Assembly (NCBI GenBank): GCA_012959805.1
Contig: DUCN01000026.1
Location: 277,899 to 341,898 of the forward strand
Length of the DNA: 64,000 nt
DNA from: Myxococcales bacterium
GTDB taxonomy: Bacteria > Myxococcota_A > UBA9160 > UBA4427
Reading direction: 5' to 3'
Each line of letters starts with the position of its first letter. Position 1 is the first letter of the stretch. This document shows positions 1-64,000 of this stretch, one piece after another. A program made the position numbers and the translations under genes. Under the pieces are notes generated by a model. It did not search any database and was not told the DNA's origin. It was given only the letters and a program-made list of their open reading frames with translations.

Positions 1-1372
1 TCAGCGAAAATCCAAACGTGTCGTTGGTCGTTCGCCCGGCTCGATCGATGCCACCCGTATGCGGTTTCGAATCGAGGTTTTTCCCGAGCTCCTTCGCGAC
101 CTCACGACGAGCGTCATGGGTCGCCGCCGGGGTCAAACCATCCGGGCAACCGTCGGGGTCACGGTTTCCCTGCACATCCCCATGGACACAGAGCCCCTCC
201 GCAAGCGCTTCTGCCCGCCTCTGGGCGACGGTCGCATCCACCACTTGGGTTTCGTACTCCGCCACCTCCGGGTCCCGATATTGACGACCGTCCTGGCTAC
301 CGAGAAGTCCGCGGATTTGCCTCTGTAAGTCCAGGTTGAAATTTTGGGTTTCCCGACGGGTAACGAGAGTCGGATCGATAAAGCGGCTGTTCCCGTTGGT
401 TCCGATTGACTGGCCGACGAACGAATACTGGTCGAGACGACTTCCTCGAACAGCCATCAACCAGTCCATGTCGATATCGCCGGGCAGATCCGGCTGGAAG
501 AGAAACACGCCACGAAGCGCCCAATTCTCCCGATCGTTCATCTTCCTGGGTAGATGGGCATCCACCTTCGATTTGAAGTCGAGCGAACCGTCCCCACCCA
601 CGTCTAGTTGCACGTTCGGCTTCTCCCCACAAAAAGTCGCCCTGTCGGCACGCAACGCTCTATCGGGTAGGCCAGCGCAGAGGTTATTATAGGTGCCATC
701 TCGAGAAACCGTGCGAAATGAAATCCGCGCCCACAGCGATTCGTCGGTGATGGGGAACTGAACGGAACCCTCCAGATCGCGAGAATTGTAGTTGCCGAAT
801 TCCGCCTTCAGCGACGTACTGAAATCCCCTGTCGGCTTTCGTGAATAGACCTTGATCGCTCCGGCGGAAGCATTGCGGAAGGGCCCAGTCCCCTGTGGTC
901 CGCGGAGCACATTGGCTCCCTCGATGTCGAACAGCGAGCCAAGCTGCAAGGCTGGGTTGTTGAGCGGCACGTCGTCAGTATAAATGGCGACTGAGCCAGC
1001 GGCATTCGAGTTGAAGTCGTTGAGTCCAATTCCTCTAATGAAGAACGTCGGCGCTGTCGCGCCAGCGGTCACGATTTCGAGGTTCGGAGTGAAGTTGGCG
1101 ATGTCGGAGATGTCGGCTGCGCCGATCGCCTCGAGATCATCGGAGGAGAACGCGGTCACGGAGTTTGATCGAGCGACGTCGGCCAAAATTCCACCGGCGC
1201 TCGAACCGCTCACCACCATTTCCTCGACTCCCGCCCAGACATCGTCGCTGGATCCAGAGTCCTGAGCGGTGGCAGAGTTGATCGGCCAGAGCAGCGCAAA
1301 TCCGACGGCGAGGACTGCAACATTCCTGACCAAGTTTTGTGAGCGGGAAATTGAGAGATGCTTGGGCGTCAT
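1..1372 (-). CDS. TonB-dependent outer-membrane receptor (C-terminal part outside window)
   Basis: The reading frame opens at an ATG at 1372 behind GAGG and stays open to the left edge, giving about 457 codons. It is therefore the N-terminal half to two-thirds of a receptor. I read a signal peptide (hydrophobic core about 17-31, predicted cut after Ala36), a TonB-box-like EEMVVSG at 50-56, and a plug domain with IADISNFTPN-like and FFIRGIG segments around 80-115. The plug contains DVPLNNP and VLRGPQGT, followed by barrel strands. The family imports siderophores, vitamin B12, or oligomeric or hydrophobic organic substrates through the outer membrane using TonB energy. The substrate cannot be told from the visible part. 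The upstream region contains a palindrome that could be an operator. Confidence 0.93.
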   Translation of the reverse strand, partial: MTPKHLSISRSQNLVRNVAVLAVGFALLWPINSATAQDSGSSDDVWAGVEEMVVSGSSAGGILADVARSNSVTAFSSDDLEAIGAADISDIANFTPNLEIVTAGATAPTFFIRGIGLNDFNSNAAGSVAIYTDDVPLNNPALQLGSLFDIEGANVLRGPQGTGPFRNASAGAIKVYSRKPTGDFSTSLKAEFGNYNSRDLEGSVQFPITDESLWARISFRTVSRDGTYNNLCAGLPDRALRADRATFCGEKPNVQLDVGGDGSLDFKSKVDAHLPRKMNDRENWALRGVFLFQPDLPGDIDMDWLMAVRGSRLDQYSFVGQSIGTNGNSRFIDPTLVTRRETQNFNLDLQRQIRGLLGSQDGRQYRDPEVAEYETQVVDATVAQRRAEALAEGLCVHGDVQGNRDPDGCPDGLTPAATHDARREVAKELGKNLDSKPHTGGIDRAGRTTNDTFGFSL

Positions 1373-1785
1373 GAGTCCTCTAAAACGATTAGAACGATCT
1401 ACGATCCCTAGAAATGCAAAAAAGATCGCCAAGACCATCGATGGAGTGTGCGGCATTTCTATGACATTGCCATGCATGCCACGATCACACCACGACTGTG
1501 GGCATCTAACTCTGCGTCACTTAGATCTAAATACTACTTGCGGCACTCTCATCGAAACTACCCCTTGCGGCTCGGCTCAAATGTCTTTGTTGTGAAAATA
1601 CGAAAACCGGGGATTTCGACGTTCGCTCGCTGATAACCACAATTCAAACACAAATTAACCGTTAGCGCGAACGGTCGAGCTGTCTATACTGGAATGGATC
1701 AGTTCTGAACGTCGACGCCAACCGTTGGCCATCGACTTCGCCCGGTACACTCAAAAAACAATCAGACCGGCCACAGTGGGATTCA
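1373..1785. other. Intergenic region between divergent exported-protein genes
   Basis: This 413-base stretch separates the TonB receptor (leftward) from a barrel-like protein (rightward). I see no convincing gene. The right part is AT-richer and carries a palindrome and a possible promoter, annotated separately. Confidence 0.6.
1658..1675. promoter_or_regulatory. Palindrome with possible -10 element, candidate operator
   Basis: ACCGTT-AGCGCG-AACGGT is a perfect 6-bp inverted repeat with a 6-base spacer. A TATACT hexamer follows at 1685-1690 on the plus strand, placing the repeat about where a -35 element would be. A dimeric repressor of the TetR type could bind here, but that is inference from symmetry and position only. 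Confidence 0.35.
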
Positions 1786-2820
1786 ATGCCTCGAATAGCC
1801 TGCCGAATTTCACCCGTGCTCCGTTTCATTATCGTCATCGCCTTCGCGGTGACCAGCCTGCTTGTCGCCGACCGCTCCGTTGCCGACAGTCGAAGCGGAG
1901 CCGGATCGGACGCGAATCGCTGGATTCCCTCGCTGGGCATTACATTGGGAGCCACGATCCACGATCACGACGGCACCGCCGGTTCGGACGGGTTTCTTAA
2001 CGGACAATCGCTTGACGATCCACCACCGCCAGACCCATTGACTCGGTCGACACTCAACCGACCGGACGCAGCCGGAAGCCAGACCCTCAAAGCCATCAAC
2101 GTCGGCGGCGTTCTCGAAATCGAAACACCATCGATCCCAATCCCCTTCCTGCGACCCAGGATCTTCTTTGGAGGTGAGCTCGAGCATGTCTCCTCACAAG
2201 AGCGCAACCTCGCGACTGAAGGAAATCCGGAGCCCACTCTCACCGCTCCGGCAGGGAATTTATCTTTCAGTGCCGTCGAGCTGAACGGTCGCGGCACCCG
2301 GACAACATCTGATCTCGACAACATGCAGCTTGGCGCCTGGATTGGCGTATCGATCCCCGTCCAACTCGGTGACTGGAAAGTTTCGATCAAACCTTCCGCG
2401 CGCTACCTGAATCAAAAAGTGAACTTCACAGGAATTTTTTCCCATGGTATTCGTGACAACTTTGTAGATTCTGGAAATAGGCGCAGAGACTTCCCCACAA
2501 ATACCTTCTTGGTGCAAATTGAAGATTCGTTAGACGTCCACGCGATTGGCCCCGGGCTGGAGATCGAGATCGAGGTTGGAGCCATTCGATCGCTTTCTAC
2601 TTCGGTTTTCATCAACGGCGGGGCGTACCGGGTACTTTCCGATCGAGATATCCAAGTCAACTCCACGGGACTGGGTAGCACTAACAGCATTTCCGAAAAC
2701 TTTGAATTTGAGACGCAGTTTACGGCCGAGATCGATCCATGGCTCTACCGCGGCAACGTCGGGATGCGGTTCAAGTGGAAGGGCAGCCCCGAAGGATGGC
2801 TGTTTGGCTTGGGCGGCTGA
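1786..2820 (+). CDS. Exported outer-membrane beta-barrel-like protein, function unknown
   Basis: The 344-residue product begins with a signal peptide (hydrophobic 11-28, predicted cut near Ala33). The rest alternates polar and hydrophobic residues, with short aromatic-rich strands such as GGELEHV, GAWIGVSIPVQLGDWKVSIKPSARY and GNVGMRFKW. This is typical of an outer-membrane barrel or porin-like protein. I do not recognise a named family. It does not end in the usual terminal phenylalanine, so the barrel call is moderate. It diverges from the TonB receptor, so the two may share control through the palindrome between them. Confidence 0.75.
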   Translation: MPRIACRISPVLRFIIVIAFAVTSLLVADRSVADSRSGAGSDANRWIPSLGITLGATIHDHDGTAGSDGFLNGQSLDDPPPPDPLTRSTLNRPDAAGSQTLKAINVGGVLEIETPSIPIPFLRPRIFFGGELEHVSSQERNLATEGNPEPTLTAPAGNLSFSAVELNGRGTRTTSDLDNMQLGAWIGVSIPVQLGDWKVSIKPSARYLNQKVNFTGIFSHGIRDNFVDSGNRRRDFPTNTFLVQIEDSLDVHAIGPGLEIEIEVGAIRSLSTSVFINGGAYRVLSDRDIQVNSTGLGSTNSISENFEFETQFTAEIDPWLYRGNVGMRFKWKGSPEGWLFGLGG

Positions 2821-3174
2821 ACTCGGCGCTCCGCTCGCCGCGATTAACACGACACTCACCACCGCCCTACTCTCGCCCTCTCCACCCATCCGTGGTCTAC
2901 ATTCGCCGCTGTGAAATAGCCCGAACTTCCAGCGGGTGCCGCAGAGGCTGAGGCACCTGTAGCTGTAGCCCTGGCGACGATCCCGCCTAACGTCGACCCC
3001 ACTCGAATGCCCGCGGACCGTGAGCGGAATAAAAAACCCCGCGTATCCACGTCTGCATAAGGAGACGAAATACGCGGGGCCAAATTTTCATTTCGTATCC
3101 CGGCGACGGATCGAACAAATCGCCAACATGAGAACTGCGTCTAGACGAGTCTCTCGAACGACCGCATTCGGGTG
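2821..3174. other. Intergenic region between convergent genes
   Basis: This 354-base stretch lies between the barrel-like protein and the minus-strand lipoprotein gene. The only structure I find is the long hairpin at 3031-3079, annotated as a terminator. No coding signal is convincing. Confidence 0.6.
3031..3079 (-). terminator. Intrinsic terminator of the repeat-lipoprotein gene
   Basis: Read on the minus strand, ATACGCGGGG (3079-3070) pairs with CCCCGCGTAT (3046-3037), and an inner GTCT/AGAC pairing shortens the loop. A run of six T follows at 3036-3031. It lies about 95 bases past the stop of the minus-strand gene ending at 3175. A GC-rich 10-bp stem with a T tract is the classical Rho-independent signal. 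Confidence 0.75.
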
Positions 3175-4446
3175 TCAGTCCACCTCATCCGGATCGACGA
3201 ACCAAGCCGGCCTGAGGGCCAGACTCTTGCGCGTCTTCTCGGCTTGCTCCTTATATTTACGGATGCCGTCTCGCAGTTCACGCTTTACGCCCTCGTCGAG
3301 ATCAGTCGTCTCCGTCAGCCATACTTCAGCCGCTTCCTCGTCTGCCCTCAACCACTGCACTGCAATCTTCTTGAATACGCGTTCTCGGTCCCATGCGTCT
3401 TCGATATATCGGGTCCACTCCATCGCAGCGTCCGGGCGATTGAGGTTCGCCTGGCGATTGGCGTACATGATGATGGGACCCTGGGACTTCTCCGCTAAGC
3501 GGCTTTCCTCCGACAATCCCTCGACCCAGGCGTCCGATTCTTCCGGGAATGTGATCTGAAACCTTCGAAAAGAAGCGCGGATACCAGTCCGAACAGACGG
3601 CGATTCGGCGGACTGCGCCATGATCCAATCCATCGCGGCTACGCCGTCTTTTCGAACCCAAGAAGACGCGATCCATTTAGGCAGATCCTCTCCCAGCTTC
3701 GTATCGCAGATTTCTTCGCACCATCGGACGGCCCGCAGCGGGTCAGTCTTCGAGATGTCCCCGGCCAAACGCGAATACGCATACCCCCTATATTTCACAT
3801 CGCCCGTGAGCGTGGTGACCCAAGCTATCGCCGCGTCCGTCCCTTCCCGGGCAAGCTTGTTCTTGATGAGTTCGCTGATAGCTCGCTGCCGGTCGTCGTT
3901 TTTTCCTCGGAGGTCTCGGATGAAATCGTCGAGATCTGGCTTCCCAGAGTCGTACCAGCCCCGCACAAACGCTCGCAGCATCGTGGCATCCCATTCACGT
4001 AGGGAATACATCCCTACTTTGAAGTCGACGCGAAGCGACTCTGGATCCCGGCGAGCCCACTCATAAACTGTCTCGTTGAACATCGTTGCTTTCGAACGCT
4101 CATCGCGCTCGTTGCGCATCACCCATTTCGTCGCCGCCTCTGGATCAGATTTCGCCCAAGCGGTGACGATCAGAACGCGTTCGAATTCACGAAACGGAAT
4201 TTTCAGGTCGCTCATGACCGATTCCAAAACGTCTGGTCGGTCAACGGGAACCTCTCGGAGTGCCGCTATGAGACGATCTGTGCGATCGAATCGGTCGGAC
4301 ATTTCGAGGATCTCAATTATCGTCGCGACCGGGTCGTCGCCGAGATTGACTCTGGCCGACGCGGCCTGATCGGCTTCAGGCGAGCAAGCCGCGAAGCTGA
4401 GAGAGAGAATGACTAAGAACGTGAGATAGCGAAGTCTAGTTTTCAT
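3175..4446 (-). CDS. Lipoprotein with alpha-helical W-A repeats, function unknown
   Basis: I place the start at the ATG at 4446, because this gives a clean lipoprotein signal peptide (MKTRLRYLTF..., lipobox FAAC with Cys21) and a 423-residue product. A start 23 codons upstream is also open. The mature part is helical and carries recurring D-x-x-A-A-x-x-W units at about 101, 204, 235, 267, 338 and 369 (for example DPEAATKWV, DPLRAVRW, DGVAAMDW, DEEAAEVW). This suggests a solenoid scaffold of 30-35-residue units. I do not recognise the family. A strong terminator lies downstream. Confidence 0.85.
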   Translation of the reverse strand: MKTRLRYLTFLVILSLSFAACSPEADQAASARVNLGDDPVATIIEILEMSDRFDRTDRLIAALREVPVDRPDVLESVMSDLKIPFREFERVLIVTAWAKSDPEAATKWVMRNERDERSKATMFNETVYEWARRDPESLRVDFKVGMYSLREWDATMLRAFVRGWYDSGKPDLDDFIRDLRGKNDDRQRAISELIKNKLAREGTDAAIAWVTTLTGDVKYRGYAYSRLAGDISKTDPLRAVRWCEEICDTKLGEDLPKWIASSWVRKDGVAAMDWIMAQSAESPSVRTGIRASFRRFQITFPEESDAWVEGLSEESRLAEKSQGPIIMYANRQANLNRPDAAMEWTRYIEDAWDRERVFKKIAVQWLRADEEAAEVWLTETTDLDEGVKRELRDGIRKYKEQAEKTRKSLALRPAWFVDPDEVD

Positions 4447-4556
4447 CGCGCCGAGTATACGGAACTCAACTGAATTCGAAACAAAATCGAAGCTCTGCCG
4501 TCTCGCCCGACACACTTTTGCTAGAAATCCTCGGGCGGGATGCCTATCAAATCGAC

Positions 4557-6191
4557 TCAGCGTATTTCGAGAACTTTCAGGGGAAGAATAAACGCGTCGA
4601 CGAACTGATTCGCTGTCTCTTTGGCGCGCCTTCTCCCGTCGGCATCGTCATGAAAGACCGGAACCGTGACTCGAACGACGACACGCGGGCAACCATTCTC
4701 GGATTCGCCGCACCCAGCCAGTCCGAGAAGCGAGAGTAGGCTTTCACCCAGCAATCCACGATCGCGAACGCGCCACGCGATGACGTAACTGAATTTCGAG
4801 TGATCGGCCCTCGCGACGATCGCTTCCTGCGCGTCGAGGCCGAACTGCCAGACCTTCGCGGCATCGCGGGACACGACGGTCCAATCGCTTGCCGGCAAAA
4901 CGACCTTCGAGTCGGGCATTCGGTCGAGACCGGAGGGCTTGGGCGTCTCCCACGCGATAAACAAGTCGGCAAGTTGGGCGCCAGTCGGCCCATCTGGAGT
5001 TCGGTACTCCCAATGAAGTTGGGGGTTAGCGGGTGTGCTGTAGGGGAAGAAGTAGTCGAGTTTCAGCTTCTTCCCCGTCCATCGACCGAGCGACGTCGGA
5101 AGATCGTAGGCGGCTTGATCGGTAGGACCCGGCGCCTCGCGCAGAACCGGAATCAAGATCGAGAACCCCACCAGCACGATCGGCAGGGACGGGCCGAAAG
5201 TTCTCCAGCCGGAGGGGAAGAGCGAGCTCCCTTCGGATTCTTCCCTGTTGGGCCCAGCAGAGCGCGGCCCGACAGGATCAGCATCACCCTGAAGCCGCAC
5301 GGCGATCGCATAGAGTGCGACCGCACCGATCAGCAAAACCGCAATTCCCTGTGGGGTATGGCTCTCGAAAAACTCGGCCTTGAGTTCCTCTTGCGTGAGC
5401 ATGACGAGGCATGCACGCAGGATGTTCAACCCAATGCCCAGGGGGATGGAGGCGGCCACTACCCAGAGCGTTCGACGAAACGAAATTTCGCGCAGCTCGG
5501 AAGCCGCGAGGGCGACCACCGAAAGGACCTGAATCCCTCGCCAACCACTACAGGCCTCGATGATTACGAACGCATGGTTCCCGAGGCGAAGCTCCGTCCC
5601 TTCCAGTTGGGGTGCATAGCCGGCGAGACGGAGGACCTGATTCGCTCCGTCAGCGGTCAGATTTTGTAGTCGCCAAATGATCTCCGCCTGCAGCGGCGCC
5701 GGTGGCGGGAAGGCAAGCATGAGCGCGGCACATGGCATCACCATCACAGCGACTGCGCTTCGCCCCCCCCATGCGCCAGCCAATGTCGCGATCGTGAGAC
5801 ACAAGACCGGAATGAGAAGCGCCTGCGCACTGACCCAAACCGCCCACCAGAACGCTGGAAGAATTGCGATCGCAGCGACGTATTGGATCCAACCGATCGA
5901 TTCCCTTTGAGTTTCCGCAAGCGCGTGTCGGCGGCTCCAAAGAAACCAGGCTGCGATGAAGACCGAGACCGCCCCCGAATCGCGATTCGGAATAAAGAAC
6001 CAGTACTCGAATTCAGCCGGATCCGTTAGGCCGAAGGGAGTGATCAGAATCGACCGGAATGCCACCACCACACATAGAACGATGAAGATGGACAACCAGG
6101 TCGCCTGCCCTGGCCAGCCCAAGCGGGACGCGGCGGAAGCATCATTCATGGGCGTCGTCTCTTGCGAGCCATTCGATTCATTTGATGCCAT
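4557..6191 (-). CDS. Exosortase fused to EpsI-like domain
   Basis: The 544-residue polytopic membrane protein has hydrophobic segments from about 30 to 300. It carries the exosortase triad: Cys214 in IEACSGWRG, Arg259 in LNILRA and His278 in FFESHTPQG. Exosortases are transpeptidases that process PEP-CTERM-type tails on exported proteins, often in exopolysaccridge-linked exopolysaccharide systems. Residues about 320-544 resemble the EpsI (DUF3485) domain that commonly follows. The site-2 protease gene ends 7 bases upstream, so the two are probably co-transcribed. I found no protein with a recognisable sorting tail in this window. Confidence 0.9.
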   Translation of the reverse strand: MASNESNGSQETTPMNDASAASRLGWPGQATWLSIFIVLCVVVAFRSILITPFGLTDPAEFEYWFFIPNRDSGAVSVFIAAWFLWSRRHALAETQRESIGWIQYVAAIAILPAFWWAVWVSAQALLIPVLCLTIATLAGAWGGRSAVAVMVMPCAALMLAFPPPAPLQAEIIWRLQNLTADGANQVLRLAGYAPQLEGTELRLGNHAFVIIEACSGWRGIQVLSVVALAASELREISFRRTLWVVAASIPLGIGLNILRACLVMLTQEELKAEFFESHTPQGIAVLLIGAVALYAIAVRLQGDADPVGPRSAGPNREESEGSSLFPSGWRTFGPSLPIVLVGFSILIPVLREAPGPTDQAAYDLPTSLGRWTGKKLKLDYFFPYSTPANPQLHWEYRTPDGPTGAQLADLFIAWETPKPSGLDRMPDSKVVLPASDWTVVSRDAAKVWQFGLDAQEAIVARADHSKFSYVIAWRVRDRGLLGESLLSLLGLAGCGESENGCPRVVVRVTVPVFHDDADGRRRAKETANQFVDAFILPLKVLEIR

Positions 6192-6198
6192 CAGTCAA

Positions 6199-6978
6199 TC
6201 AGCCGTATCGCACGCCCGGATAGAGGAGACCGATCGAAAAGAGCAGGAAGGGGAAAAAGATCTCTCCAACCAGATTCCAGACGATGACGATCCCTATGAG
6301 TCCTATCATCGGCTGATGAATCAGTCCCCTGTAGGCCTCCAGCCATCGGTCGGGCAGGATCAGAGGGAGCGCGCCGCTGCCGTCGAGCGGCGGAAGCGGA
6401 ATCATATTCAGGACGAAGAGCAGTAGATTCAGAGAAAAAAAGATACTGAGAAGAAATGCGCTCCCAGCCGCCAACCCGGCCGAATCTCCGACCGCGGCCG
6501 TGATCTGACTGAAATGAATGGATGACGGCGCCTCGAAGATCCCGAATGACATGCCGACGCGAACGAGAAGCGCTGCAACGATGACGAGACCCAGATTCGC
6601 CGCAGGGCCTGCCAGGGCCATCCATGCGGCACGTTTTGGATAGCGTTCCGCCCAGCGCGGATCATAGGGCGCACTCGCATAGCCCATAGGCCATCCCATC
6701 ATCGCAACACTGAGAATCGGCAGGATGACCATGCCAAAGGGTTCCCGTTTCATGTGTGGAACCGGGTCGAGGGAAACCTGACCGCCGTTATAAGCAGTGA
6801 GGTCGCCGCCTAACTTCGCGGCCAGCGCGTGCGAGGCTTCATGCACCGTGACTGCAAAAACAAAAACGCCGTAGAACGCGATCGCTTCGATAGGGTCTGT
6901 CAAGAATCCTACGCCTCGAATACGAAACCACGCGCACGATCCGACGCGGGCGAGAAAGTGACTGGGGAGCATAGTCAA
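6199..6978 (-). CDS. Site-2 protease family (M50) membrane metalloprotease
   Basis: The 259-residue integral membrane protein carries the zinc motif HEASH at 46-50 and the second conserved site NMIPLPPLDG with Asp199. GPAAN lies at 124-128 between membrane helices. This is the minimal M50 core without a PDZ domain, like the compact site-2 proteases that cut membrane-embedded substrates. ATG 6978 is used; a second ATG lies two codons in. The exosortase follows after 7 bases and the transglutaminase-like lipoprotein lies 46 bases upstream on the same strand, suggesting one transcription unit. The substrate is unknown. Confidence 0.9.
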   Translation of the reverse strand: MTMLPSHFLARVGSCAWFRIRGVGFLTDPIEAIAFYGVFVFAVTVHEASHALAAKLGGDLTAYNGGQVSLDPVPHMKREPFGMVILPILSVAMMGWPMGYASAPYDPRWAERYPKRAAWMALAGPAANLGLVIVAALLVRVGMSFGIFEAPSSIHFSQITAAVGDSAGLAAGSAFLLSIFFSLNLLLFVLNMIPLPPLDGSGALPLILPDRWLEAYRGLIHQPMIGLIGIVIVWNLVGEIFFPFLLFSIGLLYPGVRYG

Positions 6979-7024
6979 TCCTATGGTTGATCCAAGGGTT
7001 GACCCGGCACTTCGCGCGAAGTGC

Positions 7025-7930
7025 CTATGGAAGTTTGCTTTCGATCATCGTCGTCCCGCCCCGCACGCGTGTTTCCATGATCATGAGATTGTGCTCCGCC
7101 GACCCGAACGCCGTATCGAGCTCGACCGCACGTTGATAGGCCAGACGCGCTTGATCGAATTGTCCCAATCGCGTGTAGGCGATACCAAGATTGTTCCAGG
7201 CTCGACCCAGCCTTGGCTCGATTTGAGTCGCCAGTTCGAATCCCTTTTGTGCAACGCTCCAGACGGCCATCAGATCAGCGCCCTTCTCATTGAGGACGCG
7301 CTGGCCGGCCACGTTGTTGATCAAATGTGCGTAGGCAGTCAGGTCATCAATGGGTCGGATATCGACGCCCTCTTCGACCAGGCCGAGGAAGTCGATTGAC
7401 ATTCGCACGCTCTTCGCAAGCACGATGACGACCATGTGATCCGATAGAACAGTGACTTCGCGAAATTCATGAGTGATGGGCGTGAGCGTCCGGGCCTCGG
7501 CGAAGTAGATGGGCCATCCAAGACTTCTGCCCAGACCAACGAGAACGGTCGCAAGTGCCACACAGTCTCCGCGACCCGACTTGATCGTCGCCTTCGCGTT
7601 CGCCGACACCGCCCAATCGTATTTTAGCCCCAGGCCAGTCGGCTTCGGGTCGGAGAGAAAGGAAACCAGAGCACGCACTCGGCTCGCACCCGGCGGGGCG
7701 GACATCACTCGTCGTTCCGCGAGAATACTGATGTCTCTCGTGACTTCGAACGGCGGGCGACCAAGCTCGCCAGACAGCGTTGGGACACGCTCGCGCAGCT
7801 CGGCTCGAAATTCCTCCGATCGATAACTCAGCCGTTGATCCGATGAAGAATTCGAAGCGCAACCGCAAAGTCCGATCAGAACGATCAGCCAGGCGGTCAA
7901 GCGCGCTCGATGCATCCAATGCCAATGCAT
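7025..7930 (-). CDS. Transglutaminase-like lipoprotein with TPR domain
   Basis: The 301-residue product starts with a lipoprotein signal (lipobox LCGC, Cys24). A transglutaminase-like papain-fold core follows, with Cys123 (GRGDCVALA), His165 (SDHMVV) and Asp180 (SIDFLG) as the likely triad. The C-terminal part from about 215 holds tetratricopeptide repeats (RAWNNLGIAYTRLGQFDQARLAYQRAVELD). Such proteins sit at the outer membrane and may act as periplasmic cysteine peptidases or amide-forming enzymes. It heads the cluster with the site-2 protease and exosortase, so a role in envelope protein processing is plausible but inferred. Confidence 0.85.
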   Translation of the reverse strand: MHWHWMHRARLTAWLIVLIGLCGCASNSSSDQRLSYRSEEFRAELRERVPTLSGELGRPPFEVTRDISILAERRVMSAPPGASRVRALVSFLSDPKPTGLGLKYDWAVSANAKATIKSGRGDCVALATVLVGLGRSLGWPIYFAEARTLTPITHEFREVTVLSDHMVVIVLAKSVRMSIDFLGLVEEGVDIRPIDDLTAYAHLINNVAGQRVLNEKGADLMAVWSVAQKGFELATQIEPRLGRAWNNLGIAYTRLGQFDQARLAYQRAVELDTAFGSAEHNLMIMETRVRGGTTMIESKLP

Positions 7931-8049
7931 ACTGAATCATACCATCTGGACCTCGCCTCTCCCGGACCCATCTGGCAACGACGATGCTGAGCATGAGGCT
8001 GGCGCCCCGGTCGAATCGTGACACTCCCATGCGCGCTAGGGTCTAGAAT

Positions 8050-8835
8050 ATGACGATTCGTCGGATTGCCCGCTTCTTCGCCCTCGCCCTGGCCGTCATC
8101 TTGACAGGCTCGTTGCCTCTGCTCCGTTGGATGCTCACGCACTTTAAGGAGCCGTCGGTCGATCCAGCCCGGGCGCTCAGCGCTTCGATCGAGCGTTCTC
8201 GACGAGCAGTCACTGTTCGATACTCGGGAACCTCGACACCTCTCTTCTCTGACCGCGTCACGCATTGGATGGTCGACGGGTGGTTTTCGCGGTTCGGCCC
8301 CCTCGACGTCCTTTTCTCCGAGATGGGCCCGGATGTCGATGCCGTTGCGCGCGGCCTTGAGAACAACCAGATTGAAGACTCGGCGGTCGTCATCCCGACT
8401 CATTCCCATTTTGATCATGCGATGGATGCGCCGGAGGTTGCGCGGCGCACCGGCGCGGTCTTGCTCGGCTCCGAGTCCACGGCGAATATCGCCCGCGGCT
8501 GGGGACTCTCGGAGGATCAGATCAGGGTCGCGGTCTCCGGAGAAAGCATTCACTGCGGCGATTTCACGATCACCCTGATCGACACGCAACATTTCGCCTT
8601 TCCCAATCCGGCGCTGGCGAAGCAGGCCTTGTCCGATCCCATGATCACCGCGCCCCTCACCGGACCATTCACCGGACCGGTTTGGGCTTCGAGCCTCGCC
8701 AATCGCAGTGGCACAAAGCAGACCTTGAAATTCCTCAAACAAAAGGAAGCGAGCCACAGTGAAATTCGCTTCTCGACCCTCCCTCGCTTCGACGAGGTCG
8801 TGCCCTTCCAAGCGCCAGGAGTGCAACCGCAATGA
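8050..8835 (+). CDS. Metallo-beta-lactamase-fold hydrolase, probably internally deleted
   Basis: The 261-residue product has an N-terminal signal or anchor (10-28) and the metal motif HSHFDH at 118-123, typical of the metallo-beta-lactamase fold. After DPMITAPL (about 203) the sequence jumps to a tail, TGPFTGP...RFSTLPRFDEVV, that in relatives (from memory) follows a region with the remaining metal ligands. Roughly 90-100 residues seem to be missing in frame. Two CACCGGACC copies lie at the junction. The stop overlaps the next start (ATGA), so translation is coupled to the flavoenzyme gene. The product is probably inactive or altered. Confidence 0.75.
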   Translation: MTIRRIARFFALALAVILTGSLPLLRWMLTHFKEPSVDPARALSASIERSRRAVTVRYSGTSTPLFSDRVTHWMVDGWFSRFGPLDVLFSEMGPDVDAVARGLENNQIEDSAVVIPTHSHFDHAMDAPEVARRTGAVLLGSESTANIARGWGLSEDQIRVAVSGESIHCGDFTITLIDTQHFAFPNPALAKQALSDPMITAPLTGPFTGPVWASSLANRSGTKQTLKFLKQKEASHSEIRFSTLPRFDEVVPFQAPGVQPQ

Positions 8836-9992
8836 CAACCAAGACCATCGATATTCGCTCCGAGGCTCGGGGCTACGGCGATGAATTGCGCGAGCGAGCG
8901 CAGGCAATCGAAAATGCGCGCCAATTGCCCGCGGACCTTTCCGACCGCTTCGCCGATTCCGGCTTCTACCGCGCCTGTGTCCCCGAAATGCTTGGCGGCC
9001 TCGAGCGACCACCCGCGGAAACGATGGAGGCCGTCGAGATCCTGGCACGCGGCGACGGGTCCAGCGCATGGTGTGTCTTCATCGGCGCAACGTCCGGGAG
9101 CGTGCTAGCCAGGATTCGCGAATCTGCAGCCCGGAAAATATTTGCAGATCCCAGCTGTCTGATTTCCGGCGTCTTCGCACCTCGAGGAACGGCGACCGTG
9201 GTCGAAGGCGGCTACCAGGTGGACGGCGTATGGCAGTGGGGTTCCGGAACACAAAATGCCGACTGGATCCTCGCCGGTTGCCAGATCATTCGAGACGGCG
9301 AGACGGAACGGCTGGGTAACGGAACGTCCAGGTCGACGATGATGTTGGTTCCCGCTGGCAAGGTGGAATTCTTGGACACCTGGCACGTATCGGGGCTCTG
9401 CGGCACTGGAAGCACGGACTATGCAATTCGCAATGTCTTCGTTCCCGAAGAGCATGCGGTCGGAATCGGCATCAATGGTCCCATCGAGAGGCCGCTTTAT
9501 GCATTTCCCCATTTTGGTCTACTCGCGATGGGGATCGCCGCCGTTTCTCTCGGACTTGCGCGCTCGGCCATCGATGAACTCATCGAGATTGCCGGGGGCA
9601 AGAAGCCCTCGGGAAGCGCACGCCCGCTCGCCGCCCGCGCCTCGACACAATCCGAAGTGTCTCGAGCCGAAGCCGGCCTTCGCTCCGCAAGGGCCTTCTA
9701 CTACGAGGCCATCGATGCTGCCTGGAGCGCCGCCCAGTCGACTGGGCGAATCGAGACCCAACATCGCCTCGACGTACGACTAGCGACAACATCCGCGACC
9801 CAGGCCTGCGCTGACGCCGTTGATCGCATGTACAACCTTGCCGGCGGGACTTCTGTATATCGCGACTCGCCTCTGCAGCGCATTTTTCGTGATGTGCATG
9901 TGGCTACTCAACACATGATGGTCAGTCCCGCAACGCTCGAACTAACAGGTCGCATTCTCCTTGGCCTCGAAACCGACACGGCGTTGCTCTAG
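8832..9992 (+). CDS. Acyl-CoA dehydrogenase-like flavoenzyme (HsaA/DszC-type monooxygenase family)
   Basis: The 386-residue protein has the acyl-CoA dehydrogenase three-domain layout. It includes GFYRACVPEMLGG and GGYQVDGVWQWGSG (middle sheet), DTWHVSGLCGTGS, and a C-terminal helical domain with LQRIFRDVHVATQHMMVSP. The last motif marks the subgroup that includes flavin-dependent monooxygenases such as HsaA and DszC, rather than true beta-oxidation dehydrogenases. A separate flavin reductase would normally supply FMNH2. The start overlaps the stop of the preceding hydrolase gene, and the luciferase-like gene follows 3 bases after the stop. The substrate is unknown. Confidence 0.85.
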   Translation: MTTKTIDIRSEARGYGDELRERAQAIENARQLPADLSDRFADSGFYRACVPEMLGGLERPPAETMEAVEILARGDGSSAWCVFIGATSGSVLARIRESAARKIFADPSCLISGVFAPRGTATVVEGGYQVDGVWQWGSGTQNADWILAGCQIIRDGETERLGNGTSRSTMMLVPAGKVEFLDTWHVSGLCGTGSTDYAIRNVFVPEEHAVGIGINGPIERPLYAFPHFGLLAMGIAAVSLGLARSAIDELIEIAGGKKPSGSARPLAARASTQSEVSRAEAGLRSARAFYYEAIDAAWSAAQSTGRIETQHRLDVRLATTSATQACADAVDRMYNLAGGTSVYRDSPLQRIFRDVHVATQHMMVSPATLELTGRILLGLETDTALL

Positions 9993-9995
9993 CGA

Positions 9996-10985
9996 ATGGG
10001 CGCACGCATCCAAACAGAAGAAGATGTCGTGAACGGATCCTCCAGCCCGCCGCCCCCACTTCGCGTCGGCACGATGGCCGATCAATTCATGCTGACGGGT
10101 CCCCTCGAACGGCGTCGAGAGCTTCTTGACCGTGCGAGCCAGAGCGGCCTTGATCATGTCTTCGTCGCCGACCACATCAGCTTCTATACCGGACTCGGTA
10201 TGGACGGGTTGATTCAAGCCGCCACGATTGCGGCGCTCGAACCGAATCTCAAGATTCATATCGGCGTCTACCTTCTAGCCCTCCGACATCCGCTCCCGGT
10301 CGCACGTCAGCTCGCCTCCCTCAGCGAATCCGCGCCCGGAAGGCTCGTTCTCGGGGTCGGTGTTGGCGGCGAGGACCGTCATGAAATCGAAATCTGCGGC
10401 GTTGATCCTGCAACGCGCGGGCGACGGACGAATGAAACACTCATGGCCCTCCACGGCCTTCTTGGCGGAACGCCGGCCAGTCATGCCTGTGAATTCTTTA
10501 CATTCGAAGAAGCGCTGATTCGCCCAGCTCCCGACCCACCGATCCCCATCGTCATCGGTGGCCGATCCGATGCCGCCATCCAGCGCGCGGCTAGGTTCGG
10601 TGACGGGTGGCTTGGCGTTTGGTGTTCCCCCAGACGATTCGCAGAAGTGGTCCGGGAAATCGAAAGCCTTGCGGAGGAGCGTTCCATCCCGAGACCAAAA
10701 ACCTGGGACCATGGGCTACAGGTCTGGATCGGTCTGGATCAGGATCAAGACCGCGCACGCAAGCGTCTCGCCGCCGCCATGGAACGGATGTACCAGATTC
10801 CCTATGAACGCTTCGAGCGCTACAGCCCCTTCGGCCGGCCGAAGGAAATTGCCGAGCGACTTGCCCCCTATATCGAAGCGGGCTGCCGACACTTGAATTT
10901 GACGCCGATTGCCAGCTCGCCGGAGGAGGCGATCGACGGCGCCGCGGAGATCCGCGAGTGGCTCATGAAGAACATCGGTGTCTAG
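9996..10985 (+). CDS. LLM-class (luciferase-like) flavin or F420-dependent oxidoreductase
   Basis: The 329-residue TIM-barrel protein shows family landmarks: LDHVFVADHIS (about 49-58), LGVGVGGEDRHE (about 119-130), IPIVIGGRSDAAIQRAARFGDGW and a C-terminal GCRHLNL. Members oxidise diverse substrates with FMN or F420. The start is uncertain because conserved sequence begins at LRVGTMADQF. A GTG at 10029 or the ATG at 10074 would also work. It lies 3 bases behind the acyl-CoA-dehydrogenase-like gene, so the two probably serve one catabolic pathway. Confidence 0.85.
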   Translation: MGARIQTEEDVVNGSSSPPPPLRVGTMADQFMLTGPLERRRELLDRASQSGLDHVFVADHISFYTGLGMDGLIQAATIAALEPNLKIHIGVYLLALRHPLPVARQLASLSESAPGRLVLGVGVGGEDRHEIEICGVDPATRGRRTNETLMALHGLLGGTPASHACEFFTFEEALIRPAPDPPIPIVIGGRSDAAIQRAARFGDGWLGVWCSPRRFAEVVREIESLAEERSIPRPKTWDHGLQVWIGLDQDQDRARKRLAAAMERMYQIPYERFERYSPFGRPKEIAERLAPYIEAGCRHLNLTPIASSPEEAIDGAAEIREWLMKNIGV

Positions 10986-11043
10986 AGCGGCTGAGAAGTC
11001 GTCAGCACTCGACTCGAGCGAAACGCCGAATACTCGGCACCGA

Positions 11044-13056
11044 TCAGGGCTTTACGATCTCAAAGGCAGGCGAAAATCGCTCGAAGAGCCGGCCGAATCG
11101 AGCCAGCGCAATCAATCCTCCGTCGAGCGATGCCTGATCCTTGAGTAGCAGGTTCGGAAGCGACACGGCCCCAGAGAGAACACCCACGAAGTCCGCGCGA
11201 CTGATTCGAAGTACGATCGTCGGATCTTCCGCACGTCGAGCTTTGTAGTAGCGAAGCACGCCGTGAGCGATTTCCAAGAGCCATTGTTCGTCACGATCCG
11301 GGAACTCGAGCTCAACCGTCATCTCGACGTCCGCGGCCTCTTCCCCCTTGAGCCCAATCGCCAGGTAGTCGAAGAACAGGTCCGAACTCATACCCGCCAG
11401 AATGTCCGAGCTCGTCGGCGAAACGGTCGTGCCTATCTTCGCCGATTCCGTCGCTCGCAGTTCTTGCGCCCCTGTCAGATAAAAATTCCGCCATGGACCC
11501 GACTCGGCCTGATACCCGAGTTGTTCGAGCGCATCCGCCTCGAGCCAGCGTGCCGCGCGATTGCTGGGCTCAGCGAAGACGAGATGCTTCACGACCTCCG
11601 CCACCCATCGATAGTCACCGCGGTCGTAGGCCACACGAGCGTGATCGAGCAATGCCTCCGCCCCGCCCGCGAGTTCAACATAACGTCGGCCCGCCTGCTC
11701 CGGTGGATGGGGGTTCAGGTTGGCGGGGTTCCCATCGAAGAAACCAAGATAAAGCTGATACGTCGCCTTCGAATTGTGGCTGACCGTCCCGTAGTAGCCG
11801 CGATTGAACCATTCCCGGCCGAGCTCGTCCGGCAGCCGAAGTTGCTCGGCGATTTCAAGAGGCGTGAGTCCCATATTCGCCAGATGCAGAGTCTGGTCAT
11901 GAATATATTTGTAGAGATCTCGCTGACTGGCGAGGTAGGCCACCGCTTCCGCTCGCCCCCATCGCGGCCAATGATGTCCACCGAAAACAACTTCGAGGTC
12001 CCCGCCGAAAAGATCAATCGCCTCGTCGAGCCACCGCGCCCAATCAGAACCATTTCGAACCTGGGCGCCGCGCAATGTATAGAGATTGTGAAGAACCGCG
12101 CTCGCTTCTTCTGCGGCGTAGAATGCCTTGCGCTGCGGGAAATAGAACATGAACTCCGCCGGAGCCTCGGCATTCGGCGTGTACTGAAAGACGATCTCAA
12201 CTCCGTCGATGGTGAGTGTCGTACCGGTCTTGTGAATGACATCCGTGGGTTCGATGATCGAAACGCGACCGATCGACGTCGTCTTTCCCAGCCCCGCATC
12301 GATACGGCCTCGCTCCCCCGCCGGCAAGAGCCGGCCAAACATATAGGCGGCACGACGCGTCATCACGTTTCCGGCGAGCACATTCTCACTCACCGAATGC
12401 TGCATGAATCCTTCGGGCGCAATGATTCGCACGCGTCCCTGCTCAACATCTTCTCGAGTCGTTACTCCACGAACGCCACCGAAATGGTCGACATGGCTAT
12501 GGGAATAGATCACGGCAACGACCGGCCGTTCCCCAAGCGTCTCATTCACGAGATCTAGCGCAGCCCTTGCCGCCTCAACCGTGATCAGGGGATCCAAAAC
12601 GATCCAGCCCGTATCGCCGCGGACAAAACTAATATTCGAGAGGTCGTACCCTCGAACCTGGTAGATGCCATCCACGACCTGGAAGAGGCCATGGATCATA
12701 TTCAACTTTGCTTGTCGCCAAAGACTCGGATTGACCGTATCCGGGGCATCGCCCTTCTCGAATGCGTAATTCGTCATGTCCCAAGCGATCGTTCCATCGT
12801 CCGCTGCAATCTGTAGACCCGGGTCTGTCGCCAGGCGCCCTCGCTTCGCGAGTTCGAAATCCGCGTCATGATCAAAGGGCAGTGAGCGGGCAACCTTCTG
12901 ATTCGCCGCCCGAGTCGCGGCCGTCGCCGGCTTGGAATCGGAGGTCAGCGTCATGCCACCGGATTCGACCGTCGACCGCGCGCCGAGCCCCGCACAGCCC
13001 ACGTTCGCGATGAGTCCAGCCGACATCATCAACAAGCCTACTTGCTTTCGAATCAT
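11044..13056 (-). CDS. Alkyl sulfatase, SdsA1/BDS1-like metallo-beta-lactamase family
   Basis: I start at ATG 13056, which gives a lipoprotein-type signal (lipobox-like NVGC, Cys21) and 670 residues; 19 further codons upstream are open. The catalytic part has HSHVDHFGG at about 186-194 and FGGHHWPRWG as the second metal site. A helical dimerisation region (about 420-530) and a C-terminal SCP2-like lipid-binding domain follow. This is the layout of SdsA1-type enzymes, which hydrolyse primary or secondary alkyl sulfates such as SDS to alcohol and sulfate. It is probably anchored in the periplasm. The neighbouring acyl-CoA synthetase could activate the acid formed after oxidation. Confidence 0.9.
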   Translation of the reverse strand: MIRKQVGLLMMSAGLIANVGCAGLGARSTVESGGMTLTSDSKPATAATRAANQKVARSLPFDHDADFELAKRGRLATDPGLQIAADDGTIAWDMTNYAFEKGDAPDTVNPSLWRQAKLNMIHGLFQVVDGIYQVRGYDLSNISFVRGDTGWIVLDPLITVEAARAALDLVNETLGERPVVAVIYSHSHVDHFGGVRGVTTREDVEQGRVRIIAPEGFMQHSVSENVLAGNVMTRRAAYMFGRLLPAGERGRIDAGLGKTTSIGRVSIIEPTDVIHKTGTTLTIDGVEIVFQYTPNAEAPAEFMFYFPQRKAFYAAEEASAVLHNLYTLRGAQVRNGSDWARWLDEAIDLFGGDLEVVFGGHHWPRWGRAEAVAYLASQRDLYKYIHDQTLHLANMGLTPLEIAEQLRLPDELGREWFNRGYYGTVSHNSKATYQLYLGFFDGNPANLNPHPPEQAGRRYVELAGGAEALLDHARVAYDRGDYRWVAEVVKHLVFAEPSNRAARWLEADALEQLGYQAESGPWRNFYLTGAQELRATESAKIGTTVSPTSSDILAGMSSDLFFDYLAIGLKGEEAADVEMTVELEFPDRDEQWLLEIAHGVLRYYKARRAEDPTIVLRISRADFVGVLSGAVSLPNLLLKDQASLDGGLIALARFGRLFERFSPAFEIVKP

Positions 13057-13157
13057 TCTTAACTTTCTCTCGCGTGAATCGACACTTTTAGTGCTTGAGA
13101 CGCAGTCATGCATTCAGGCCTCAGCACGATAACAAAATGGAAAACGTGGACCGCTCG

Positions 13158-14729
13158 TTAGTTGACGCGGCGGGCGTGGCCCTTCCAATATGGCTCGCGC
13201 AACTCTGTCTTCAAGATCTTTCCAGACGGGTTCCGCGGTAGCTCCGACTTTCGGTCGACCGCGGTGGGGCATTTATAGCGAGCCAGACGTTCTCGGCAGT
13301 AGTTCCTAATTTCTTCGTCGCCAACCGCTTCGTCGGCCGCATCGACGATGATCGCAGTCACGGATTCGCCCCATTTTTCGGAGGGAACTCCAATCACGGC
13401 GGCATCCGCGATCGAGGGATGGCTCATCAACACATTCTCGATCTCCGCGGGATAGATATTCTCTCCTCCCGAAACGATCATGTCTTTCACGCGGTCGTGA
13501 ATATAGAGATAGCCCTCTTTCATGTACCCGGCGTCTCCGGTGCGAAACCATCCGACTCCGTTCTCGTCGAGGCCCTCCGGATAGGACTCCATCGTGGCTT
13601 CCGGGTTGCGCCAATAGCCCTTCATGTTCTGCTTCGACCAGATCCAGATCTCTCCCACCTCGCCTTCGGCCAGGTCTTTGCGGGACTCATCATCGACGAT
13701 TCTGATCTTCGTATCACCCCAAGCCTTGCCCGCCGATCGCAAGAGATGCGCCTTCGGGCCTCCAGGATCATGATCCTCTTTCGGCATCACCGTGATCGCA
13801 CCCGTCGTCTCCGTCAGCCCATAGACCTGAATAAAGCCACAACCAAAAATCTTCATGGCGGTAGCGAGGACCTGTTCCGAAATCGGAGAAGCCCCGTATA
13901 CGATCGATCGAAGAGAACTGAAGTCGGCTTTTTCGACGCCTTCCGTTGCGCAGAGAATCTGGAGAACCGCTGGCACGAACAAGGTATTCGTCACGCGATG
14001 CTTTTCGATCAGACGGATCACCTCCGGCGGATCCATGTCGCGCACGAGAATTGATTCGCCTCCCTGACAGAACCCGCCGACCGCCCAGCCGCTTCCAGCA
14101 ATATGAAAGAGCGGCATCGCTACCATGCTCACGCTCGTTTCATCGATCTGCCAATTTTCCGCACCAACATCCATCGCCGCCATCAAGTTGCGATGAGTGA
14201 GTTCGACACCCTTTGGAAGCCCCGTCGTCCCGGACGTATAAAGTTGATAACAAGTCTCATCGTCACGACACCCAAGCTTCGGGTCGATCGGATCTTGCCC
14301 CCCATACCAATCTTCGTAACGGATGACCTCGCCACCGTCTCCAATGACGAGAACTCGCTTGACCGTCCCGAGCTTCATCTTTTCGAGATGCCCGAGAAAC
14401 TCCTCGCCGATCAAGAGGACTTTCGCCTCGGCGTGGTTCAGGATGTATTCCATTTCCGGAGGAGCCAGCCGCCAGTTCACCGCAAGCGTGACGGCGTTGA
14501 CCATCGCGGACCCGAATAGCAGCGAGAAATACTCGGGAACATTCCGATCGAGAAAGGCGACCCGCTCTTGGGGCAACACACCTTCTAAAAGAAGCGCTTG
14601 GGCAACCCTGCACGACTCGTCGTAGAGATCCGCGTAGGTCCAGCTCCGATCCCCCGCTCGCATGGCGACTTTGTTGGGGCGCTCACCCGAATGAAGGCGA
14701 AGAACTTGATCAAGTGTCGTTATGGGCAT
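13158..14729 (-). CDS. Acyl-CoA synthetase (AMP-forming), FadD-like
   Basis: The 523-residue enzyme has the ANL-family motif YTSGTTGLPKG (164-174), IQVYGLTETTG, GWFRTGDAGYMKEGYLYIHDRVKDMI and the C-terminal lysine in PSGKILK. It converts a carboxylic acid, ATP and CoA to acyl-CoA. Length and motifs fit medium- to long-chain fatty acid ligases, but chain length is not readable from sequence. An AGGAAAGG ribosome site precedes the start. It lies just downstream of the formate dehydrogenase gene (73 bases), though it need not belong to that operon. Confidence 0.9.
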   Translation of the reverse strand: MPITTLDQVLRLHSGERPNKVAMRAGDRSWTYADLYDESCRVAQALLLEGVLPQERVAFLDRNVPEYFSLLFGSAMVNAVTLAVNWRLAPPEMEYILNHAEAKVLLIGEEFLGHLEKMKLGTVKRVLVIGDGGEVIRYEDWYGGQDPIDPKLGCRDDETCYQLYTSGTTGLPKGVELTHRNLMAAMDVGAENWQIDETSVSMVAMPLFHIAGSGWAVGGFCQGGESILVRDMDPPEVIRLIEKHRVTNTLFVPAVLQILCATEGVEKADFSSLRSIVYGASPISEQVLATAMKIFGCGFIQVYGLTETTGAITVMPKEDHDPGGPKAHLLRSAGKAWGDTKIRIVDDESRKDLAEGEVGEIWIWSKQNMKGYWRNPEATMESYPEGLDENGVGWFRTGDAGYMKEGYLYIHDRVKDMIVSGGENIYPAEIENVLMSHPSIADAAVIGVPSEKWGESVTAIIVDAADEAVGDEEIRNYCRERLARYKCPTAVDRKSELPRNPSGKILKTELREPYWKGHARRVN

Positions 14730-14802
14730 GGGGGAAGCCTTTCCTGACGAAGAGTCGGCGAATGCAGGAGGCTAACATGATCACTCGTTTTCTGTAAACG
14801 AC

Positions 14803-17616
14803 TCAATCCTCGCAGCGCGTGACGCTCACCGCGCAGAGTTTGAATTCCGGAATCTTGCCGTCGGGATCAAGTTCATCGAGGGTCAGAAGATTCGCCGCCG
14901 CCTCGCGAAAATGGAAGGGAATGAAAATCGCCCCGCGATTCTCCCGAGTAGTCAGCTTTACTGCGATCCGAATCTTTCCGCGACGACTCTCCACCAGCGC
15001 GCGATCGCCAGTTATCAAACCGAGAGCCTCAGCATCCTTCGGATGTATCGCGGCAAAGGCTTCCGGCGCGATTGCATCGAGCGCCTTTGCGCGCCGCGTC
15101 ATCCCCCCCGTATGCCAATGTTCGAGGAGTCGTCCCGTATTCAGCACAAAGGGATATCGCTCGTCGGGCAGTTCCGGCGCCGCCGACCATTGCGCGGGAA
15201 CAAGCTTCGCGCGCCCACTTTCTGTTGGGAAGCGATCGGTAAAGAGGACAGCCGGTCCTTCCTCGTGCTCCGGATCGGGATTTGGCCAGAGCTTCCCCGA
15301 CGCACCGAGCGTATTGTGATCGAGCGTCGCATAACTCGATGTCAAGCCGGCGAATTCAGCGAAAATTTCATCGGTGGACGCATAACGCATCGGGTATCCA
15401 GCCCGCGTCGAAACTTCGGAAATGATTTCCCAGTCAAGTCGCGCCTGGCCGGGAAGCTCGAGGACGGGACGGCCCAGCTGAACCCGACGGTCCGTATTGG
15501 TGTAGGTCCCGAGCTTTTCCATATACGCGCTCGCGGGCAGGATGACATCCGCAAACTCAGCCGTCTCGGTCAGAAAAATATCCTGCACGACGAGGAAGTC
15601 GAGCTTGGAAAGGGCCTTGCGAACCTTGTTCACATTCGGGTCGGAGAGAAAGGGATTTTCACCCATGATGTACATGCCCCGAATGCTCCCAGCCAGAGCG
15701 CCAGCGGTAATCTCGACAACCGTGAGTCCCGGGTCCGGTGACAGCGAACATCCCCAAGCGGCTTCGAATTTTTCACGCACTCGGGCATCATCGACCCGTT
15801 GATAGTCGGGATAGACCATCGGGATGAGTCCAGCGTCGCTGGCACCTTGAACGTTATTCTGGCCTCGCAGCGGATGAAGGCCCGAACCGGGTGCGCCGAC
15901 GTTGCCCGTGATCAGCGCCAACGAAATCAGACAACGCGCGTTGTTTGTTCCGTAGACATGCTGGGACACACCCATCCCCCAGAATATGATGGCGCGCTTG
16001 GCGCGCCCAAAGACCCGAGCGACATCCCTAATCCGCTCTGGTGAGAGGCCGCAAATCTTAGAAGCCCGCTCGGGCGTATACTCGGCCACGGATTCGCGTA
16101 GCGCTTCGAAACCTTCGGTTCGCGTCTCGATGAAGGACTCGTCACAGAGCCCCTCTTCGATGATGACCTGCATCATCGCGTTGTAGAACGCGACATCAGT
16201 CCCGGGTTTGATCCCACAGAAGAACTCAGCGTGATCCGCAATCACCTCGCGCCTTGGGTCCACGACGATCAGCTTCAACCCGCGTTTGATCGCCTGCTTG
16301 AAGAAGGTTGCCGCAACGGGATGATTCGAAGTAGGGTTCGAACCTGTGATGAGCGCGACGTCTGCATTCTCGATGTCTGCGTAGGTCGTCGTGACGGCGC
16401 CGCTTCCAATCGACTCGAGTAATGCGGCCACGCTCGAGGCATGGCATAGCCGCGTGCAATGGTCGACGTTATTCGTCCCAAGCGCGGTTCGCATCATTTT
16501 TTGAAAGAGGTAGGCCTCCTCGTTCGAACATTTGGCACTGCCAAAACCGGCCAGTGCGTTTGGCCCGTCGTGATCGCGAATCCCCGCGAGTCGGCTGGCC
16601 ACGAGATCCAGCGCTTCGTCCCAGCTTGCCTCGCGAAACGCCGGCAGGACCTCTCGATCGTCCACGAATCCACCGGCCCTACGTCGACCATCATTTTCTC
16701 CACGCGTGTCCGAGGACAAAGCTCCCTTGGGATAGGCCGCCTCCCGTCGAATAAGCGGCGTCACGAGACGCTGGGGATGCGAGACATAGTCCCATCCATA
16801 ACGTCCCTTGACGCAAAGCCGGCCCAGATTAGCCGAGTCCTTGCGCCCCTCGGCGAACACGATCTCCGCCCGCTTCCCGTCCGCGCCCTCCGCGACGTGA
16901 TAGGTCAGTGCGCATCCGACACCGCAATAGGGACAAACGCTATCGACGGCCTTCAACTCTCGGCGCGGGCGCAATGGCGAGCGTAACGGACGATCCACGA
17001 GCGCACCGGTCGGGCAAACGGCAGCACACTCACCGCAAGAGACGCAAGTACTTTCCCCCATGCCCGCATCGAGATCAAAAGCAATCTTCGCCGAGAAACC
17101 TTTACCGCTCCTTCCGATGACTTCGTTTCCCTGGACATCATTACAGGCGCGGATACAGCGATCACACAGAATGCAGGCCTGATGATCCACATCGATCACC
17201 TTCGAGCTTTGGTCTTCCCCTCGGCCGGGCGCCGCCGGAAAGCGAGACCGGGTCAGCGCGTGAACGCGGGCCAGGGAGGCCAGTTCGTTGTCACCGAGCC
17301 GAACCTCGCGTCGATCCTCGTTCATGGCAGTCGCCGCCGGTTGATCGCTCAACAAAAGCTCGGTCAGCATCGAACGATGCCGGTCGAGTTCTTCCGACTG
17401 CGTACGAATCTCCATTCCCGGCTGGCATTTCCGGACACAGGACGCGGCCTTTGTTCGTTCCCCCACATCAACGACGCACAATCGACAGACACCGACCGGA
17501 TCGAGACCGGGCGAATGACATAACACCGGAATCTCGATGCCGGCGGATGCGGCTGCCTCGAGAATCGTCTCACCCTCGCGGGCTTCGAGGTCCCTTCCAT
17601 CAATCCGAAGCTTCAT
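14803..17616 (-). CDS. Formate dehydrogenase catalytic subunit (NAD-linked, FdsA-like)
   Basis: I choose ATG 17616, which overlaps the upstream stop as ATGA, giving 937 residues. In order: a [2Fe-2S] domain (Cys33, 44, 47, 60), two [4Fe-4S] motifs (Cys148-158 and Cys191-201), then the molybdopterin part with its cluster cysteines (228, 231, 235, 268). The active-site pair is Cys391-His392 in DHCTRLCHASS. GMGVSQHVYGTNN and PLRGQNNVQG are typical of formate dehydrogenases. Cysteine replaces selenocysteine. The usual His-ligated cluster motif (HPxDCxxC) is absent; DQPAATAMN stands there. The cofactor is bis-MGD with Mo or W. Last gene of the operon. Confidence 0.92.
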   Translation of the reverse strand: MKLRIDGRDLEAREGETILEAAASAGIEIPVLCHSPGLDPVGVCRLCVVDVGERTKAASCVRKCQPGMEIRTQSEELDRHRSMLTELLLSDQPAATAMNEDRREVRLGDNELASLARVHALTRSRFPAAPGRGEDQSSKVIDVDHQACILCDRCIRACNDVQGNEVIGRSGKGFSAKIAFDLDAGMGESTCVSCGECAAVCPTGALVDRPLRSPLRPRRELKAVDSVCPYCGVGCALTYHVAEGADGKRAEIVFAEGRKDSANLGRLCVKGRYGWDYVSHPQRLVTPLIRREAAYPKGALSSDTRGENDGRRRAGGFVDDREVLPAFREASWDEALDLVASRLAGIRDHDGPNALAGFGSAKCSNEEAYLFQKMMRTALGTNNVDHCTRLCHASSVAALLESIGSGAVTTTYADIENADVALITGSNPTSNHPVAATFFKQAIKRGLKLIVVDPRREVIADHAEFFCGIKPGTDVAFYNAMMQVIIEEGLCDESFIETRTEGFEALRESVAEYTPERASKICGLSPERIRDVARVFGRAKRAIIFWGMGVSQHVYGTNNARCLISLALITGNVGAPGSGLHPLRGQNNVQGASDAGLIPMVYPDYQRVDDARVREKFEAAWGCSLSPDPGLTVVEITAGALAGSIRGMYIMGENPFLSDPNVNKVRKALSKLDFLVVQDIFLTETAEFADVILPASAYMEKLGTYTNTDRRVQLGRPVLELPGQARLDWEIISEVSTRAGYPMRYASTDEIFAEFAGLTSSYATLDHNTLGASGKLWPNPDPEHEEGPAVLFTDRFPTESGRAKLVPAQWSAAPELPDERYPFVLNTGRLLEHWHTGGMTRRAKALDAIAPEAFAAIHPKDAEALGLITGDRALVESRRGKIRIAVKLTTRENRGAIFIPFHFREAAANLLTLDELDPDGKIPEFKLCAVSVTRCED

Positions 17617-19514
17617 GGGGCCATTTCTTCGGCCACCGACAAAGTCAGTGGCGCACAACCCCCATCGACTTCACGAAGCCCGAACTCAATGCTCAGGCTC
17701 GAGACACGCGACGGTGGAATCCAGCCGTCAGCGCTCCATCCGCGTTCAAGATTGTAGTTTCGAATCATTTCTGCGAGTCGATGGCTAGGCAGTCGCGCCC
17801 CACGACTAGGCCCAGAGGTCAATGACTCAGTCAAGAAACGCCCCGGCAGCGTATCGTCTTCGGGCTTCCAGCCCTCCCGGACGTTGAATGCCTTCCGCAA
17901 GTCAACGATCCCCTTCGCCACAGCGCGCAGACTCGCTGGGGAGAATGCGTGGCCCGTGACCGCACTTAACATCTCTGCACAATCGGGATAAAAGTCTTCG
18001 AGGGCACCACGGACAAATTTACACAGAATGAGCGAATCGAGAAGCGCAGCACGATCTTCAGTTTCGATTGCCTTCGCCGCAGACTTTGCGTTGCCACGCA
18101 AACGATCGACCCCCTCATCGAAATCCACCTCGTATGCGCCGCTTCGGTTGTGATCTGCTCCGCGTGTCCCCACCGCCAGACCCAGCGCCAGTGTTTGCAG
18201 CGCGCGGGGTTCGTACCCAGGCAACTCGAGACCCTTGACTTGGGGTGCGAATTCGATCGCGCCTTGACCTACGAACTCTGCCAAACGACGGGACCCTTCC
18301 GCCATCTGATCGCCAAGCCCCCGGCGATGAGCGACGTCGTCAAGCCAACCGAGCATCGCCTCGGGGTCGTCGAATCGCGGCCCATCTTCGAGCAGTCCCC
18401 GATCACCGCATTCCATCGCGAACGCGAGAGTCGCGCCTACGGAGATCGTGTCCATCCCGAGTTCATCACATCGCTTCGAGGCCGCCAGCACCTGATCGGG
18501 ATCATCGATTCCGCAGAGCGGACCGAGCGCGAAGACACTTTCGTATTCAACCCGAGTCTCTGAAATCTCCTCGCGCCCGTTCTCGCGTTGATCAACATCA
18601 CTCCCAACGACAGCGGAGCTCGAGGCGGCAACCTTGCTCTTGCCCGGCGCAATTTCGAATCGATGCTCACAGCCAATCGTGCAGCTCGCGCAAGACGATC
18701 GCCGATGTTTTCGAGTGCCATGCCAATTCTCCACTGCAAGAAGCGGGGATCCAGAGAAATGGCTCTCTTGGAAATTACGCGTTGGCAGGATTCCAAGGCG
18801 ATCAAATGAAAGGAGATTCCCGACCGTCCCGAGTTCTCGGTACTTCGCCGTCGCTTCCCCGGCGGCTCGACGGCGCAAGCGTCTGGCAAGCGCCTCTACT
18901 CGATCAGAGTCGGCAACCGGGGTCTCGACAGCCCCTCGAAGGGCAATCGCCTTCAGCCGTTTCGAACCCATGACCGCGCCGAGTCCGCCCCGCCCCGCAT
19001 GGCGCCCGTCTGCACTCAGATTGGCAAAGCGGACCAACCGCTCGCCGGCCACACCGATCGCGGCCACACGCCCGAAGGGCTCGAGAATTCGAGCCGTTTC
19101 CTCCGCCGTTTTGCCCCAACAAATGCTGGGGCGAAGCGCACCGTCGACCAGTTCAGATGGTTCCGAACAAGCTCCGACGAGAACGACCGCATCGACGCCC
19201 AACGCCTTGCCCGCAATTGCAAAATGACTACTCGATAACGCATCGGAAATCCCGCCGGTGAGCGGCGACTTCGCCACCACGGCGAACTTCGCGGATGTCG
19301 TGAATCGCGTTCCGACCAGGGGCGAGAACGAAAAGATCAACGGCGCTTCGGGTGCGAGGGGATCGACGCCGACCGGCGCTTCCTGATGGAGAAGCCATGC
19401 ACCGAGTCCCACGCCCCCGAGCGTGCGCCGAAGAATCGCGTCCTCGATTGGAATTCTCTCACCGGCATTGCGACCCAGATCAAAGCGCCAATAACAACCG
19501 TGAAACCCCAACAT
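17613..19514 (-). CDS. Aldehyde:ferredoxin oxidoreductase, tungsten-type
   Basis: The 633-residue protein is a full-length AOR. Cluster cysteines are Cys275, 278 and 282 (SCASCTIGC) and Cys498 (LILCKF), the same spacing as in the archaeal enzyme. Cofactor-binding stretches include GRGGLGAVMGSKRLKAI (about 174-190) and LALGLAVGTRGADHNRSGAYEVDF (about 442-465). AORs interconvert aldehydes and carboxylic acids using a tungsten bis-pyranopterin. No separate ferredoxin-like subunit is encoded here. The start lies 2 bases behind the MobA-MoaD stop, and the stop overlaps the formate dehydrogenase start. Confidence 0.95.
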   Translation of the reverse strand: MLGFHGCYWRFDLGRNAGERIPIEDAILRRTLGGVGLGAWLLHQEAPVGVDPLAPEAPLIFSFSPLVGTRFTTSAKFAVVAKSPLTGGISDALSSSHFAIAGKALGVDAVVLVGACSEPSELVDGALRPSICWGKTAEETARILEPFGRVAAIGVAGERLVRFANLSADGRHAGRGGLGAVMGSKRLKAIALRGAVETPVADSDRVEALARRLRRRAAGEATAKYRELGTVGNLLSFDRLGILPTRNFQESHFSGSPLLAVENWHGTRKHRRSSCASCTIGCEHRFEIAPGKSKVAASSSAVVGSDVDQRENGREEISETRVEYESVFALGPLCGIDDPDQVLAASKRCDELGMDTISVGATLAFAMECGDRGLLEDGPRFDDPEAMLGWLDDVAHRRGLGDQMAEGSRRLAEFVGQGAIEFAPQVKGLELPGYEPRALQTLALGLAVGTRGADHNRSGAYEVDFDEGVDRLRGNAKSAAKAIETEDRAALLDSLILCKFVRGALEDFYPDCAEMLSAVTGHAFSPASLRAVAKGIVDLRKAFNVREGWKPEDDTLPGRFLTESLTSGPSRGARLPSHRLAEMIRNYNLERGWSADGWIPPSRVSSLSIEFGLREVDGGCAPLTLSVAEEMAP

Positions 19515-19516
19515 GG

Positions 19517-20332
19517 CTAGCCCCCCGCGAGCGCGTCGATCACGCTCACTCGTTCGCCAGGGCCGACGGGGACTTCGAGGTCACGAACGAGATCACGCCC
19601 TCCGAGACACAATAGATGAGATGGTCCGAGTCTTCCGTCCACGAGCAGCGACTGTGCTCCAGGAAGCGCCGACAAGATTTCACGCACCGTCCCAACCGAA
19701 ACCTCAAAACAGGACGTACGGACCTTCTTTGCAGATCGGCCCAGAAACTCGATCACCGCCGACGCCGCTGGCTCTCGCGTACGTACCGCGTCGAGATAGG
19801 CGGCCGGCGTATTGAATCCCTGCCACGCAGGGGGCCCCAGCGATGATGCGCATTCGCTCGGCTTGTAGTCGAGGGCTTCGAGAAGACGAAGTGGTCGCCG
19901 AATCCCTTGGCCGAGAAGGTCATCCGCCTTCCGCCAGGCCTCGCAGGGATAGACAGCGGAGAGAACCTGCACATACCCATCGGCCAAGGGCGCCGCTGCC
20001 CCGCCTATCGAGAAAAGGCCTTCGACGAAGTCGGCTCGAAGATGAGGGGCGTCCACGCTCGTCACAAAAGCGAACTCCGAACCCGCCGCCTTCAACCCTT
20101 CGCGAATGCCGACCAGCGGACCACCGCCGATCTCGGTGTCGATGACAAGCTTTGCGTTGAGTGGCGGCAAGTCGAGTTCGCTCGAGGTGACGACGATGAT
20201 CTCGTCGACGACGGGGCTCAACTTGTCGACGACATGCTCGATCATCGTCTTGCCAAACCACGGTAGCCACGCTTTCGCCCGACCCATTCGCGATGAGCGC
20301 CCGCCACACAGAACAATGCCAGCACGACTCAT
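19517..20332 (-). CDS. MobA-MoaD fusion: molybdenum cofactor guanylyltransferase with ubiquitin-like sulfur carrier
   Basis: I choose ATG 20332 because it overlaps the upstream stop (ATGA) and directly precedes the nucleotide-binding motif GIVLCGGRSSRMGRAKAWLP. The frame is open upstream without family similarity. The product has 271 residues. Residues 1-190 are MobA-like, attaching GMP to the pterin. Residues about 195-271 look like MoaD/ThiS, ending in ALAGG, the C-terminal Gly-Gly that carries thiocarboxylate sulfur. Joining both activities between two pterin enzymes suggests a dedicated supply of the cofactor for AOR and formate dehydrogenase. Confidence 0.85.
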   Translation of the reverse strand: MSRAGIVLCGGRSSRMGRAKAWLPWFGKTMIEHVVDKLSPVVDEIIVVTSSELDLPPLNAKLVIDTEIGGGPLVGIREGLKAAGSEFAFVTSVDAPHLRADFVEGLFSIGGAAAPLADGYVQVLSAVYPCEAWRKADDLLGQGIRRPLRLLEALDYKPSECASSLGPPAWQGFNTPAAYLDAVRTREPAASAVIEFLGRSAKKVRTSCFEVSVGTVREILSALPGAQSLLVDGRLGPSHLLCLGGRDLVRDLEVPVGPGERVSVIDALAGG

Positions 20333-21966
20333 GATGCGCCTCGGTTCCCCGAATTCGGACCTGGCTCGCCCACACGATGAACTTGCTCGGGGAACTTCGA
20401 GAGGATCGAAAGCAGCGGACCGAGAGCGACCTGCCCGAGTCCGCAGATACTGGTCTGCTGCATCGTGTCGTGCAGAGCGCGAAGCAGCGCTTCGTCTTCG
20501 TCGGAAATGGCGCCGGCCTTTTCGATCAAGGACACAGCCTTTTCTGAACCCACCCGACAAGGCACACATTTCCCACACGACTCGTTTCGAAAGAATCGGG
20601 TGATGCTCAGACCCACCTCGAGCAGATCGCGGCCCTCCGCGACAAAGATCGCCGCGCCGGAACCTAGCATCGTCCCCGCCTCCGCCAATCCGTCGAAGTC
20701 GACGGGAAGGTCCAGGGCCTCCGGCCCCAGAAAATTGCTCGACGCGCCGCCCGGGGCGACGGCAAGCAGATTTCGACCCTCGCTGATTCCGCCATGATTT
20801 TCGAGCAGCACACCCAATTTCGTGCCGACGGCGACAAGCGCGACTCCGGGGATTTCGACATCGCCACTCGTCGACATGAACTTATGTCCCGAGAAACCGG
20901 CCTCACCGAGGTCGTGCCACCAACCTGAGCCATTCGCAACGATGCCGACCGCATGAACCAAGGTCTCGACATTGTTGATGAGCGTTGGCTTCTGGAACAG
21001 GCCAGAATTGCCGGGGAACGGAGGCTTGTTCCGCGGCTCCCCGCGACGATCCTCAAGGCATTCAAGAAGGGCCGTTTCCTCTCCAAGGACGTAGCCTCCG
21101 GGCGAAACGAAAATTTCAACATCGAAGCAAAAACCAGTCTCGAAAACATTGTCACCTAACACTCCGATCGAGCGTGCTCGATCGAGTTCCGCTTCGAGCC
21201 GTCGTCGTTCGGATTCATACTCATGGCGAATGAAGATCGTCCCACGGTCTGCGCCGACACAGTAGGCGGCGATCGCCATGCCTTCGATCAAGAGATGCGG
21301 CAGGTCGTGGATGAGCTCGCGGTCCTTGAAGGTTCCCGGCTCGCTCTCGTCGGCGTTACAGATCACAACCTTCGAAGCAGCAGCCTCCGCGGCCACCAGC
21401 GACCACTTCCGAGCCGTCGGAAATCCCGCACCTCCCATTCCTCGGAGCCCGGCAGCCTCGAGCGCTTCAATCGGGGCCTCGCGAGAACCTGAGAGAACCT
21501 GTCGCAACACGCGATAGTTCGAATCCGTGGAGCAGTAGGGATCCGCGGCTGGCCAAGAGCGCACGCCGCGTTCAAATGGTTCGGAGTCCCTAGCCTCCAC
21601 ACATTCGTCGATCGCCGCCAGATCGCGGGCATCTGCGATTCGATGTCCCAGTCCCGCCGCTGGCGCGCCATCACATCGACCAAGGCAGGATGTCTCTTCG
21701 ATCACGACATCCTGGCGACCCTCGGCCCATTCGCGCAGAGCCGTAGTCGCGGATTCGCCCCCGGCCAGCTGGCACGACAGGTCGCGACACACGCTGACGA
21801 CCACCGCTTCATTCTTTTCTCGGTGAAAATGAGGATAGAAAGTCGAAACACTCTCGAGTCGATGAAGAGGAACGCGCAATCGCTCCGCGAGTGCAGCCAA
21901 TCGATCCGGCGCGAGCCAACCGTCTTCTTCCTGCAGTGCTAGTAACGCTCGAACGATCTCGCCCAT
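20329..21966 (-). CDS. NuoE-NuoF fusion, NAD-linked diaphorase subunit (FdsGB/HoxF-like)
   Basis: The 545-residue protein joins a thioredoxin-like [2Fe-2S] NuoE domain (Cys60, 65, 94, 98) to a NuoF domain. The latter has the NADH site GMGGAGFPTARKW (about 175-187), the FMN site NADESEPGTFKDR, and the [4Fe-4S] ligands Cys464, 467, 470 and Cys508. It would pass electrons between NAD(H), FMN and the iron-sulfur arm of the formate dehydrogenase, as in soluble Fds-type enzymes. It is the first gene of the operon, behind a GAGGA ribosome site and a palindromic promoter region. Its stop overlaps the MobA-MoaD start. Confidence 0.93.
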   Translation of the reverse strand: MGEIVRALLALQEEDGWLAPDRLAALAERLRVPLHRLESVSTFYPHFHREKNEAVVVSVCRDLSCQLAGGESATTALREWAEGRQDVVIEETSCLGRCDGAPAAGLGHRIADARDLAAIDECVEARDSEPFERGVRSWPAADPYCSTDSNYRVLRQVLSGSREAPIEALEAAGLRGMGGAGFPTARKWSLVAAEAAASKVVICNADESEPGTFKDRELIHDLPHLLIEGMAIAAYCVGADRGTIFIRHEYESERRRLEAELDRARSIGVLGDNVFETGFCFDVEIFVSPGGYVLGEETALLECLEDRRGEPRNKPPFPGNSGLFQKPTLINNVETLVHAVGIVANGSGWWHDLGEAGFSGHKFMSTSGDVEIPGVALVAVGTKLGVLLENHGGISEGRNLLAVAPGGASSNFLGPEALDLPVDFDGLAEAGTMLGSGAAIFVAEGRDLLEVGLSITRFFRNESCGKCVPCRVGSEKAVSLIEKAGAISDEDEALLRALHDTMQQTSICGLGQVALGPLLSILSKFPEQVHRVGEPGPNSGNRGAS

Positions 21967-21991
21967 GGATCCTCACTAGCCCGATCGGACC

Positions 21992-22011
21992 AGTATACCC
22001 CAGTGTGGGGT
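21992..22011 (-). promoter_or_regulatory. Candidate promoter/operator of the AOR-formate dehydrogenase operon
   Basis: On the minus strand, a perfect inverted repeat ACCCCA-CAC-TGGGGT (22011-21997) runs directly into TATACT (21997-21992), a good -10 hexamer. It lies 26 bases before the ATG of the diaphorase gene. No good -35 element is visible, so an activator acting at the palindrome is conceivable. Confidence 0.45.
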
Positions 22012-22244
22012 CGACGAGGCTTTGCCAGAAGCTCTAGGATGTCGCCATCATGAATCATGCTCAGCCCCACGACAACCTCGTCCGTGTCCTTCACGACGAT
22101 GACTTGATTTTTTCAGCCATCCGCTCTGACGGGAGGTCCCTGCAATCGATCGTACCAGCATGGGGCGCCGTCACCGGGATCAGGCAAAGCATGGCGAGGG
22201 TCTATGACTTGGAGCGACCGATTGCGACGGTTCAAGCGAGCCTA

Positions 22245-22303
22245 CTCTTGGATAGGCGCTGAAGGCTCTTGGATAGGCGCTGAAGGCGGATAGGCGCTAA
22301 AGG
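22245..22303. repeat. 21-bp tandem repeat, two full copies and a shortened third
   Basis: The unit CTCTTGGATAGGCGCTGAAG(G) occurs at 22245-22265 and again without change at 22266-22286. A third copy, shortened and with one change (GGATAGGCGCTAAAGG), is at 22288-22303. It ends about 60 bases before the SDR start. The copies point to slippage. A role in expression is only a guess. Confidence 0.85.
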
Positions 22304-22362
22304 CTCTTGAGCCCCGGCCGTGGTGTGAGCGAAGTCTGAATCGATGAATTGGGAGAACGAAG

Positions 22363-23259
22363 ATGGGAAAGCTAGACGGACGGGTCGCGATCATTACGGG
22401 TGCCGGACGCGGAATCGGCGCGGAAGTGGCCCGCACCTTTGCGGCCGAAGGCGCGGCCGTCGTGGTCAACGATCTCGGTGCCAGCATGGATGGCAACACC
22501 GACGAAGGCACGCCCGCCGAGGAAGTCACCGAAGAAATCTTGAAAGCCGGCGGGAAGGCTGCCGCCAACAATTGTGACATCACGGATTTTGAAGCCACCC
22601 GGGAAATGGTCGGCCAGGCTGTGGAAACCTTTGGCCGACTCGACATCGTCGTGAATGTCGCCGGCATCATTCGCGACGGCATGATCTTCAAAATGGAAGA
22701 GAGCCAATTCGATGCCGTTGTCGCCGTCCATCTAAAGGGATGTTTCAACACTTCCAGACATGCCTCCACCTATTGGCGAGAAAACCGAGGCGGTGAATAC
22801 CGCCTGATTCATTTCATCTCCGGATCGGGGATCTACGGAGGCCCGGCACAACCCAATTACGCCGCGGCCAAGATGGGAATCGTCGGGCTCTCCAATAGCT
22901 GCGCGTCTGCGCTCCACGGATACGGCGTGACGAGCAACTGCATTGCCCCGATTGCCTATACCCGCATGACCGCCAGCCTCGAAGGCAAATCGACCGTGAT
23001 GGATTACAGTCCGGACAACGAGAAGATGTCGACCAAGAATGTCGTCCCTCCCGTTGTCTGGCTCGCGAGCGAGGAGAGCAGCTGGATGAACGGCCGCATC
23101 ATCCAAGCCGGCAATGGACGGATCGGCCTCTTCAACAGCCCGGCGATCGAGCGTGAAGTCACGACCCCCGGCATCTGGGACATGGACGACGCCTTCGCCG
23201 AAATGAATACGACCTTCAAAGAGGCCATCGTCTACCCGAACCCCTTCCGGAAGGGCTAG
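22363..23259 (+). CDS. Short-chain dehydrogenase/reductase
   Basis: The 298-residue protein has the SDR cofactor motif TGAGRGIG (12-19), NVAG (98-101), a catalytic serine in ISGSG (153 or 155) and the YxxxK pair Tyr166/Lys170 (NYAAAK). The sequence VVNDLGAS...DEGTPAEEVTEEI resembles the SDR half of peroxisomal multifunctional hydroxyacyl-CoA dehydrogenases. An oxidation of hydroxyacyl-CoA or a similar alcohol with NAD(P) is therefore likely. It is transcribed alone. A GGGAGAACGAAG ribosome site precedes the ATG. Confidence 0.9.
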   Translation: MGKLDGRVAIITGAGRGIGAEVARTFAAEGAAVVVNDLGASMDGNTDEGTPAEEVTEEILKAGGKAAANNCDITDFEATREMVGQAVETFGRLDIVVNVAGIIRDGMIFKMEESQFDAVVAVHLKGCFNTSRHASTYWRENRGGEYRLIHFISGSGIYGGPAQPNYAAAKMGIVGLSNSCASALHGYGVTSNCIAPIAYTRMTASLEGKSTVMDYSPDNEKMSTKNVVPPVVWLASEESSWMNGRIIQAGNGRIGLFNSPAIEREVTTPGIWDMDDAFAEMNTTFKEAIVYPNPFRKG

Positions 23260-23303
23260 GAGCCTGATCCGATACAGGCCTTGGGCCGCACAGGCGCAGA
23301 GCG

Positions 23304-23822
23304 TTAGCTCGCCGAGTCCTTCGCGTCATCGCAATACTGATACACGCCCCACTGGCCCGGGGTTTCAGAAACGCTCAGTCGCAATTTCTGAATCTGCGTA
23401 CGCCCAAACTCCTTGCCGATTCGCCTCACGAGTTCCCGTCCAATCCAGGTCGCAAGGTTTTCAGCTGAGGTGTTATTCACGGGCAGAACCAGGACTTCAT
23501 CCGACGGGGCGAGATAGCGACACTCCCGATAGACCACGTCCGTATGGCCGTCGGCGCGCTCCTTGATTTCGAGTTCGGGATGCTCCCCGGGAAGGATCCA
23601 TCGTTCATCGAGAGAATCACATAACTCGCGAATCATCGGCTTCACCAGGATGAAATCGATGACGAGACCTCGATCCGTGAGTTGGCCTTCGATCTCGGCA
23701 TCTACATGATAGTTGTGGCCGTGAAGTCGCTCCTTCGAACCATCGGGAAAGATCAAGAAATGTGCGCAGGAGAACTTGAAATACTCCTTGTGCATGTGAA
23801 TGGCCCATCGTTCACTACTCAC
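23304..23822 (-). CDS. 6-pyruvoyltetrahydropterin synthase/QueD-like protein lacking the usual cysteine
   Basis: The 172-residue protein has the zinc histidines of the family (His21 in SCAHF, His34 and His36 in LHGHNYHV), the NTSAENLATW segment and a late glutamate in VSETPGQW. QueD and PTPS use a cysteine 3-4 residues before the HGH motif; here the stretch is GSKERLHGH and no cysteine aligns. Cys19, next to the first zinc histidine, is unusual. It may act on 7,8-dihydroneopterin triphosphate by a different base, or perform a related lyase step. No other queuosine or folate gene is adjacent. Confidence 0.8.
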   Translation of the reverse strand: MSSERWAIHMHKEYFKFSCAHFLIFPDGSKERLHGHNYHVDAEIEGQLTDRGLVIDFILVKPMIRELCDSLDERWILPGEHPELEIKERADGHTDVVYRECRYLAPSDEVLVLPVNNTSAENLATWIGRELVRRIGKEFGRTQIQKLRLSVSETPGQWGVYQYCDDAKDSAS

Positions 23823-23848
23823 TTACGTCCTCCCCCTGGCCGCTCGAC

Positions 23849-24526
23849 TCAGCCAATCGCCGTGCCGGCATCCGTTCCCGCAAAGGGACCCTGAGCAAGC
23901 CATCCGATCAGATCGCGCAAAGCGTTCTGATTGATCTCGTGCCCCATTTCATATTCTCCCCAGGCAGGCTCGATGCCAAGCTCCCCGAGCTTGTCCCGCG
24001 CCTCCTTGGCATTATCGATGGCCACCATCGGATCACTCGTTCCATGAATCAGCAGTGTCGCCAGAGATGAGCGTGCCTCGTCGTCTTTGAGTCCTGAAAC
24101 GACTGCGTCGGGAAGCCAACTCGAAAGCGCGACCAGAGCCGAGAACCTCTCAGGACGGCCGAGAGCGAGATCGTATGCCATGACGCCCCCCTGACTGAAT
24201 CCAAGCAGGACAAGGCGTTCCGGATCAATCGGATAGCGCTCCATCGCATCTTCGATAAAGCCTTCGAGCAGGCCGCGGGCTCCCACCAGCGAAGCGGGTT
24301 CGATCTCTCCGGCCTGCGAGAGCGGAAACCAGCCATAAGCACGCTGACCCGGCGCGGATTCGATCATCATCGGTCCCTGAGGACAGATGAAGAGAACCTC
24401 ACCCTCCTGAATATGCGGGGCAATTCCCAATAGATCATGGGCGCTGGCGCCAAATCCGTGCAGGGCCACGATGGTCGGGAAGGGGCCTCGACCGACGGGT
24501 ACGTGCGCCGTATGCATCAATTCCAT
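23849..24526 (-). CDS. Alpha/beta hydrolase, phospholipase/carboxylesterase type
   Basis: Starting at ATG 24526 (AAGGAG 10 bases upstream) the product has 225 residues. It shows the carboxylesterase layout: ALHGFGAS (oxyanion region, 21-28), Ser111 in GFSQGG, Asp165 in HGTSDP and His196 in MGHEI. Members hydrolyse short acyl esters or lysophospholipids in the cytoplasm. An upstream extension of 50 codons is open but lacks family similarity. It is divergent from leuC. Confidence 0.87.
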   Translation of the reverse strand: MELMHTAHVPVGRGPFPTIVALHGFGASAHDLLGIAPHIQEGEVLFICPQGPMMIESAPGQRAYGWFPLSQAGEIEPASLVGARGLLEGFIEDAMERYPIDPERLVLLGFSQGGVMAYDLALGRPERFSALVALSSWLPDAVVSGLKDDEARSSLATLLIHGTSDPMVAIDNAKEARDKLGELGIEPAWGEYEMGHEINQNALRDLIGWLAQGPFAGTDAGTAIG

Positions 24527-24578
24527 GAAAATGATTCTCCTTGTCCCCGCTGGGTCGTCCAATTGGGAAGCCTCGACC

Positions 24579-24594
24579 CCGAACGGTCGTTCGG
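24579..24594. promoter_or_regulatory. Palindrome between the esterase gene and leuC
   Basis: CCGAACG-GT-CGTTCGG is a perfect 7-bp inverted repeat in the divergent promoter region. It lies 53 bases from the esterase start and 114 bases from leuC. It could be a regulator site or a hairpin in the esterase upstream region; no regulator gene is adjacent. Confidence 0.4.
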
Positions 24595-24668
24595 ACTCGC
24601 GCTTTCGCGCGGGCGGAGAGTAGAGGACTAGCCCGGTCGTGCTATCCATGCCTGGCTTTCCGCAGAGT

Positions 24669-24683
24669 GCGGGCAAAGCCCGC
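24669..24683 (+). other. Leader hairpin before leuC
   Basis: GCGGGC-AAA-GCCCGC forms a 6-bp GC-only stem 24 bases before the leuC ATG at 24708. No T tract follows, so it is not an obvious terminator; it could protect the mRNA end or affect initiation. Confidence 0.35.
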
Positions 24684-24707
24684 CCCGATGCAAGGACAAG
24701 AGATTAC

Positions 24708-26117
24708 ATGGCCGAACCAAAGAAGAATCTGTTCCAAAAGGTCTGGGACGCCCATCGCGTGAGTGAATTGGCCTCGGGCCAGACCCAATTACTGATCGGC
24801 ACCCACCTCATCCACGAAGTCACGAGCCCTCAGGCCTTCGCCATGTTGAGCGAACTCAAGCTGCCCGTGCGTTTTCCCAAGCGGACCTTCGCCACGGTCG
24901 ATCACATCATTCCCACCGATGACCAGTCTCGCCCGCTGAAAGATGACCTCGCCGAAGCCATGATGAGCGAGCTCGAGCAGAACTGTCGCGAGCACGACAT
25001 CCAGTTTTTCGGGCCCGAATCCGGCGCCCAGGGCATCGTTCATGTCATCGGCCCGGAACTCGGCCTGACCCAGCCCGGCATGACGATCGCTTGCGGCGAC
25101 TCCCATACCTCCACCCACGGCGCGTTCGGCGCCATCGCCTTCGGCATCGGCACGAGCCAGGTCCGCGATCTCCTGGCGACCCAGTGTCTGGCGATTTCAC
25201 CGCTCAAGGTCCGTCGCATCGAAGTCACGGGCGAGCTCGCACCCGGTGTTTTCGCCAAGGACGTCATCCTCGCGATCATCCGCAAGCTCGGAGTGAACGG
25301 CGGCGTGGGGTATGCCTACGAATACGCGGGCCCCGTGCTCGATGCGATGTCGATGGAAGAGCGCATGACGGTCTGCAATATGTCGATCGAGGGCGGCGCA
25401 CGCTGCGGCTATGTGAACCCCGATGCGGAAACGATCGAGTATCTGCGCGGCCGACGATATACGCCGGATAATTCTGAATTCGAAACAAAGGCGGCCGCCT
25501 GGCTGGCCTTGGCCAGCGATGACGGTGCGAGTTATGACGACGTCGTCGAAATCGACGGCTCCGCTATCGAGCCTTCCATTACCTGGGGTATCCATCCCGG
25601 ACATAATATCGGGATCAGTGAATCCATCCCGACGCCTCACGACACGCCCGACGAAGAACGGGCCGGCGTCGAAGAAGCGCTCGAGTACATGGACTTCGTC
25701 GCGGGAGCCTCGATTGCGGGCACCCCTATCGACGTCGCCTTCATCGGCTCTTGCACCAATGGTCGGATCTCGGATCTGCGCGAAGCCGCCAAGGTCGCGG
25801 CCACAGGACATGTGAAGGCGGGCGTTCGCGCGCTGGTCGTTCCCGGATCGGCAGACGTCCGAAAGCAGGCCGAAGCCGAAGGATTGGACGAAGTCTTCCG
25901 CAAGGCGGGATTCGATTGGCGAGAGCCGGGCTGTTCGATGTGTCTCGCCATGAATCCAGACAAGCTGCGAGGTCGCGAAGTCTGCGCCTCGTCGAGCAAT
26001 CGAAATTTCAAGGGACGCCAAGGATCGCCTTCGGGCCGAACACTTCTCATGTCACCGGCCATGGTGGCGGCGGCGGCGATCGCGGGAGAAGTCGTCGACA
26101 TCCGCAAGAGTCATTGA
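24708..26117 (+). CDS. leuC: 3-isopropylmalate dehydratase large subunit
   Basis: From ATG 24708 (AAGGA upstream) the product has 469 residues, the normal size for LeuC. The aconitase-family iron-sulfur ligands are present in [13 protein letters not shown] and [11 protein letters not shown], and [15 protein letters not shown] is the conserved early motif. With LeuD it isomerises 2- and 3-isopropylmalate in leucine synthesis. leuD follows 48 bases downstream on the same strand. An upstream extension of 23 codons is open but not conserved. Confidence 0.96.
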
Positions 26118-26165
26118 TTTGCTGATCCACTTTCCAGGCAGGCCATTTTCTAGATAGGAATTGCA

Positions 26166-26777
26166 ATGAGCAACACGAATGACGAGCTGATTCGAATCGA
26201 CTCTGTAGAAGGAACGGGATGTGTCGTCCGTGGCGACGACGTGGACACGGACCGGATCATCCCCGCTCGCTTCATGAAGGTCGTCACCTTTGACGACATG
26301 GGTCGACATGCCTTCGAGGACGCGCGCAAGGCCGCCAAGGGAAAGCACCCCCTCGATGACGAACGATTCTCCGATGCAGCCATCCTGGTCGTCGGCCAGA
26401 ATTTTGGTTGCGGGTCTTCCCGAGAGCATGCCCCTCAGGCCCTCATGCGATTTGGATTCAAGGCCTTCGTCGGCGGGTCATTTGCCGAGATCTTTGCCGG
26501 CAACTGCACCAGCCTCGGCTTGCCCTGCGTGACGTTAGGCGATAGTGACCTCGCCAAATTGATGGGCACAGTCGAACTCGATCCGGCCGGAAAGATCGAG
26601 ATCGACATTCGAACCCGTCGACTCACATGCCGCGCGGGCGAAATGTCGGTCGGGATTCCCGATGGCGTCCGGCATCAACTCCTCGAAGGAGATTGGGACG
26701 CGACGCGCGTCCTCATGGCCGCCGGCGACCGAATCGAAAAGACCGCGGCAGCCCTCCCCTACTCGCCAACTGCCTAA
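26166..26777 (+). CDS. leuD: 3-isopropylmalate dehydratase small subunit
   Basis: The 203-residue protein is the swivel domain partner of LeuC. It has DDVDTDRIIPARFMK near the start, the signature NFGCGSSREHAPQAL (about 79-93) and SFAEIFAGNC. It follows leuC and the two subunits form the active heterodimer. Its stop TAA overlaps the stop of the convergent enoyl-CoA hydratase gene (shared CTAA). Confidence 0.96.
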   Translation: MSNTNDELIRIDSVEGTGCVVRGDDVDTDRIIPARFMKVVTFDDMGRHAFEDARKAAKGKHPLDDERFSDAAILVVGQNFGCGSSREHAPQALMRFGFKAFVGGSFAEIFAGNCTSLGLPCVTLGDSDLAKLMGTVELDPAGKIEIDIRTRRLTCRAGEMSVGIPDGVRHQLLEGDWDATRVLMAAGDRIEKTAAALPYSPTA

Positions 26778-27559
26778 CGGCCTTTGAAGTCGGGATCTCG
26801 CTTCTCGAGGAAGGCCGTCGTTCCTTCGACTCGATCCTCGGACGCAAAGACCAATCCAAATGCGCGCTGCTCCAGCGCGTGCGCGGTCCGCACGTCCGCA
26901 TCCTGTCCGTCCTGCATCACCTGCTTCGCGATTCGAATCGCGATCGGGCCGCGCCCCGCCATGGACTCACCCGCCGCCAATGCCGCTGGAAGCAGTTCCT
27001 CGTGTGGGAACACCCGATTGACGAGACCGATCCGCGCGGCTTCATCCGCTTTCAAGGGCTCGGCGACCAGGACGAGTTCCTTCGCCCAGGCCAATCCGAC
27101 TCGCCGAACCAGCCGACTGGTTCCCCCGAAGCCGGGGATCAGCCCCAGCTTCGTCTCCGGTTGTCCGATGCGCGCCTTTTCGCTGGCGTAGATCCAATCG
27201 CAGGCGAGGGCGAGTTCGCAACCGCCGCCCAACGCAAATCCGTTCACGGCGGCGATTGTCGGAATCGCGAGCCCCTCGAGCCGAGCAAAGATTCGATGAG
27301 CCGAAGCCGAAAAGGCTTCGGCTTCGAGCGGTGTCATCGAGGTCATCTCGGAGATGTCCGCGCCCGCGATGAATGCGCGCCCCGCGCCGGTCACGACCAG
27401 CGCCCTGACCTCGCCCTTTGCGATCCCCGAATCGACTGCATCGATCGCCGCGTCGAAGGCGGCCAGCAAGTCTCCACTAATCGCGTTCAGCGCATCCGGT
27501 CGATCGACGGTGGCGAGGGCAACCCCGGACTTGATTTCCATTTGAACGAGTTGAGACAC
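26774..27559 (-). CDS. Enoyl-CoA hydratase/isomerase (crotonase family)
   Basis: The 261-residue protein has the crotonase core. AGRAFIAGADISEM (about 59-72) and GFALGGGCELALACDWIYAS (about 108-127) form the oxyanion hole, and PETKLGLIPGFGGTSRLVR contains the second glutamate. It likely adds water to trans-2-enoyl-CoA in fatty acid oxidation. It overlaps leuD tail to tail by 4 bases and diverges from the DUF1499 gene. Confidence 0.9.
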   Translation of the reverse strand: MSQLVQMEIKSGVALATVDRPDALNAISGDLLAAFDAAIDAVDSGIAKGEVRALVVTGAGRAFIAGADISEMTSMTPLEAEAFSASAHRIFARLEGLAIPTIAAVNGFALGGGCELALACDWIYASEKARIGQPETKLGLIPGFGGTSRLVRRVGLAWAKELVLVAEPLKADEAARIGLVNRVFPHEELLPAALAAGESMAGRGPIAIRIAKQVMQDGQDADVRTAHALEQRAFGLVFASEDRVEGTTAFLEKRDPDFKGR

Positions 27560-27587
27560 CGGATGCTCCTTTTTTTAACCCCTGACA

Positions 27588-27605
27588 AACTCTTGATTGA
27601 GAGTT
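27588..27605. promoter_or_regulatory. Palindrome in the divergent promoter region of the enoyl-CoA hydratase and DUF1499 genes
   Basis: AACTCT-TGATTG-AGAGTT is a perfect 6-bp inverted repeat, 29 bases upstream of the hydratase start. Repressors of fatty acid or acyl-CoA catabolism often bind such sites, but no regulator is encoded nearby, so this is only a candidate. Confidence 0.35.
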
Positions 27606-27716
27606 GCCCGACGGATCGGCAGACGACCGAGGATAACGCGTTCGTCGGACAACCGATCTGGCTCCCCAAGCGTGATATGCTCGGCGCCACGCATTCAATC
27701 TTAAAAGGAGACTCCG

Positions 27717-28433
27717 ATGGCGACTGCCGCACCGATTCTTTCACTGCTCGCAGGCGGGATTGCACTGCTCGGCGTGGCCGGCGCATTCCTCGGGCTCGTC
27801 TCTCCCCTCATGGGTTTCCAGCTCTTCGCCGCAGGCGCACTACTCGGCGGCCTGTTGAGCGTCGTCGTCAGCTTGATCGCCACTTTCCTGACGCGCGGTG
27901 GCGCTGACCCGGCTGGACGCACAAAGGCGCTGACGGGGCTCGCCATCGGACTCGGACTGATGATCATCGTACTTGGCGCGGCTTCGACCACTGGAGACGC
28001 CCCGTCAATCAATGACATCACGACCGACCTCGACAACCCACCGGAATTCACCTCCTCGACCGTGGTTCCCGATTACGTCGGACGCAACATGAACTACCCG
28101 GAAGAGTTCAAGAGTGTGGTTCGCGAATCCTATCCCGACCTGGCTCCGCTACAGGTCGCCACGTCGAAAGACGAGACGTATGCGCGGGCCATCGCAATCG
28201 CGGAGGAGATGGACTGGGAGATCGTCGCGCGAAGTGAGAGTCAGGGCGCCTTCGATGCACAGGACGTGTCGGCGACATTTCGTTTCGTCGACGACATCGT
28301 CGTGCGGGTGACGGCGACGGGTTCCGGCGCGCGAATCGACATGCGATCGAAGTCGAGAGACGGCAAGAGCGATCTCGGCGCAAACGCCGCTCGCATCCGC
28401 GCCTACTTCGAACGGTTCACTGCAGGCTCGTAG
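27717..28433 (+). CDS. DUF1499 family membrane protein
   Basis: The 238-residue protein has three predicted membrane helices (about 6-26, 33-60 and 68-90). A DUF1499 domain follows, with INDITTDLDNPPEF at about 101-114, FRFVDDIVVRV and MRSKSRDGKSDLGANAARI. The family is widespread and of unknown function. AAAAGGAG precedes the ATG by 7 bases. It ends 9 bases before the convergent repeat-protein gene. Confidence 0.9.
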   Translation: MATAAPILSLLAGGIALLGVAGAFLGLVSPLMGFQLFAAGALLGGLLSVVVSLIATFLTRGGADPAGRTKALTGLAIGLGLMIIVLGAASTTGDAPSINDITTDLDNPPEFTSSTVVPDYVGRNMNYPEEFKSVVRESYPDLAPLQVATSKDETYARAIAIAEEMDWEIVARSESQGAFDAQDVSATFRFVDDIVVRVTATGSGARIDMRSKSRDGKSDLGANAARIRAYFERFTAGS

Positions 28434-28442
28434 CGGCGGGGG

Positions 28443-29387
28443 TCAATCGACGATCGCCCCGCATAATCGGACAATCGCCAACATCGCGTCAAAGGTCTGA
28501 GACGTACGCGCGGCCACGCCGCCCAACGACAGTTCCGCAAATCCCGCGTCTCCAGCCTGCTCCGCGAGCACGCCTTCGAGCAATTCCGTCACATCAAAAG
28601 TCGCGCCGGGCAACGCCTGGGCGTCGCAGGTCAGCAGCACACGAACGGTCGAGACGGCGTCGATCTGCCGACTCCGAAACCCCTTCTCGAGCGCGCGTCC
28701 ACACCATTGCAGCGCTTCGTCACCAAAATCGTGGGCCACGTTCGTAAAGAAGTGGGCATTCGCCATGAGTGCCGAATACCCGTCCTGCTCTATCGATTCG
28801 GGCTCGAATTGACTCTCGAGAAATTCACCCGCTGCCTCGAGCAGACCCGGACGTGAGACCGGCGTCTGGCCCAGAACTCCGGCGACCATGCCCGTCCAAA
28901 AAACATCGGCCTGGGTCGCCGCGTTCCCAGCGCCATCCATGGCACTGGGAACGCGAAAGGCCCCGTCCGACGCTTGCAGTCCCGCAAGCGCCTCAGCCGC
29001 CCGCTCCACCCATGCTGCATGCATCTGTTTCGCATCGGCCGCCATCAAGAGTCCTTCGAGGGTGCCCACGATGCTGCGCGGATCAGACTCGAGCGAGTCG
29101 AATGACGTGCTTGGAAATCCAGGTGCCCCCCCCGAAATCAGTGTCGAGACAGGCAGACTGCCGTCCTCGAACTGCGTTGCCGCGATCGCTTCGGTCAGCT
29201 CCTCGGCCGGACATGCCTGGCAGAGAACCCGGGCCCGCAATCTTGCCCAGACGTCTTCTGATCCCTCCAGAAAGTCGTACGCGCGCTGGAGCGAATCGGC
29301 CGATCGATGACGAAGATCGATGACACGCGCCGAATCGTCGCTTCCCGAATCCCCTCCACCCCCTATATCCAGATGAATGATGCTCAT
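28443..29387 (-). CDS. Prenyltransferase/squalene-cyclase-like alpha-toroid protein, function unknown
   Basis: From ATG 29387 the product has 314 residues; an ATG 9 codons upstream is also possible. Repeated helical units with A-L-A-x-L-Q-x-x-D-G-A-F (about 147-158), ATQFEDGSLPVS and DALQWCGRALEKGF resemble the (alpha/alpha)6 toroid of terpene cyclases and protein prenyltransferases. I see no DxDD acid motif, so cyclase activity is unlikely. It diverges from the YyaL-like gene with about 78 bases between starts, so they may share regulation. Confidence 0.65.
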   Translation of the reverse strand: MSIIHLDIGGGGDSGSDDSARVIDLRHRSADSLQRAYDFLEGSEDVWARLRARVLCQACPAEELTEAIAATQFEDGSLPVSTLISGGAPGFPSTSFDSLESDPRSIVGTLEGLLMAADAKQMHAAWVERAAEALAGLQASDGAFRVPSAMDGAGNAATQADVFWTGMVAGVLGQTPVSRPGLLEAAGEFLESQFEPESIEQDGYSALMANAHFFTNVAHDFGDEALQWCGRALEKGFRSRQIDAVSTVRVLLTCDAQALPGATFDVTELLEGVLAEQAGDAGFAELSLGGVAARTSQTFDAMLAIVRLCGAIVD

Positions 29388-29465
29388 GGCGGACAACGTA
29401 GTCCGCCCGCGCATTCCTCGCCGCGTGCCGATGGGGGAATCATCCGGCTAGACTCCGCCGTCGAC

Positions 29466-31601
29466 ATGACCAAAATGCCCACCGACGAATCCGCGAAGCC
29501 GAACCCCACAACGAATCGACTCGCCGCCGAAACGAGCGCCTATCTACGCCAACACGAACACAACCCGGTGGAGTGGTATCCCTGGGGTCGCGAAGCCCTT
29601 GATCGCGCGCGCGAAGAAGATCGCCCCCTGCTGGTTTCGATCGGCTACAGCGCCTGCCATTGGTGTCATGTGATGGAACGTGAGTGCTTCGAAAATCCTG
29701 AGATCGCAGCGTTGATGAACGAGTCCTTCATCAATATCAAGGTCGATCGTGAAGAGCGGCCCGATATCGACCGAATCTACATGGACGCCTCCATGCGTCT
29801 GAACGGCCACGGCGGCTGGCCACTCAACGCCATCTGCACGCCGGACGGCCGCCCCTTCTACGTCGGGACCTACTTCCCACCGGAGCGCCACGACAACATG
29901 CCTGGCTTTCCCGAGATCATCAGCGCCATCACGCAGGCCTGGCGAGAGCGGAGATCCGCGATCGAGGACAACGCAGGCCAGATCGCGACCGCCTTGCGTA
30001 CGCGGCCAGAAGGAGAATCGACTCATACGTTCGGACCTGACACCATTCGCGAGGCCGCCCGTCTGATCATGCGCAGTGCCGACATGACACATGGCGGTTT
30101 CGGACAGGCACCAAAATTCCCAACGCCGACCAATCTCGAATTCCTTACGACCGCCCTCGATTTCCTCGAAGACTCGGAAGCTTCCTCCATCGCGCGCTTC
30201 CTGACTCAAACCGCGCGCGAAATGGCGCGACGCGGATTATATGACCAGCTCGCGGGTGGATTTCATCGCTATTGCGTCGATGCGAATTGGACGATCCCAC
30301 ATTTCGAAAAGATGCTTTACGACCAGGGGCAGCTGCTTTCCTTCTATGCAGAACTCGCGCGGCGAAGTCACGACGGCAAAGATCTCGAATGGCCGGTTCG
30401 AGAAACCGTCGACTATCTACGTCGGGAAATGCGCGGCAAAGATGGCGCCTTCCATGCGAGCCAGGACGCTGACAGCGAAGGCGTCGAAGGGAAGTTCTTC
30501 GCCTGGACGCCAAACCAGATCGCCGAGGTGCTAGGCGAAGAAGCCTCCTCGTTTTGTACCGCCTACGGCGTCCGAAGCGAAGGGAATTTTGAAAACGGGA
30601 CCACCCATCTCATCGACGAAGCGCGAGACACACGCGAAAACTTCGTTTCCGCCCGCACAAAGCTTCGCGTGCAGCGAGAGACGCGAATTCCCCCGGCGAC
30701 CGACCCAAAATATGTCGCGGCCTGGAACGGCTATGCGATTTCCGGTCTTGCCCGCGCCGCATCGACCTTCGCCGACGAATCCATGCTCGAAGACGCAATC
30801 GGCGCCGCTGATTTCGTACTGACTTCGATGATCGGAGAAAACCAATCCCTCCAGCGAGTTCACAACGAGGGTCGTAGCCACACCCGAGCCTTCCTTGATG
30901 ACTATGCGTCTATGCTCACGGCCTGCCTCGATCTGCATCGAGCGGGCGCAGCGGATCGATTCTTGTCGTCGGCGATGTGGCTGGCCGATGAGATCCTTCG
31001 ATGTTATGCCGACCGCGAAACAGGTGCACTGTTCTTGACGGCCTCCGACGCCGAAGAACTCATCCATCGCCCGAGACCCGAACACGACGGCGCGACCCCC
31101 GACGCAGCGGGGCTCGCCATACTCGGCCTCACTCGGCTGGCTGTTTTATCCGATGACCATGCGCTTAATACCTTCGTCGAGGTCGCCATTGCCGAACACG
31201 GCATCCTCCTCGAACGATCGCCTCATGCATTCCCGACCTTGTTGCGGGCCATCGCGCTTCGCAGCCGAGGACTGGCGGTCGCCGTCATCGTCGGAGATCC
31301 AACCGACACGGGCACCCATGCCCTGGCCGAGCGGGCGCGGCGAGTCCTCCGACCCGAAGACGCGGTCGTGGTGGTACTGAGTCCGGAAAATCGAATCGGT
31401 TCTTTAACCCAGCAGGTCGCCCCCGAACCAACTCAGACCCCCGGCGCCCCGTCGAATATCCTCGGCCTGTCGGACCATTGGCTGGCGAATCGAGTCGCGA
31501 TCGAAGACCGGCCGACCGCTTATATTTGTCGCGGACAGACCTGCTCCCTTCCTATTCAAGTCCCCGCAGAATTAGTGGCCGAACTGGTTCCCGAATCGTG
31601 A
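29466..31601 (+). CDS. Thioredoxin-domain protein of the YyaL/SPATA20 family (DUF255)
   Basis: From ATG 29466 the product has 711 residues. The N-terminal thioredoxin-like domain shows the family signature YSACHWCHVME with Cys64 and Cys67, then INIKVDREERPDID and GGWPLNAICTPDGRPFYVGTYFP. The remainder is an alpha-barrel of the six-hairpin glycosidase type (MARRGLYDQLAGGFHRYCVD, HFEKMLYDQ). The family is conserved from bacteria to humans, and its biochemical role is not settled. An upstream extension of 53 codons overlaps the divergent gene and is not conserved. The deoxyhypusine-synthase-like gene follows after 56 bases. Confidence 0.92.
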   Translation: MTKMPTDESAKPNPTTNRLAAETSAYLRQHEHNPVEWYPWGREALDRAREEDRPLLVSIGYSACHWCHVMERECFENPEIAALMNESFINIKVDREERPDIDRIYMDASMRLNGHGGWPLNAICTPDGRPFYVGTYFPPERHDNMPGFPEIISAITQAWRERRSAIEDNAGQIATALRTRPEGESTHTFGPDTIREAARLIMRSADMTHGGFGQAPKFPTPTNLEFLTTALDFLEDSEASSIARFLTQTAREMARRGLYDQLAGGFHRYCVDANWTIPHFEKMLYDQGQLLSFYAELARRSHDGKDLEWPVRETVDYLRREMRGKDGAFHASQDADSEGVEGKFFAWTPNQIAEVLGEEASSFCTAYGVRSEGNFENGTTHLIDEARDTRENFVSARTKLRVQRETRIPPATDPKYVAAWNGYAISGLARAASTFADESMLEDAIGAADFVLTSMIGENQSLQRVHNEGRSHTRAFLDDYASMLTACLDLHRAGAADRFLSSAMWLADEILRCYADRETGALFLTASDAEELIHRPRPEHDGATPDAAGLAILGLTRLAVLSDDHALNTFVEVAIAEHGILLERSPHAFPTLLRAIALRSRGLAVAVIVGDPTDTGTHALAERARRVLRPEDAVVVVLSPENRIGSLTQQVAPEPTQTPGAPSNILGLSDHWLANRVAIEDRPTAYICRGQTCSLPIQVPAELVAELVPES

Positions 31602-31657
31602 TGCCCGAGACAACACCAAGAACACCGAAAGCACCCAGAACACCTAAGGACTGAGCT

Positions 31658-32710
31658 ATGACGACCAAGCGGAACTCGGAAAACTACGGCACGGGACATG
31701 ATGATGGCCTCGAGCCCCTGGTGCCTCTCGACATCGGTCAATTGGATAGCGTGAACGCGCTCGTTTCAGCGATGTCCAGGACCGCGTTCGGCGGACGACG
31801 ATTAGGCGAAGCCGCAGACGCGCTCGAAGCGATGATCCGAGACGAAGACTGCTTCCGAGTCGTCACGATCTCAGGCGCCATGACGATCGCCAAGCAGGGG
31901 CTCGTGTTATGCGAGATGATCGAACGAGGCTGGGTCCAGGCGATCGTCGCAACGGGTGCATTGATGACACACGGCGTCGTCGAAGGAGCGGGCCTGCTTC
32001 ATTTCAAGCATCGGAAATCGATGCGCGACGAAGAGCTCTTCTCTCGGGGCTACAACCGTGTCTATGACACGATCGAACTCGAAAGAAATCTCGACGACAC
32101 CGAAGCCTTGCTCGAGGAAGTCCTTTCGGCAATCCCAGAAGGCAGCACGCTCTCTAGCCAACAAATCCTCGCCCGCATCGGGCAGCACCTCAATCACAAC
32201 AGTGCCGGTCGCGCCATTCTCGGCAGCGCTGTCCGTCACGACGTACCGATCTACGTCCCGGCCTTTACGGATTCCGAGCTGGGTCTCGACTTCGCTATCC
32301 ACAATCGCCGACTTCGCGCCGAGGGAAAGACGCCTTTCTCCTTCGACCCCTTTCTCGATCTCGAAGATTTTGCGGATCGTGTCCGGGCTCATGAACGCCT
32401 GGGGATCTTCACCATCGGCGGCGGCGTCCCCCGGAATTGGGCTCAACAAGTGGCGCCCTATCTCGAGATCAGCGCTGACCGATTGGGAACCGACGAACCG
32501 ATTCGCCGCTACCGATATGCCGTCCGGATCTGCCCGGAGCCAGACCATTTGGGTGGACTCTCTGGCTGTAGCTACACAGAGGGCGTTTCCTGGGGAAAAT
32601 TCATTCCCGAAAGCGAAGGAGGCCGACAGGTCGAAGTGTTTGCGGACGCAACCATCGCCTGGCCGATCATCGTTCGCGCCGTGATCGAGCGACTCGATTC
32701 GAGCGACTAG
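31658..32710 (+). CDS. Deoxyhypusine synthase-like protein
   Basis: The 350-residue protein matches the deoxyhypusine synthase fold. It has VVTISGAMTIAKQGLVLCEMIERG, VATGALMTHGVVEG (NAD-binding region), HNRRLRAEGK, FTIGGGVPRNW and the catalytic-lysine motif GVSWGKFIP with Lys314. The eukaryal/archaeal enzyme transfers the aminobutyl part of spermidine to eIF5A. Bacteria have no eIF5A, and bacterial members are thought to act on small polyamines, for example as homospermidine synthases. The lysine is kept, so an aminobutyl transfer is likely; the acceptor is unknown. Confidence 0.9.
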   Translation: MTTKRNSENYGTGHDDGLEPLVPLDIGQLDSVNALVSAMSRTAFGGRRLGEAADALEAMIRDEDCFRVVTISGAMTIAKQGLVLCEMIERGWVQAIVATGALMTHGVVEGAGLLHFKHRKSMRDEELFSRGYNRVYDTIELERNLDDTEALLEEVLSAIPEGSTLSSQQILARIGQHLNHNSAGRAILGSAVRHDVPIYVPAFTDSELGLDFAIHNRRLRAEGKTPFSFDPFLDLEDFADRVRAHERLGIFTIGGGVPRNWAQQVAPYLEISADRLGTDEPIRRYRYAVRICPEPDHLGGLSGCSYTEGVSWGKFIPESEGGRQVEVFADATIAWPIIVRAVIERLDSSD

Positions 32711-33104
32711 CCTGCTTTCAACGCCAGGGGCTCGGGCCGACTAACGCAGATGTGCATTCGTCAACACAGCGGTGATTGTGACCAAACGGCTCAATCAAAT
32801 TTCGAGTCTGGTGGAGAAAACATCGGCTGAAATCGTACGATCACGAGTTCTCGCTTCCAATTAAAAATGTCCGGGAGCCTCTCGGAATGATCATGCATAA
32901 CCGCTGTGGCTGATTCTGCTGAAGAAGCGCTGCGCGCCCAATGGCCGGACCTTCGCATTCTTCTCGTGACCGGGTTTCCGGCCGCTGACCTTCAATCGGA
33001 AGCCGCCCGGGTCGGCATCGACGGCTTTCTCGAAAAGCCCTTCTCGCTCGAAGATCTTTCGGTTGCGATCCAGGACGCCCTCAAGGCCGCCTCACTCCGG
33101 TCGT
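32711..33104. other. Intergenic region with a receiver-domain remnant
   Basis: This 394-base stretch lies between the deoxyhypusine-synthase-like gene and convergent prfC. It holds the 5'-truncated receiver fragment annotated separately. It also holds a 10-bp palindrome, ATCGTACGAT, around 32839, which I cannot assign. Confidence 0.6.
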
Positions 33105-33120
33105 CTACCCTGCACGCTCG
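32906..33120 (+). pseudogene. Response-regulator receiver domain remnant (N-terminal half missing)
   Basis: From a GTG at 32906 about 70 codons read as the second half of a receiver domain: EEALRAQWPDLRILLVTGF (beta4/alpha4) and FLEKPFSLEDLSVAIQDAL (the conserved Lys-Pro and last helix). The N-terminal half with the acidic pocket and phosphorylated aspartate is missing; in-frame stop codons lie just upstream. The natural stop is also gone, and the frame runs on antisense into prfC. This is the relic of a response regulator or hybrid kinase. Confidence 0.75.
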
Positions 33121-34730
33121 AAGAGCGATGGATCCGGCGTCTCTGCCAGGACGAGCTCTTCGTTACGGTCGAGCAGGCGATCGAAATCCCAACTGCTCGG
33201 TGCCAACAGCGCCCAGTGGTCGTCACGATCTCGAACGACGCGAATCCGCTCCGAATACCGATAATCTTCCGGCTCGAATCCCGCCTGGGGCCATCGTGCG
33301 AGCTTATAGGGCAGATTCGACAGCGAGAGCTCGACACCGTATTCCGTCTTCAATCGATGCTGCATCACATCGAATTGAAGAGGTCCCATTGCTCCGAGAA
33401 TCCAACTCGCCGAACCGCCTTCGGGATCACGAAAGAGTTGCACGACGCCTTCTTGCACAAGTTGTTCGATGCCCTTCTCGAGTGCCTTGCGCTTCTGAAC
33501 CCCGGCCACTTCGACGCGCATGAACGACTCGGGCGCGAAAATCGGGATTCCCGCGTAGAGAACGCCTGGCTTGTCTGCGAGGGTGTCGCCAATACGAAAG
33601 ATGCCCGGATCGAAGAGCCCGATGACATCGCCTGCAAAAGCTTCCTCGACTTCGATGCGGTCCTTGCCCATCAGGAGAGTCGAGTTCGAAAGCCGAATTG
33701 GCTTTCCCGTACGCACATGCGTCGTCTGTGCGCCTTTGACGAACTGACCGGAACAGACTCGGATAAAGGCCACGCGATCGCGGTGATCGGGATCCATATT
33801 CGCCTGAATCTTGAATACGAAGCCCGAGAAGGGGTGGCTCACGGGATCCACCTGTTCGCCATCGCTCTTTCGCGAGACAGGGGCCGGAGCGAGTTGGAGA
33901 AAGCGATCGAGGAAGGGATGAATTCCGAAGTTGGTGAGCGCACTGCCAAAGAACATCGGTGTCTGAGTCGATTTCCCGACCGCGATCGGATCGAGCTCCA
34001 CGCCGGCACCGTCGAGCAATTCGAGTCCCCCCAAAGCGTCGTCCGCAAAGACGCCCATGGCCTCACGCACGCCTTCGGAGTCCGGCTCGCCTTCGATCAC
34101 TTTCTCATCCACACGATGGGCGCCGTGGTCACCGCCGGAGAAGGTCACGAGTCGACGGTCGAGGCGGTCGTAGATGCCGCGGAAATCGCTGCCCGCACCC
34201 ACCGGCCAATTCGCAGGAACCACATCCATACCGAGCACGTCTTCGATCTCACTCATGATGTCGAGGGGATCACGCCCGTGACGATCCATCTTGTTCACAA
34301 AGGTGAAGATCGGAATCTTCCGCAGCCGACAGACCTCACACAATTTGCGCGTCTGATCTTCGACACCCCGCGCCGCATCGATCAACATGACGGCGCTATC
34401 GGCGGCCATCAGCGTTCGATACGTATCCTCACTGAAGTCGCGATGGCCAGGCGTATCGAGAATGTTCACTCGATGCCCCGAAAATTCGAAATGAAGCACC
34501 GAGCTCGAGACCGAGATCCCGCGCTGCTTCTCGAGCTCGAGCCAATCACTGGTCGCGTGACGCGAAGCCTTTTGTGCTCGGACGGCTCCGGCCTCCCGAA
34601 TGGCTCCGCCATAGAGCAGAAGCTTCTCGGTCAGCGTCGTCTTGCCCGCATCCGGATGTGAGATGATCGCGAATGTCCGCCGGCGCTCGATCTCTCGGCG
34701 AATCTCTTCGGGGCTGCGCAGGGTGGACAA
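33105..34730 (-). CDS. prfC: Peptide chain release factor 3
   Basis: The 541-residue translational GTPase has the P-loop SHPDAGKTT (24-32), RGISVSSSV (switch I region), DTPGHRDF and NKMDRHGRD. RF3-specific sequence covers the rest, including ANWPVGAGSDFRG and DVMQHRLKTEYGVE. RF3 removes RF1 or RF2 from the ribosome after termination. It is preceded by the aldolase gene on the same strand. The receiver remnant overlaps its 3' end by a few bases on the other strand. Confidence 0.96.
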   Translation of the reverse strand: MSTLRSPEEIRREIERRRTFAIISHPDAGKTTLTEKLLLYGGAIREAGAVRAQKASRHATSDWLELEKQRGISVSSSVLHFEFSGHRVNILDTPGHRDFSEDTYRTLMAADSAVMLIDAARGVEDQTRKLCEVCRLRKIPIFTFVNKMDRHGRDPLDIMSEIEDVLGMDVVPANWPVGAGSDFRGIYDRLDRRLVTFSGGDHGAHRVDEKVIEGEPDSEGVREAMGVFADDALGGLELLDGAGVELDPIAVGKSTQTPMFFGSALTNFGIHPFLDRFLQLAPAPVSRKSDGEQVDPVSHPFSGFVFKIQANMDPDHRDRVAFIRVCSGQFVKGAQTTHVRTGKPIRLSNSTLLMGKDRIEVEEAFAGDVIGLFDPGIFRIGDTLADKPGVLYAGIPIFAPESFMRVEVAGVQKRKALEKGIEQLVQEGVVQLFRDPEGGSASWILGAMGPLQFDVMQHRLKTEYGVELSLSNLPYKLARWPQAGFEPEDYRYSERIRVVRDRDDHWALLAPSSWDFDRLLDRNEELVLAETPDPSLFERAG

Positions 34731-34760
34731 GCTGAAACCTCATGACGGCGCAAACATCCC

Positions 34761-34786
34761 TGATGTCATCGAAACGACCGACATCA
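34761..34786. repeat. Inverted repeat between the aldolase gene and prfC
   Basis: TGATGTC (34761-34767) and GACATCA (34780-34786) are perfect complements around a 12-base spacer. They lie 31 bases before the prfC start and 52 bases past the aldolase stop. Without a T tract it is not a clear terminator; it could be an operator or mRNA hairpin. Confidence 0.35.
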
Positions 34787-34837
34787 CAGAGTAGTTGCGG
34801 AATAGCTGCGGGACTGGAGTGCTGCCAGAGCCAAACT

Positions 34838-35731
34838 TCAGGTGTAGGAGGCTTGATAGATGGCTTCAATCGACGCGTCGAGGGTCTGATCAAACTCTTC
34901 GTCGGACAACTGCGCCGAGAGACCCTCGGACAAGGCCCGCGAGAAGCTGGCGATGACGCCATGATTCTCGGCCAGTCGACGGTTCGCCTCTTCTCGCGAG
35001 TAGCCACCCGAGAGTGCGACGACTCGGGCCACCCGCGCATGCGCCACATGCCGGTCATATAACCCCGGCTCCTCCGGAAGCGTCAATTTAAGCATCACGG
35101 TTTGATCGTCATTCAGAGCGTCGAGCCGAGGCAGCAGCTCTTCGGCCAGTATCGACTCCGCGTCGCGCTTGTCCACGGCGTGGATGTCGACTTCGGGTTC
35201 AATGATCGGCACGAGACCGGCGGCACAAATTTCACGCGCGATCTCGAATTGCTGATCGATCAATCGGGCTATTCCACGCGCATCGACGCTCTTGATCACC
35301 GAACGCATTTTCGTTCCGAAGGTGTCGCAAGCGTTTGCCTTGTCGAGCAGCTCCGCAAGATTCGGGATGGGCTTCATGATCTGAACGCCGTCCACGATAT
35401 CGGCCAGGCCTTTATCGACCTTCAAGAAGGGGACGACGTTCTTTTTCTGCCACAAGAACTCTGAAGAGCGAAGACCTTCGATCTCCCGATCGAGTGTGTT
35501 CTCGAACAGGATGGCACCGATGATTCGCTTCCCATTGAATGCGTTGCTCGTCACGATCCGAGTGCGCATGGCATGAACGAGTTTGTACATCGACTCGTCG
35601 TCCGAATAGGCATCCTCACCAACTCCATAAGCCTTGAGCGCCGTCGGTGTGCTGCCGCCGCTCTGATCGAGAGCCGCAATGAAGCCCCCCTGCGTGCGCA
35701 CCTTGTTCAGCATGTCAGAATGGATGCTCAA
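34838..35731 (-). CDS. Fructose-bisphosphate aldolase, class I
   Basis: The 297-residue protein starts with MLNKVRTQGGFIAALDQSGGSTPTAL, the mark of bacterial class I aldolases. PFLKVDKGL, GTKMRSVIK, IEPEVDI and VMLKLTLPEEPGLY carry the lysines and acids of the Schiff-base site. It splits fructose-1,6-bisphosphate to two triose phosphates, or runs in reverse for gluconeogenesis, without a metal. The next gene downstream on this strand is prfC. Confidence 0.95.
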   Translation of the reverse strand: MSIHSDMLNKVRTQGGFIAALDQSGGSTPTALKAYGVGEDAYSDDESMYKLVHAMRTRIVTSNAFNGKRIIGAILFENTLDREIEGLRSSEFLWQKKNVVPFLKVDKGLADIVDGVQIMKPIPNLAELLDKANACDTFGTKMRSVIKSVDARGIARLIDQQFEIAREICAAGLVPIIEPEVDIHAVDKRDAESILAEELLPRLDALNDDQTVMLKLTLPEEPGLYDRHVAHARVARVVALSGGYSREEANRRLAENHGVIASFSRALSEGLSAQLSDEEFDQTLDASIEAIYQASYT

Positions 35732-35868
35732 AGCAGGTTGCCTCGATGGTCAGGAATGAAGAGTAGAGGATGGAGAGCCTTCTTCGACGCCTCATTAAGA
35801 GGAGAAGGGTCGCGGCTCGATCCGTGTATAGCGCCACGAACCGCCCTCTCCCACCCCCACGTGGTCGT

Positions 35869-36534
35869 CTACGCCGCGAGGATCGAATTGGTCACGAAAC
35901 GTTCGAGGGTCTCGCGATGCCCGGGAGCCACGCCATTGAACACGAGACCGATGTCGGGGAGAAGCTGATAGGCGGCTTCCGCCTGCAGGCGTATGGAACC
36001 GGTTTCCGGCAGCGTAAACTCAATCTGGATCTTCTGACCGAGGGCAATCACCTGGGGACTGCGCACCAGACAACCATTCTCCGAAAGCGACAGCACGCGC
36101 CCGTCCCAGTTCCGATCCCCGAGTTCACAGCGAACACGAAGCTGGGTCGGGACCCGCGGCGTTGATCGCGGCTTGTCTTCGAAGATCTGCTGCAAGAGTC
36201 GGTAGAGATCATGCAGACCGGCCGGCCGTTTCACGGCTCCGACAATTCGCGTGTCGGAATGGGAAACCCCGTGTTTGCCCGTGAGCAAGACGATGGGAGT
36301 CGACTCGCCTTCGCCCGCAGCAGATGAATCGACGACCTCGTCCATTCGTCGCTCGTCGACCAGAAATAGGTCATTTTTGAGATCGGGGTTCTCTGCTTGC
36401 AACGCCGAAAACGTTTCCGGCAGCAGCATCCTGTATCCGAGTCGGCTCAAAATCACATCCGTCTTCGGACCCAATGCGCCCTTGGGCGCGTGACAGACGA
36501 TGGTTCTTTTCCAGAGCGGTAGGTCTTCTCGCAT
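35869..36534 (-). CDS. PilZ-domain protein with degenerate receiver-like N-terminus
   Basis: From ATG 36534 the product has 221 residues; a GTG 8 codons upstream is an alternative. Residues 1-115 look like a receiver fold that has lost its acidic pocket (LGPKTDVILSRLGYRML, STPIVLLTG, GAVKRPAGLHDLYRLLQQIF). Residues about 120-215 are a PilZ domain (RVPTQLRVRCELGDR...LSENGCLVRSP, IEFTLPETG, GLVFNGVAPGHRETLERFV). PilZ domains bind cyclic di-GMP, but the usual RxxxR pair is weak here (PRVPTQLR), so binding is uncertain. It diverges from the PAS gene. Confidence 0.8.
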   Translation of the reverse strand: MREDLPLWKRTIVCHAPKGALGPKTDVILSRLGYRMLLPETFSALQAENPDLKNDLFLVDERRMDEVVDSSAAGEGESTPIVLLTGKHGVSHSDTRIVGAVKRPAGLHDLYRLLQQIFEDKPRSTPRVPTQLRVRCELGDRNWDGRVLSLSENGCLVRSPQVIALGQKIQIEFTLPETGSIRLQAEAAYQLLPDIGLVFNGVAPGHRETLERFVTNSILAA

Positions 36535-36598
36535 ACAGCCAGAATCGGAAAGTCGCACTTCCGAATTGAGGGAATAAGGCCCCTCTTACACCATTGTC

Positions 36599-36613
36599 CC
36601 CGAAGGGTTCGGG
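36599..36613. promoter_or_regulatory. Palindrome in the PilZ/PAS divergent region
   Basis: CCCGAA-GGG-TTCGGG is a perfect 6-bp inverted repeat lying between the divergent PilZ (start 36534) and PAS (start 36700) genes. It may be a regulator site shared by both; nothing further supports it. Confidence 0.35.
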
Positions 36614-36699
36614 AGTTCTGTCGAATGAATTCTCATACTCGATGCGTCATTTTATTCGAGTCTGCGAGGGGTTCCCAATCGGCCTGCTAGTTTACCGGC

Positions 36700-37482
36700 G
36701 TGGACGAAGCGGTGACCGGGAATGTTAATCGCGAGCTCTCGAGCTGGCTGATGAGCCAGCGGCTCGAAATCGAAAGGGTGATGCACGCTCGCCTGGGTGC
36801 TGCTGCGCCCGCGGCGTCCGGACCCGAAGCCGAAACGTTGCGACGTTTTCGGACCTTCGCGAGCACGGCGCTGATGCGAGGTGAGGCACCGCGACCGGTC
36901 TTTGATGGCCTCCGACCCAACGAACGCCGAGTGATGGCCCTGCTGACCTGTTGGTCCGAATCCGCAACCGAACTCGCCGGCCCCGATCGCCAGATAGTCA
37001 GGGCCTCCCTCGCTCCCCTACTTGACGCCTTCCGACTGGCGATTCGAACGACGGGAACAAAACGCAAAACGAGCGGTCGCCCGCGCGCAACACGACGTGC
37101 AATCACCGCCGCGATCGATCGCGTCGCCGATCTGTTCTTCGCGCTCGATGTCGACACCGGAGAGATTCTCGACGCCAACCCCGCCGCCGGCGCAGCGCTC
37201 GGCGTTGCCCGGGATGCGCTGATTGGACTCGAATTCAACGCCTTCGTACCAACGGATTCCCAGGGCCCCTGGTGGACGGCCCTCGACAGCATCGCTGAGG
37301 GCCAGGAAACGCATACTTTTCTCGCGTCGATGCAAGACCGCGAAGGGCGCCCCATTCGACTCGAGGCCTCTGCATCCCACTACCTCCGTAGCAACCGAAC
37401 CATCGCGCTGGTGCTCGCCCGCCCCGCGACAAAAGTGGAAGCGCTGGTCGAAGCCGTCGTCGAAACCCTCCCCAGCGTGTGA
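36700..37482 (+). CDS. PAS-domain protein
   Basis: The 260-residue protein begins at a GTG. Residues 1-130 are helical and unfamiliar (NRELSSWLMSQRLEIERVMHARLG). Residues about 140-240 form a PAS domain (DLFFALDVDTGEILDANPAAGAALGVARDALIG, then IRLEASASHYL). There is no kinase, cyclase or output domain, so it probably senses a ligand or redox state and signals by contact with a partner. The divergent PilZ protein is the nearest candidate. Confidence 0.75.
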   Translation: MDEAVTGNVNRELSSWLMSQRLEIERVMHARLGAAAPAASGPEAETLRRFRTFASTALMRGEAPRPVFDGLRPNERRVMALLTCWSESATELAGPDRQIVRASLAPLLDAFRLAIRTTGTKRKTSGRPRATRRAITAAIDRVADLFFALDVDTGEILDANPAAGAALGVARDALIGLEFNAFVPTDSQGPWWTALDSIAEGQETHTFLASMQDREGRPIRLEASASHYLRSNRTIALVLARPATKVEALVEAVVETLPSV

Positions 37483-37617
37483 CTGCGGACTAGCGAGGAC
37501 TGACGGCAGAACGAGACGCCGCGCCAAGCAACAAGAATGCAGATCCCATTCCCGCGCGCAGCGCTGGCATCGCAGCATGGCGCTCACTAGACTCGCCGCC
37601 CTTCGAGGAGACCCCCA

Positions 37618-38733
37618 ATGAGCAATTCGAGTACACCCATCAAGATCATCCGCAAAAAGACCGGCCACTTTCTAGAAGACTTCAAGCCCGGACAGATCTT
37701 CCGCCATAAGGGCGGCAAGACCATCACGGAAGGCCTGTTCACGACCTTCACCGAATTTTCGATGTCGACGCACCCCTTCACGAAGAACGCGCGCTACGCC
37801 CGGGCGTACGGATTCGAAGGACTCACCTGCTCACCCGGCCTCGTCATGCTCGTCGCCTTCAGTCAAACCGTCGAAGACATCTCCGAGAACGCTCGAGCCA
37901 ACCTCGAATACATCGACATGAAATTTGGCGCGCCCGTCTATATCGGCGACACCATCGAGGTCGAAACCAAGGTCCTGGGCCTGCGCCTTTCGTCGAGCCG
38001 ACCCAACCTGGGCATCGTTCATGTCCAGTCGACGGCGCGAAAAAATATCGGCGATGCGACCGAAGCGACCGTCGCCACCTGGCAGCGCAAGGTCCAAGTC
38101 TACAAAGGGGACGAATCCGTCGAGATCGAAGGCTTCAACGTCCCGCCGGACGAGATCGAATGCGAACTCTGGATCCCGCCCTACGACCCAAATGCCAAGC
38201 TCGCTGAGCTCGCTCACCTCTCGAGCCCCGACAGTTATTTCGAAGACTTCGAAGCGGGATCGCGAATCGAGCATTCCCGCGGCCGAACCATCACCGACGA
38301 ACACATCGCCATGACGGCGATTCTCGACAACACCAGCCAGGTCCACTGCAACCAATACATGATCGACCTGAACCCGAAACAATATGTCGGCGGAAAGCTG
38401 ATCGTCTTTGGCGGCATCCCCTTCACGCTCTGCCTTGGCCTTTCTTGCCCAGACGTCGCGGACAACGCAGTCGGAGACATCATCTACACCACCGGTCGTC
38501 ATACGGCGCCACTTCAAGCCGGCGATACCGTTTTCGCAGCGACGGAGATCCTGTCCAAGCGTGACCATCCAGATCGTGTGGATCTGGGAATCATCGAGAC
38601 TCGGCTCTTCGGGTACAAGTTCGTTCGCGCGGACGGAGAAGTGTCTGCTGATGCACCGGATGACTGGAAGAAGGTTCAGATTTTCGAGCTGGATCGGCAG
38701 ATCGCGGTCAAACGCCAAAGTCACTACGCGTGA
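37618..38733 (+). CDS. MaoC-family double hot-dog hydratase, mesaconyl-CoA hydratase-like
   Basis: The 371-residue protein contains two MaoC hot-dog domains. The first begins HFLEDFKPGQIFRHKGGKTITEGLF (about 17-41) and the second YFEDFEAGSRIEHSRGRTITDEHI (about 206-229). Fusion length and the FAPVYIGDTI-type segment fit beta-methylmalyl-CoA dehydratase (mesaconyl-CoA hydratase) of the ethylmalonyl-CoA and 3-hydroxypropionate routes. Malyl-CoA lyase 5 kb away and ethylmalonyl-CoA mutase 16 kb away support this. Other enoyl-CoA hydratases share the fold, so the substrate is inferred. A strong hairpin follows the stop. Confidence 0.8.
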   Translation: MSNSSTPIKIIRKKTGHFLEDFKPGQIFRHKGGKTITEGLFTTFTEFSMSTHPFTKNARYARAYGFEGLTCSPGLVMLVAFSQTVEDISENARANLEYIDMKFGAPVYIGDTIEVETKVLGLRLSSSRPNLGIVHVQSTARKNIGDATEATVATWQRKVQVYKGDESVEIEGFNVPPDEIECELWIPPYDPNAKLAELAHLSSPDSYFEDFEAGSRIEHSRGRTITDEHIAMTAILDNTSQVHCNQYMIDLNPKQYVGGKLIVFGGIPFTLCLGLSCPDVADNAVGDIIYTTGRHTAPLQAGDTVFAATEILSKRDHPDRVDLGIIETRLFGYKFVRADGEVSADAPDDWKKVQIFELDRQIAVKRQSHYA

Positions 38734-38759
38734 CGCTCGGGCGATGAGCTAGGCCACCA

Positions 38760-38792
38760 GCGGAGGACGCGAGACGGGGTGGCGTCCTCCGC
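38760..38792 (+). terminator. Strong hairpin after the MaoC gene, probable terminator
   Basis: GCGGAGGACGC (38760-38770) and GCGTCCTCCGC (38782-38792) form a perfect 11-bp GC-rich stem with an 11-base loop, 26 bases past the stop. The following sequence (GTCCGCTCTTGCTTG) has only scattered T, so termination may need Rho. It also lies past the convergent NUDIX gene. Confidence 0.55.
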
Positions 38793-38956
38793 GTCCGCTC
38801 TTGCTTGAACGACCAAACGCAACCGCTGGGATGGGGTTGGCTAGGCAGAGCCTTGTCGGCCGGCCTAACTGAGTCTCCCGTCATTCCAAACAAGCCATCA
38901 CGCCCACGCGTCCTGCTACAGCGAAGCGGAAGTCGGATGTACAACCCCGCGTGGGA

Positions 38957-39715
38957 TTAAGGCAAGACCGTTCGGGCGTAGTGCCATCCGGCCTTCTTGT
39001 TCATGGTCAAGCGATGATGATCGCCATCTGCCGCCGGATCCACTGACTCATAGCCCGCATCACCATGCCACATAGCAACGGGTCCAACATCGGACAATCC
39101 AATGACGGTCTGGAAACGTTCTGGCGTGCGTGCCTGGATGGCTTCGAGGGCGTGATCGACGTTGCGGAAGGCGGTGAGTTCCGAGAGGCTGACAAATGTG
39201 GGCGGGGCGATTTCGATTTCCCCGGCGTGCCGGCGGCGGAGGGCTTCGGCCGGACTCATCCAGGCGGATTCGTGGATCTCGCCATCATCGATTTTGACTT
39301 CCCCGGCTCCCGCGCGCGCCGCAAAGAACCAGGTGAGAAAGCGTCTGGGCGTCGTCTTGGGTGGTGTCCAATGAGAGAACGGGTGCATGGAGCGCGTATC
39401 GACGGCGAGGCCACATTCTTCGAGCGCCTCGCGTTCCGCGGCTCGTCGGGACGCGCCGAGATCATCGCCCTCGTCGACACCATGCCAATCTTCGGGATCG
39501 ATTCGTCCACCCGGGAAGACCCACATTCCACCGAATGCGATCTTCGAATTCCGCTTGAGCATCAGAATTTCGAGGCCGCTCGTGCCGACCTGTCCGCTGG
39601 GAGGATTTGGATTGTCTCGAAGTAAAATGACGGTCGCCGCCAGGACCGCTTCGGGGCCAACACTGCCGTCCTTCGCCCATTTCTCGAGTGAACTCGCATG
39701 ATCTGTCTGGCTCAT
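38957..39715 (-). CDS. NUDIX hydrolase, NUDT19-like
   Basis: The 252-residue protein has a NUDIX fold. It starts with AATVILLRD and a WVFPGGRID segment (65-73), and the catalytic part is RAAEREALEECGL (91-103). About 18 extra residues (PEDWHGVDEGDDLGASR) lie between the glycines and the REALEE helix. This longer box is seen in the NUDT19/acyl-CoA diphosphatase group. It may cleave CoA or acyl-CoA to phosphopantetheine and 3',5'-ADP. It is convergent with the MaoC gene. Confidence 0.85.
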   Translation of the reverse strand: MSQTDHASSLEKWAKDGSVGPEAVLAATVILLRDNPNPPSGQVGTSGLEILMLKRNSKIAFGGMWVFPGGRIDPEDWHGVDEGDDLGASRRAAEREALEECGLAVDTRSMHPFSHWTPPKTTPRRFLTWFFAARAGAGEVKIDDGEIHESAWMSPAEALRRRHAGEIEIAPPTFVSLSELTAFRNVDHALEAIQARTPERFQTVIGLSDVGPVAMWHGDAGYESVDPAADGDHHRLTMNKKAGWHYARTVLP

Positions 39716-39734
39716 GAAGCCAGCGTAACACGCC

Positions 39735-40568
39735 TTAGAATGTGCTGAGAACTAGCGCCGCGCGGCCAACATCCGTCGCGATTTCGACCATCCATCCGTC
39801 GCAGAGTTCCGCCTCGTAGTCGGGGGGGCCGATTTCGGCCGGGTGGCCTTCCTTTGCGACGGCGCTCGCTGCGTTCCCGCACAGCACATTCAGAAACTCT
39901 CCGACGCCGTCGGCGACCATCTCCGCATCGAGATCGGCGGGATCGAGTCCACTCGCCGCTTCCGCGAGAGATTCGCCGAAGGCGAGATCGCAGATCAGTG
40001 CCACGTCCACACCCCGCGCACTCGCAATCGGCACGGACACCCGGATTTCTGCAAAATCGGGTGGCTCGCTGCAGCGGTGAACCTCGCCAATCTTCACCTG
40101 CATTCGAGCGACACGCAGCATGAAGCGCGGAAAGAGTTCGACCACGTACTGCGAAACGCGATGACTCACGAGACCATCGGGAAGTTCTAATGTTCCGACA
40201 TCGTATTGCGCCTGATCCGCTTTATAGGCGTCGAGCAGGAGACCTAGTCGATCACCGCCGACGTGGCCAAGACGAACGAGAGCCTGCCCGATCGGGAGTC
40301 GCCGACTGAGCTGGACCTTGAGAGCTTGAACGAGCTGTTCGTTTTCGAGCAGTCCCATGTCGACGGCGAGATCACCGAAGGAGAGGTCTCGGCGGCGCTG
40401 CTCGGCATTGACGCGTGCGACCTGCGGTTCCTGCATGAAGCCCTCGGCAATAGCGATCTGACCGAGTGGGTGGTTTTCGGTGTCCATCAACTCAAGTGCT
40501 TCGCGGACATGGCTTGCGTCCACTTCGCCCGAGTCGATGAGAAATTGTCCGAAGAATTTGACGCCCAT
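39735..40568 (-). CDS. CheX-like phosphatase with N-terminal GspE/MshE-like repeats
   Basis: The 277-residue protein combines two modules. Residues 1-120 are GspE-N/MshEN-like units (FGQFLIDSGEVDASHVREALELM, LGQIAIAEGFMQEPQV, FGDLAVDMGLLENEQLVQAL). Residues about 130-277 are a CheX/CheC-like domain with the ExxN pair Glu224/Asn227 (VGEFLNVLCGNAAS). CheX removes phosphate from CheY-type receivers. The start overlaps the stop of a 49-residue shortened receiver gene (ATGA), an apparent regulator-phosphatase pair in which the receiver has been gutted. Confidence 0.75.
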   Translation of the reverse strand: MGVKFFGQFLIDSGEVDASHVREALELMDTENHPLGQIAIAEGFMQEPQVARVNAEQRRRDLSFGDLAVDMGLLENEQLVQALKVQLSRRLPIGQALVRLGHVGGDRLGLLLDAYKADQAQYDVGTLELPDGLVSHRVSQYVVELFPRFMLRVARMQVKIGEVHRCSEPPDFAEIRVSVPIASARGVDVALICDLAFGESLAEAASGLDPADLDAEMVADGVGEFLNVLCGNAASAVAKEGHPAEIGPPDYEAELCDGWMVEIATDVGRAALVLSTF

Positions 40569-40717
40569 CAGCGGGACCCCATCTCGGACTCAGCCGCGTC
40601 TTGGTCACAGCCCCTCAGTACGGATTCGATCAGGGACTCGATGCGCTCGACATCGAAGGGCTTGCCGAGAACCGTGCGGCTGTCATCCACCAACAACACA
40701 TTGATCTTGGGTGTCAT
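40568..40717 (-). pseudogene. Internally deleted response-regulator receiver (49 residues)
   Basis: A strong GGAGG site precedes ATG 40717. The product begins like a CheY receiver (INVLLVDDSRTVL, including the Asp-Asp pair). It then jumps directly to the receiver end, GKPFDVERIESLIESVLRG, with the conserved Lys-Pro-Phe. About 70-80 residues are missing in frame, including the phosphorylated aspartate. It overlaps the CheX-like gene by ATGA, so it is still positioned to be translated. It cannot be phosphorylated in the normal way. It may be a recent deletion, or an assembly artefact to exclude. Confidence 0.75.
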
Positions 40718-41047
40718 GGACAACCTCCAGAAGATCTCATCCCATCGGAGTACAGGCCACGCAGGTTGAGGGGGCTCCGGCGGAGAATTACCCGCTCGAG
40801 CCAGCTGCACACCAATTGCGGCCCGAACACGAGCCGCGGTCTTCGTTGTTGCCGCAAAATCCAAAAATGAATACAGTACGCGGCCTTACGGAACCGTCGA
40901 CGTTCGTCTCGGATGCGATTCGTTCGATTCTCAAAAACAACGTCCCCGTCGATTCGAACCGCCGGAAGTCGGATTTACGCCCAGGTAAACCGGTTGACGA
41001 CTCGGTTGTCCCTTCACCCCGTCAAGCTCGAACTGGAGTTCCCACGG
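40718..41047. other. Divergent intergenic region upstream of the sucC-like gene
   Basis: This 330-base stretch holds a possible plus-strand promoter (40849-40877) about 170 bases ahead of the sucC-like gene. A frame open upstream of 41048 is not conserved. Nothing else is evident. Confidence 0.5.
40849..40877 (+). promoter_or_regulatory. Possible sigma70-type promoter of the sucCD-ferredoxin-mcl genes
   Basis: TTGCCG (40849-40854) and TACAGT (40872-40877) are separated by 17 bases. Each matches the consensus at 4 of 6 positions. The leader to the sucC-like ATG would be about 165 bases. This is a weak call from sequence alone. Confidence 0.3.
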
Positions 41048-42265
41048 ATGCGATTTTACGAATACGAGGCCAAGGCCCTCTTTCAAAAACATGGATTGCC
41101 ACTCGGTCAAAGCAAGCTCATCGACAACTCGAGTGGCGCACCGAACCAGGCGAGAGCCGCATTCAAATCCCTCGATTGCGGACCCGTCGTCCTGAAGAGC
41201 CAGGTTCTCTCGGGCGGTCGAATGAAAGCGGGCGCCGTCCAATTCGCGGACACCGCCGACGAGGCGGGCGAAGCGGCCAAAGCCATTCTCCCCATCGAAG
41301 TGAATGGCCAAAAATGCCGATCGATCCTCGTTGAGGAAAAGACGCCGATCGAACAAGAATATTTCGTCGCCATTACGTGGGACGGTCGCGCCAAGCGTCC
41401 GGTCTGCGTCTTCAGTGACATGGGCGGCATCGACATCGAAGAGGTCGCCGAGAAGAATCCGGAGCACGTGTCGAAGACCCACTTCTCTTCGATCCTTCCA
41501 CTGACGCCACGCATCGCGAAAGAAGCCGTCGGCGCGACCGGGGTGAGCGGATCCGACCTGAACAAACTCGCGCCGATCGTTTTCAAGTTGATGCAGATCT
41601 TCCTGAAATACGATCTGACCCTGGCCGAGATCAATCCCCTCGCGAAGCTCAAGGATGGACGCTTCCTCGTCCTTGATGGTCATATCGACATGGAGGCCGA
41701 GGCGCGGGGAAATCACAAGGCGCTTCTCGATGAACTGGGAATCGGCGACGAGGAAACTCGCCAGGGCCGTCCGCCGACAGAATTCGAACTCGCCGGGGCG
41801 AGAGTCAACGCGGCCGACCATCGTGGCGTGGCGGGAAACGTGGTCGAGTTCGACGGCAACCTCGGATTGGTGATCGGCGCCGGCGGCGGCTCCCTCACTC
41901 TCTTCGATGCGATTCGAGATCATGGCGGCGAGCCTGCCAACTATTGTGAGATCGGCGGCAATCCTTCGATGAGCAAGGCCAAGGAGCTCACGAAGCTGAT
42001 CCTCTCGAAGCCCGGCGTCGAAAAAATCGCGGTCATGATGAACGTCGTTTCCAACACGCGGGTCGACATCGTCGCGCGTGGCGTCATCAAGGGCTGTCTC
42101 GAAGCCGGCAAGGACCCGGCTGAAACGATCGCCATCTTCCGTATCCCAGGTGCCTGGGAGGAAGAAGGTTTCAAGATCCTCGAGAAGTACGGCGTTGATT
42201 ATTGTGACCGCACCGTTTCCATGTACGACGCCGCCGGCCGTGCCGTCGCCAAGATGCAGTCGTAG
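41048..42265 (+). CDS. Succinate/malate-CoA ligase beta-subunit-like (ATP-grasp)
   Basis: From ATG 41048 the product has 405 residues. It has the SucC layout: MRFYEYEAKALFQKHGLP, KSQVLSGGRMKAG (ATP-grasp), LAEINPLAKLKDGRFLVLDG (metal ligands), then a ligase domain with GGEPANYCEIGGNPS. It departs from housekeeping SucC in several places, such as FDGNLGLVIGAGGGSLTLFDAI. Together with the sucD-like gene, ferredoxin and malyl-CoA lyase downstream, a malate- or methylmalate-CoA ligase is as likely as the citric acid cycle enzyme. The longer open frame upstream is not conserved. Confidence 0.85.
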   Translation: MRFYEYEAKALFQKHGLPLGQSKLIDNSSGAPNQARAAFKSLDCGPVVLKSQVLSGGRMKAGAVQFADTADEAGEAAKAILPIEVNGQKCRSILVEEKTPIEQEYFVAITWDGRAKRPVCVFSDMGGIDIEEVAEKNPEHVSKTHFSSILPLTPRIAKEAVGATGVSGSDLNKLAPIVFKLMQIFLKYDLTLAEINPLAKLKDGRFLVLDGHIDMEAEARGNHKALLDELGIGDEETRQGRPPTEFELAGARVNAADHRGVAGNVVEFDGNLGLVIGAGGGSLTLFDAIRDHGGEPANYCEIGGNPSMSKAKELTKLILSKPGVEKIAVMMNVVSNTRVDIVARGVIKGCLEAGKDPAETIAIFRIPGAWEEEGFKILEKYGVDYCDRTVSMYDAAGRAVAKMQS

Positions 42266-42282
42266 GGGTAGAGAGAAATATC

Positions 42283-43197
42283 ATGTCGATTCTGTTGACC
42301 AAGAAGACGCGATTCATCATTCAGGGAATCACCGGCCGCGAGGCCATCAACCTGACACGCGAAAATCTCGACTACGGTGCGAAGATCGTGGGAGGCGTCA
42401 CGCCCGGCCGTGCAGGCCGTGACGTCTATGGCGTCCCGGTCTACGACTGTGTGCGTGATGCGGTTGCGGCAAACGGGGGCATGATCGAAGGCTCGATCGT
42501 TTCGGTGCCACCGAAGTTCACGCAAGACGCGATGATTGAAGCACTCGAGAACGGCATCAAACTCATCGTCGTCGTGACCGAAAACGTCCCGCGCAAGCAG
42601 GTTGCCGAGGCGGTCGAACTCGCCGAGTTGCGCGGCGCGCGGATCATCGGCCCCAACTGCCTCGGCATTATCTCTCCCGGCGAATGCAAGATGGGCGGTG
42701 TCGGTGGCCCGGCGGCCAATACCCGCCAGGCCTACACGAAGGGCAATATCGGCGTGATGTCGAGATCCGGAGGCATGACGACGGAGATCGCTTCGACACT
42801 GACGGCGGCCGGACTGGGCCAGTCGACCTGCGTATCGATCGGTGGCGACGCCATCGTCGGAACGACCTACGCCGAGTTGATGCCGTTCTTCGAAGCGGAT
42901 CCCAAGACCCATGCCATCGCCATTTATTCCGAACCCGGTGGCCGTATGGAAGCCGAACTCGCGGAGTGGGTCCTCGAGAACGATTCGCGTCTCCCGATCG
43001 TGGCTTTCATGGCTGGTCGCTTCATGGACGAGATGAAGGGCATGCGATTCGGACACGCCGGAACAATCGTCGAAGGTAAAGAAGACACCACGGCGGAAAA
43101 GATCAAACGAATGGAAGCGGCCGGAATCTCGGTCGCGGAACGGATCGAAGAAATTCCGGATCTCATTCGAACTCGGCTGGCGCGCCGCAAGCGGTAG
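42283..43197 (+). CDS. Succinate/malate-CoA ligase alpha-subunit-like
   Basis: The 304-residue protein has the SucD layout. The CoA-binding Rossmann part begins FIIQGITGREAINLTRENLDYGAKIVGGVTPGR, GPNCLGIISPGECKMGG follows, and the phosphohistidine region is RFGHAGTIVEGKEDTTAEK. It starts 17 bases after the beta-like gene. Like its partner it differs from typical SucD (for example SRSGGMTTEIASTLTAAGLGQSTCVSIGGD is kept but the C-terminus diverges). The substrate is best judged by context: malyl-CoA lyase two genes downstream. Confidence 0.87.
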   Translation: MSILLTKKTRFIIQGITGREAINLTRENLDYGAKIVGGVTPGRAGRDVYGVPVYDCVRDAVAANGGMIEGSIVSVPPKFTQDAMIEALENGIKLIVVVTENVPRKQVAEAVELAELRGARIIGPNCLGIISPGECKMGGVGGPAANTRQAYTKGNIGVMSRSGGMTTEIASTLTAAGLGQSTCVSIGGDAIVGTTYAELMPFFEADPKTHAIAIYSEPGGRMEAELAEWVLENDSRLPIVAFMAGRFMDEMKGMRFGHAGTIVEGKEDTTAEKIKRMEAAGISVAERIEEIPDLIRTRLARRKR

Positions 43198-43266
43198 CCA
43201 GCTGTCGAGAGCCAATAAAAGAACAAGCACGAACGAAAGTTCGGAAGAAGAAAGAGGAGTTCATTC

Positions 43267-43497
43267 ATGCCCGGAGAATTCATCGACATCCGCGTCGATG
43301 CGAAGGTCGCCAAGAACGCGACCCTCGCCCGAAAGCTCGCTGAGATCTGCCCCGTATCGATCTTCATCTCGCCCGACGAAGGAAGCGGCGATGGGATCGC
43401 GATCGACGAATCGAATCTGGACGAATGCGTCCTCTGTGATCTGTGCCTACAGGCTGCGCCCAAGGGCAAGATCAAGATCGTCAAGCTCTACGAATAG
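43267..43497 (+). CDS. Small FixX-like [4Fe-4S] ferredoxin
   Basis: The 76-residue protein has four cysteines arranged as Cys28-Pro and Cys54-x2-Cys57-x2-Cys60, enough for one [4Fe-4S] cluster. The order, CP first and CxxCxxC second, with an acidic loop between (ISPDEGSGDGIAIDESNLDE), resembles FixX, the ferredoxin-like partner of electron-transfer flavoprotein quinone oxidoreductases. An AGAGGAG site precedes the ATG. It sits between the ligase pair and malyl-CoA lyase, none of which needs electrons, so its partner is unclear. Confidence 0.7.
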   Translation: MPGEFIDIRVDAKVAKNATLARKLAEICPVSIFISPDEGSGDGIAIDESNLDECVLCDLCLQAAPKGKIKIVKLYE

Positions 43498-43507
43498 CTG
43501 CCATGCA

Positions 43508-43529
43508 CAGACGTCTGCGCAGACATCTG
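43508..43529. promoter_or_regulatory. 22-bp near-perfect palindrome before mcl
   Basis: CAGACGTCTG (43508-43517) and CAGACATCTG (43520-43529) flank CG. The whole 22 bp is a palindrome with one mismatched pair. Each half is itself nearly self-complementary. It lies between the ferredoxin stop and the malyl-CoA lyase start (43590). It could be a strong operator for mcl or an mRNA hairpin. Confidence 0.5.
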
Positions 43530-43589
43530 TCGGAACCGGTGAGCTATTCTGATCAACCCGTAAATTGCTGATGTCTGAGGAGACCCCCC

Positions 43590-44639
43590 ATGCGTAGTGC
43601 AAAAGATTTTTTCAAGCCGATGGCCCTGGGCGCCCCGACGCCGCTACATGAAATTCCGTTCCGGCCGTCGCGCATGATCCATTTCTTCGATCCGAGCAAT
43701 CCGAAGATGGCTTCGAAGGTTCCGGATTTGACGAAGACCTGTGACGTGCTTCTCGGAAATCTCGAAGACGCCATTCAGGCGGACAAGAAACTCGCCGCTC
43801 GCGAGGGGCTGGTCAAGATCGGCCGCGAAGTCGACTTCGGCAATTGCCAGCTCTGGACCCGCGTGAATTCCCTCGATTCGCCCTGGTGCCTCGATGACCT
43901 GACGACCCTCGTGACGGAGATCGGCGACCAACTCGATGTCATCATGATTCCGAAAGTCGAAGGCGCCTGGGACATCCATTATGTCGACCGCTTGCTCGCA
44001 CAACTCGAAGCGCGCGCCGGCATCAAGAAGCCAATCATGGTTCATGCGCTCCTCGAGACCGCGCTCGGCGTCGCCAATGTCGAAGAGATCTGTGCTGCCA
44101 GCCCACGAATGCAGGGACTCTCGCTCGGACCCGCCGATCTCGCTGCCAGCCGACGAATGAAGACGACGCGCGTGGGCGGTGGGCATCCCGGATACCTGGT
44201 ACGAACGGATCCCGATCCAGCAAATCCCGATGCCGAACGAAAGACCGCACAGCAGGACCTCTGGCATTACACCATGGCGCGCATGGTCGACGCCTGTAAC
44301 GCCAACGGCATCCTTCCCTACTACGGCCCCTTCGGCGACATCAAGGACACGGTCGCCACCGAAGACCAGTTCCGCAATGCGTTCTTGATGGGTTGTGTTG
44401 GGACATGGAGCCTGCATCCGGTTCAGATCGGGATCGCCAAGAAGGTCTTCTCGCCTCCGGTCGACGAGGTGCTCTGGGCGAAGAACGTGATCGAACAGAT
44501 GGGTGACGGAACCGGCGCGGTCATGATCGACGGCAAGATGCAGGACGATGCAACTGTGAAGCAGTGTCATGTCATGGTCGAGCTGGCGCAAATGCTCTCG
44601 GAAGATGATCCCGAGCTCAAAGCCGCTTACGGATTCTAG
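43590..44639 (+). CDS. mcl: Malyl-CoA/beta-methylmalyl-CoA lyase (CitE/HpcH family)
   Basis: The 349-residue TIM-barrel protein closely follows, from memory, the Chloroflexus malyl-CoA/methylmalyl-CoA/citramalyl-CoA lyase. Landmarks are [36 protein letters not shown] (55-62), [11 protein letters not shown], the [11 protein letters not shown] metal site, [23 protein letters not shown] and [11 protein letters not shown]. It reversibly splits malyl-CoA to acetyl-CoA and glyoxylate and beta-methylmalyl-CoA to propionyl-CoA and glyoxylate. It follows the ligase-ferredoxin genes, and a GAGGAGA ribosome site is present. An imperfect hairpin lies past the stop. Confidence 0.9.
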
Positions 44640-44656
44640 GCAGTCATCGGGGCAAG

Positions 44657-44685
44657 AATGATCGGGGCGTTAAACCTCGATCGTT
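44657..44685 (+). terminator. Hairpin downstream of mcl, possible terminator
   Basis: AATGATCGGGG and CCTCGATCGTT pair over 11 positions including two G-T pairs, with a 7-base loop. The hairpin starts 18 bases past the mcl stop. The next bases (CTCGCGCGC) lack a T run, so this is only a likely 3' end structure. Confidence 0.4.
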
Positions 44686-44745
44686 CTCGCGCGCATGCCT
44701 CGAACCACTTTTTCGCTGACCAATACGACTGAGGAAGGAGGGACC

Positions 44746-45768
44746 ATGGATACGACCATTCTCGGCCGAACCGGCATGCGCATCTCGAAGCTGTGCCTTG
44801 GCTGCATGAGTTACGGCTCATCGCAGTGGCGACCATGGGTCCTCGATGAGCATCAGGCCCGCCCCTTTTTCAAGCGCGCTCTCGAAGCCGGCATCAACTT
44901 TTTCGATACCGCCGACATCTACTCGCTTGGCGCTTCCGAAGAAGTGACGGGCAAGCACTTGCGCGAGATGGCGAACCTCGACGAATGCGTGGTCGCTACC
45001 AAGCTCGCACTGCCCATGAGCAAGCGCCCCAATATGCGCGGGCTCTCCCGAAAGCACATCCAACAAGCCTGTGAGGCCAGTCTTCGACGGCTCGGGGTCG
45101 AAACGATCGACCTGTATCAGCTCCATCGACTCGATCCCGACACACCCATGGAAGAAACCTTGGGCGCGCTCGATGACTTGGTCAAGCAGGGGAAGGTTCG
45201 CCATATCGGCGCCAGTTCCATGTACGCCTGGGAGATGGCGACCGCACTCGGAATCTCCGATCGGAAGAACCTCGCCCGTTTCGCCACCATGCAGAACCAC
45301 TATAACCTGCTCTATCGCGAAGAAGAGCGGGAGATGATGCCCCTCTGCGAAACCGAAGAGTTGGCCGTCATTCCCTGGTCACCGCTGGCGCGTGGCCTGC
45401 TCGCGGGAAAGCGGCCGGCGCTGCGCGAGAAGACGGGTTCGACACGGCAGGAATCCGATGGCTTTACGGACTTCCTCTATGACCAGGATTCGGATTGGGA
45501 CGTGGTCATGGCCGTTCAAGAGATTGCCAAGGAACGTGCCCTTCCGGCGGCCCAGATTGCATTGGCCTGGATGCTGGGAAAGCCGTACGTGACCGCGCCC
45601 ATTATTGGCGCGACCAAGCTCGGCCATCTCGAGGATGCGATCGCCGCATTGGACGTCACGCTCTCGGACGATGAAATTGCGCGTCTAGAAACACCCTATG
45701 CGCCGCATCCGGTCAAAGGCATGGGACCAGCAGCCCTCTACCGACCGTCGCGCATTCCACAATCCTGA
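44746..45768 (+). CDS. Aldo-keto reductase
   Basis: From ATG 44746 (strong GGAGG 7 bases upstream) the product has 340 residues. It shows the AKR catalytic set: Asp and Tyr in FFDTADIYSLG (about 49-59), Lys in VVATKLALP and His in LYQLHRLDPDTP. ALAWMLGKPYVTAPIIGATKLGHLEDAI is the late cofactor-binding region. It resembles the AKR11/YajO-type NADP enzymes. It probably reduces an aldehyde or ketone; the substrate is unknown. Confidence 0.9.
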   Translation: MDTTILGRTGMRISKLCLGCMSYGSSQWRPWVLDEHQARPFFKRALEAGINFFDTADIYSLGASEEVTGKHLREMANLDECVVATKLALPMSKRPNMRGLSRKHIQQACEASLRRLGVETIDLYQLHRLDPDTPMEETLGALDDLVKQGKVRHIGASSMYAWEMATALGISDRKNLARFATMQNHYNLLYREEEREMMPLCETEELAVIPWSPLARGLLAGKRPALREKTGSTRQESDGFTDFLYDQDSDWDVVMAVQEIAKERALPAAQIALAWMLGKPYVTAPIIGATKLGHLEDAIAALDVTLSDDEIARLETPYAPHPVKGMGPAALYRPSRIPQS

Positions 45769-45831
45769 CGGAACTCACGTCTATTGACGCGGTTTCCATG
45801 AGCAAACCCGACAAGCGTGTAGCATCGAGGT

Positions 45832-47049
45832 ATGGACTTGAGTTCCACGGGCACGCCCGTCCAGAACCGTCAGCTCGCGATGATCGGATTGCTCGCCATG
45901 GCGGTCATGGCCCCGGTGACACTTCCCGTGCCAATCTTGCGCGAACTCGTGGGCGTTCGTTTCGAAGTCTCTGAGTTTCTGACCTCGCTCTTCATGTCGG
46001 TCAATATGATCGGCGCCGCGATCGCAGCGCCCCTCACCGGCGTATTGGCCGATCGCATCGGAAGACGCAGGCCCTTGGTCATCGGAGCCCTGCTCGTCGA
46101 TGCGATTCTCTTTCTCATCCTAACGGCAGACCTGCCATTCGAACTCTTCTTGCTGGTTCGCTTCTTCGAGGGAGCCGCGCATATATTCGCTCTCTCGCTG
46201 ATCCTTTCGATCGCCGCAAGCCTTGGCGACGCAGACTCCCGGGGCAAGACGATGGGAATCACGGGTGCGGGGATGATGTTAGGTGTTGCGTTCGGCGCGC
46301 CGATCGGCGGCTTCCTGGGCCGCGTCGACGCCATGCAACCGCTCTTTGCTGGATCGATGCTGCTGGCGGCGGCGGCAGTATTTGCATTCCGTGCACTCCC
46401 CGATCCGACCAACACCGAGGAAAGACCACGGGTGCGCGAGATCCTGCGCATTGCGAAGGGGAACCCGGATGTCATCGCTCCCCTCGTGTTCGCCTTCACC
46501 GACCGCTTCACTGTCGGCTTCTACACAACCACGTTCTCGCTCTTCGCCTCGGGACTTCACGGCGCATCGCCCCCGCGTGTCGGTCTCTGGATCACAGCCT
46601 TCATGCTTCCTTTCGCACTCCTCTCGTTCCCCTTTGGAATGCTGGCCGAGAGAACCTCAAAGACCGCACTCTTATGTGGTGGCAGCGTGGTCTATGGACT
46701 CCTCACCGCGAGCCTCGGATTCTGGCCGACCGAATTGCTTGGCCCCGGGATGGCCATCATCGGCCTATTCGCCGCGATCATGTTCGTCCCTTCGATGTTG
46801 ATGACAACGGATCTCACGCCCCCGGAAATCCGCTCCACCGCGCTCGGCGCCTTCAACACGGCGGGGAGCCTGGGATTCATTCTCGGCCCGATCACCGGCG
46901 GCCTCGTAACGGAATTCGTGGCCGCAAGCTATGGTGCCGCCCGCGGATACCAGGCTGCTTTCGGCGTGGCGGGGGGGGCAGAGATCCTCTGCGCGATCAT
47001 CGCCCTGCCCCTTCTCTTGCGTTTGCGACGCGCGGGCCGAACCACCTGA
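45832..47049 (+). CDS. MFS transporter
   Basis: The 405-residue protein has about 12 membrane helices and the major facilitator motif A between helices 2 and 3 (GVLADRIGRRRPLV, about 74-87). GPITGGLVTEF occurs near helix 11. It is likely an inner-membrane drug or metabolite efflux or uptake carrier. The substrate cannot be told. It begins 63 bases after the aldo-keto reductase gene. Confidence 0.88.
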   Translation: MDLSSTGTPVQNRQLAMIGLLAMAVMAPVTLPVPILRELVGVRFEVSEFLTSLFMSVNMIGAAIAAPLTGVLADRIGRRRPLVIGALLVDAILFLILTADLPFELFLLVRFFEGAAHIFALSLILSIAASLGDADSRGKTMGITGAGMMLGVAFGAPIGGFLGRVDAMQPLFAGSMLLAAAAVFAFRALPDPTNTEERPRVREILRIAKGNPDVIAPLVFAFTDRFTVGFYTTTFSLFASGLHGASPPRVGLWITAFMLPFALLSFPFGMLAERTSKTALLCGGSVVYGLLTASLGFWPTELLGPGMAIIGLFAAIMFVPSMLMTTDLTPPEIRSTALGAFNTAGSLGFILGPITGGLVTEFVAASYGAARGYQAAFGVAGGAEILCAIIALPLLLRLRRAGRTT

Positions 47050-47075
47050 CAAGCGCACGAAGGGCGGCGGACGAA

Positions 47076-47123
47076 GCGCCGACTACCACTTGTCGGGTCG
47101 GAAAACTCGTGTAGTGTCGGCGC
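47076..47123. repeat. Inverted repeat in the manC leader
   Basis: GCGCCGAC (47076-47083) and GTCGGCGC (47116-47123) are perfect 8-bp complements with a 32-base spacer. The right arm ends 28 bases before the manC ATG. It may end the MFS transcript or form a leader stem; there is no T run. Confidence 0.3.
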
Positions 47124-47150
47124 GTTACTCAAAACGAGAGGAAATTTCGA

Positions 47151-48614
47151 ATGGCGACTTCATCGCCTCTATCCACCTCGCGCGTGTTTCCCGTGATCTT
47201 GTCCGGCGGCTCGGGAACGCGGCTTTGGCCTCTCTCGAGGCGCGCCTACCCGAAGCAGCTGCTGCCCCTCGCAGCCGACGACACACTCCTGCAGGCCACC
47301 GCCGTTCGCACCGCAGATGAAGGGTTTTTCGAACGCCCTCTCATCCTCTGCAACGATGCCCACCGCTTCATCATCGCCGAGCAGCTCCGGGCCAAGGACA
47401 TCACGCCTCTGGCCATCGCCCTCGAACCGGTCGCCCGCAATACGGCGCCCGCCATCACCGCCGCCGCGCTGATCATCGCCGAACAAGACCCGGACGGAAT
47501 CATGCTGGTGCTCCCGTCCGATCATGTGATTCGCGATCTCTCGAGCTTCCGAAGAGCCGTCGAGACCGCCGTCCTGGCCGCACGCCGAGGCGCACTGGCC
47601 ACCTTCGGCATCGTTCCCGACCGCCCCGAGACCGGCTTCGGATATATCCGCCGAGGCAGCGAGCTGGACGGTATCACTGGTGCTTACGCCGTTGCCGAAT
47701 TCGTCGAAAAGCCGGACGCGGACCGAGCACAGTCCTTCATTGAGTCCGGCGACTATGCCTGGAATAGCGGCATGTTCGTCTTCCCGGTCCGCAAGTTGCT
47801 CGAAGAAATCGGCCAACTCCAGCCCGAGATGCTCGCGGCGTGTCGCAAGTCCGTCGAAGAGGCGAGTCGCGACTTGACCTTTACACGGCTCGAGGAGGCC
47901 TCCTTCGGCCTTTCCCCATCCATCTCCATCGACCATGCCCTGATGGAAAAGACACAGTCCGCAGCCGTCGTCACTTGTGAGATCGGCTGGAGCGATGTGG
48001 GTTCGTGGGGCGCACTCTGGGAGATTGGTGACCGCGATGCAAACGGCAACGTCATCCTGGGCGATGTCGTGCTCCACGATGTCCGCAACAGCTATATCCG
48101 ATCGGAGAAGAGACTGATCGCGGCCGTGGGTGTGCGCGATCTTGTGATCGTCGAAACCGACGACGCCATTCTCGTCGCGCCGCGCGACCGTGCACAAGAA
48201 GTGAAGGCCATCGTGTCGGAGCTCGATCAGGCCGGCCGGCCAGAATCCGAGTTTCATGCTCGGGTGTATCGGCCCTGGGGTTTCTACGAGGGCGTTGCCG
48301 AAGGTGACCGCTTTCAGGTCAAACGCATCTCGGTCAAACCCGGCGAAAAGCTCTCACTCCAGATGCATCATCATCGCGCGGAGCATTGGGTCGTCGTCAA
48401 CGGAACCGCTCTGGTCACCAACGGAGACCAGGAAATCATGCTGACCGAAAACCAATCGACCTATATCCCGATTGGCGTGACCCATCGGCTCGAGAATCCG
48501 GGCGAAATCGAGCTCACCCTGATCGAAGTCCAGTCGGGTTCGTACCTCGGCGAAGATGACATCGTGCGATTCGACGACATTTATGGTCGCAGTGGCGACG
48601 CTCCGTCAAGTTAG
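47151..48614 (+). CDS. manC: Mannose-1-phosphate guanylyltransferase/mannose-6-phosphate isomerase
   Basis: The 487-residue bifunctional-type enzyme has an N-terminal nucleotidyltransferase domain (FPVILSGGSGTRLWPLSRRAYPKQLLPL) with the sugar site FVEKPDADRA...WNSGMF. A C-terminal type II phosphomannose isomerase cupin follows (PGEKLSLQMHHHRAEHWVVV, SGSYLGEDDIVRFDDIYGR). It makes GDP-mannose for polysaccharide or lipopolysaccharide. AGAGGA precedes the start. No other polysaccharide gene is adjacent; the exosortase at 4.5 kb is the nearest envelope-polymer-related gene. Confidence 0.94.
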   Translation: MATSSPLSTSRVFPVILSGGSGTRLWPLSRRAYPKQLLPLAADDTLLQATAVRTADEGFFERPLILCNDAHRFIIAEQLRAKDITPLAIALEPVARNTAPAITAAALIIAEQDPDGIMLVLPSDHVIRDLSSFRRAVETAVLAARRGALATFGIVPDRPETGFGYIRRGSELDGITGAYAVAEFVEKPDADRAQSFIESGDYAWNSGMFVFPVRKLLEEIGQLQPEMLAACRKSVEEASRDLTFTRLEEASFGLSPSISIDHALMEKTQSAAVVTCEIGWSDVGSWGALWEIGDRDANGNVILGDVVLHDVRNSYIRSEKRLIAAVGVRDLVIVETDDAILVAPRDRAQEVKAIVSELDQAGRPESEFHARVYRPWGFYEGVAEGDRFQVKRISVKPGEKLSLQMHHHRAEHWVVVNGTALVTNGDQEIMLTENQSTYIPIGVTHRLENPGEIELTLIEVQSGSYLGEDDIVRFDDIYGRSGDAPSS

Positions 48615-48965
48615 GTCCTGTCTCGCAGAGCTTTTTGCGGCCTCGTCCCGAAATCGATCGGACTTAATTGATCGGAAGAGCCTAACGCCTGATCCACGTC
48701 GACAAGTCTTTAAATTCTTTTAGATACAGAGACTTACGGGAAGACCTCCGCAAATCGCGCCCAAGAGAAGCATCCGATTTCACAGATTGGGTGCGGCCCG
48801 TCAGTATTACTGGCTCACTCTCTCCGGTCGTGGGGCCAGGGGCGGTCGAAGCCTTCAATCTGTTGGCTGTGAATGGAACGGGCATCTGCAACGACAATAC
48901 CGGCAGCGGCGGCTCCCTCGTCTGCGGTATTGCAATGGACCATCTGGTCGCCGATCCTAGTCGCC
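48615..48965. other. Intergenic region before the dehalogenase gene
   Basis: This 351-base stretch is AT-richer near 48690-48740. It contains two direct copies of GATCGGA (about 48655-48675) separated by 7 bases. An ATG at 48873 would extend the dehalogenase frame by 31 codons without family similarity. No other gene is evident. Confidence 0.5.
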
Positions 48966-49847
48966 GTGACAACGGCCATTCCTCTCGAAAAACAGTACAT
49001 CGAAGTCCTGGGTCATCAAATGGCCTATCACGAGCGTGGCGAAGGCGACCCCATCGTCCTGCTCCATGGCAACCCCACCTCTTCTTATCTCTGGCGCAAC
49101 ATCGTCCCCCATCTTGAAAATCTTGGTCGATGCATCGTGCCCGACCTCATCGGTATGGGCGATTCAGACAAGCTGGCCAACCCAGGTCCCGGCTCCTACC
49201 GATTCGTCGAACATCGAAAATTCCTCGATGCTCTATTCGAAGCACTCGATGTCCGCGAGAACGTCACGCTCGTCATCCACGATTGGGGTTCGGCTCTCGG
49301 CTTCGACTGGGCCAACCGACATCGCGAGGCCGTTCGAGCCATCGCCTACATGGAGGCCATCGTCGCGCCGATTCCAAGTTGGGACGATTGGCCGCAGGCC
49401 GCCCGAGCGGCCTTCGAGGGATTCCGATCCGAAAAGGGTGAGGAAATGGTTCTCGAACAAAATCTTTTCATCGAAGGCATGTTGCCGGGATCCATCATCC
49501 GCAAACTCTCGGATGAAGAAATGAGCGAATACCGTCGCCCATTCACAGAGGCCGGCGAAGACCGTCGGCCCACACTCACATGGCCCCGGGAAATCCCTCT
49601 CGTGGGCGAGCCCAAGGACGTAGTAGAGATCGCCACGCAGTACGGTGAATGGCTATCGAGTTCTGACGTCCCCAAGCTACTGATCAATGCGGAACCCGGC
49701 GCAATCCTCCGAAAGAGCGCACTCGAGTTCTGTCGAGCCTGGCCCAATCAAGAAGAGGTCACGGTCCCGGGAATCCACTTCATCCAAGAGGACTCACCGG
49801 ACGAGATCGGAGAGGCGATCGCGGGCTGGCTCGGCCGACTCAGCTGA
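48966..49847 (+). CDS. Haloalkane dehalogenase, LinB-like (HLD-II)
   Basis: From the GTG at 48966 the product has 293 residues, and its catalytic residues align almost position for position with LinB. These are nucleophile Asp106 and halide-binding Trp107 ([11 protein letters not shown]), Asn36 ([12 protein letters not shown]), acid Glu130 (AYMEAI) and base His271 ([15 protein letters not shown]). It hydrolyses carbon-halogen bonds in haloalkanes to alcohols and halide. An ATG 31 codons upstream is possible but would give an unusual N-terminus. No obvious ribosome site marks either start. Confidence 0.88.
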
Positions 49848-49871
49848 ACAGCATGTTAGGTGAGAGCCGCA

Positions 49872-50828
49872 TCAGGACAATTCAAGCATTCGCTCAATCG
49901 GCCGGAGCGCCTTTTTTGCAAGTTCCTCGGGAACCGTCACCTGAGGCCCATCGTCGCGCAGACAGCGATAAAGCTTCTCGAGCGTATTGAGTCGCATATA
50001 GGGACAGCGATTACACTCGCAGCTCTCGTCCATTCCAGGCGCCTGGATCAGCACTTTCTCGGGACACTGCTTCATAATGGAATGGAAGACGCCATCCTCC
50101 GTGGCGATGATCGCCGTCCGATTCGGCTCCGCAATCGCGCAATTGATGATGCCGGTCGTGCTGGCAATAAAATCTGCCTGGTCAAGAACCGCTTGATCAC
50201 ATTCGGGATGAGCGAGCACTTCGGCCTCAGGATGTTGGATCTTCAACTTGGCGAGACCCTTGGCGCTGAACAATTCGTGAACGATGCACGCGCCCTGCCA
50301 TACGATCAGATCGTCGCGCCCGGCCTCTTTCCCTACCCAGCGCGCGAGATGTCGGTCCGGCGCAAAAATAAGCTTCTCACCCTTGAAGGTCTCCACCATC
50401 TTCACTGCATTCGAGGATGTGCAGATGAGATCGCTCATCGCCTTCACGCCAGCGGACGCATTGATATAGGTCAAAACCTTGGCGCCAGGGTGCTCGGCCA
50501 CAAAGGCTTTAAATTCCTCCGGTGGGCAGCCATCGGCCAGTGAACAGCCCGCTTCCATGTCCGGGACCAGCACCGGAATTCCCGGATTCAAAATGGCCGC
50601 CGTTTCAGCCATGAAATGCACGCCGCAGAAGACGATCCGCTCGCATTCGATTTCCTGGGCGGCGCGGGCCAGCGCAAGCGAATCGCCTACGACATCGGCC
50701 AGATCCTGAACCTCTGATTCCTGGTAGAAATGCGCGAGGATGACCGCGCCCTTCTCCCGCTTCAGTTCGAGGATGGCGGCTTCCAGGTCTTCCGGTCGAT
50801 CGAGACCCAGAGCTTTGGGCAAATCCAT
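49872..50828 (-). CDS. nadA: Quinolinate synthase
   Basis: The 318-residue protein has the NadA features: VILAHFYQESEVQDLADVVGDSLALAR, FCGVHFMAETAAILNP and VTYINASA-type VLTYINASAGVK. The [4Fe-4S] ligands are in FCGVHF, WQGACIVHE and DESCECNRCPYMRLN. It condenses iminoaspartate and dihydroxyacetone phosphate to quinolinate for NAD synthesis. nadB and nadC are not adjacent. It is convergent with the dehalogenase gene. Confidence 0.95.
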   Translation of the reverse strand: MDLPKALGLDRPEDLEAAILELKREKGAVILAHFYQESEVQDLADVVGDSLALARAAQEIECERIVFCGVHFMAETAAILNPGIPVLVPDMEAGCSLADGCPPEEFKAFVAEHPGAKVLTYINASAGVKAMSDLICTSSNAVKMVETFKGEKLIFAPDRHLARWVGKEAGRDDLIVWQGACIVHELFSAKGLAKLKIQHPEAEVLAHPECDQAVLDQADFIASTTGIINCAIAEPNRTAIIATEDGVFHSIMKQCPEKVLIQAPGMDESCECNRCPYMRLNTLEKLYRCLRDDGPQVTVPEELAKKALRPIERMLELS

Positions 50829-50929
50829 TTAGGGGGATCTCCAGTTGCCGGCGCGACGTGAAGAGTCTACCAGCCACCGGTCCGGATTTCCGTCCCCGCG
50901 AGTCAGCGGAGTGGAGGCCGACTCGATGT

Positions 50930-51802
50930 TCAGAGGACAGGCTCGATCAGTAGCGTCGGAACCCCGTGAACGGGATCTCGAACGGTACAGACGCGGGTTC
51001 CCGGCTTGTTGCCGTCACGAATCTCAGATACGTCGAAGCGATCGCCGAGAAGTCTCGAACGAATCGCGTCGATGTCGCCCACCTGCCAGGCCAGACCGGC
51101 AAACCGATCACGGCCCTGCGAATTCCTTTCAGCGCCGAGCCGCCCGCCAATCTCGATCGTCACGCCACCAATCCGGAAGAATATCAATCGCACTCCGCGC
51201 TTTTCGAAACTCCGATCGAGAGCCAGCCGAAGTCCGAGTCCGTCGGCATAGAAATCGCGCGTCGATTCGATGTCCGTGCTCATGACCACCACATGATCGA
51301 GTCCGCGAACTAGGCTGTGATCTTCAGGACGCCCACCATCAGCATCTGCCGCCGCCGTCTGGAGCGCTCCCTCCTCTTCGGAGATCAGCTCGATCCCAAT
51401 CGACCGACTGACGGTGGAATCAACGCGGGTCGAGATCCAGCTTCGAAGATCGAGGTCCGCGTCGCCCTGGACGCTTCGCTTCTCCTCGGATCCCAGGAAC
51501 GCTTGGGACAAGGGTCCGGAGGCAAGTCCACTCTCCTCGAGTCGTCGCGCAATTTCAGCAACGTCGTCGCAAGCCAGACGAATCGCCTCCAGCCCCGGCG
51601 CCTGCTCTTCCGGGCTTGGCGATAATTCTCGAATCTCGAGTCGCAGATTCGAGAGAGGAAAGATCACACTTCGGGTCTGGCCGACCTGCTCATTCTGAAT
51701 CGGGCCCGGTTCCTGGCCGAGAAGCCGCCCATAATCGGCCACACCCGCCTCGAAATCGCTGGCCGCAAGATCCACCACAACGCTATGGAAACTTGAAATC
51801 AT
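50930..51802 (-). CDS. VOC-family protein with two glyoxalase-like domains
   Basis: From ATG 51802 the product has 290 residues. It carries two vicinal-oxygen-chelate halves: FHSVVVDLAASDFEAGVADYGRLLG at the N-terminus, and GLDHVVVMSTDIESTRDFYADGLGLRL from about residue 163. The second ends with VRDPVHGVPTLLIEP. The second half keeps more metal-site residues (His in GLDHVVV, Glu in VTIEIGG and LIEP). Function may be glyoxalase, epimerase or dioxygenase-like and is not resolved. The longer open frame upstream is not conserved. Confidence 0.8.
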   Translation of the reverse strand: MISSFHSVVVDLAASDFEAGVADYGRLLGQEPGPIQNEQVGQTRSVIFPLSNLRLEIRELSPSPEEQAPGLEAIRLACDDVAEIARRLEESGLASGPLSQAFLGSEEKRSVQGDADLDLRSWISTRVDSTVSRSIGIELISEEEGALQTAAADADGGRPEDHSLVRGLDHVVVMSTDIESTRDFYADGLGLRLALDRSFEKRGVRLIFFRIGGVTIEIGGRLGAERNSQGRDRFAGLAWQVGDIDAIRSRLLGDRFDVSEIRDGNKPGTRVCTVRDPVHGVPTLLIEPVL

Positions 51803-51985
51803 GATCAGAACATCGCACGTCTCGCGGGCAATTCCGCATCCAGGCACGAGTTTATTGCGCCACCGACAACCGCGAATCGAAAGGTCGATTTGGGCTCGGC
51901 ATCTCACAATTCTCTCTATACTCGCCCTCCCAATTCATCCGCCGCCCCGGACCCGACCGGCGCGCTTCTTGAAGGAAAGTCTCGC

Positions 51986-53401
51986 ATGAGTCCATCCAGC
52001 ACCCGATTCCCGATCTCGGGAGCTGCGATCGCCGTCTTCGTCGGGCTGGTCGGCGGGCTCGTGATCCTGGCGCTGGCCGCCTCCGACTCCCCATTCGCCG
52101 ATCGCTTTGGTGGCCCACGAATCGATCGATCGGGCCGCCTTTCCATCCATCTCAATGGCGTCTCCCAACGAATGTCCCGGGACATTTTCTTACCCACTAA
52201 AGGCTGGGTCATGCAGCTTCAGTTCATCGATCTGTCCATTCCACAGGACCTCGAGGGCCTCGTCGTCATCCTGCGCTCTGAACGAACTGGCGCCACCATC
52301 GAAATTCAGGATCGCTTCCTGCTCCAGGCTGGCAATGGAGCCCATCACGAGATCACGATCCAGGATCAGCCAATCCAACTCGCTTCGCTCACAGTCCCTA
52401 GGAACCTGGGCCTTGCCGCCGGACTTCTTTCGGTTCGAGTGATTTTCACCGATGCGTCGGGAAACATCTTCGAAGACTCACGGCGCATTCGAATCCGCTC
52501 GCCCCTCGGCTTGCCTCCAATCAGTGTCCGACAGGTCATCCATTTCGACTTTGAGATCGATCACGATGACGATGGCCTCCCCGATTTCTGGAAAGATCTG
52601 GAACTCTTCGGCCTCGCCTCTGCCGAACACCCCGAACTCGCCCGAGTCATCGCCAACCAGATCGAATCCCGCGCACTTCTTCGCGTCGAAGCCGCCTACA
52701 CAGCCGAACACGATCCGAACCGCACCGGCCAAGCGAGGGATCCCGTTCGCGTTCGCTTTCGCGCGACCGAGGATCCGAGCGCACTCACCACGCGCATCTG
52801 CATCGGCGGCAGCGATCCGACGAAGAACCATCTCGTCGGACACGTGCGTCTCGATCCCCAAAACGAAGACAAAACCTCGCAAGAATGCGCGAGAGAACCT
52901 GCCGCTGGACTTTTTCCTGCGGAGCTCGAAACCTATCGCGACTCCGCGCTCTACCGCGAGACCTTTGGGCCCCTCCTCGCTGGAAGTGGTGGCCAGGCCG
53001 TTGGTCAGCATCCGGACGATTCCGTCGCAAGCCTGAGCAATCTTCAGGATCGTGATCGCGGAAGTGAAGGCCTATCCCGTCGCCAAGTGAAGATCCTTCG
53101 CGCCATCACGATCTTTGGTGATGCGTTGGGCAGCATCATGGCGCACGAGGCCGGGCACGCACTCGGCCTGGTTCCCGAGGGTCGCCCGAGCGTCGGACTC
53201 TTTGGTGGAGAAACCGGAGGTGACTACGCACATAACATCGATGCCCTCGGAGAGAGCCAGCCGACTGCATGGTTGATGAACGCGGGGGAAGACCTGAACT
53301 TCGAGCAGCTCGCTGGCTTGGGAAAAGCAGGCCCGCTTCAATTTCGCCCGCTCAACTACGCCTACCTTCGCGATCGCGTAATCGTCACCGACAAGCGTTA
53401 G
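51986..53401 (+). CDS. Membrane-anchored or secreted metzincin-like zinc protease with a Ca-type DxDxDG loop
   Basis: From ATG 51986 (GAAGGA upstream) the product has 471 residues. Residues 13-32 form a signal anchor. A beta-rich region follows, then IDHDDDGLPDFW (191-202), a calcium-loop type motif often found in extracellular proteins. The protease core has HEAGHALGL at 387-395 and a possible Met-turn, WLMNAG (429-434). In metzincins a third His or Asp follows as HExxHxxGxxH; here Pro or Glu stands there, so the third ligand must lie elsewhere or be lost. I do not recognise a named family. Confidence 0.75.
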   Translation: MSPSSTRFPISGAAIAVFVGLVGGLVILALAASDSPFADRFGGPRIDRSGRLSIHLNGVSQRMSRDIFLPTKGWVMQLQFIDLSIPQDLEGLVVILRSERTGATIEIQDRFLLQAGNGAHHEITIQDQPIQLASLTVPRNLGLAAGLLSVRVIFTDASGNIFEDSRRIRIRSPLGLPPISVRQVIHFDFEIDHDDDGLPDFWKDLELFGLASAEHPELARVIANQIESRALLRVEAAYTAEHDPNRTGQARDPVRVRFRATEDPSALTTRICIGGSDPTKNHLVGHVRLDPQNEDKTSQECAREPAAGLFPAELETYRDSALYRETFGPLLAGSGGQAVGQHPDDSVASLSNLQDRDRGSEGLSRRQVKILRAITIFGDALGSIMAHEAGHALGLVPEGRPSVGLFGGETGGDYAHNIDALGESQPTAWLMNAGEDLNFEQLAGLGKAGPLQFRPLNYAYLRDRVIVTDKR

Positions 53402-53407
53402 GCCGGT

Positions 53408-54466
53408 CTACATATCCCAGAAGAAATCCTTGTTAGTGAGATCGGCATCCTCGCCAGACTGGTTGATCTCTTCCCGCTCGGAAGACGTGAGTAAATCATC
53501 ACCCTTCGAGATTCGCAGCACCAACTCCTCGAGATCCCGCGTTTCGGTTTCCCAGTATTCGTCGGTTCCGAAATGTGGAAAGGCGTCCGGAAACGCTGGA
53601 TCCTCCCAGCGCCGCGCGATCCAACCCGCATAGAAGACAAAGCGGAATCCTCGAAGCGGCTCGATCAGAGAGAAGCTTCGATCATCGAAGGGCCGAAACT
53701 GTTTATACGACTCGACCAGGAGTCGGCGCTGGCGATCAGCCAGGGCGTCTCGGCCCGGCAGCATCATCCATACGTCCTGGACCGGTGGGCCGACCACCAT
53801 GTCATCGAAGTCGAGAAAGAACCATCCATCATCACCTCGCAGGAGATTCCCAGCATGGCAGTCGCCATGAATCGGCTGAAGTTCAATGTCCCGACTTCGC
53901 TCTTGATAGGTCGACACCAGGGCCTCGACCGCACGCGCATAACGGGCCGAACAGCTCGGAGGGAGCCAGTCCCCGTCCTCTAGCAGGTCGAGCGCTTCGA
54001 GTGGAACCGTTTCCGCATTCAGCATCCGGCGATTGGGCGCCCCGAGATCGGCGGCAATCGAATGGATACGCGCCATGAGCCGACCCAATATCTCGATCTG
54101 ATCGTCCGCGAGTTCGTCTGGAGAACGTCCACCCGTCCGCGGCCAGATCGCGTAGTGAATATCCTCGATCTCATGCAGCGTATCGCCATCGGGAAACGTG
54201 AGTGGCGCGCAGACCGGGATCTCGGCCCGAACTAACGCCGCCAGAAGCCTATGCTCATCAAGAATCGTCTCTCGAGACCAGCGACCTGGACGATAGAATT
54301 TTGCGACGACATGCTTTCCATCCTCGAGGCGAACGTCATATACGCGATTTTCGAGGGCATTGAGGGCGAAACAATGCCCAGAGGGAACGAAGCCCGCCGC
54401 CTCGACGGCCTGGAGGACACGCTCAGGCGTGAGGCGGAAAAAGAACTCGCTTAGATCCTGTGTCAT
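53408..54466 (-). CDS. srkA: Stress-response kinase A-like protein (RdoA family)
   Basis: The 352-residue protein has the aminoglycoside-phosphotransferase-type kinase fold of SrkA/YihE. It has HVVAKFYRPGRWS (Lys56 region), IHGDCHAGNLL with catalytic Asp202 and Asn207, and LDFDDMVVGPPVQD with metal Asp219. SrkA is a Ser/Thr kinase protecting against envelope and oxidative stress. It ends 6 bases from the convergent protease gene. It diverges from the ethylmalonyl-CoA mutase gene. Confidence 0.92.
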   Translation of the reverse strand: MTQDLSEFFFRLTPERVLQAVEAAGFVPSGHCFALNALENRVYDVRLEDGKHVVAKFYRPGRWSRETILDEHRLLAALVRAEIPVCAPLTFPDGDTLHEIEDIHYAIWPRTGGRSPDELADDQIEILGRLMARIHSIAADLGAPNRRMLNAETVPLEALDLLEDGDWLPPSCSARYARAVEALVSTYQERSRDIELQPIHGDCHAGNLLRGDDGWFFLDFDDMVVGPPVQDVWMMLPGRDALADRQRRLLVESYKQFRPFDDRSFSLIEPLRGFRFVFYAGWIARRWEDPAFPDAFPHFGTDEYWETETRDLEELVLRISKGDDLLTSSEREEINQSGEDADLTNKDFFWDM

Positions 54467-54492
54467 GAACGGATCATACCCCGATCGAAGAT

Positions 54493-54521
54493 TTGCCCGA
54501 ATCCGACAGATTCGTTAATTT
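54493..54521 (+). promoter_or_regulatory. Palindrome inside a possible promoter of the mutase operon
   Basis: CGAATC-CGACA-GATTCG (54498-54514) is a perfect 6-bp inverted repeat. It sits between a TTGCCC hexamer (54493-54498) and an AT-rich TAATTT (54516-54521), spacer 17. A repressor bound here would block transcription. The T-rich tail also makes it terminator-like on the plus strand, though no plus-strand gene lies just upstream. Confidence 0.4.
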
Positions 54522-54588
54522 TTCCGAATACTTAGACCATCAGCGAATTCCCCCCCCCTGACTTCTGATTTTGACCTCGGAGCCCCCT

Positions 54589-56574
54589 GTGTCCCCCAAT
54601 CGCGATCGCCCCTGGCTCATTCGAACTTATTCTGGTCACTCCTCTGCCCGCGCAAGCAACGCGCTCTATCGAAGCAATCTGGCGAAGGGGCAGACGGGAC
54701 TCTCCGTCGCCTTCGATCTACCGACCCAGACCGGCTATGACTCCGACCACCCGCTCGCCCGCGGCGAAGTTGGCAAGGTCGGCGTCCCGATCTCTCATAT
54801 CGACGACATGGAATGTCTGTTCCAAGAGATCCCTCTGGACAAGATGAACACGTCGATGACGATCAATGCGACCGCCGCCTGGCTACTCTCGCTCTATATC
54901 GCCACCGCGGAGCGCCAGGGATCGACTTCGGTCGCTCTCACCGGCACGACTCAGAACGACATCGTCAAGGAGTATCTCTCTCGAGGCACATTCGTCTTTC
55001 CGCCCGAGGCTTCGATGCGCCTAACAAGTGAGATGGTTGCGTATACAGTCGATCATGCACCGCGCTGGAACCCCATCAACATCTGCTCCTACCATCTCCA
55101 GGAAGCCGGAGCGACTCCGGTTCAGGAGATCGCCTACGCCATGGCGAACGCAATCTCGGTTCTCGATCGCGTCCGGGAAAACGAAGAGGTCGATGACGAA
55201 ACCCTTTCCCGCATCTTTGGGCGCATCTCGTTCTTTCTCAACGCCGGCATCCGCTTCGTCGAAGAAATGTGCAAATGCCGTGCGATGACAAGGCTCTGGG
55301 CTGAAATCGGCCGCGACCGATACGGAATCTCGGACGAAAAGATGCTCCGGCTGCGCTACGGCGTACAAGTCAACAGCCTCGGACTCACGGAAGCCCAACC
55401 CGAAAACAACATTGTCCGAATCGCGCTCGAAGCTCTTGGCGTCACGCTGTCAAAGCGAGCCCGCACGCGATCGCTGCAGCTTCCCGCCTGGAACGAGGCC
55501 CTCGGCTTGCCGCGCCCCTGGGACCAACAACTATCCCTGCGCACCCAACAGATTCTGGCCTATGAAACCGACCTGCTCGAGTACGAAGATCTCTTCGACG
55601 GATCCCATGTCGTCGAGAAACTTACGGCTGAATTGCTCTCTACGGCTCGCGAGGAACTCCAAACCGTGCTCGACATGGGCGGTGCCGTGGTGGCGGTCGA
55701 GAACGCCTATATGAAGCAGCGTCTCGTCGAGAGCCACACGAAACGCCTCCGCGCAATCGAGTCCGGCGAGCTCGTCGTCGTCGGCGTAAACGAATATCAG
55801 GAAACCGTCGAGTCCCCGCTGGTCGAAGGCGGGTCTGAATCGATCCTCAAAGTCGACGAATCCGCCGAACGTGAGCAGATCGAGTCTCTCGAAGCCTTCC
55901 GGAACCGGCGAAATTCGGACGAGGCTTCACGAGCCCTTCGCCTCCTCGAAGACACCGTCAAAAGTGGCGCCAACATCATGCCGGTCTCGATCGAGGCGGC
56001 CAAGGCAGGCGTCACCACTGGCGAATGGTCCGAAGTCCTCCGCAATATCTTTGGCGAATACCGTGCACCCACCGGTGTGGCCGCAGCATCCGCCTCGTCT
56101 GGTCACGAGGCCAGTGCCGAGGTTGAACGAGTCCGCGCGCGCGTCGACGACGTTTCGAGCCGACTCGGACGTCGGCTGAAAATCCTCGTCGGCAAACCGG
56201 GCCTCGACGGACATAGCAATGGCGCCGAACAAATCGCAGTCAAGGCGCGAGATGTCGGCATGGAAGTTGTCTACGACGGCATTCGACTGACACCACAAGA
56301 GATCGTTCAATCTGCGAGAGATGAAGGCGTTCACATCATCGGCCTCTCGATCCTCTCGGGCTCCCATTGTGTGCTCGTGGTTGACGTCGTCGAGCAACTT
56401 CGACGGGCCGGTCTCGGTGAGATTCCTGTCGTGGTCGGCGGAATCATTCCCGGAGATGATGCCGAGGAGCTGAAGAAGGCAGGCGTCGTTCGCGTCTATA
56501 CGCCCAAGGACTTTGATCTCACCCGAATTATGAGCGAAATCGTCGACGTGGTCTCCGAGCTGAATGCAGTCTGA
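54589..56574 (+). CDS. ecm: Ethylmalonyl-CoA mutase (B12-dependent, MeaA/Ecm type)
   Basis: I choose GTG 54589 because GGAG lies 6 bases upstream and RPWLIRTYSGHSSA starts near residue 6, as in known Ecm. A TTG 18 bases earlier is possible. The 661-residue single chain joins the TIM-barrel mutase domain (GLSVAFDLPTQTGYDSDHPLARGEVGKVGVPI, CSYHLQEAGATPVQE) to a B12-binding domain with the DxHxxG motif at Asp540/His542 (LDGHSNGAE). Overall sequence is closer to Ecm than to methylmalonyl-CoA mutase. It converts (2R)-ethylmalonyl-CoA to methylsuccinyl-CoA. meaB overlaps its 3' end. Confidence 0.92.
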   Translation: MSPNRDRPWLIRTYSGHSSARASNALYRSNLAKGQTGLSVAFDLPTQTGYDSDHPLARGEVGKVGVPISHIDDMECLFQEIPLDKMNTSMTINATAAWLLSLYIATAERQGSTSVALTGTTQNDIVKEYLSRGTFVFPPEASMRLTSEMVAYTVDHAPRWNPINICSYHLQEAGATPVQEIAYAMANAISVLDRVRENEEVDDETLSRIFGRISFFLNAGIRFVEEMCKCRAMTRLWAEIGRDRYGISDEKMLRLRYGVQVNSLGLTEAQPENNIVRIALEALGVTLSKRARTRSLQLPAWNEALGLPRPWDQQLSLRTQQILAYETDLLEYEDLFDGSHVVEKLTAELLSTAREELQTVLDMGGAVVAVENAYMKQRLVESHTKRLRAIESGELVVVGVNEYQETVESPLVEGGSESILKVDESAEREQIESLEAFRNRRNSDEASRALRLLEDTVKSGANIMPVSIEAAKAGVTTGEWSEVLRNIFGEYRAPTGVAAASASSGHEASAEVERVRARVDDVSSRLGRRLKILVGKPGLDGHSNGAEQIAVKARDVGMEVVYDGIRLTPQEIVQSARDEGVHIIGLSILSGSHCVLVVDVVEQLRRAGLGEIPVVVGGIIPGDDAEELKKAGVVRVYTPKDFDLTRIMSEIVDVVSELNAV

Positions 56575-57559
56575 GCCGCCTAACGATCCGGAGCATGCGC
56601 TCGCTGCCGCAGTCACGCGCGGAGACCTCGGCTCTCTTTCTGAGGCGCTGAATCAGATCGACGATGACCGCCCCGAAAACCGGGAAGCCGCACTCGCGCT
56701 ACTCGATGCCATCGAAGGCCACAGCCGTAGCCCGCGCATTGGCGTCACCGGCGCACCGGGCGCAGGCAAGTCGACGCTGCTCGACGCGCTGGTCGCAGGC
56801 CTTCGCGAGCGTGACCGAAGCATCGGAATCCTCGCCGTTGATCCCTCGAGTCAGCGAACCGGTGGCGCGCTACTCGGCGACCGCATGCGGCTCAGTTCCT
56901 CGGCACGAGACTCGGGCGTCTTCCTGCGATCCCTCGCCGCCAGGGACCAACTCGGCGGCCTCTCCGAAATCACCGGGGCGAGTCTCGACCTCATGCAGGC
57001 GGCCTTCGACATCGTCTTCGTCGAAACCGTCGGAGTTGGGCAGTCCGAGGCGGGCGTCATCGATATCGTGGACAGTCTCATCTTCGTCGCACAGCCCGCC
57101 TCCGGAGACCTCATCCAGTTCATGAAGGCGGGCATTCTGGAATGGCCCGACATTTTCTTCGTCAACAAATCCGATCTGGGGGACGCTGCCCGACGCACAT
57201 CGGCGGAACTCAAGGCCGGACTGCAATTGGGCGGACGCCGCGATCCCGATTATACACCGAAGGTGTTATGCGGATCTGCGCGCGACGCACTCGGCATCGA
57301 TGAGCTGCTCGAAGCCATCGATGAACACCAGCAATATCTGGAATCTTCGGGCCAAGGCGACATCCGCCGGACTTCCGGGCGCGCAGCTCGAGTGCGAAAT
57401 ACCCTGATGACGCGATTCGGACGCTACGGCCTCGAACGATTGACCGGGCCATTCGAGGTCGAAACCTATGTTGGCGAGAAATCACATTCATCCGTCGAGC
57501 GACTTGCGGACGAGCTCGGCCTGCGGATCATGAAAGAGCTCGGAAGGGACGTGGCCTGA
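56564..57559 (+). CDS. meaB: B12-mutase GTPase chaperone MeaB
   Basis: The 331-residue G3E GTPase has the P-loop GAPGAGKST (63-71), the ILAVDPSSQRTGGALLGDRMR switch region, ETVGVGQSE and VNKSDLGDA. MeaB/ArgK proteins load adenosylcobalamin into acyl-CoA mutases and protect the radical enzyme. Its start overlaps the mutase gene by 11 bases, so the two are translationally linked. MeaB is assigned to the Ecm product by this position. Confidence 0.95.
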   Translation: MQSEPPNDPEHALAAAVTRGDLGSLSEALNQIDDDRPENREAALALLDAIEGHSRSPRIGVTGAPGAGKSTLLDALVAGLRERDRSIGILAVDPSSQRTGGALLGDRMRLSSSARDSGVFLRSLAARDQLGGLSEITGASLDLMQAAFDIVFVETVGVGQSEAGVIDIVDSLIFVAQPASGDLIQFMKAGILEWPDIFFVNKSDLGDAARRTSAELKAGLQLGGRRDPDYTPKVLCGSARDALGIDELLEAIDEHQQYLESSGQGDIRRTSGRAARVRNTLMTRFGRYGLERLTGPFEVETYVGEKSHSSVERLADELGLRIMKELGRDVA

Positions 57560-57563
57560 ACCA

Positions 57564-57851
57564 ATGGCCCGCCGAGGCTCCGGATTCTCGCGCGTTCTCC
57601 GCACCATCGCCTGGGCGCTCTTGTTCGCCTTTGCCTTTGGTTTCCTGATTGGCACCTGGTTGCGCAGCGAACTCGAAAGACCCGTTCGCTATATCGGTGC
57701 TCGCCTGCCCGTGGAAGAGTCCGCGATTCTACGCTTCGCGTCTGGACCAGGGAACGTCGACCAATCCTACACGCGCATTCTCATGCCGCGCCAAAACGAA
57801 GAGCAGATCCGAGAGTCGATTCAGATAGCGCAGCGACGTTTCTTCGACTGA
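57564..57851 (+). CDS. Small membrane protein, function unknown
   Basis: The 95-residue frame starts 4 bases after meaB. It encodes a basic N-terminus, one membrane helix (about 11-32, TIAWALLFAFAFGFLIGTW) and a polar tail. The last 120 bases overlap the convergent adenosyltransferase gene. The membrane helix and close spacing argue for a real gene, while the long tail overlap and lack of family argue against. If real it may tie the mutase complex to the membrane, but this is speculative. Confidence 0.5.
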   Translation: MARRGSGFSRVLRTIAWALLFAFAFGFLIGTWLRSELERPVRYIGARLPVEESAILRFASGPGNVDQSYTRILMPRQNEEQIRESIQIAQRRFFD

Positions 57852-58292
57852 TTCGTCCGCCTTCTCGACCAGGCGAACTGTCGAACGTTCCGCGCGGCGA
57901 CAGACGGTTCGGGCCAGGTGGAACGCCGCCGCGGAGGATGTGCCCCCGGGCAATATGAAGGTTTTGAGTGCCCCCAAACCTTCTTCGAGCCGATCGATCA
58001 GACTCTCGAGTTCGACCACGTCCACTGCCGCGACCCCTCGAACACCCGCCTTCTCTCGATGGGCAGGATCCGGAGTCGCAAGCGAAGCCCCGAGATCAAA
58101 GAGTGCGCTCTGAATCTTCGCAAGAGAGACTTCTAGATCCGGGTCGATGCCCGCCGCGATCGCCAGTCCAATCGCGGCATTCGTCTCATCGACATCGCCG
58201 TAGGCGGCGACTCGATCGGAGTCCTTGGCCACCCGATCGCCTCCGAAGAGATCCGTCTGCCCGGCATCGCCGCGTCGTGTGTAGATCTTCAA
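57729..58292 (-). CDS. Cob(I)alamin adenosyltransferase, PduO type
   Basis: The 187-residue protein matches the PduO/MMAB family: KIYTRRGDAGQTDLFGGDRVAKDSDRVAAYGDVDETNA at the N-terminus (ATP site), LPGGTSSAAAFHLARTVCRRAER and RYLNRLSDLLFVLAR. It makes adenosylcobalamin from cob(I)alamin and ATP, the cofactor required by the mutase encoded 1.2 kb away. It is convergent with the mutase-meaB unit, an arrangement that fits one cofactor-and-enzyme module. Confidence 0.94.
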   Translation of the reverse strand: MKIYTRRGDAGQTDLFGGDRVAKDSDRVAAYGDVDETNAAIGLAIAAGIDPDLEVSLAKIQSALFDLGASLATPDPAHREKAGVRGVAAVDVVELESLIDRLEEGLGALKTFILPGGTSSAAAFHLARTVCRRAERSTVRLVEKADESVEETSLRYLNRLSDLLFVLARHENARVGLVDVPWSRREA

Positions 58293-58297
58293 GGAAC

Positions 58298-58858
58298 CTA
58301 GCCTCGAGCAGCAAGGTCTTCGTCGACCATTCGCGCCAGCTCTTCATCGGCCAATTCCGGACTTGCATCTTGGAATCCCTGATCGCCGGCACTTCCGGCG
58401 ATCGATGGCCCAGTCGATGCCAAGGCGACCGCGGAAACCGAGGTGGCGACATCCCCACCGTCATTCCCACCAACAATGCGACGCATGGCGATCACCACTA
58501 ATCCACCACCAACCACGAACCCAAGAATCGGAAAGATATAGGCCCAGATCGTGATGCCCTTCGCCGGTGGTGCACCCAAGATTTCCTCACCAAAGCGTTC
58601 GATCAAGATGGCGATGACTTCTTCCTGGGTGGAACCCGCTGCTTCCTGCAACACCATCCACTGTACGAGTTCTGCGGCCTGGGGACTGGGACAAGAGGCG
58701 AGCGAGCGCCCCGGGCAATACGGGCTCATCAATTCAGCCGCCAGGTCATAGCCCCAGGATTTGGCTTGAATCGGACCGGCGGAAAGAAAGACAAAGACAA
58801 TCGCCGTCGCGACGAGTCCGCCACGACGACTCACAGCCGCTCCGACTAAATTTCCCAA
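58298..58858 (-). CDS. ccmH: Cytochrome c-type biogenesis protein CcmH/CycL
   Basis: The 186-residue protein has a signal anchor (about 15-30) and the redox segment [18 protein letters not shown] with Cys48 and Cys56. The [28 protein letters not shown] helix is typical of CcmH, and a membrane helix lies at about 104-124. The cysteines are 7 residues apart instead of the usual LRCxxC, a variant I associate with deltaproteobacterial proteins. It helps reduce apocytochrome c before heme attachment. The gene overlaps cysE by 13 bases; other ccm genes are not in the window. Confidence 0.8.
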
Positions 58859-59790
58859 TTCTGCTCCATCGTTTCGTCTGCGTCTTTGCTTTTGCTCTTC
58901 GCACTTCGCAAGAGTTGCCGAGGCGCCTCGGCCATGACGCGGAAGCCGGGCGGCACACTGCTAGTCAGCCAGACATTGCCGCCGATGACAGTTCCTGCTC
59001 CGATCACCGTGTTGCCACCCAAGATGGTCGCACCCGCATAGATCGTCACGTCGTTCTCAATCGTTGGGTGTCGCTTCTTGCCGCGCAGGGCGTCGCTGTT
59101 ACGGATCGACGTCGCACCAATCGTCACGCCCTGATACAAACGAACATGATCTCCGATGATCGCGGTCTCTCCGATCACGATTCCCGTCCCATGATCGATG
59201 AAAAAATGTGCGCCGATCTTGGCGCCCGGATGGATATCGATTCCCGTTCGGTCGTGCGCGTATTCGCTCATGATGCGGGGCAAGAGGGGAACGCCGTATC
59301 CATAGAGCTCGTGGGCAATACGATGAATCGCGAGTGCCCTGATGGCCGGATACGCGACGACGATCTCATCGTATCCGTTGGCCGCCGGATCGCCGGCGTA
59401 GGCCGCCTCGACATCCTGTGAAAGCATGGCCCGCAAATCGACGAGTCGGCTAATGAATTGGATCGTTAGATCTTCCGCGTTCGTGGACTCCGGCAACTCG
59501 ACTTGCAGCAACAACTTGTGCAGGCCGTCCGCCACGACGGGCACCTCGGAACGGAGTTCCGCCGGATCGACGCGAAATCGCAATAAACGCTTTGTCGGAT
59601 TGATCCAATTCACGACCTGGTTCGGGTCGAGGATGCCGCCACAAACCGTTTCCGAGAGCACGGTTTCCTCGCAGCCAGCCAAGCCTTCCACCGCCGCCTC
59701 CAAGACATCGTCTGGGCAGGAAAAAGGCTCGGTCACAGGCGGCGTCTCACCGACCCTTCGCATCGACCCCATCACTGGATTACTTGCCAT
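58846..59790 (-). CDS. cysE: Serine O-acetyltransferase
   Basis: The 314-residue protein has an N-terminal helical domain, then the left-handed beta-helix of SAT. Landmarks are [57 protein letters not shown] with the catalytic Asp-His, LYQGVTIGA and hexapeptide repeats to about 275. It acetylates serine with acetyl-CoA for cysteine synthesis. The long N-terminal extension is like the EpsC/SrpH-type enzymes. Its 3' end overlaps ccmH. Confidence 0.92.
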
Positions 59791-60008
59791 CTAGGGCTCC
59801 TTGGATCCACGAGCGCACGGAGACTGAATCGCAGGGTTTTCGGGGTGATCCGAATAGACCCGATCGATCCAGCTCCATGGATAAGATGCCCCACTTAAGG
59901 CCGCGTGACACGCGTTGACCGATCTCGAGGCCGATTGGGCAACTCAGCGGCAGTTCGATGTCCCAAGTTCAAGCTTTGAGGGGGCCAAGGTCCTATCTTG
60001 GATGGCAC

Positions 60009-60896
60009 ATGAGCCCGCTCTACAGCCATTCTCGCCTCTCTAGCTTCGAAAATTGCCGCAAGCAATTCGAGTTTCGCTATGTGCTGAAAATCCCGAGTGA
60101 TCGGGAGTCCATCGAAGCCTTCGTCGGCAAACGCGTTCACGAAATCCTCGAACGGCTCTATCTCTTCATAGGACGCGGCCAGATCCCGAGCATCGAGAAG
60201 GTCGTCGTCCGTTATCAAAAGCTCTGGGAAGAGACCTACGACGGTGAACGTGTGCGGATCGTTCGCGAAGGCACGCCGCTTTCCTTCTATCGACAACTCG
60301 GCGAGCAATGTCTGCGCAGTTATTACGCCCGGCACTACCCCTTCGACGAAGACGAAACGCTCGGGGTCGAGCGGCGCGTGGTCTTCCCGCTCGACGAAGC
60401 CGGAAAGTACGAGATGCAGGGCATCATCGATCGAATCTCGCGTGCGCGAGACGGAACGATCGAGGTCCACGACTACAAGACTGGCGCGCGCGTTCCTTCT
60501 CAGAAAATACTCGACCAGGATCGCCAACTCGCGCTCTACCAGATCGGTCTCGCGAGGGAATACGGTGAAGACGTACGCTATCGACTCGTCTGGCATTACG
60601 TCGCCAAGAATCAGACACGCATCTCGACGCGAACACCCGAAGAATTAGCAGCGCTTCGCCAATCAACGATTGAACGCATCGACGAAATTCAAGCGGCCGA
60701 CGACTATCCTCCGCACAAGACCGCGCTCTGCGGATGGTGCGAATACAAGGCTCGCTGCCCACTCTTCTCGAACAGCGAGACAGCGTCTGTGACGAGTTCG
60801 ACCGATCCGATACAGCCGGCGATCATCGCTGGGCCATCCACAACATCACCCTCCTCGTCGCTTCCGCGATCCGGAAAACAGCTCGACCTCCTCTGA
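60009..60896 (+). CDS. PD-(D/E)XK nuclease with Fe-S cysteines (Cas4/AddB-like, RecB family)
   Basis: From ATG 60009 the product has 295 residues. It shows the RecB nuclease core: LSSFENCRKQFEFRY near the start, GKRVHEILERLY, MQGIIDRISRARDG, and HDYKTGARVP carrying the D-x-K acid-lysine set. Cysteines in SFENC and in CGWCEYKARC at the C-terminus match the four-cysteine [4Fe-4S] staple of Cas4 and AddB. There are no cas or addAB genes around, so it is a stand-alone repair-type exonuclease. An upstream ATG 17 codons earlier is less likely. Confidence 0.88.
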   Translation: MSPLYSHSRLSSFENCRKQFEFRYVLKIPSDRESIEAFVGKRVHEILERLYLFIGRGQIPSIEKVVVRYQKLWEETYDGERVRIVREGTPLSFYRQLGEQCLRSYYARHYPFDEDETLGVERRVVFPLDEAGKYEMQGIIDRISRARDGTIEVHDYKTGARVPSQKILDQDRQLALYQIGLAREYGEDVRYRLVWHYVAKNQTRISTRTPEELAALRQSTIERIDEIQAADDYPPHKTALCGWCEYKARCPLFSNSETASVTSSTDPIQPAIIAGPSTTSPSSSLPRSGKQLDLL

Positions 60897-61073
60897 ATCG
60901 AGCGACCTTGGAAACGCTCTACTCGACGGGCATGCAAAGGATGAGGCGGGTTGGACTCACTCTCTACAACCTGGATCTCGATCGCGCGACGTTGATGTGT
61001 AGGTCGCCGACGCGAATACGTGGACGACGACAACGCCGAAACAACACGGTGAATTTTCTTCGCTCACGTTCTC

Positions 61074-61367
61074 TCACGAGGCGTGTCGAAGCTTCGGAAC
61101 CTTCCGGGCCGGCCGAAAAACGGCCAGATCGAATGCAGTCTGCAGATTCAACCAGAACTCGGGCGTCGTGTTGAGAGCCTGCGAAAGCAGCCAAGCTATC
61201 TCAGGAGTCACGCCGCGCTTTCCCCGAACCAGCTCGTTGACCCTTTGGACGGACACGTCCAGATGTTCCGCGAGGGCAACTTGCGATTGGCCAAACGGCT
61301 CCAGAAAGTCGGCTCGCAAAATCTCGCCCGGATGTGTCGGAGTTCGCTTTTCAGGCTGCGTACTCAC
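61074..61367 (-). CDS. HigA-family antitoxin/XRE regulator
   Basis: The 97-residue protein carries the HigA signature: THPGEILRADFLEPFGQSQVALAEHLDVSVQRVNELVRGKRGVTPEIAWLLSQAL (helix-turn-helix about 27-60) and TTPEFWLNLQTAFDLAV. It begins at a GTG whose GTGA overlaps the stop of a small upstream frame. In HigBA systems the toxin precedes HigA, but that upstream frame does not resemble HigB. It may be an orphan antitoxin or regulator left after toxin loss. Confidence 0.85.
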   Translation of the reverse strand: MSTQPEKRTPTHPGEILRADFLEPFGQSQVALAEHLDVSVQRVNELVRGKRGVTPEIAWLLSQALNTTPEFWLNLQTAFDLAVFRPARKVPKLRHAS

Positions 61368-61570
61368 CCCCAGTGGTAATCGATCTCGAAGCTCCCGATC
61401 ACACGACCCTCGCTCGCCGCAGTCGGTGCCTTGATGTCAAGCTGGATCTCGTCGTTTCGAGCAACCCCATCCACCTCATTGTCGATAGCACTGGAACATC
61501 CATCATCGCCTAAGGCGAGTGGGCAGCAGTCAAGTGCGGTGGCCTCGGCAAGCGCGCCTGCATGCACCAA
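61364..61570 (-). CDS. Small frame coupled to the higA-like gene, function unknown
   Basis: This 68-codon frame ends with TGA overlapping the GTG start of the higA-like gene, the arrangement expected of a toxin-antitoxin or operon pair. The sequence (CCPLALGDDGC, then a C-terminal SFEIDYHWG) does not match HigB or another toxin family I know, and the start is uncertain. It could be a degraded or unknown partner, or noncoding. Confidence 0.3.
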   Translation of the reverse strand: MVHAGALAEATALDCCPLALGDDGCSSAIDNEVDGVARNDEIQLDIKAPTAASEGRVIGSFEIDYHWG

Positions 61571-61590
61571 CGCCGATGGGATTCAGCAGA

Positions 61591-63246
61591 TTAGTTGTCG
61601 AGAATATTCCTGACCAGATTTTTCAGCTCGGCGGGGACGAAGGGCTTGGCAATGAATGCGGTTGGCTTGTCGTGAGTACGGCCCTCGGTAGAGATGTTAT
61701 CGGCGAAGCCCGACATCAACAGGACCTTCAGGTCGGGACGTGAGAGCGACAACTGATGGGCCAGATCGCGACCATCCGTATTAGGCATAAGAATATCGGA
61801 GATCAGTAGGTGGATCGGTCTTTTGTACGTTAGTTCAGAGATCGAAACGGCTTCCGGCCCATTACTGGCTTCCAGAACGTGGTAGCCCTCCGACTTGAGG
61901 ATCCTGGAGACCAGCGCCCTGACCGAGTCCTCGTCCTCCACCACCAAGACAGTTTCCGCACCTCCTGTGAAATTCCAAGTCTCGGTCTGCGACTCATTGA
62001 TGGCTGCAGGAGGATCCAGTCCGGGGAAGTAGATCGAAAAGGTAGTACCGATCCCGACTTCACTTTCGACGTGCATGAACCCCCCTGACTCCAGAACGAT
62101 GCCGTAGACCGTGGCAAGCCCGAGACCGGTCCCTTCTCCTGGGTTTGCGGTGGTGTAGAAGGGTTCAAAAATACGCGACTTCACCTCTTGGGTCATTCCG
62201 CTACCCGTATCCTGTACTTCGAACAGGATGTAATCCCCCGGCGCCATATCTGGACTTATGACCTCGCTGGAACTCAGTGCGATGCTCTTGGTGACCACAC
62301 GGATCTGGCCGGCTCCCTCTGTCGCATTGCCACTGTTGACGACCAAATTCATGGTCACTTGGTCGATCTGGATAAGGTTCCCGAGGATCGCCTTGAGGTT
62401 TGGTTCAAGGTCTAGAACCAGCTCTACCTCGGCGGGGATCAGTCGCCTCAATGTCTCTTCTGACGCGTTCACCACATCGTTCAGGTCAACTGCGCCCAGC
62501 TCGGTGACTTGTTTGCGGCTGAAGGTCAGGAGCTGCCTCGTCAGCTGAGCAGCCCGCTCAGCTGCTGCCTGAATGTCCGAAGCGAGTTCATTAATCACCA
62601 CGGGGTCGTTTGTTGTTTCGAGAAGCTCGCTGCTCCCGATCACCACCGTCAACAGATTGTTGAAATCGTGGGCTATGCCACCGGCCAGTTTGCCAACGGC
62701 CTCCATCTTGTGCGCCTCTCTCAGCTGACGCTCGGTCTCGCGCAGGATCTCCTCTGCTCGCTTGCGGTCAGTGATGTCGCGGATAAAGGCGGTGAATGCC
62801 TCTTTCCCCTCGATTCGAAAAGGCGTGATCGCCAGCTCCACCGGAAATTCCTGACCGTTGGAGCGGATCGCAGTAATCTCGATCCGCTTGTTGAGTAAAG
62901 GACCTTCACCGGAGGCGAGGTAATGCTGTATGCCCTGCTCGTGAGCATCGCGTAGCGCGGGGGGCACGATCAGATTCGCCATTTCCTTGCCCAGCACCTC
63001 ACTGCATGTGTGCCCGAAAGTCTCCTCGGCAGCAGGGTTGAACTCCATGATGAGTCCGTCGGAATCGATTGTGACTATGCAATCAAGCGAGCACTGCAAG
63101 ATCGCGTTGCGTCCTGCTGCGCTTCCAGAGAGAGGCTGGTCGAGTAAGCCGCTCTCCCCGTTAGCATCCTCGATCTCTTTGACACGAGCCCGAAGAGAAA
63201 CGGCTTCCTCAGTTAGTTCGTTAATTCTGTCGGTCGAATTACTCAA
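61591..63246 (-). CDS. Hybrid sensor histidine kinase (PAS-HisKA-HATPase-REC)
   Basis: The 551-residue cytoplasmic kinase begins with a coiled coil (about 5-30). A PAS domain follows (about 48-160, CIVTIDSDGLIMEFNPAAEETFGH), then the phospho-acceptor His193 (GGIAHDFNNLL). The ATP site is DTGSGM, GEGTGLGLATVYGIV, and the C-terminal receiver has Asp484 (LLISDILMPNTDG) and Lys in IAKPF. The N-box reads NLVVNSGNATEGAG rather than the usual NARDA, a mild departure. No membrane helix is seen, so the signal is cytoplasmic. The partner regulator is not adjacent. Confidence 0.92.
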   Translation of the reverse strand: MSNSTDRINELTEEAVSLRARVKEIEDANGESGLLDQPLSGSAAGRNAILQCSLDCIVTIDSDGLIMEFNPAAEETFGHTCSEVLGKEMANLIVPPALRDAHEQGIQHYLASGEGPLLNKRIEITAIRSNGQEFPVELAITPFRIEGKEAFTAFIRDITDRKRAEEILRETERQLREAHKMEAVGKLAGGIAHDFNNLLTVVIGSSELLETTNDPVVINELASDIQAAAERAAQLTRQLLTFSRKQVTELGAVDLNDVVNASEETLRRLIPAEVELVLDLEPNLKAILGNLIQIDQVTMNLVVNSGNATEGAGQIRVVTKSIALSSSEVISPDMAPGDYILFEVQDTGSGMTQEVKSRIFEPFYTTANPGEGTGLGLATVYGIVLESGGFMHVESEVGIGTTFSIYFPGLDPPAAINESQTETWNFTGGAETVLVVEDEDSVRALVSRILKSEGYHVLEASNGPEAVSISELTYKRPIHLLISDILMPNTDGRDLAHQLSLSRPDLKVLLMSGFADNISTEGRTHDKPTAFIAKPFVPAELKNLVRNILDN

Positions 63247-63644
63247 AACAGATCCACTTGAAGTCCTGTGCTAATCCTGGTTTCACAGCATTCGACTTGT
63301 TAGGCAATTTCCCGAGAACATTAATGAGCCAGGCTATCAGCGGTCGGGCCTGCGAGAGTTCGGACCGGGACACTCTATTAGATTTCGTCCAATTCAAGAG
63401 CGACTCGACGACCTCGATAAGTAATCGGTTCCGGCGCTTCTTCGGGGTGGCCGCTCAACAGAATAACCCGCAGGACAGCCTTTTTATTTTTTCTTTGAGT
63501 CCAGGTTTCGATGCCACCGAGGCATGCCCGGCGCGAGTACAAGAAGATGACGACCTGGGGACTCTTCAAGGCCCAAGTAATCGGGCCTAATGGCCCATGG
63601 AAAGGCCTTAAAGAGGTTGAGTTTACGACACTCGAATGGGTCGA
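63247..63644. other. Intergenic region upstream of the kinase gene
   Basis: This 398-base stretch is less GC-rich, has a T-rich run at about 63479-63497 and a short GGGCC-TAAT-GGCCC hairpin at 63583-63596. Frames on either strand have no recognisable product. I see no gene. Confidence 0.5.
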
Positions 63645-64000
63645 CTAGCGAGTCTGTAGGAGCCGCAAGCAGAGGATCTTCGCGATATTCAGCATCAGGT
63701 GGGCGGCGCCCCGAGCATCCGAATCGATCGCTTTCCTCACGGTCCCTTCGCTGAGACTCAGGATCCGGCAATCCGTTGCTGCATACATGTCGACGACCCG
63801 CGGTCGTGCGAGCAGAAAAGCCATGGCTCCGAAGACATCCCCTGGGCCAAACACGCCGAGCAGTGAGTCCCCGTCTCGCACCTCGAGATGACCCTCAAGG
63901 ATGACAAACATGTTCCGAGCGGTGCCCCCCTTCTTGATCACGTGGTCGCCCGCCTCACAGTCAATGATGTTGCTCTTGTGCAGCACTCCGAGAACTTCTT
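63645..64000 (-). CDS. Cyclic nucleotide-binding domain protein (N-terminus outside window)
   Basis: The frame is open to the right edge, so only the last 118 codons are visible. They form a cNMP-binding/CAP effector domain: IDCEAGDHVIKKGG, MFVILEGHLEVRDGDSLLGVFGPGDVFGAMAFLLARPRVVDMYAATDCRILSL. The classical phosphate-binding RxA arginine in GE(x)ALL...R is only partly kept (GAMAFLLARPR), so ligand binding is uncertain. No DNA-binding helix follows; the protein ends in ICLRLLQTR-type helix. It may be part of a larger sensor. Confidence 0.8.
   Translation of the reverse strand, partial: EVLGVLHKSNIIDCEAGDHVIKKGGTARNMFVILEGHLEVRDGDSLLGVFGPGDVFGAMAFLLARPRVVDMYAATDCRILSLSEGTVRKAIDSDARGAAHLMLNIAKILCLRLLQTR

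Follow-up and report, generated by a model that had tools for sequence, protein, structure and literature searches.

In class I WOR/AOR enzymes, such as PfAOR and BmWOR, a single large subunit (WorL) works alone with ferredoxin as its carrier, and the gene for a ThiS/MoaD-like partner, WorX, lies nearby; the exact function of WorX is called unknown in a 2026 review (PMC13328260). In class III (AorABC of Aromatoleum) and class IV (WorABCSL), the large subunit of the aldehyde oxidoreductase (AOR) is tied to an NAD-reactive module, class III being marked by WorS (AorA) together with a FAD-containing WorN, and class IV by WorS and a bifurcating WorB with extra clusters. MoaD genes are known to lie strictly adjacent to AOR genes, with a possible AOR–MoaD fusion in Azoarcus, and the sulfur of MoaD and ThiS is held as a thiocarboxylate on the terminal glycine (PMC1779556).

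Among formate dehydrogenases (FDHs), the closest described system is MeFDH1 (FdhAB), the tungsten FDH of Methylorubrum extorquens (7E5Z, 7VW6, 8J83), which needs FdhD; the accessible part of its report mentions no AOR gene beside fdh1 (PMC13197769). A shared-diaphorase precedent is FdhFeFe-Bfu, the FDH–hydrogenase of Clostridium autoethanogenum, in which two catalysts, for formate and for H2, sit on a common NuoEF-like core (PMC9304861). We found no report of an AOR–FDH–NuoEF operon or of a MobA–MoaD fusion in the open-licence literature searched, and no FDH-linked AOR is described in the accessible portions of the Aromatoleum AOR paper (PMC6365974) or of the WOR classification (PMC13328260).

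The locus described here lies on contig C26 of a 4.46-Mb draft genome (136 contigs, about 90% complete) of a Myxococcales bacterium, within the 64,000-nucleotide stretch of DNA that we analysed (the window). The genome also contains a cytochrome oxidase gene, so that the host is likely aerobic. When the ORF coordinates were checked against the sequence, the layout proposed in the initial annotation proved exact: four genes all lie on the minus strand, in the order NuoEF, MobA-tail, AOR and FDH, with ATGA overlaps at 20329-20332 and 17613-17616 and a 2-base gap (CC) at 19515-19516. The features are as follows.

20329..21966, minus strand: NuoEF fusion (FdhB/diaphorase), 545 aa, assigned from its domains and its best solved match, MeFDH1 beta 7E5Z_B
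19517..20332, minus strand: MobA with a C-terminal MoaD-like tail ending ...DALAGG, 271 aa
19517..19780, minus strand: the MoaD-like tail alone, a predicted beta-grasp with a terminal Gly-Gly
17613..19514, minus strand: AOR (AOR/WorL), 633 aa, assigned from its domains and alignment to 1AOR
14803..17616, minus strand: FDH alpha, MeFDH1-like, with a NuoG-like N-terminal arm, 937 aa

Family matches were Complex1_51K and 2Fe-2S thioredoxin-like for NuoEF, MobA-like NTP transferase for MobA, AFOR_N and AFOR_C for AOR, and Fer2_4 and molybdopterin oxidoreductase for FDH, the last of which also scored 779 bits against TIGR01591 (formate dehydrogenase alpha; cut-off 666). Among solved chains, the FDH matched MeFDH1 alpha best and over nearly its full length (994 bits, residues 4-935), all other chains giving at most 611 bits. 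Since the score against 6TG9_A, which we take to be Rhodobacter FdsA, was 591 bits, FdsA-like was not the most apt label for this enzyme. The NuoEF protein also found its best solved match in MeFDH1, namely the beta chain 7E5Z_B (329 bits, residues 7-527, both halves); its lead over HydB was small (311 bits), HydB matching the NuoF half only. The two genes thus present the combination typical of MeFDH1, an FDH alpha chain with a NuoG-like arm plus a fused NuoEF beta chain.

The FDH shows an RLCH motif (389-392), whose Cys is presumably a metal ligand, and [2Fe-2S] cysteines at 33, 44, 47 and 60; it also has two four-Cys sets, at 148-158 and 191-201, and further Cys at 228, 231, 235 and 268. 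In NuoEF, where roles were assigned by motif, there is one cluster motif per half: a NuoE-type [2Fe-2S] set (Cys 60, 65, 94, 98) and a [4Fe-4S] set (Cys 464, 467, 470, 508), the FMN motif GMGGAGFP beginning at 176. NuoEF stops just past the NuoF cluster domain and has no C-terminal ferredoxin domain. Having no extra clusters, it should not bifurcate by the criterion given for the Clostridium complex (PMC9304861), whose core does bifurcate and which bears a hydrogenase in place of the AOR.

Alignment to the Pyrococcus AOR (1AOR) showed that the active-site residues T230, E325, Y434 and H455 are kept, as are cysteines 275, 278, 282 and 498, which correspond to what we take to be the cluster-binding Cys of PfAOR. 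The WOR review lists the active site, in PfAOR numbering, as Thr243/Glu313/Tyr427/His448 (PMC13328260). With both AFOR domains, the four active-site residues and the four cluster Cys present, the protein belongs to the AOR/WorL family and is predicted to be a tungsten enzyme. An insertion at about 287-317 was considered as a special feature and discarded, as it is not conserved in the alignment. The homologues listed include one with a Planctomycetes and one with an Acidobacteriota label, at 62% identity.

The operon does not fit the described classes of NAD-linked AOR. Neither WorS nor a FAD-containing WorN occurs among its genes, which separates it from class III; it is set apart from class IV by the missing WorS and by a NuoEF devoid of the extra WorB clusters, and from both by the FDH domain carried on the NuoG-like arm. 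With class I it shares the single large subunit, the active-site residues and a WorX-like partner; it differs in the fusion of that MoaD-like partner to MobA and in an operon shared with an NAD-linked FDH. No gene for a ferredoxin-type, small Fe-S or FAD partner of the AOR was seen among the operon genes.

We then compared 147 genomes. Members of the AOR clade (at least 54% identity) were found in 13 of them, 12 being placed within this operon, to the extent that contigs allow, and one elsewhere (G083); this count leaves out a G032 fragment (96 residues, 68%), short pieces at 41-44% and AORs no more than 39% identical. Searching all 79 available genomes of the order yielded no further clade members. 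The four-gene order was complete in nine loci (the window and eight others), some of them ended by a contig break. In seven of the eight other loci, AOR and FDH overlap by 4 nt, with starts estimated by script. In G007 the contig reads NuoEF, MobA-tail, acyl-CoA ligase (an insertion) and AOR and then ends, the FDH lying at the end of another contig, while contig ends in G055 and G072 leave AOR and FDH alone in view. One conserved operon, with an AOR that has no ferredoxin partner in it, had been postulated at the outset; both points are supported, and 12 of the 13 clade members reside in the FDH operon as far as contigs reach.

The FDH itself is more widespread, our type (at least 62% identity) occurring in 38 of the 147 genomes: 12 with AOR, 14 without, nine of type C, in which the FDH is more distant and MobA is tail-less or was not seen, one (G073) showing neither NuoEF nor MobA in the vicinity, and two partial cases, G060 and G071. 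Loci L034 and L035 duplicate G077 and G007, so each pair was counted once. In 14 operons, NuoEF, MobA-tail and FDH stand together free of AOR, and no AOR of at least 54% identity appeared among the matches listed for those genomes. The expectation of a conserved order therefore held only in part: where the AOR is part of the operon, it occupies the same place (with one insert, in G007), but it is missing from these 14 operons.

On the FDH tree, operons with and without AOR are interleaved; the best tree requires six changes and bootstrap trees 5-6, four being forced by the starred branches. The tree holds 36 rows (12 with AOR, 13 without and 11 ungrouped, among these G090, 44-50% identical and on a very long branch), G002 being absent. 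AOR presence is only modestly clustered on it, since 20-21 of 500 shuffles gave values as low. The gap between MobA-tail and FDH measures 50-81 nt in 11 of the 14 AOR-less operons, whereas the junctions on both sides of the AOR are tight, from -4 to +4 nt (window and eight other loci, with estimated starts; G007 departs from this through its insert), which makes loss of the AOR a simpler reading than gain. AOR and FDH identities across the 12 genomes correlate (Spearman 0.70, a value reached in 0 of 2000 permutations), which joint descent would predict. This distribution suggests that the AOR is likely an optional client of the NAD-linked FDH.

Two genes that follow FDH on the same strand were considered as a substrate clue: the first (13158-14729) encodes an acyl-CoA ligase, the second (11044-13113) an alkyl sulfatase. 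In the regions covered, the ligase gene recurs in five genomes (G002, G003, G005, G006, G007) and the sulfatase gene in one of these, G002; an opposite-strand symporter-family gene intervenes in all of the five but G007. The operon of G002 has no AOR. The pattern looks like genus synteny, and we dropped it as substrate evidence.

The tail of MobA required a closer look, because the MobA–MoaD fusion originally proposed is backed by a family match in its MobA half only, the MoaD part resting on predicted structure and fold search. None of 11 tails gave a Pfam match at E 10 (ThiS included), and a tail profile run against PDB sequences put the MoaD-related 1V8C first with an E-value of only 0.088. 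The predicted structure of the tail had a pLDDT of 85.7, and nearly all of its best 28 Foldseek matches were titled MoaD, SAMP, Urm1, CysO, TtuB or their complexes (exceptions by title: 2m19, 1wgk, 1ryj and 5ztb), with E below 0.001 for the first three matches only. A fold search with the whole MobA-tail model returned, in its best 50 rows, MobA, other nucleotidyltransferases and similar proteins. With its modelled beta-grasp and terminal Gly-Gly, the tail is predicted to be a MoaD/ThiS-type protein.

The Gly-Gly terminus was present in 113 of the 120 homologues listed. It occurred in all ten operons with AOR in which the tail was counted and in one of the 14 without (Fisher 6e-6, relatedness ignored); G055 and G072, whose contigs start in AOR, and G083 were excluded. 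The sole AOR-less tail with Gly-Gly is that of G082, sister of the AOR-bearing G086 on the FDH tree. Tails also diverge faster where there is no AOR: at a MobA identity of 0.5-0.6, mean tail identity was 0.45 with AOR (25 pairs) vs 0.30 without (65 pairs), and tails without AOR were likewise less similar in two higher MobA-identity bands. Given the thiocarboxylate chemistry of the terminal glycine in MoaD and ThiS, these patterns imply that the tail likely serves the AOR. The most likely division of labor is that the MoaD-like tail works for the AOR, as a sulfur carrier for its pterin, and the MobA half for the FDH, whose bis-MGD cofactor it would make. Likewise, the ten out of ten tails with Gly-Gly, vs one in 14 without AOR, suggest that the AOR likely depends on the FDH operon for its own cofactor. 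This arrangement resembles the known MoaD–AOR clusters in gene proximity and departs from them in that the MoaD-like part is joined to MobA, mostly lacking Gly-Gly where the AOR is missing.

Such a division of labor could by itself account for the co-transcription. AOR and FDH would then be separate W or Mo enzymes sharing only maturation and regulation, with the AOR reducing free ferredoxin, a scenario that we consider possible, if somewhat doubtful. It agrees with the fact that the strongest covariation links the AOR to the tail rather than to FDH sequence, and with the adjacency of MoaD and AOR genes already on record. The two other AORs in the window genome can be read either way, as each adjoins a stand-alone ThiS/MoaD gene, but both stand outside an operon of this kind. 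Shared maturation leaves unexplained, moreover, why AOR and FDH are adjacent, with reading frames overlapping in seven of the eight measured loci, and why the AOR of G083 lies beside another FDH gene.

The maturation of the FDH presents a peculiarity of its own. Unlike the Methylorubrum enzyme, for which FdhD is needed, our FDH occurs in genomes where FdhD was never found: 73 of the 147 genomes overall had a match, but not one of the 38 that carry this FDH did, the window genome (G000, about 90% complete) included (PF02634, E 0.001; the drafts are incomplete). Among the 90 genomes searched from the order and class, 38 of the 52 others have it (Fisher 9e-14, relatedness ignored). Some FDH-bearing organisms without fdhD have been described (PMC10609526). 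In some type C loci, MobA and NuoEF are separated by a further gene. It was considered as a stand-in for FdhD and rejected, as in L086, the one scanned, it encodes an outer-membrane beta-barrel.

Tentatively, and with somewhat less than even confidence, we favor a catalytic role for the association, in which the AOR would be an optional client passing electrons to the MeFDH1-type FDH/NuoEF. The AOR would oxidize an aldehyde, and the electrons would enter the NuoG-like iron-sulfur arm of the FDH, to be used for NAD+ reduction at the common NuoEF subunit or for CO2 reduction at the FDH. Such a transfer is plausible because the operon has no small Fe-S or FAD partner for the AOR, while a NuoG-like arm and a diaphorase are encoded next door. 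The potential of the formate/CO2 couple is near -430 mV. With the aldehyde/acid couple near -500 mV (PMC13328260), aldehyde oxidation is the downhill direction, whether NAD+ or CO2 is the acceptor; the formate-driven acid reduction envisaged in the initial annotation found no specific support.

Alignment comparison of sequences with and without AOR disclosed no fixed differences in FDH (12 vs 14) or NuoEF (9 vs 14), and hence no visible patch dedicated to docking; positions invariant with AOR and variable without it numbered six in FDH and nine in NuoEF, and the converse two and five. That the His-Cys3 cluster was lost as a docking adaptation was rejected, because the motif is absent from all 120 FDH homologues listed and the region is free of Cys in MeFDH1 alpha as in our alpha chain, which unties the loss from the AOR. 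Further points against the favored reading are the 14 operons that keep FDH and NuoEF without AOR, the modest clustering of AOR presence on the FDH tree, and the Gly-Gly tail that G082 retains without an AOR; a free ferredoxin may also be the acceptor.

The G083 case also bears on this question. There, a contig opens with a partial AOR, followed after about 95 bases by an FDH-N-type gene (TIGR01553; the larger piece scores 1121 bits). This gene has an in-frame TGA, taken as selenocysteine, where its two pieces meet the model (positions 194 and 196), and a twin-arginine-like signal that falls below the Pfam cut-off. If this FDH is exported, a cytoplasmic AOR could not dock on it, which favors a metabolite or regulatory link. 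It is this case, along with the lack of fixed differences in FDH and NuoEF, that keeps our confidence in electron transfer below even.

The metabolite could be formate, the AOR turning formaldehyde into formate and the FDH turning formate into CO2 with NAD+, with no complex involved. G083 fits this relay in that the element common to its FDH and ours would be formate rather than a partner protein, although the case comes from a single contig end in a draft genome. The aldehyde might be supplied by PQQ alcohol dehydrogenases, which occur in 72 of the 147 genomes and 11 of the 12 with the AOR operon, but also in 11 of the 14 with the AOR-less operon, and the class III glutathione-type formaldehyde dehydrogenase family is found in 12/12 and 13/14, respectively. 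As neither enzyme tracks the AOR, we regard the relay as unlikely. The PQQ enzyme of the window genome was considered as a XoxF and judged more probably an alcohol dehydrogenase, from its match to TIGR03075 (methanol/ethanol family) and its cytochrome c domain.

Returning to electron transfer from AOR to FDH/NuoEF, its fullest form would amount to a sixth kind of tungsten AOR. One NuoEF diaphorase would carry both AOR and an MeFDH1-type FDH in a joint complex, where electrons could pass between aldehyde, formate/CO2 and NAD(H) with no need for WorS or free ferredoxin, and MobA–MoaD would serve its maturation with no FdhD. We deem this full assembly rather unlikely. 

A natural AOR linked to an NAD-linked FDH of the MeFDH1 type would bring aldehydes, formate and NADH together in what is likely an aerobe, and the missing FdhD raises the testable question of how this FDH is sulfurated. 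The absence of the AOR, interleaved with decay of the Gly-Gly tail, constitutes a natural experiment tying a dedicated sulfur carrier to the AOR. A sulfur-carrier role in AOR maturation has so far only been predicted, for WorX, and the pattern seen here gives comparative support to that suspected function.

Downstream of the formate dehydrogenase (FDH) gene, and on the same (minus) strand, two further genes follow the operon in the window:

13158-14729, same strand as FDH, acyl-CoA ligase
11044-13113, same strand as FDH, alkyl sulfatase

Both also occur in G002, a relative whose operon lacks the aldehyde oxidoreductase (AOR), and their presence therefore looks like genus synteny. An acyl-CoA ligase is also found inside the operon of G007, a member of the same genus, where it lies between MobA-MoaD and AOR; it shares only about 32% identity with the window ligase. 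Near NuoEF, several genomes of the genus carry an acyl-CoA thioesterase-family gene, even when AOR is absent (as in G001).

L044 4684-6384, acyl-CoA ligase inserted in the G007 operon
L047 6185-7009 and relatives, acyl-CoA thioesterase-family gene

As for the source of aldehyde, a PQQ-dependent alcohol dehydrogenase encoded on the same contig as the window operon is a possible candidate. Two further AORs of this genome, on contigs C42 and C98, are each adjoined by a stand-alone ThiS/MoaD gene, and the second (L063) also has a molybdate transporter of the Mod type nearby, as well as two genes for MoeA. In G083, a partial AOR of the window clade, located at the start of a contig, is followed after about 95 bases by an FDH-N-type gene, which contains a TGA codon in frame and encodes a signal resembling the twin-arginine type.

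L096 1075-3216, around C26:227279-228877, PQQ-dependent alcohol dehydrogenase with cytochrome c domain
L062 7828-9998 and L063 8483-18245, further AORs of this genome with their neighbouring genes
L052 3-4096, partial AOR and FDH-N-type gene of G083

FdhD (PF02634), which the tungsten enzyme MeFDH1 needs in Methylorubrum extorquens, was detected in 73 of the 147 genomes searched, and in none of the 38 that encode a MeFDH1-like FDH (this genome and 37 relatives). Maturation of the MeFDH1-like FDH may proceed without FdhD, or via some stand-in for it.
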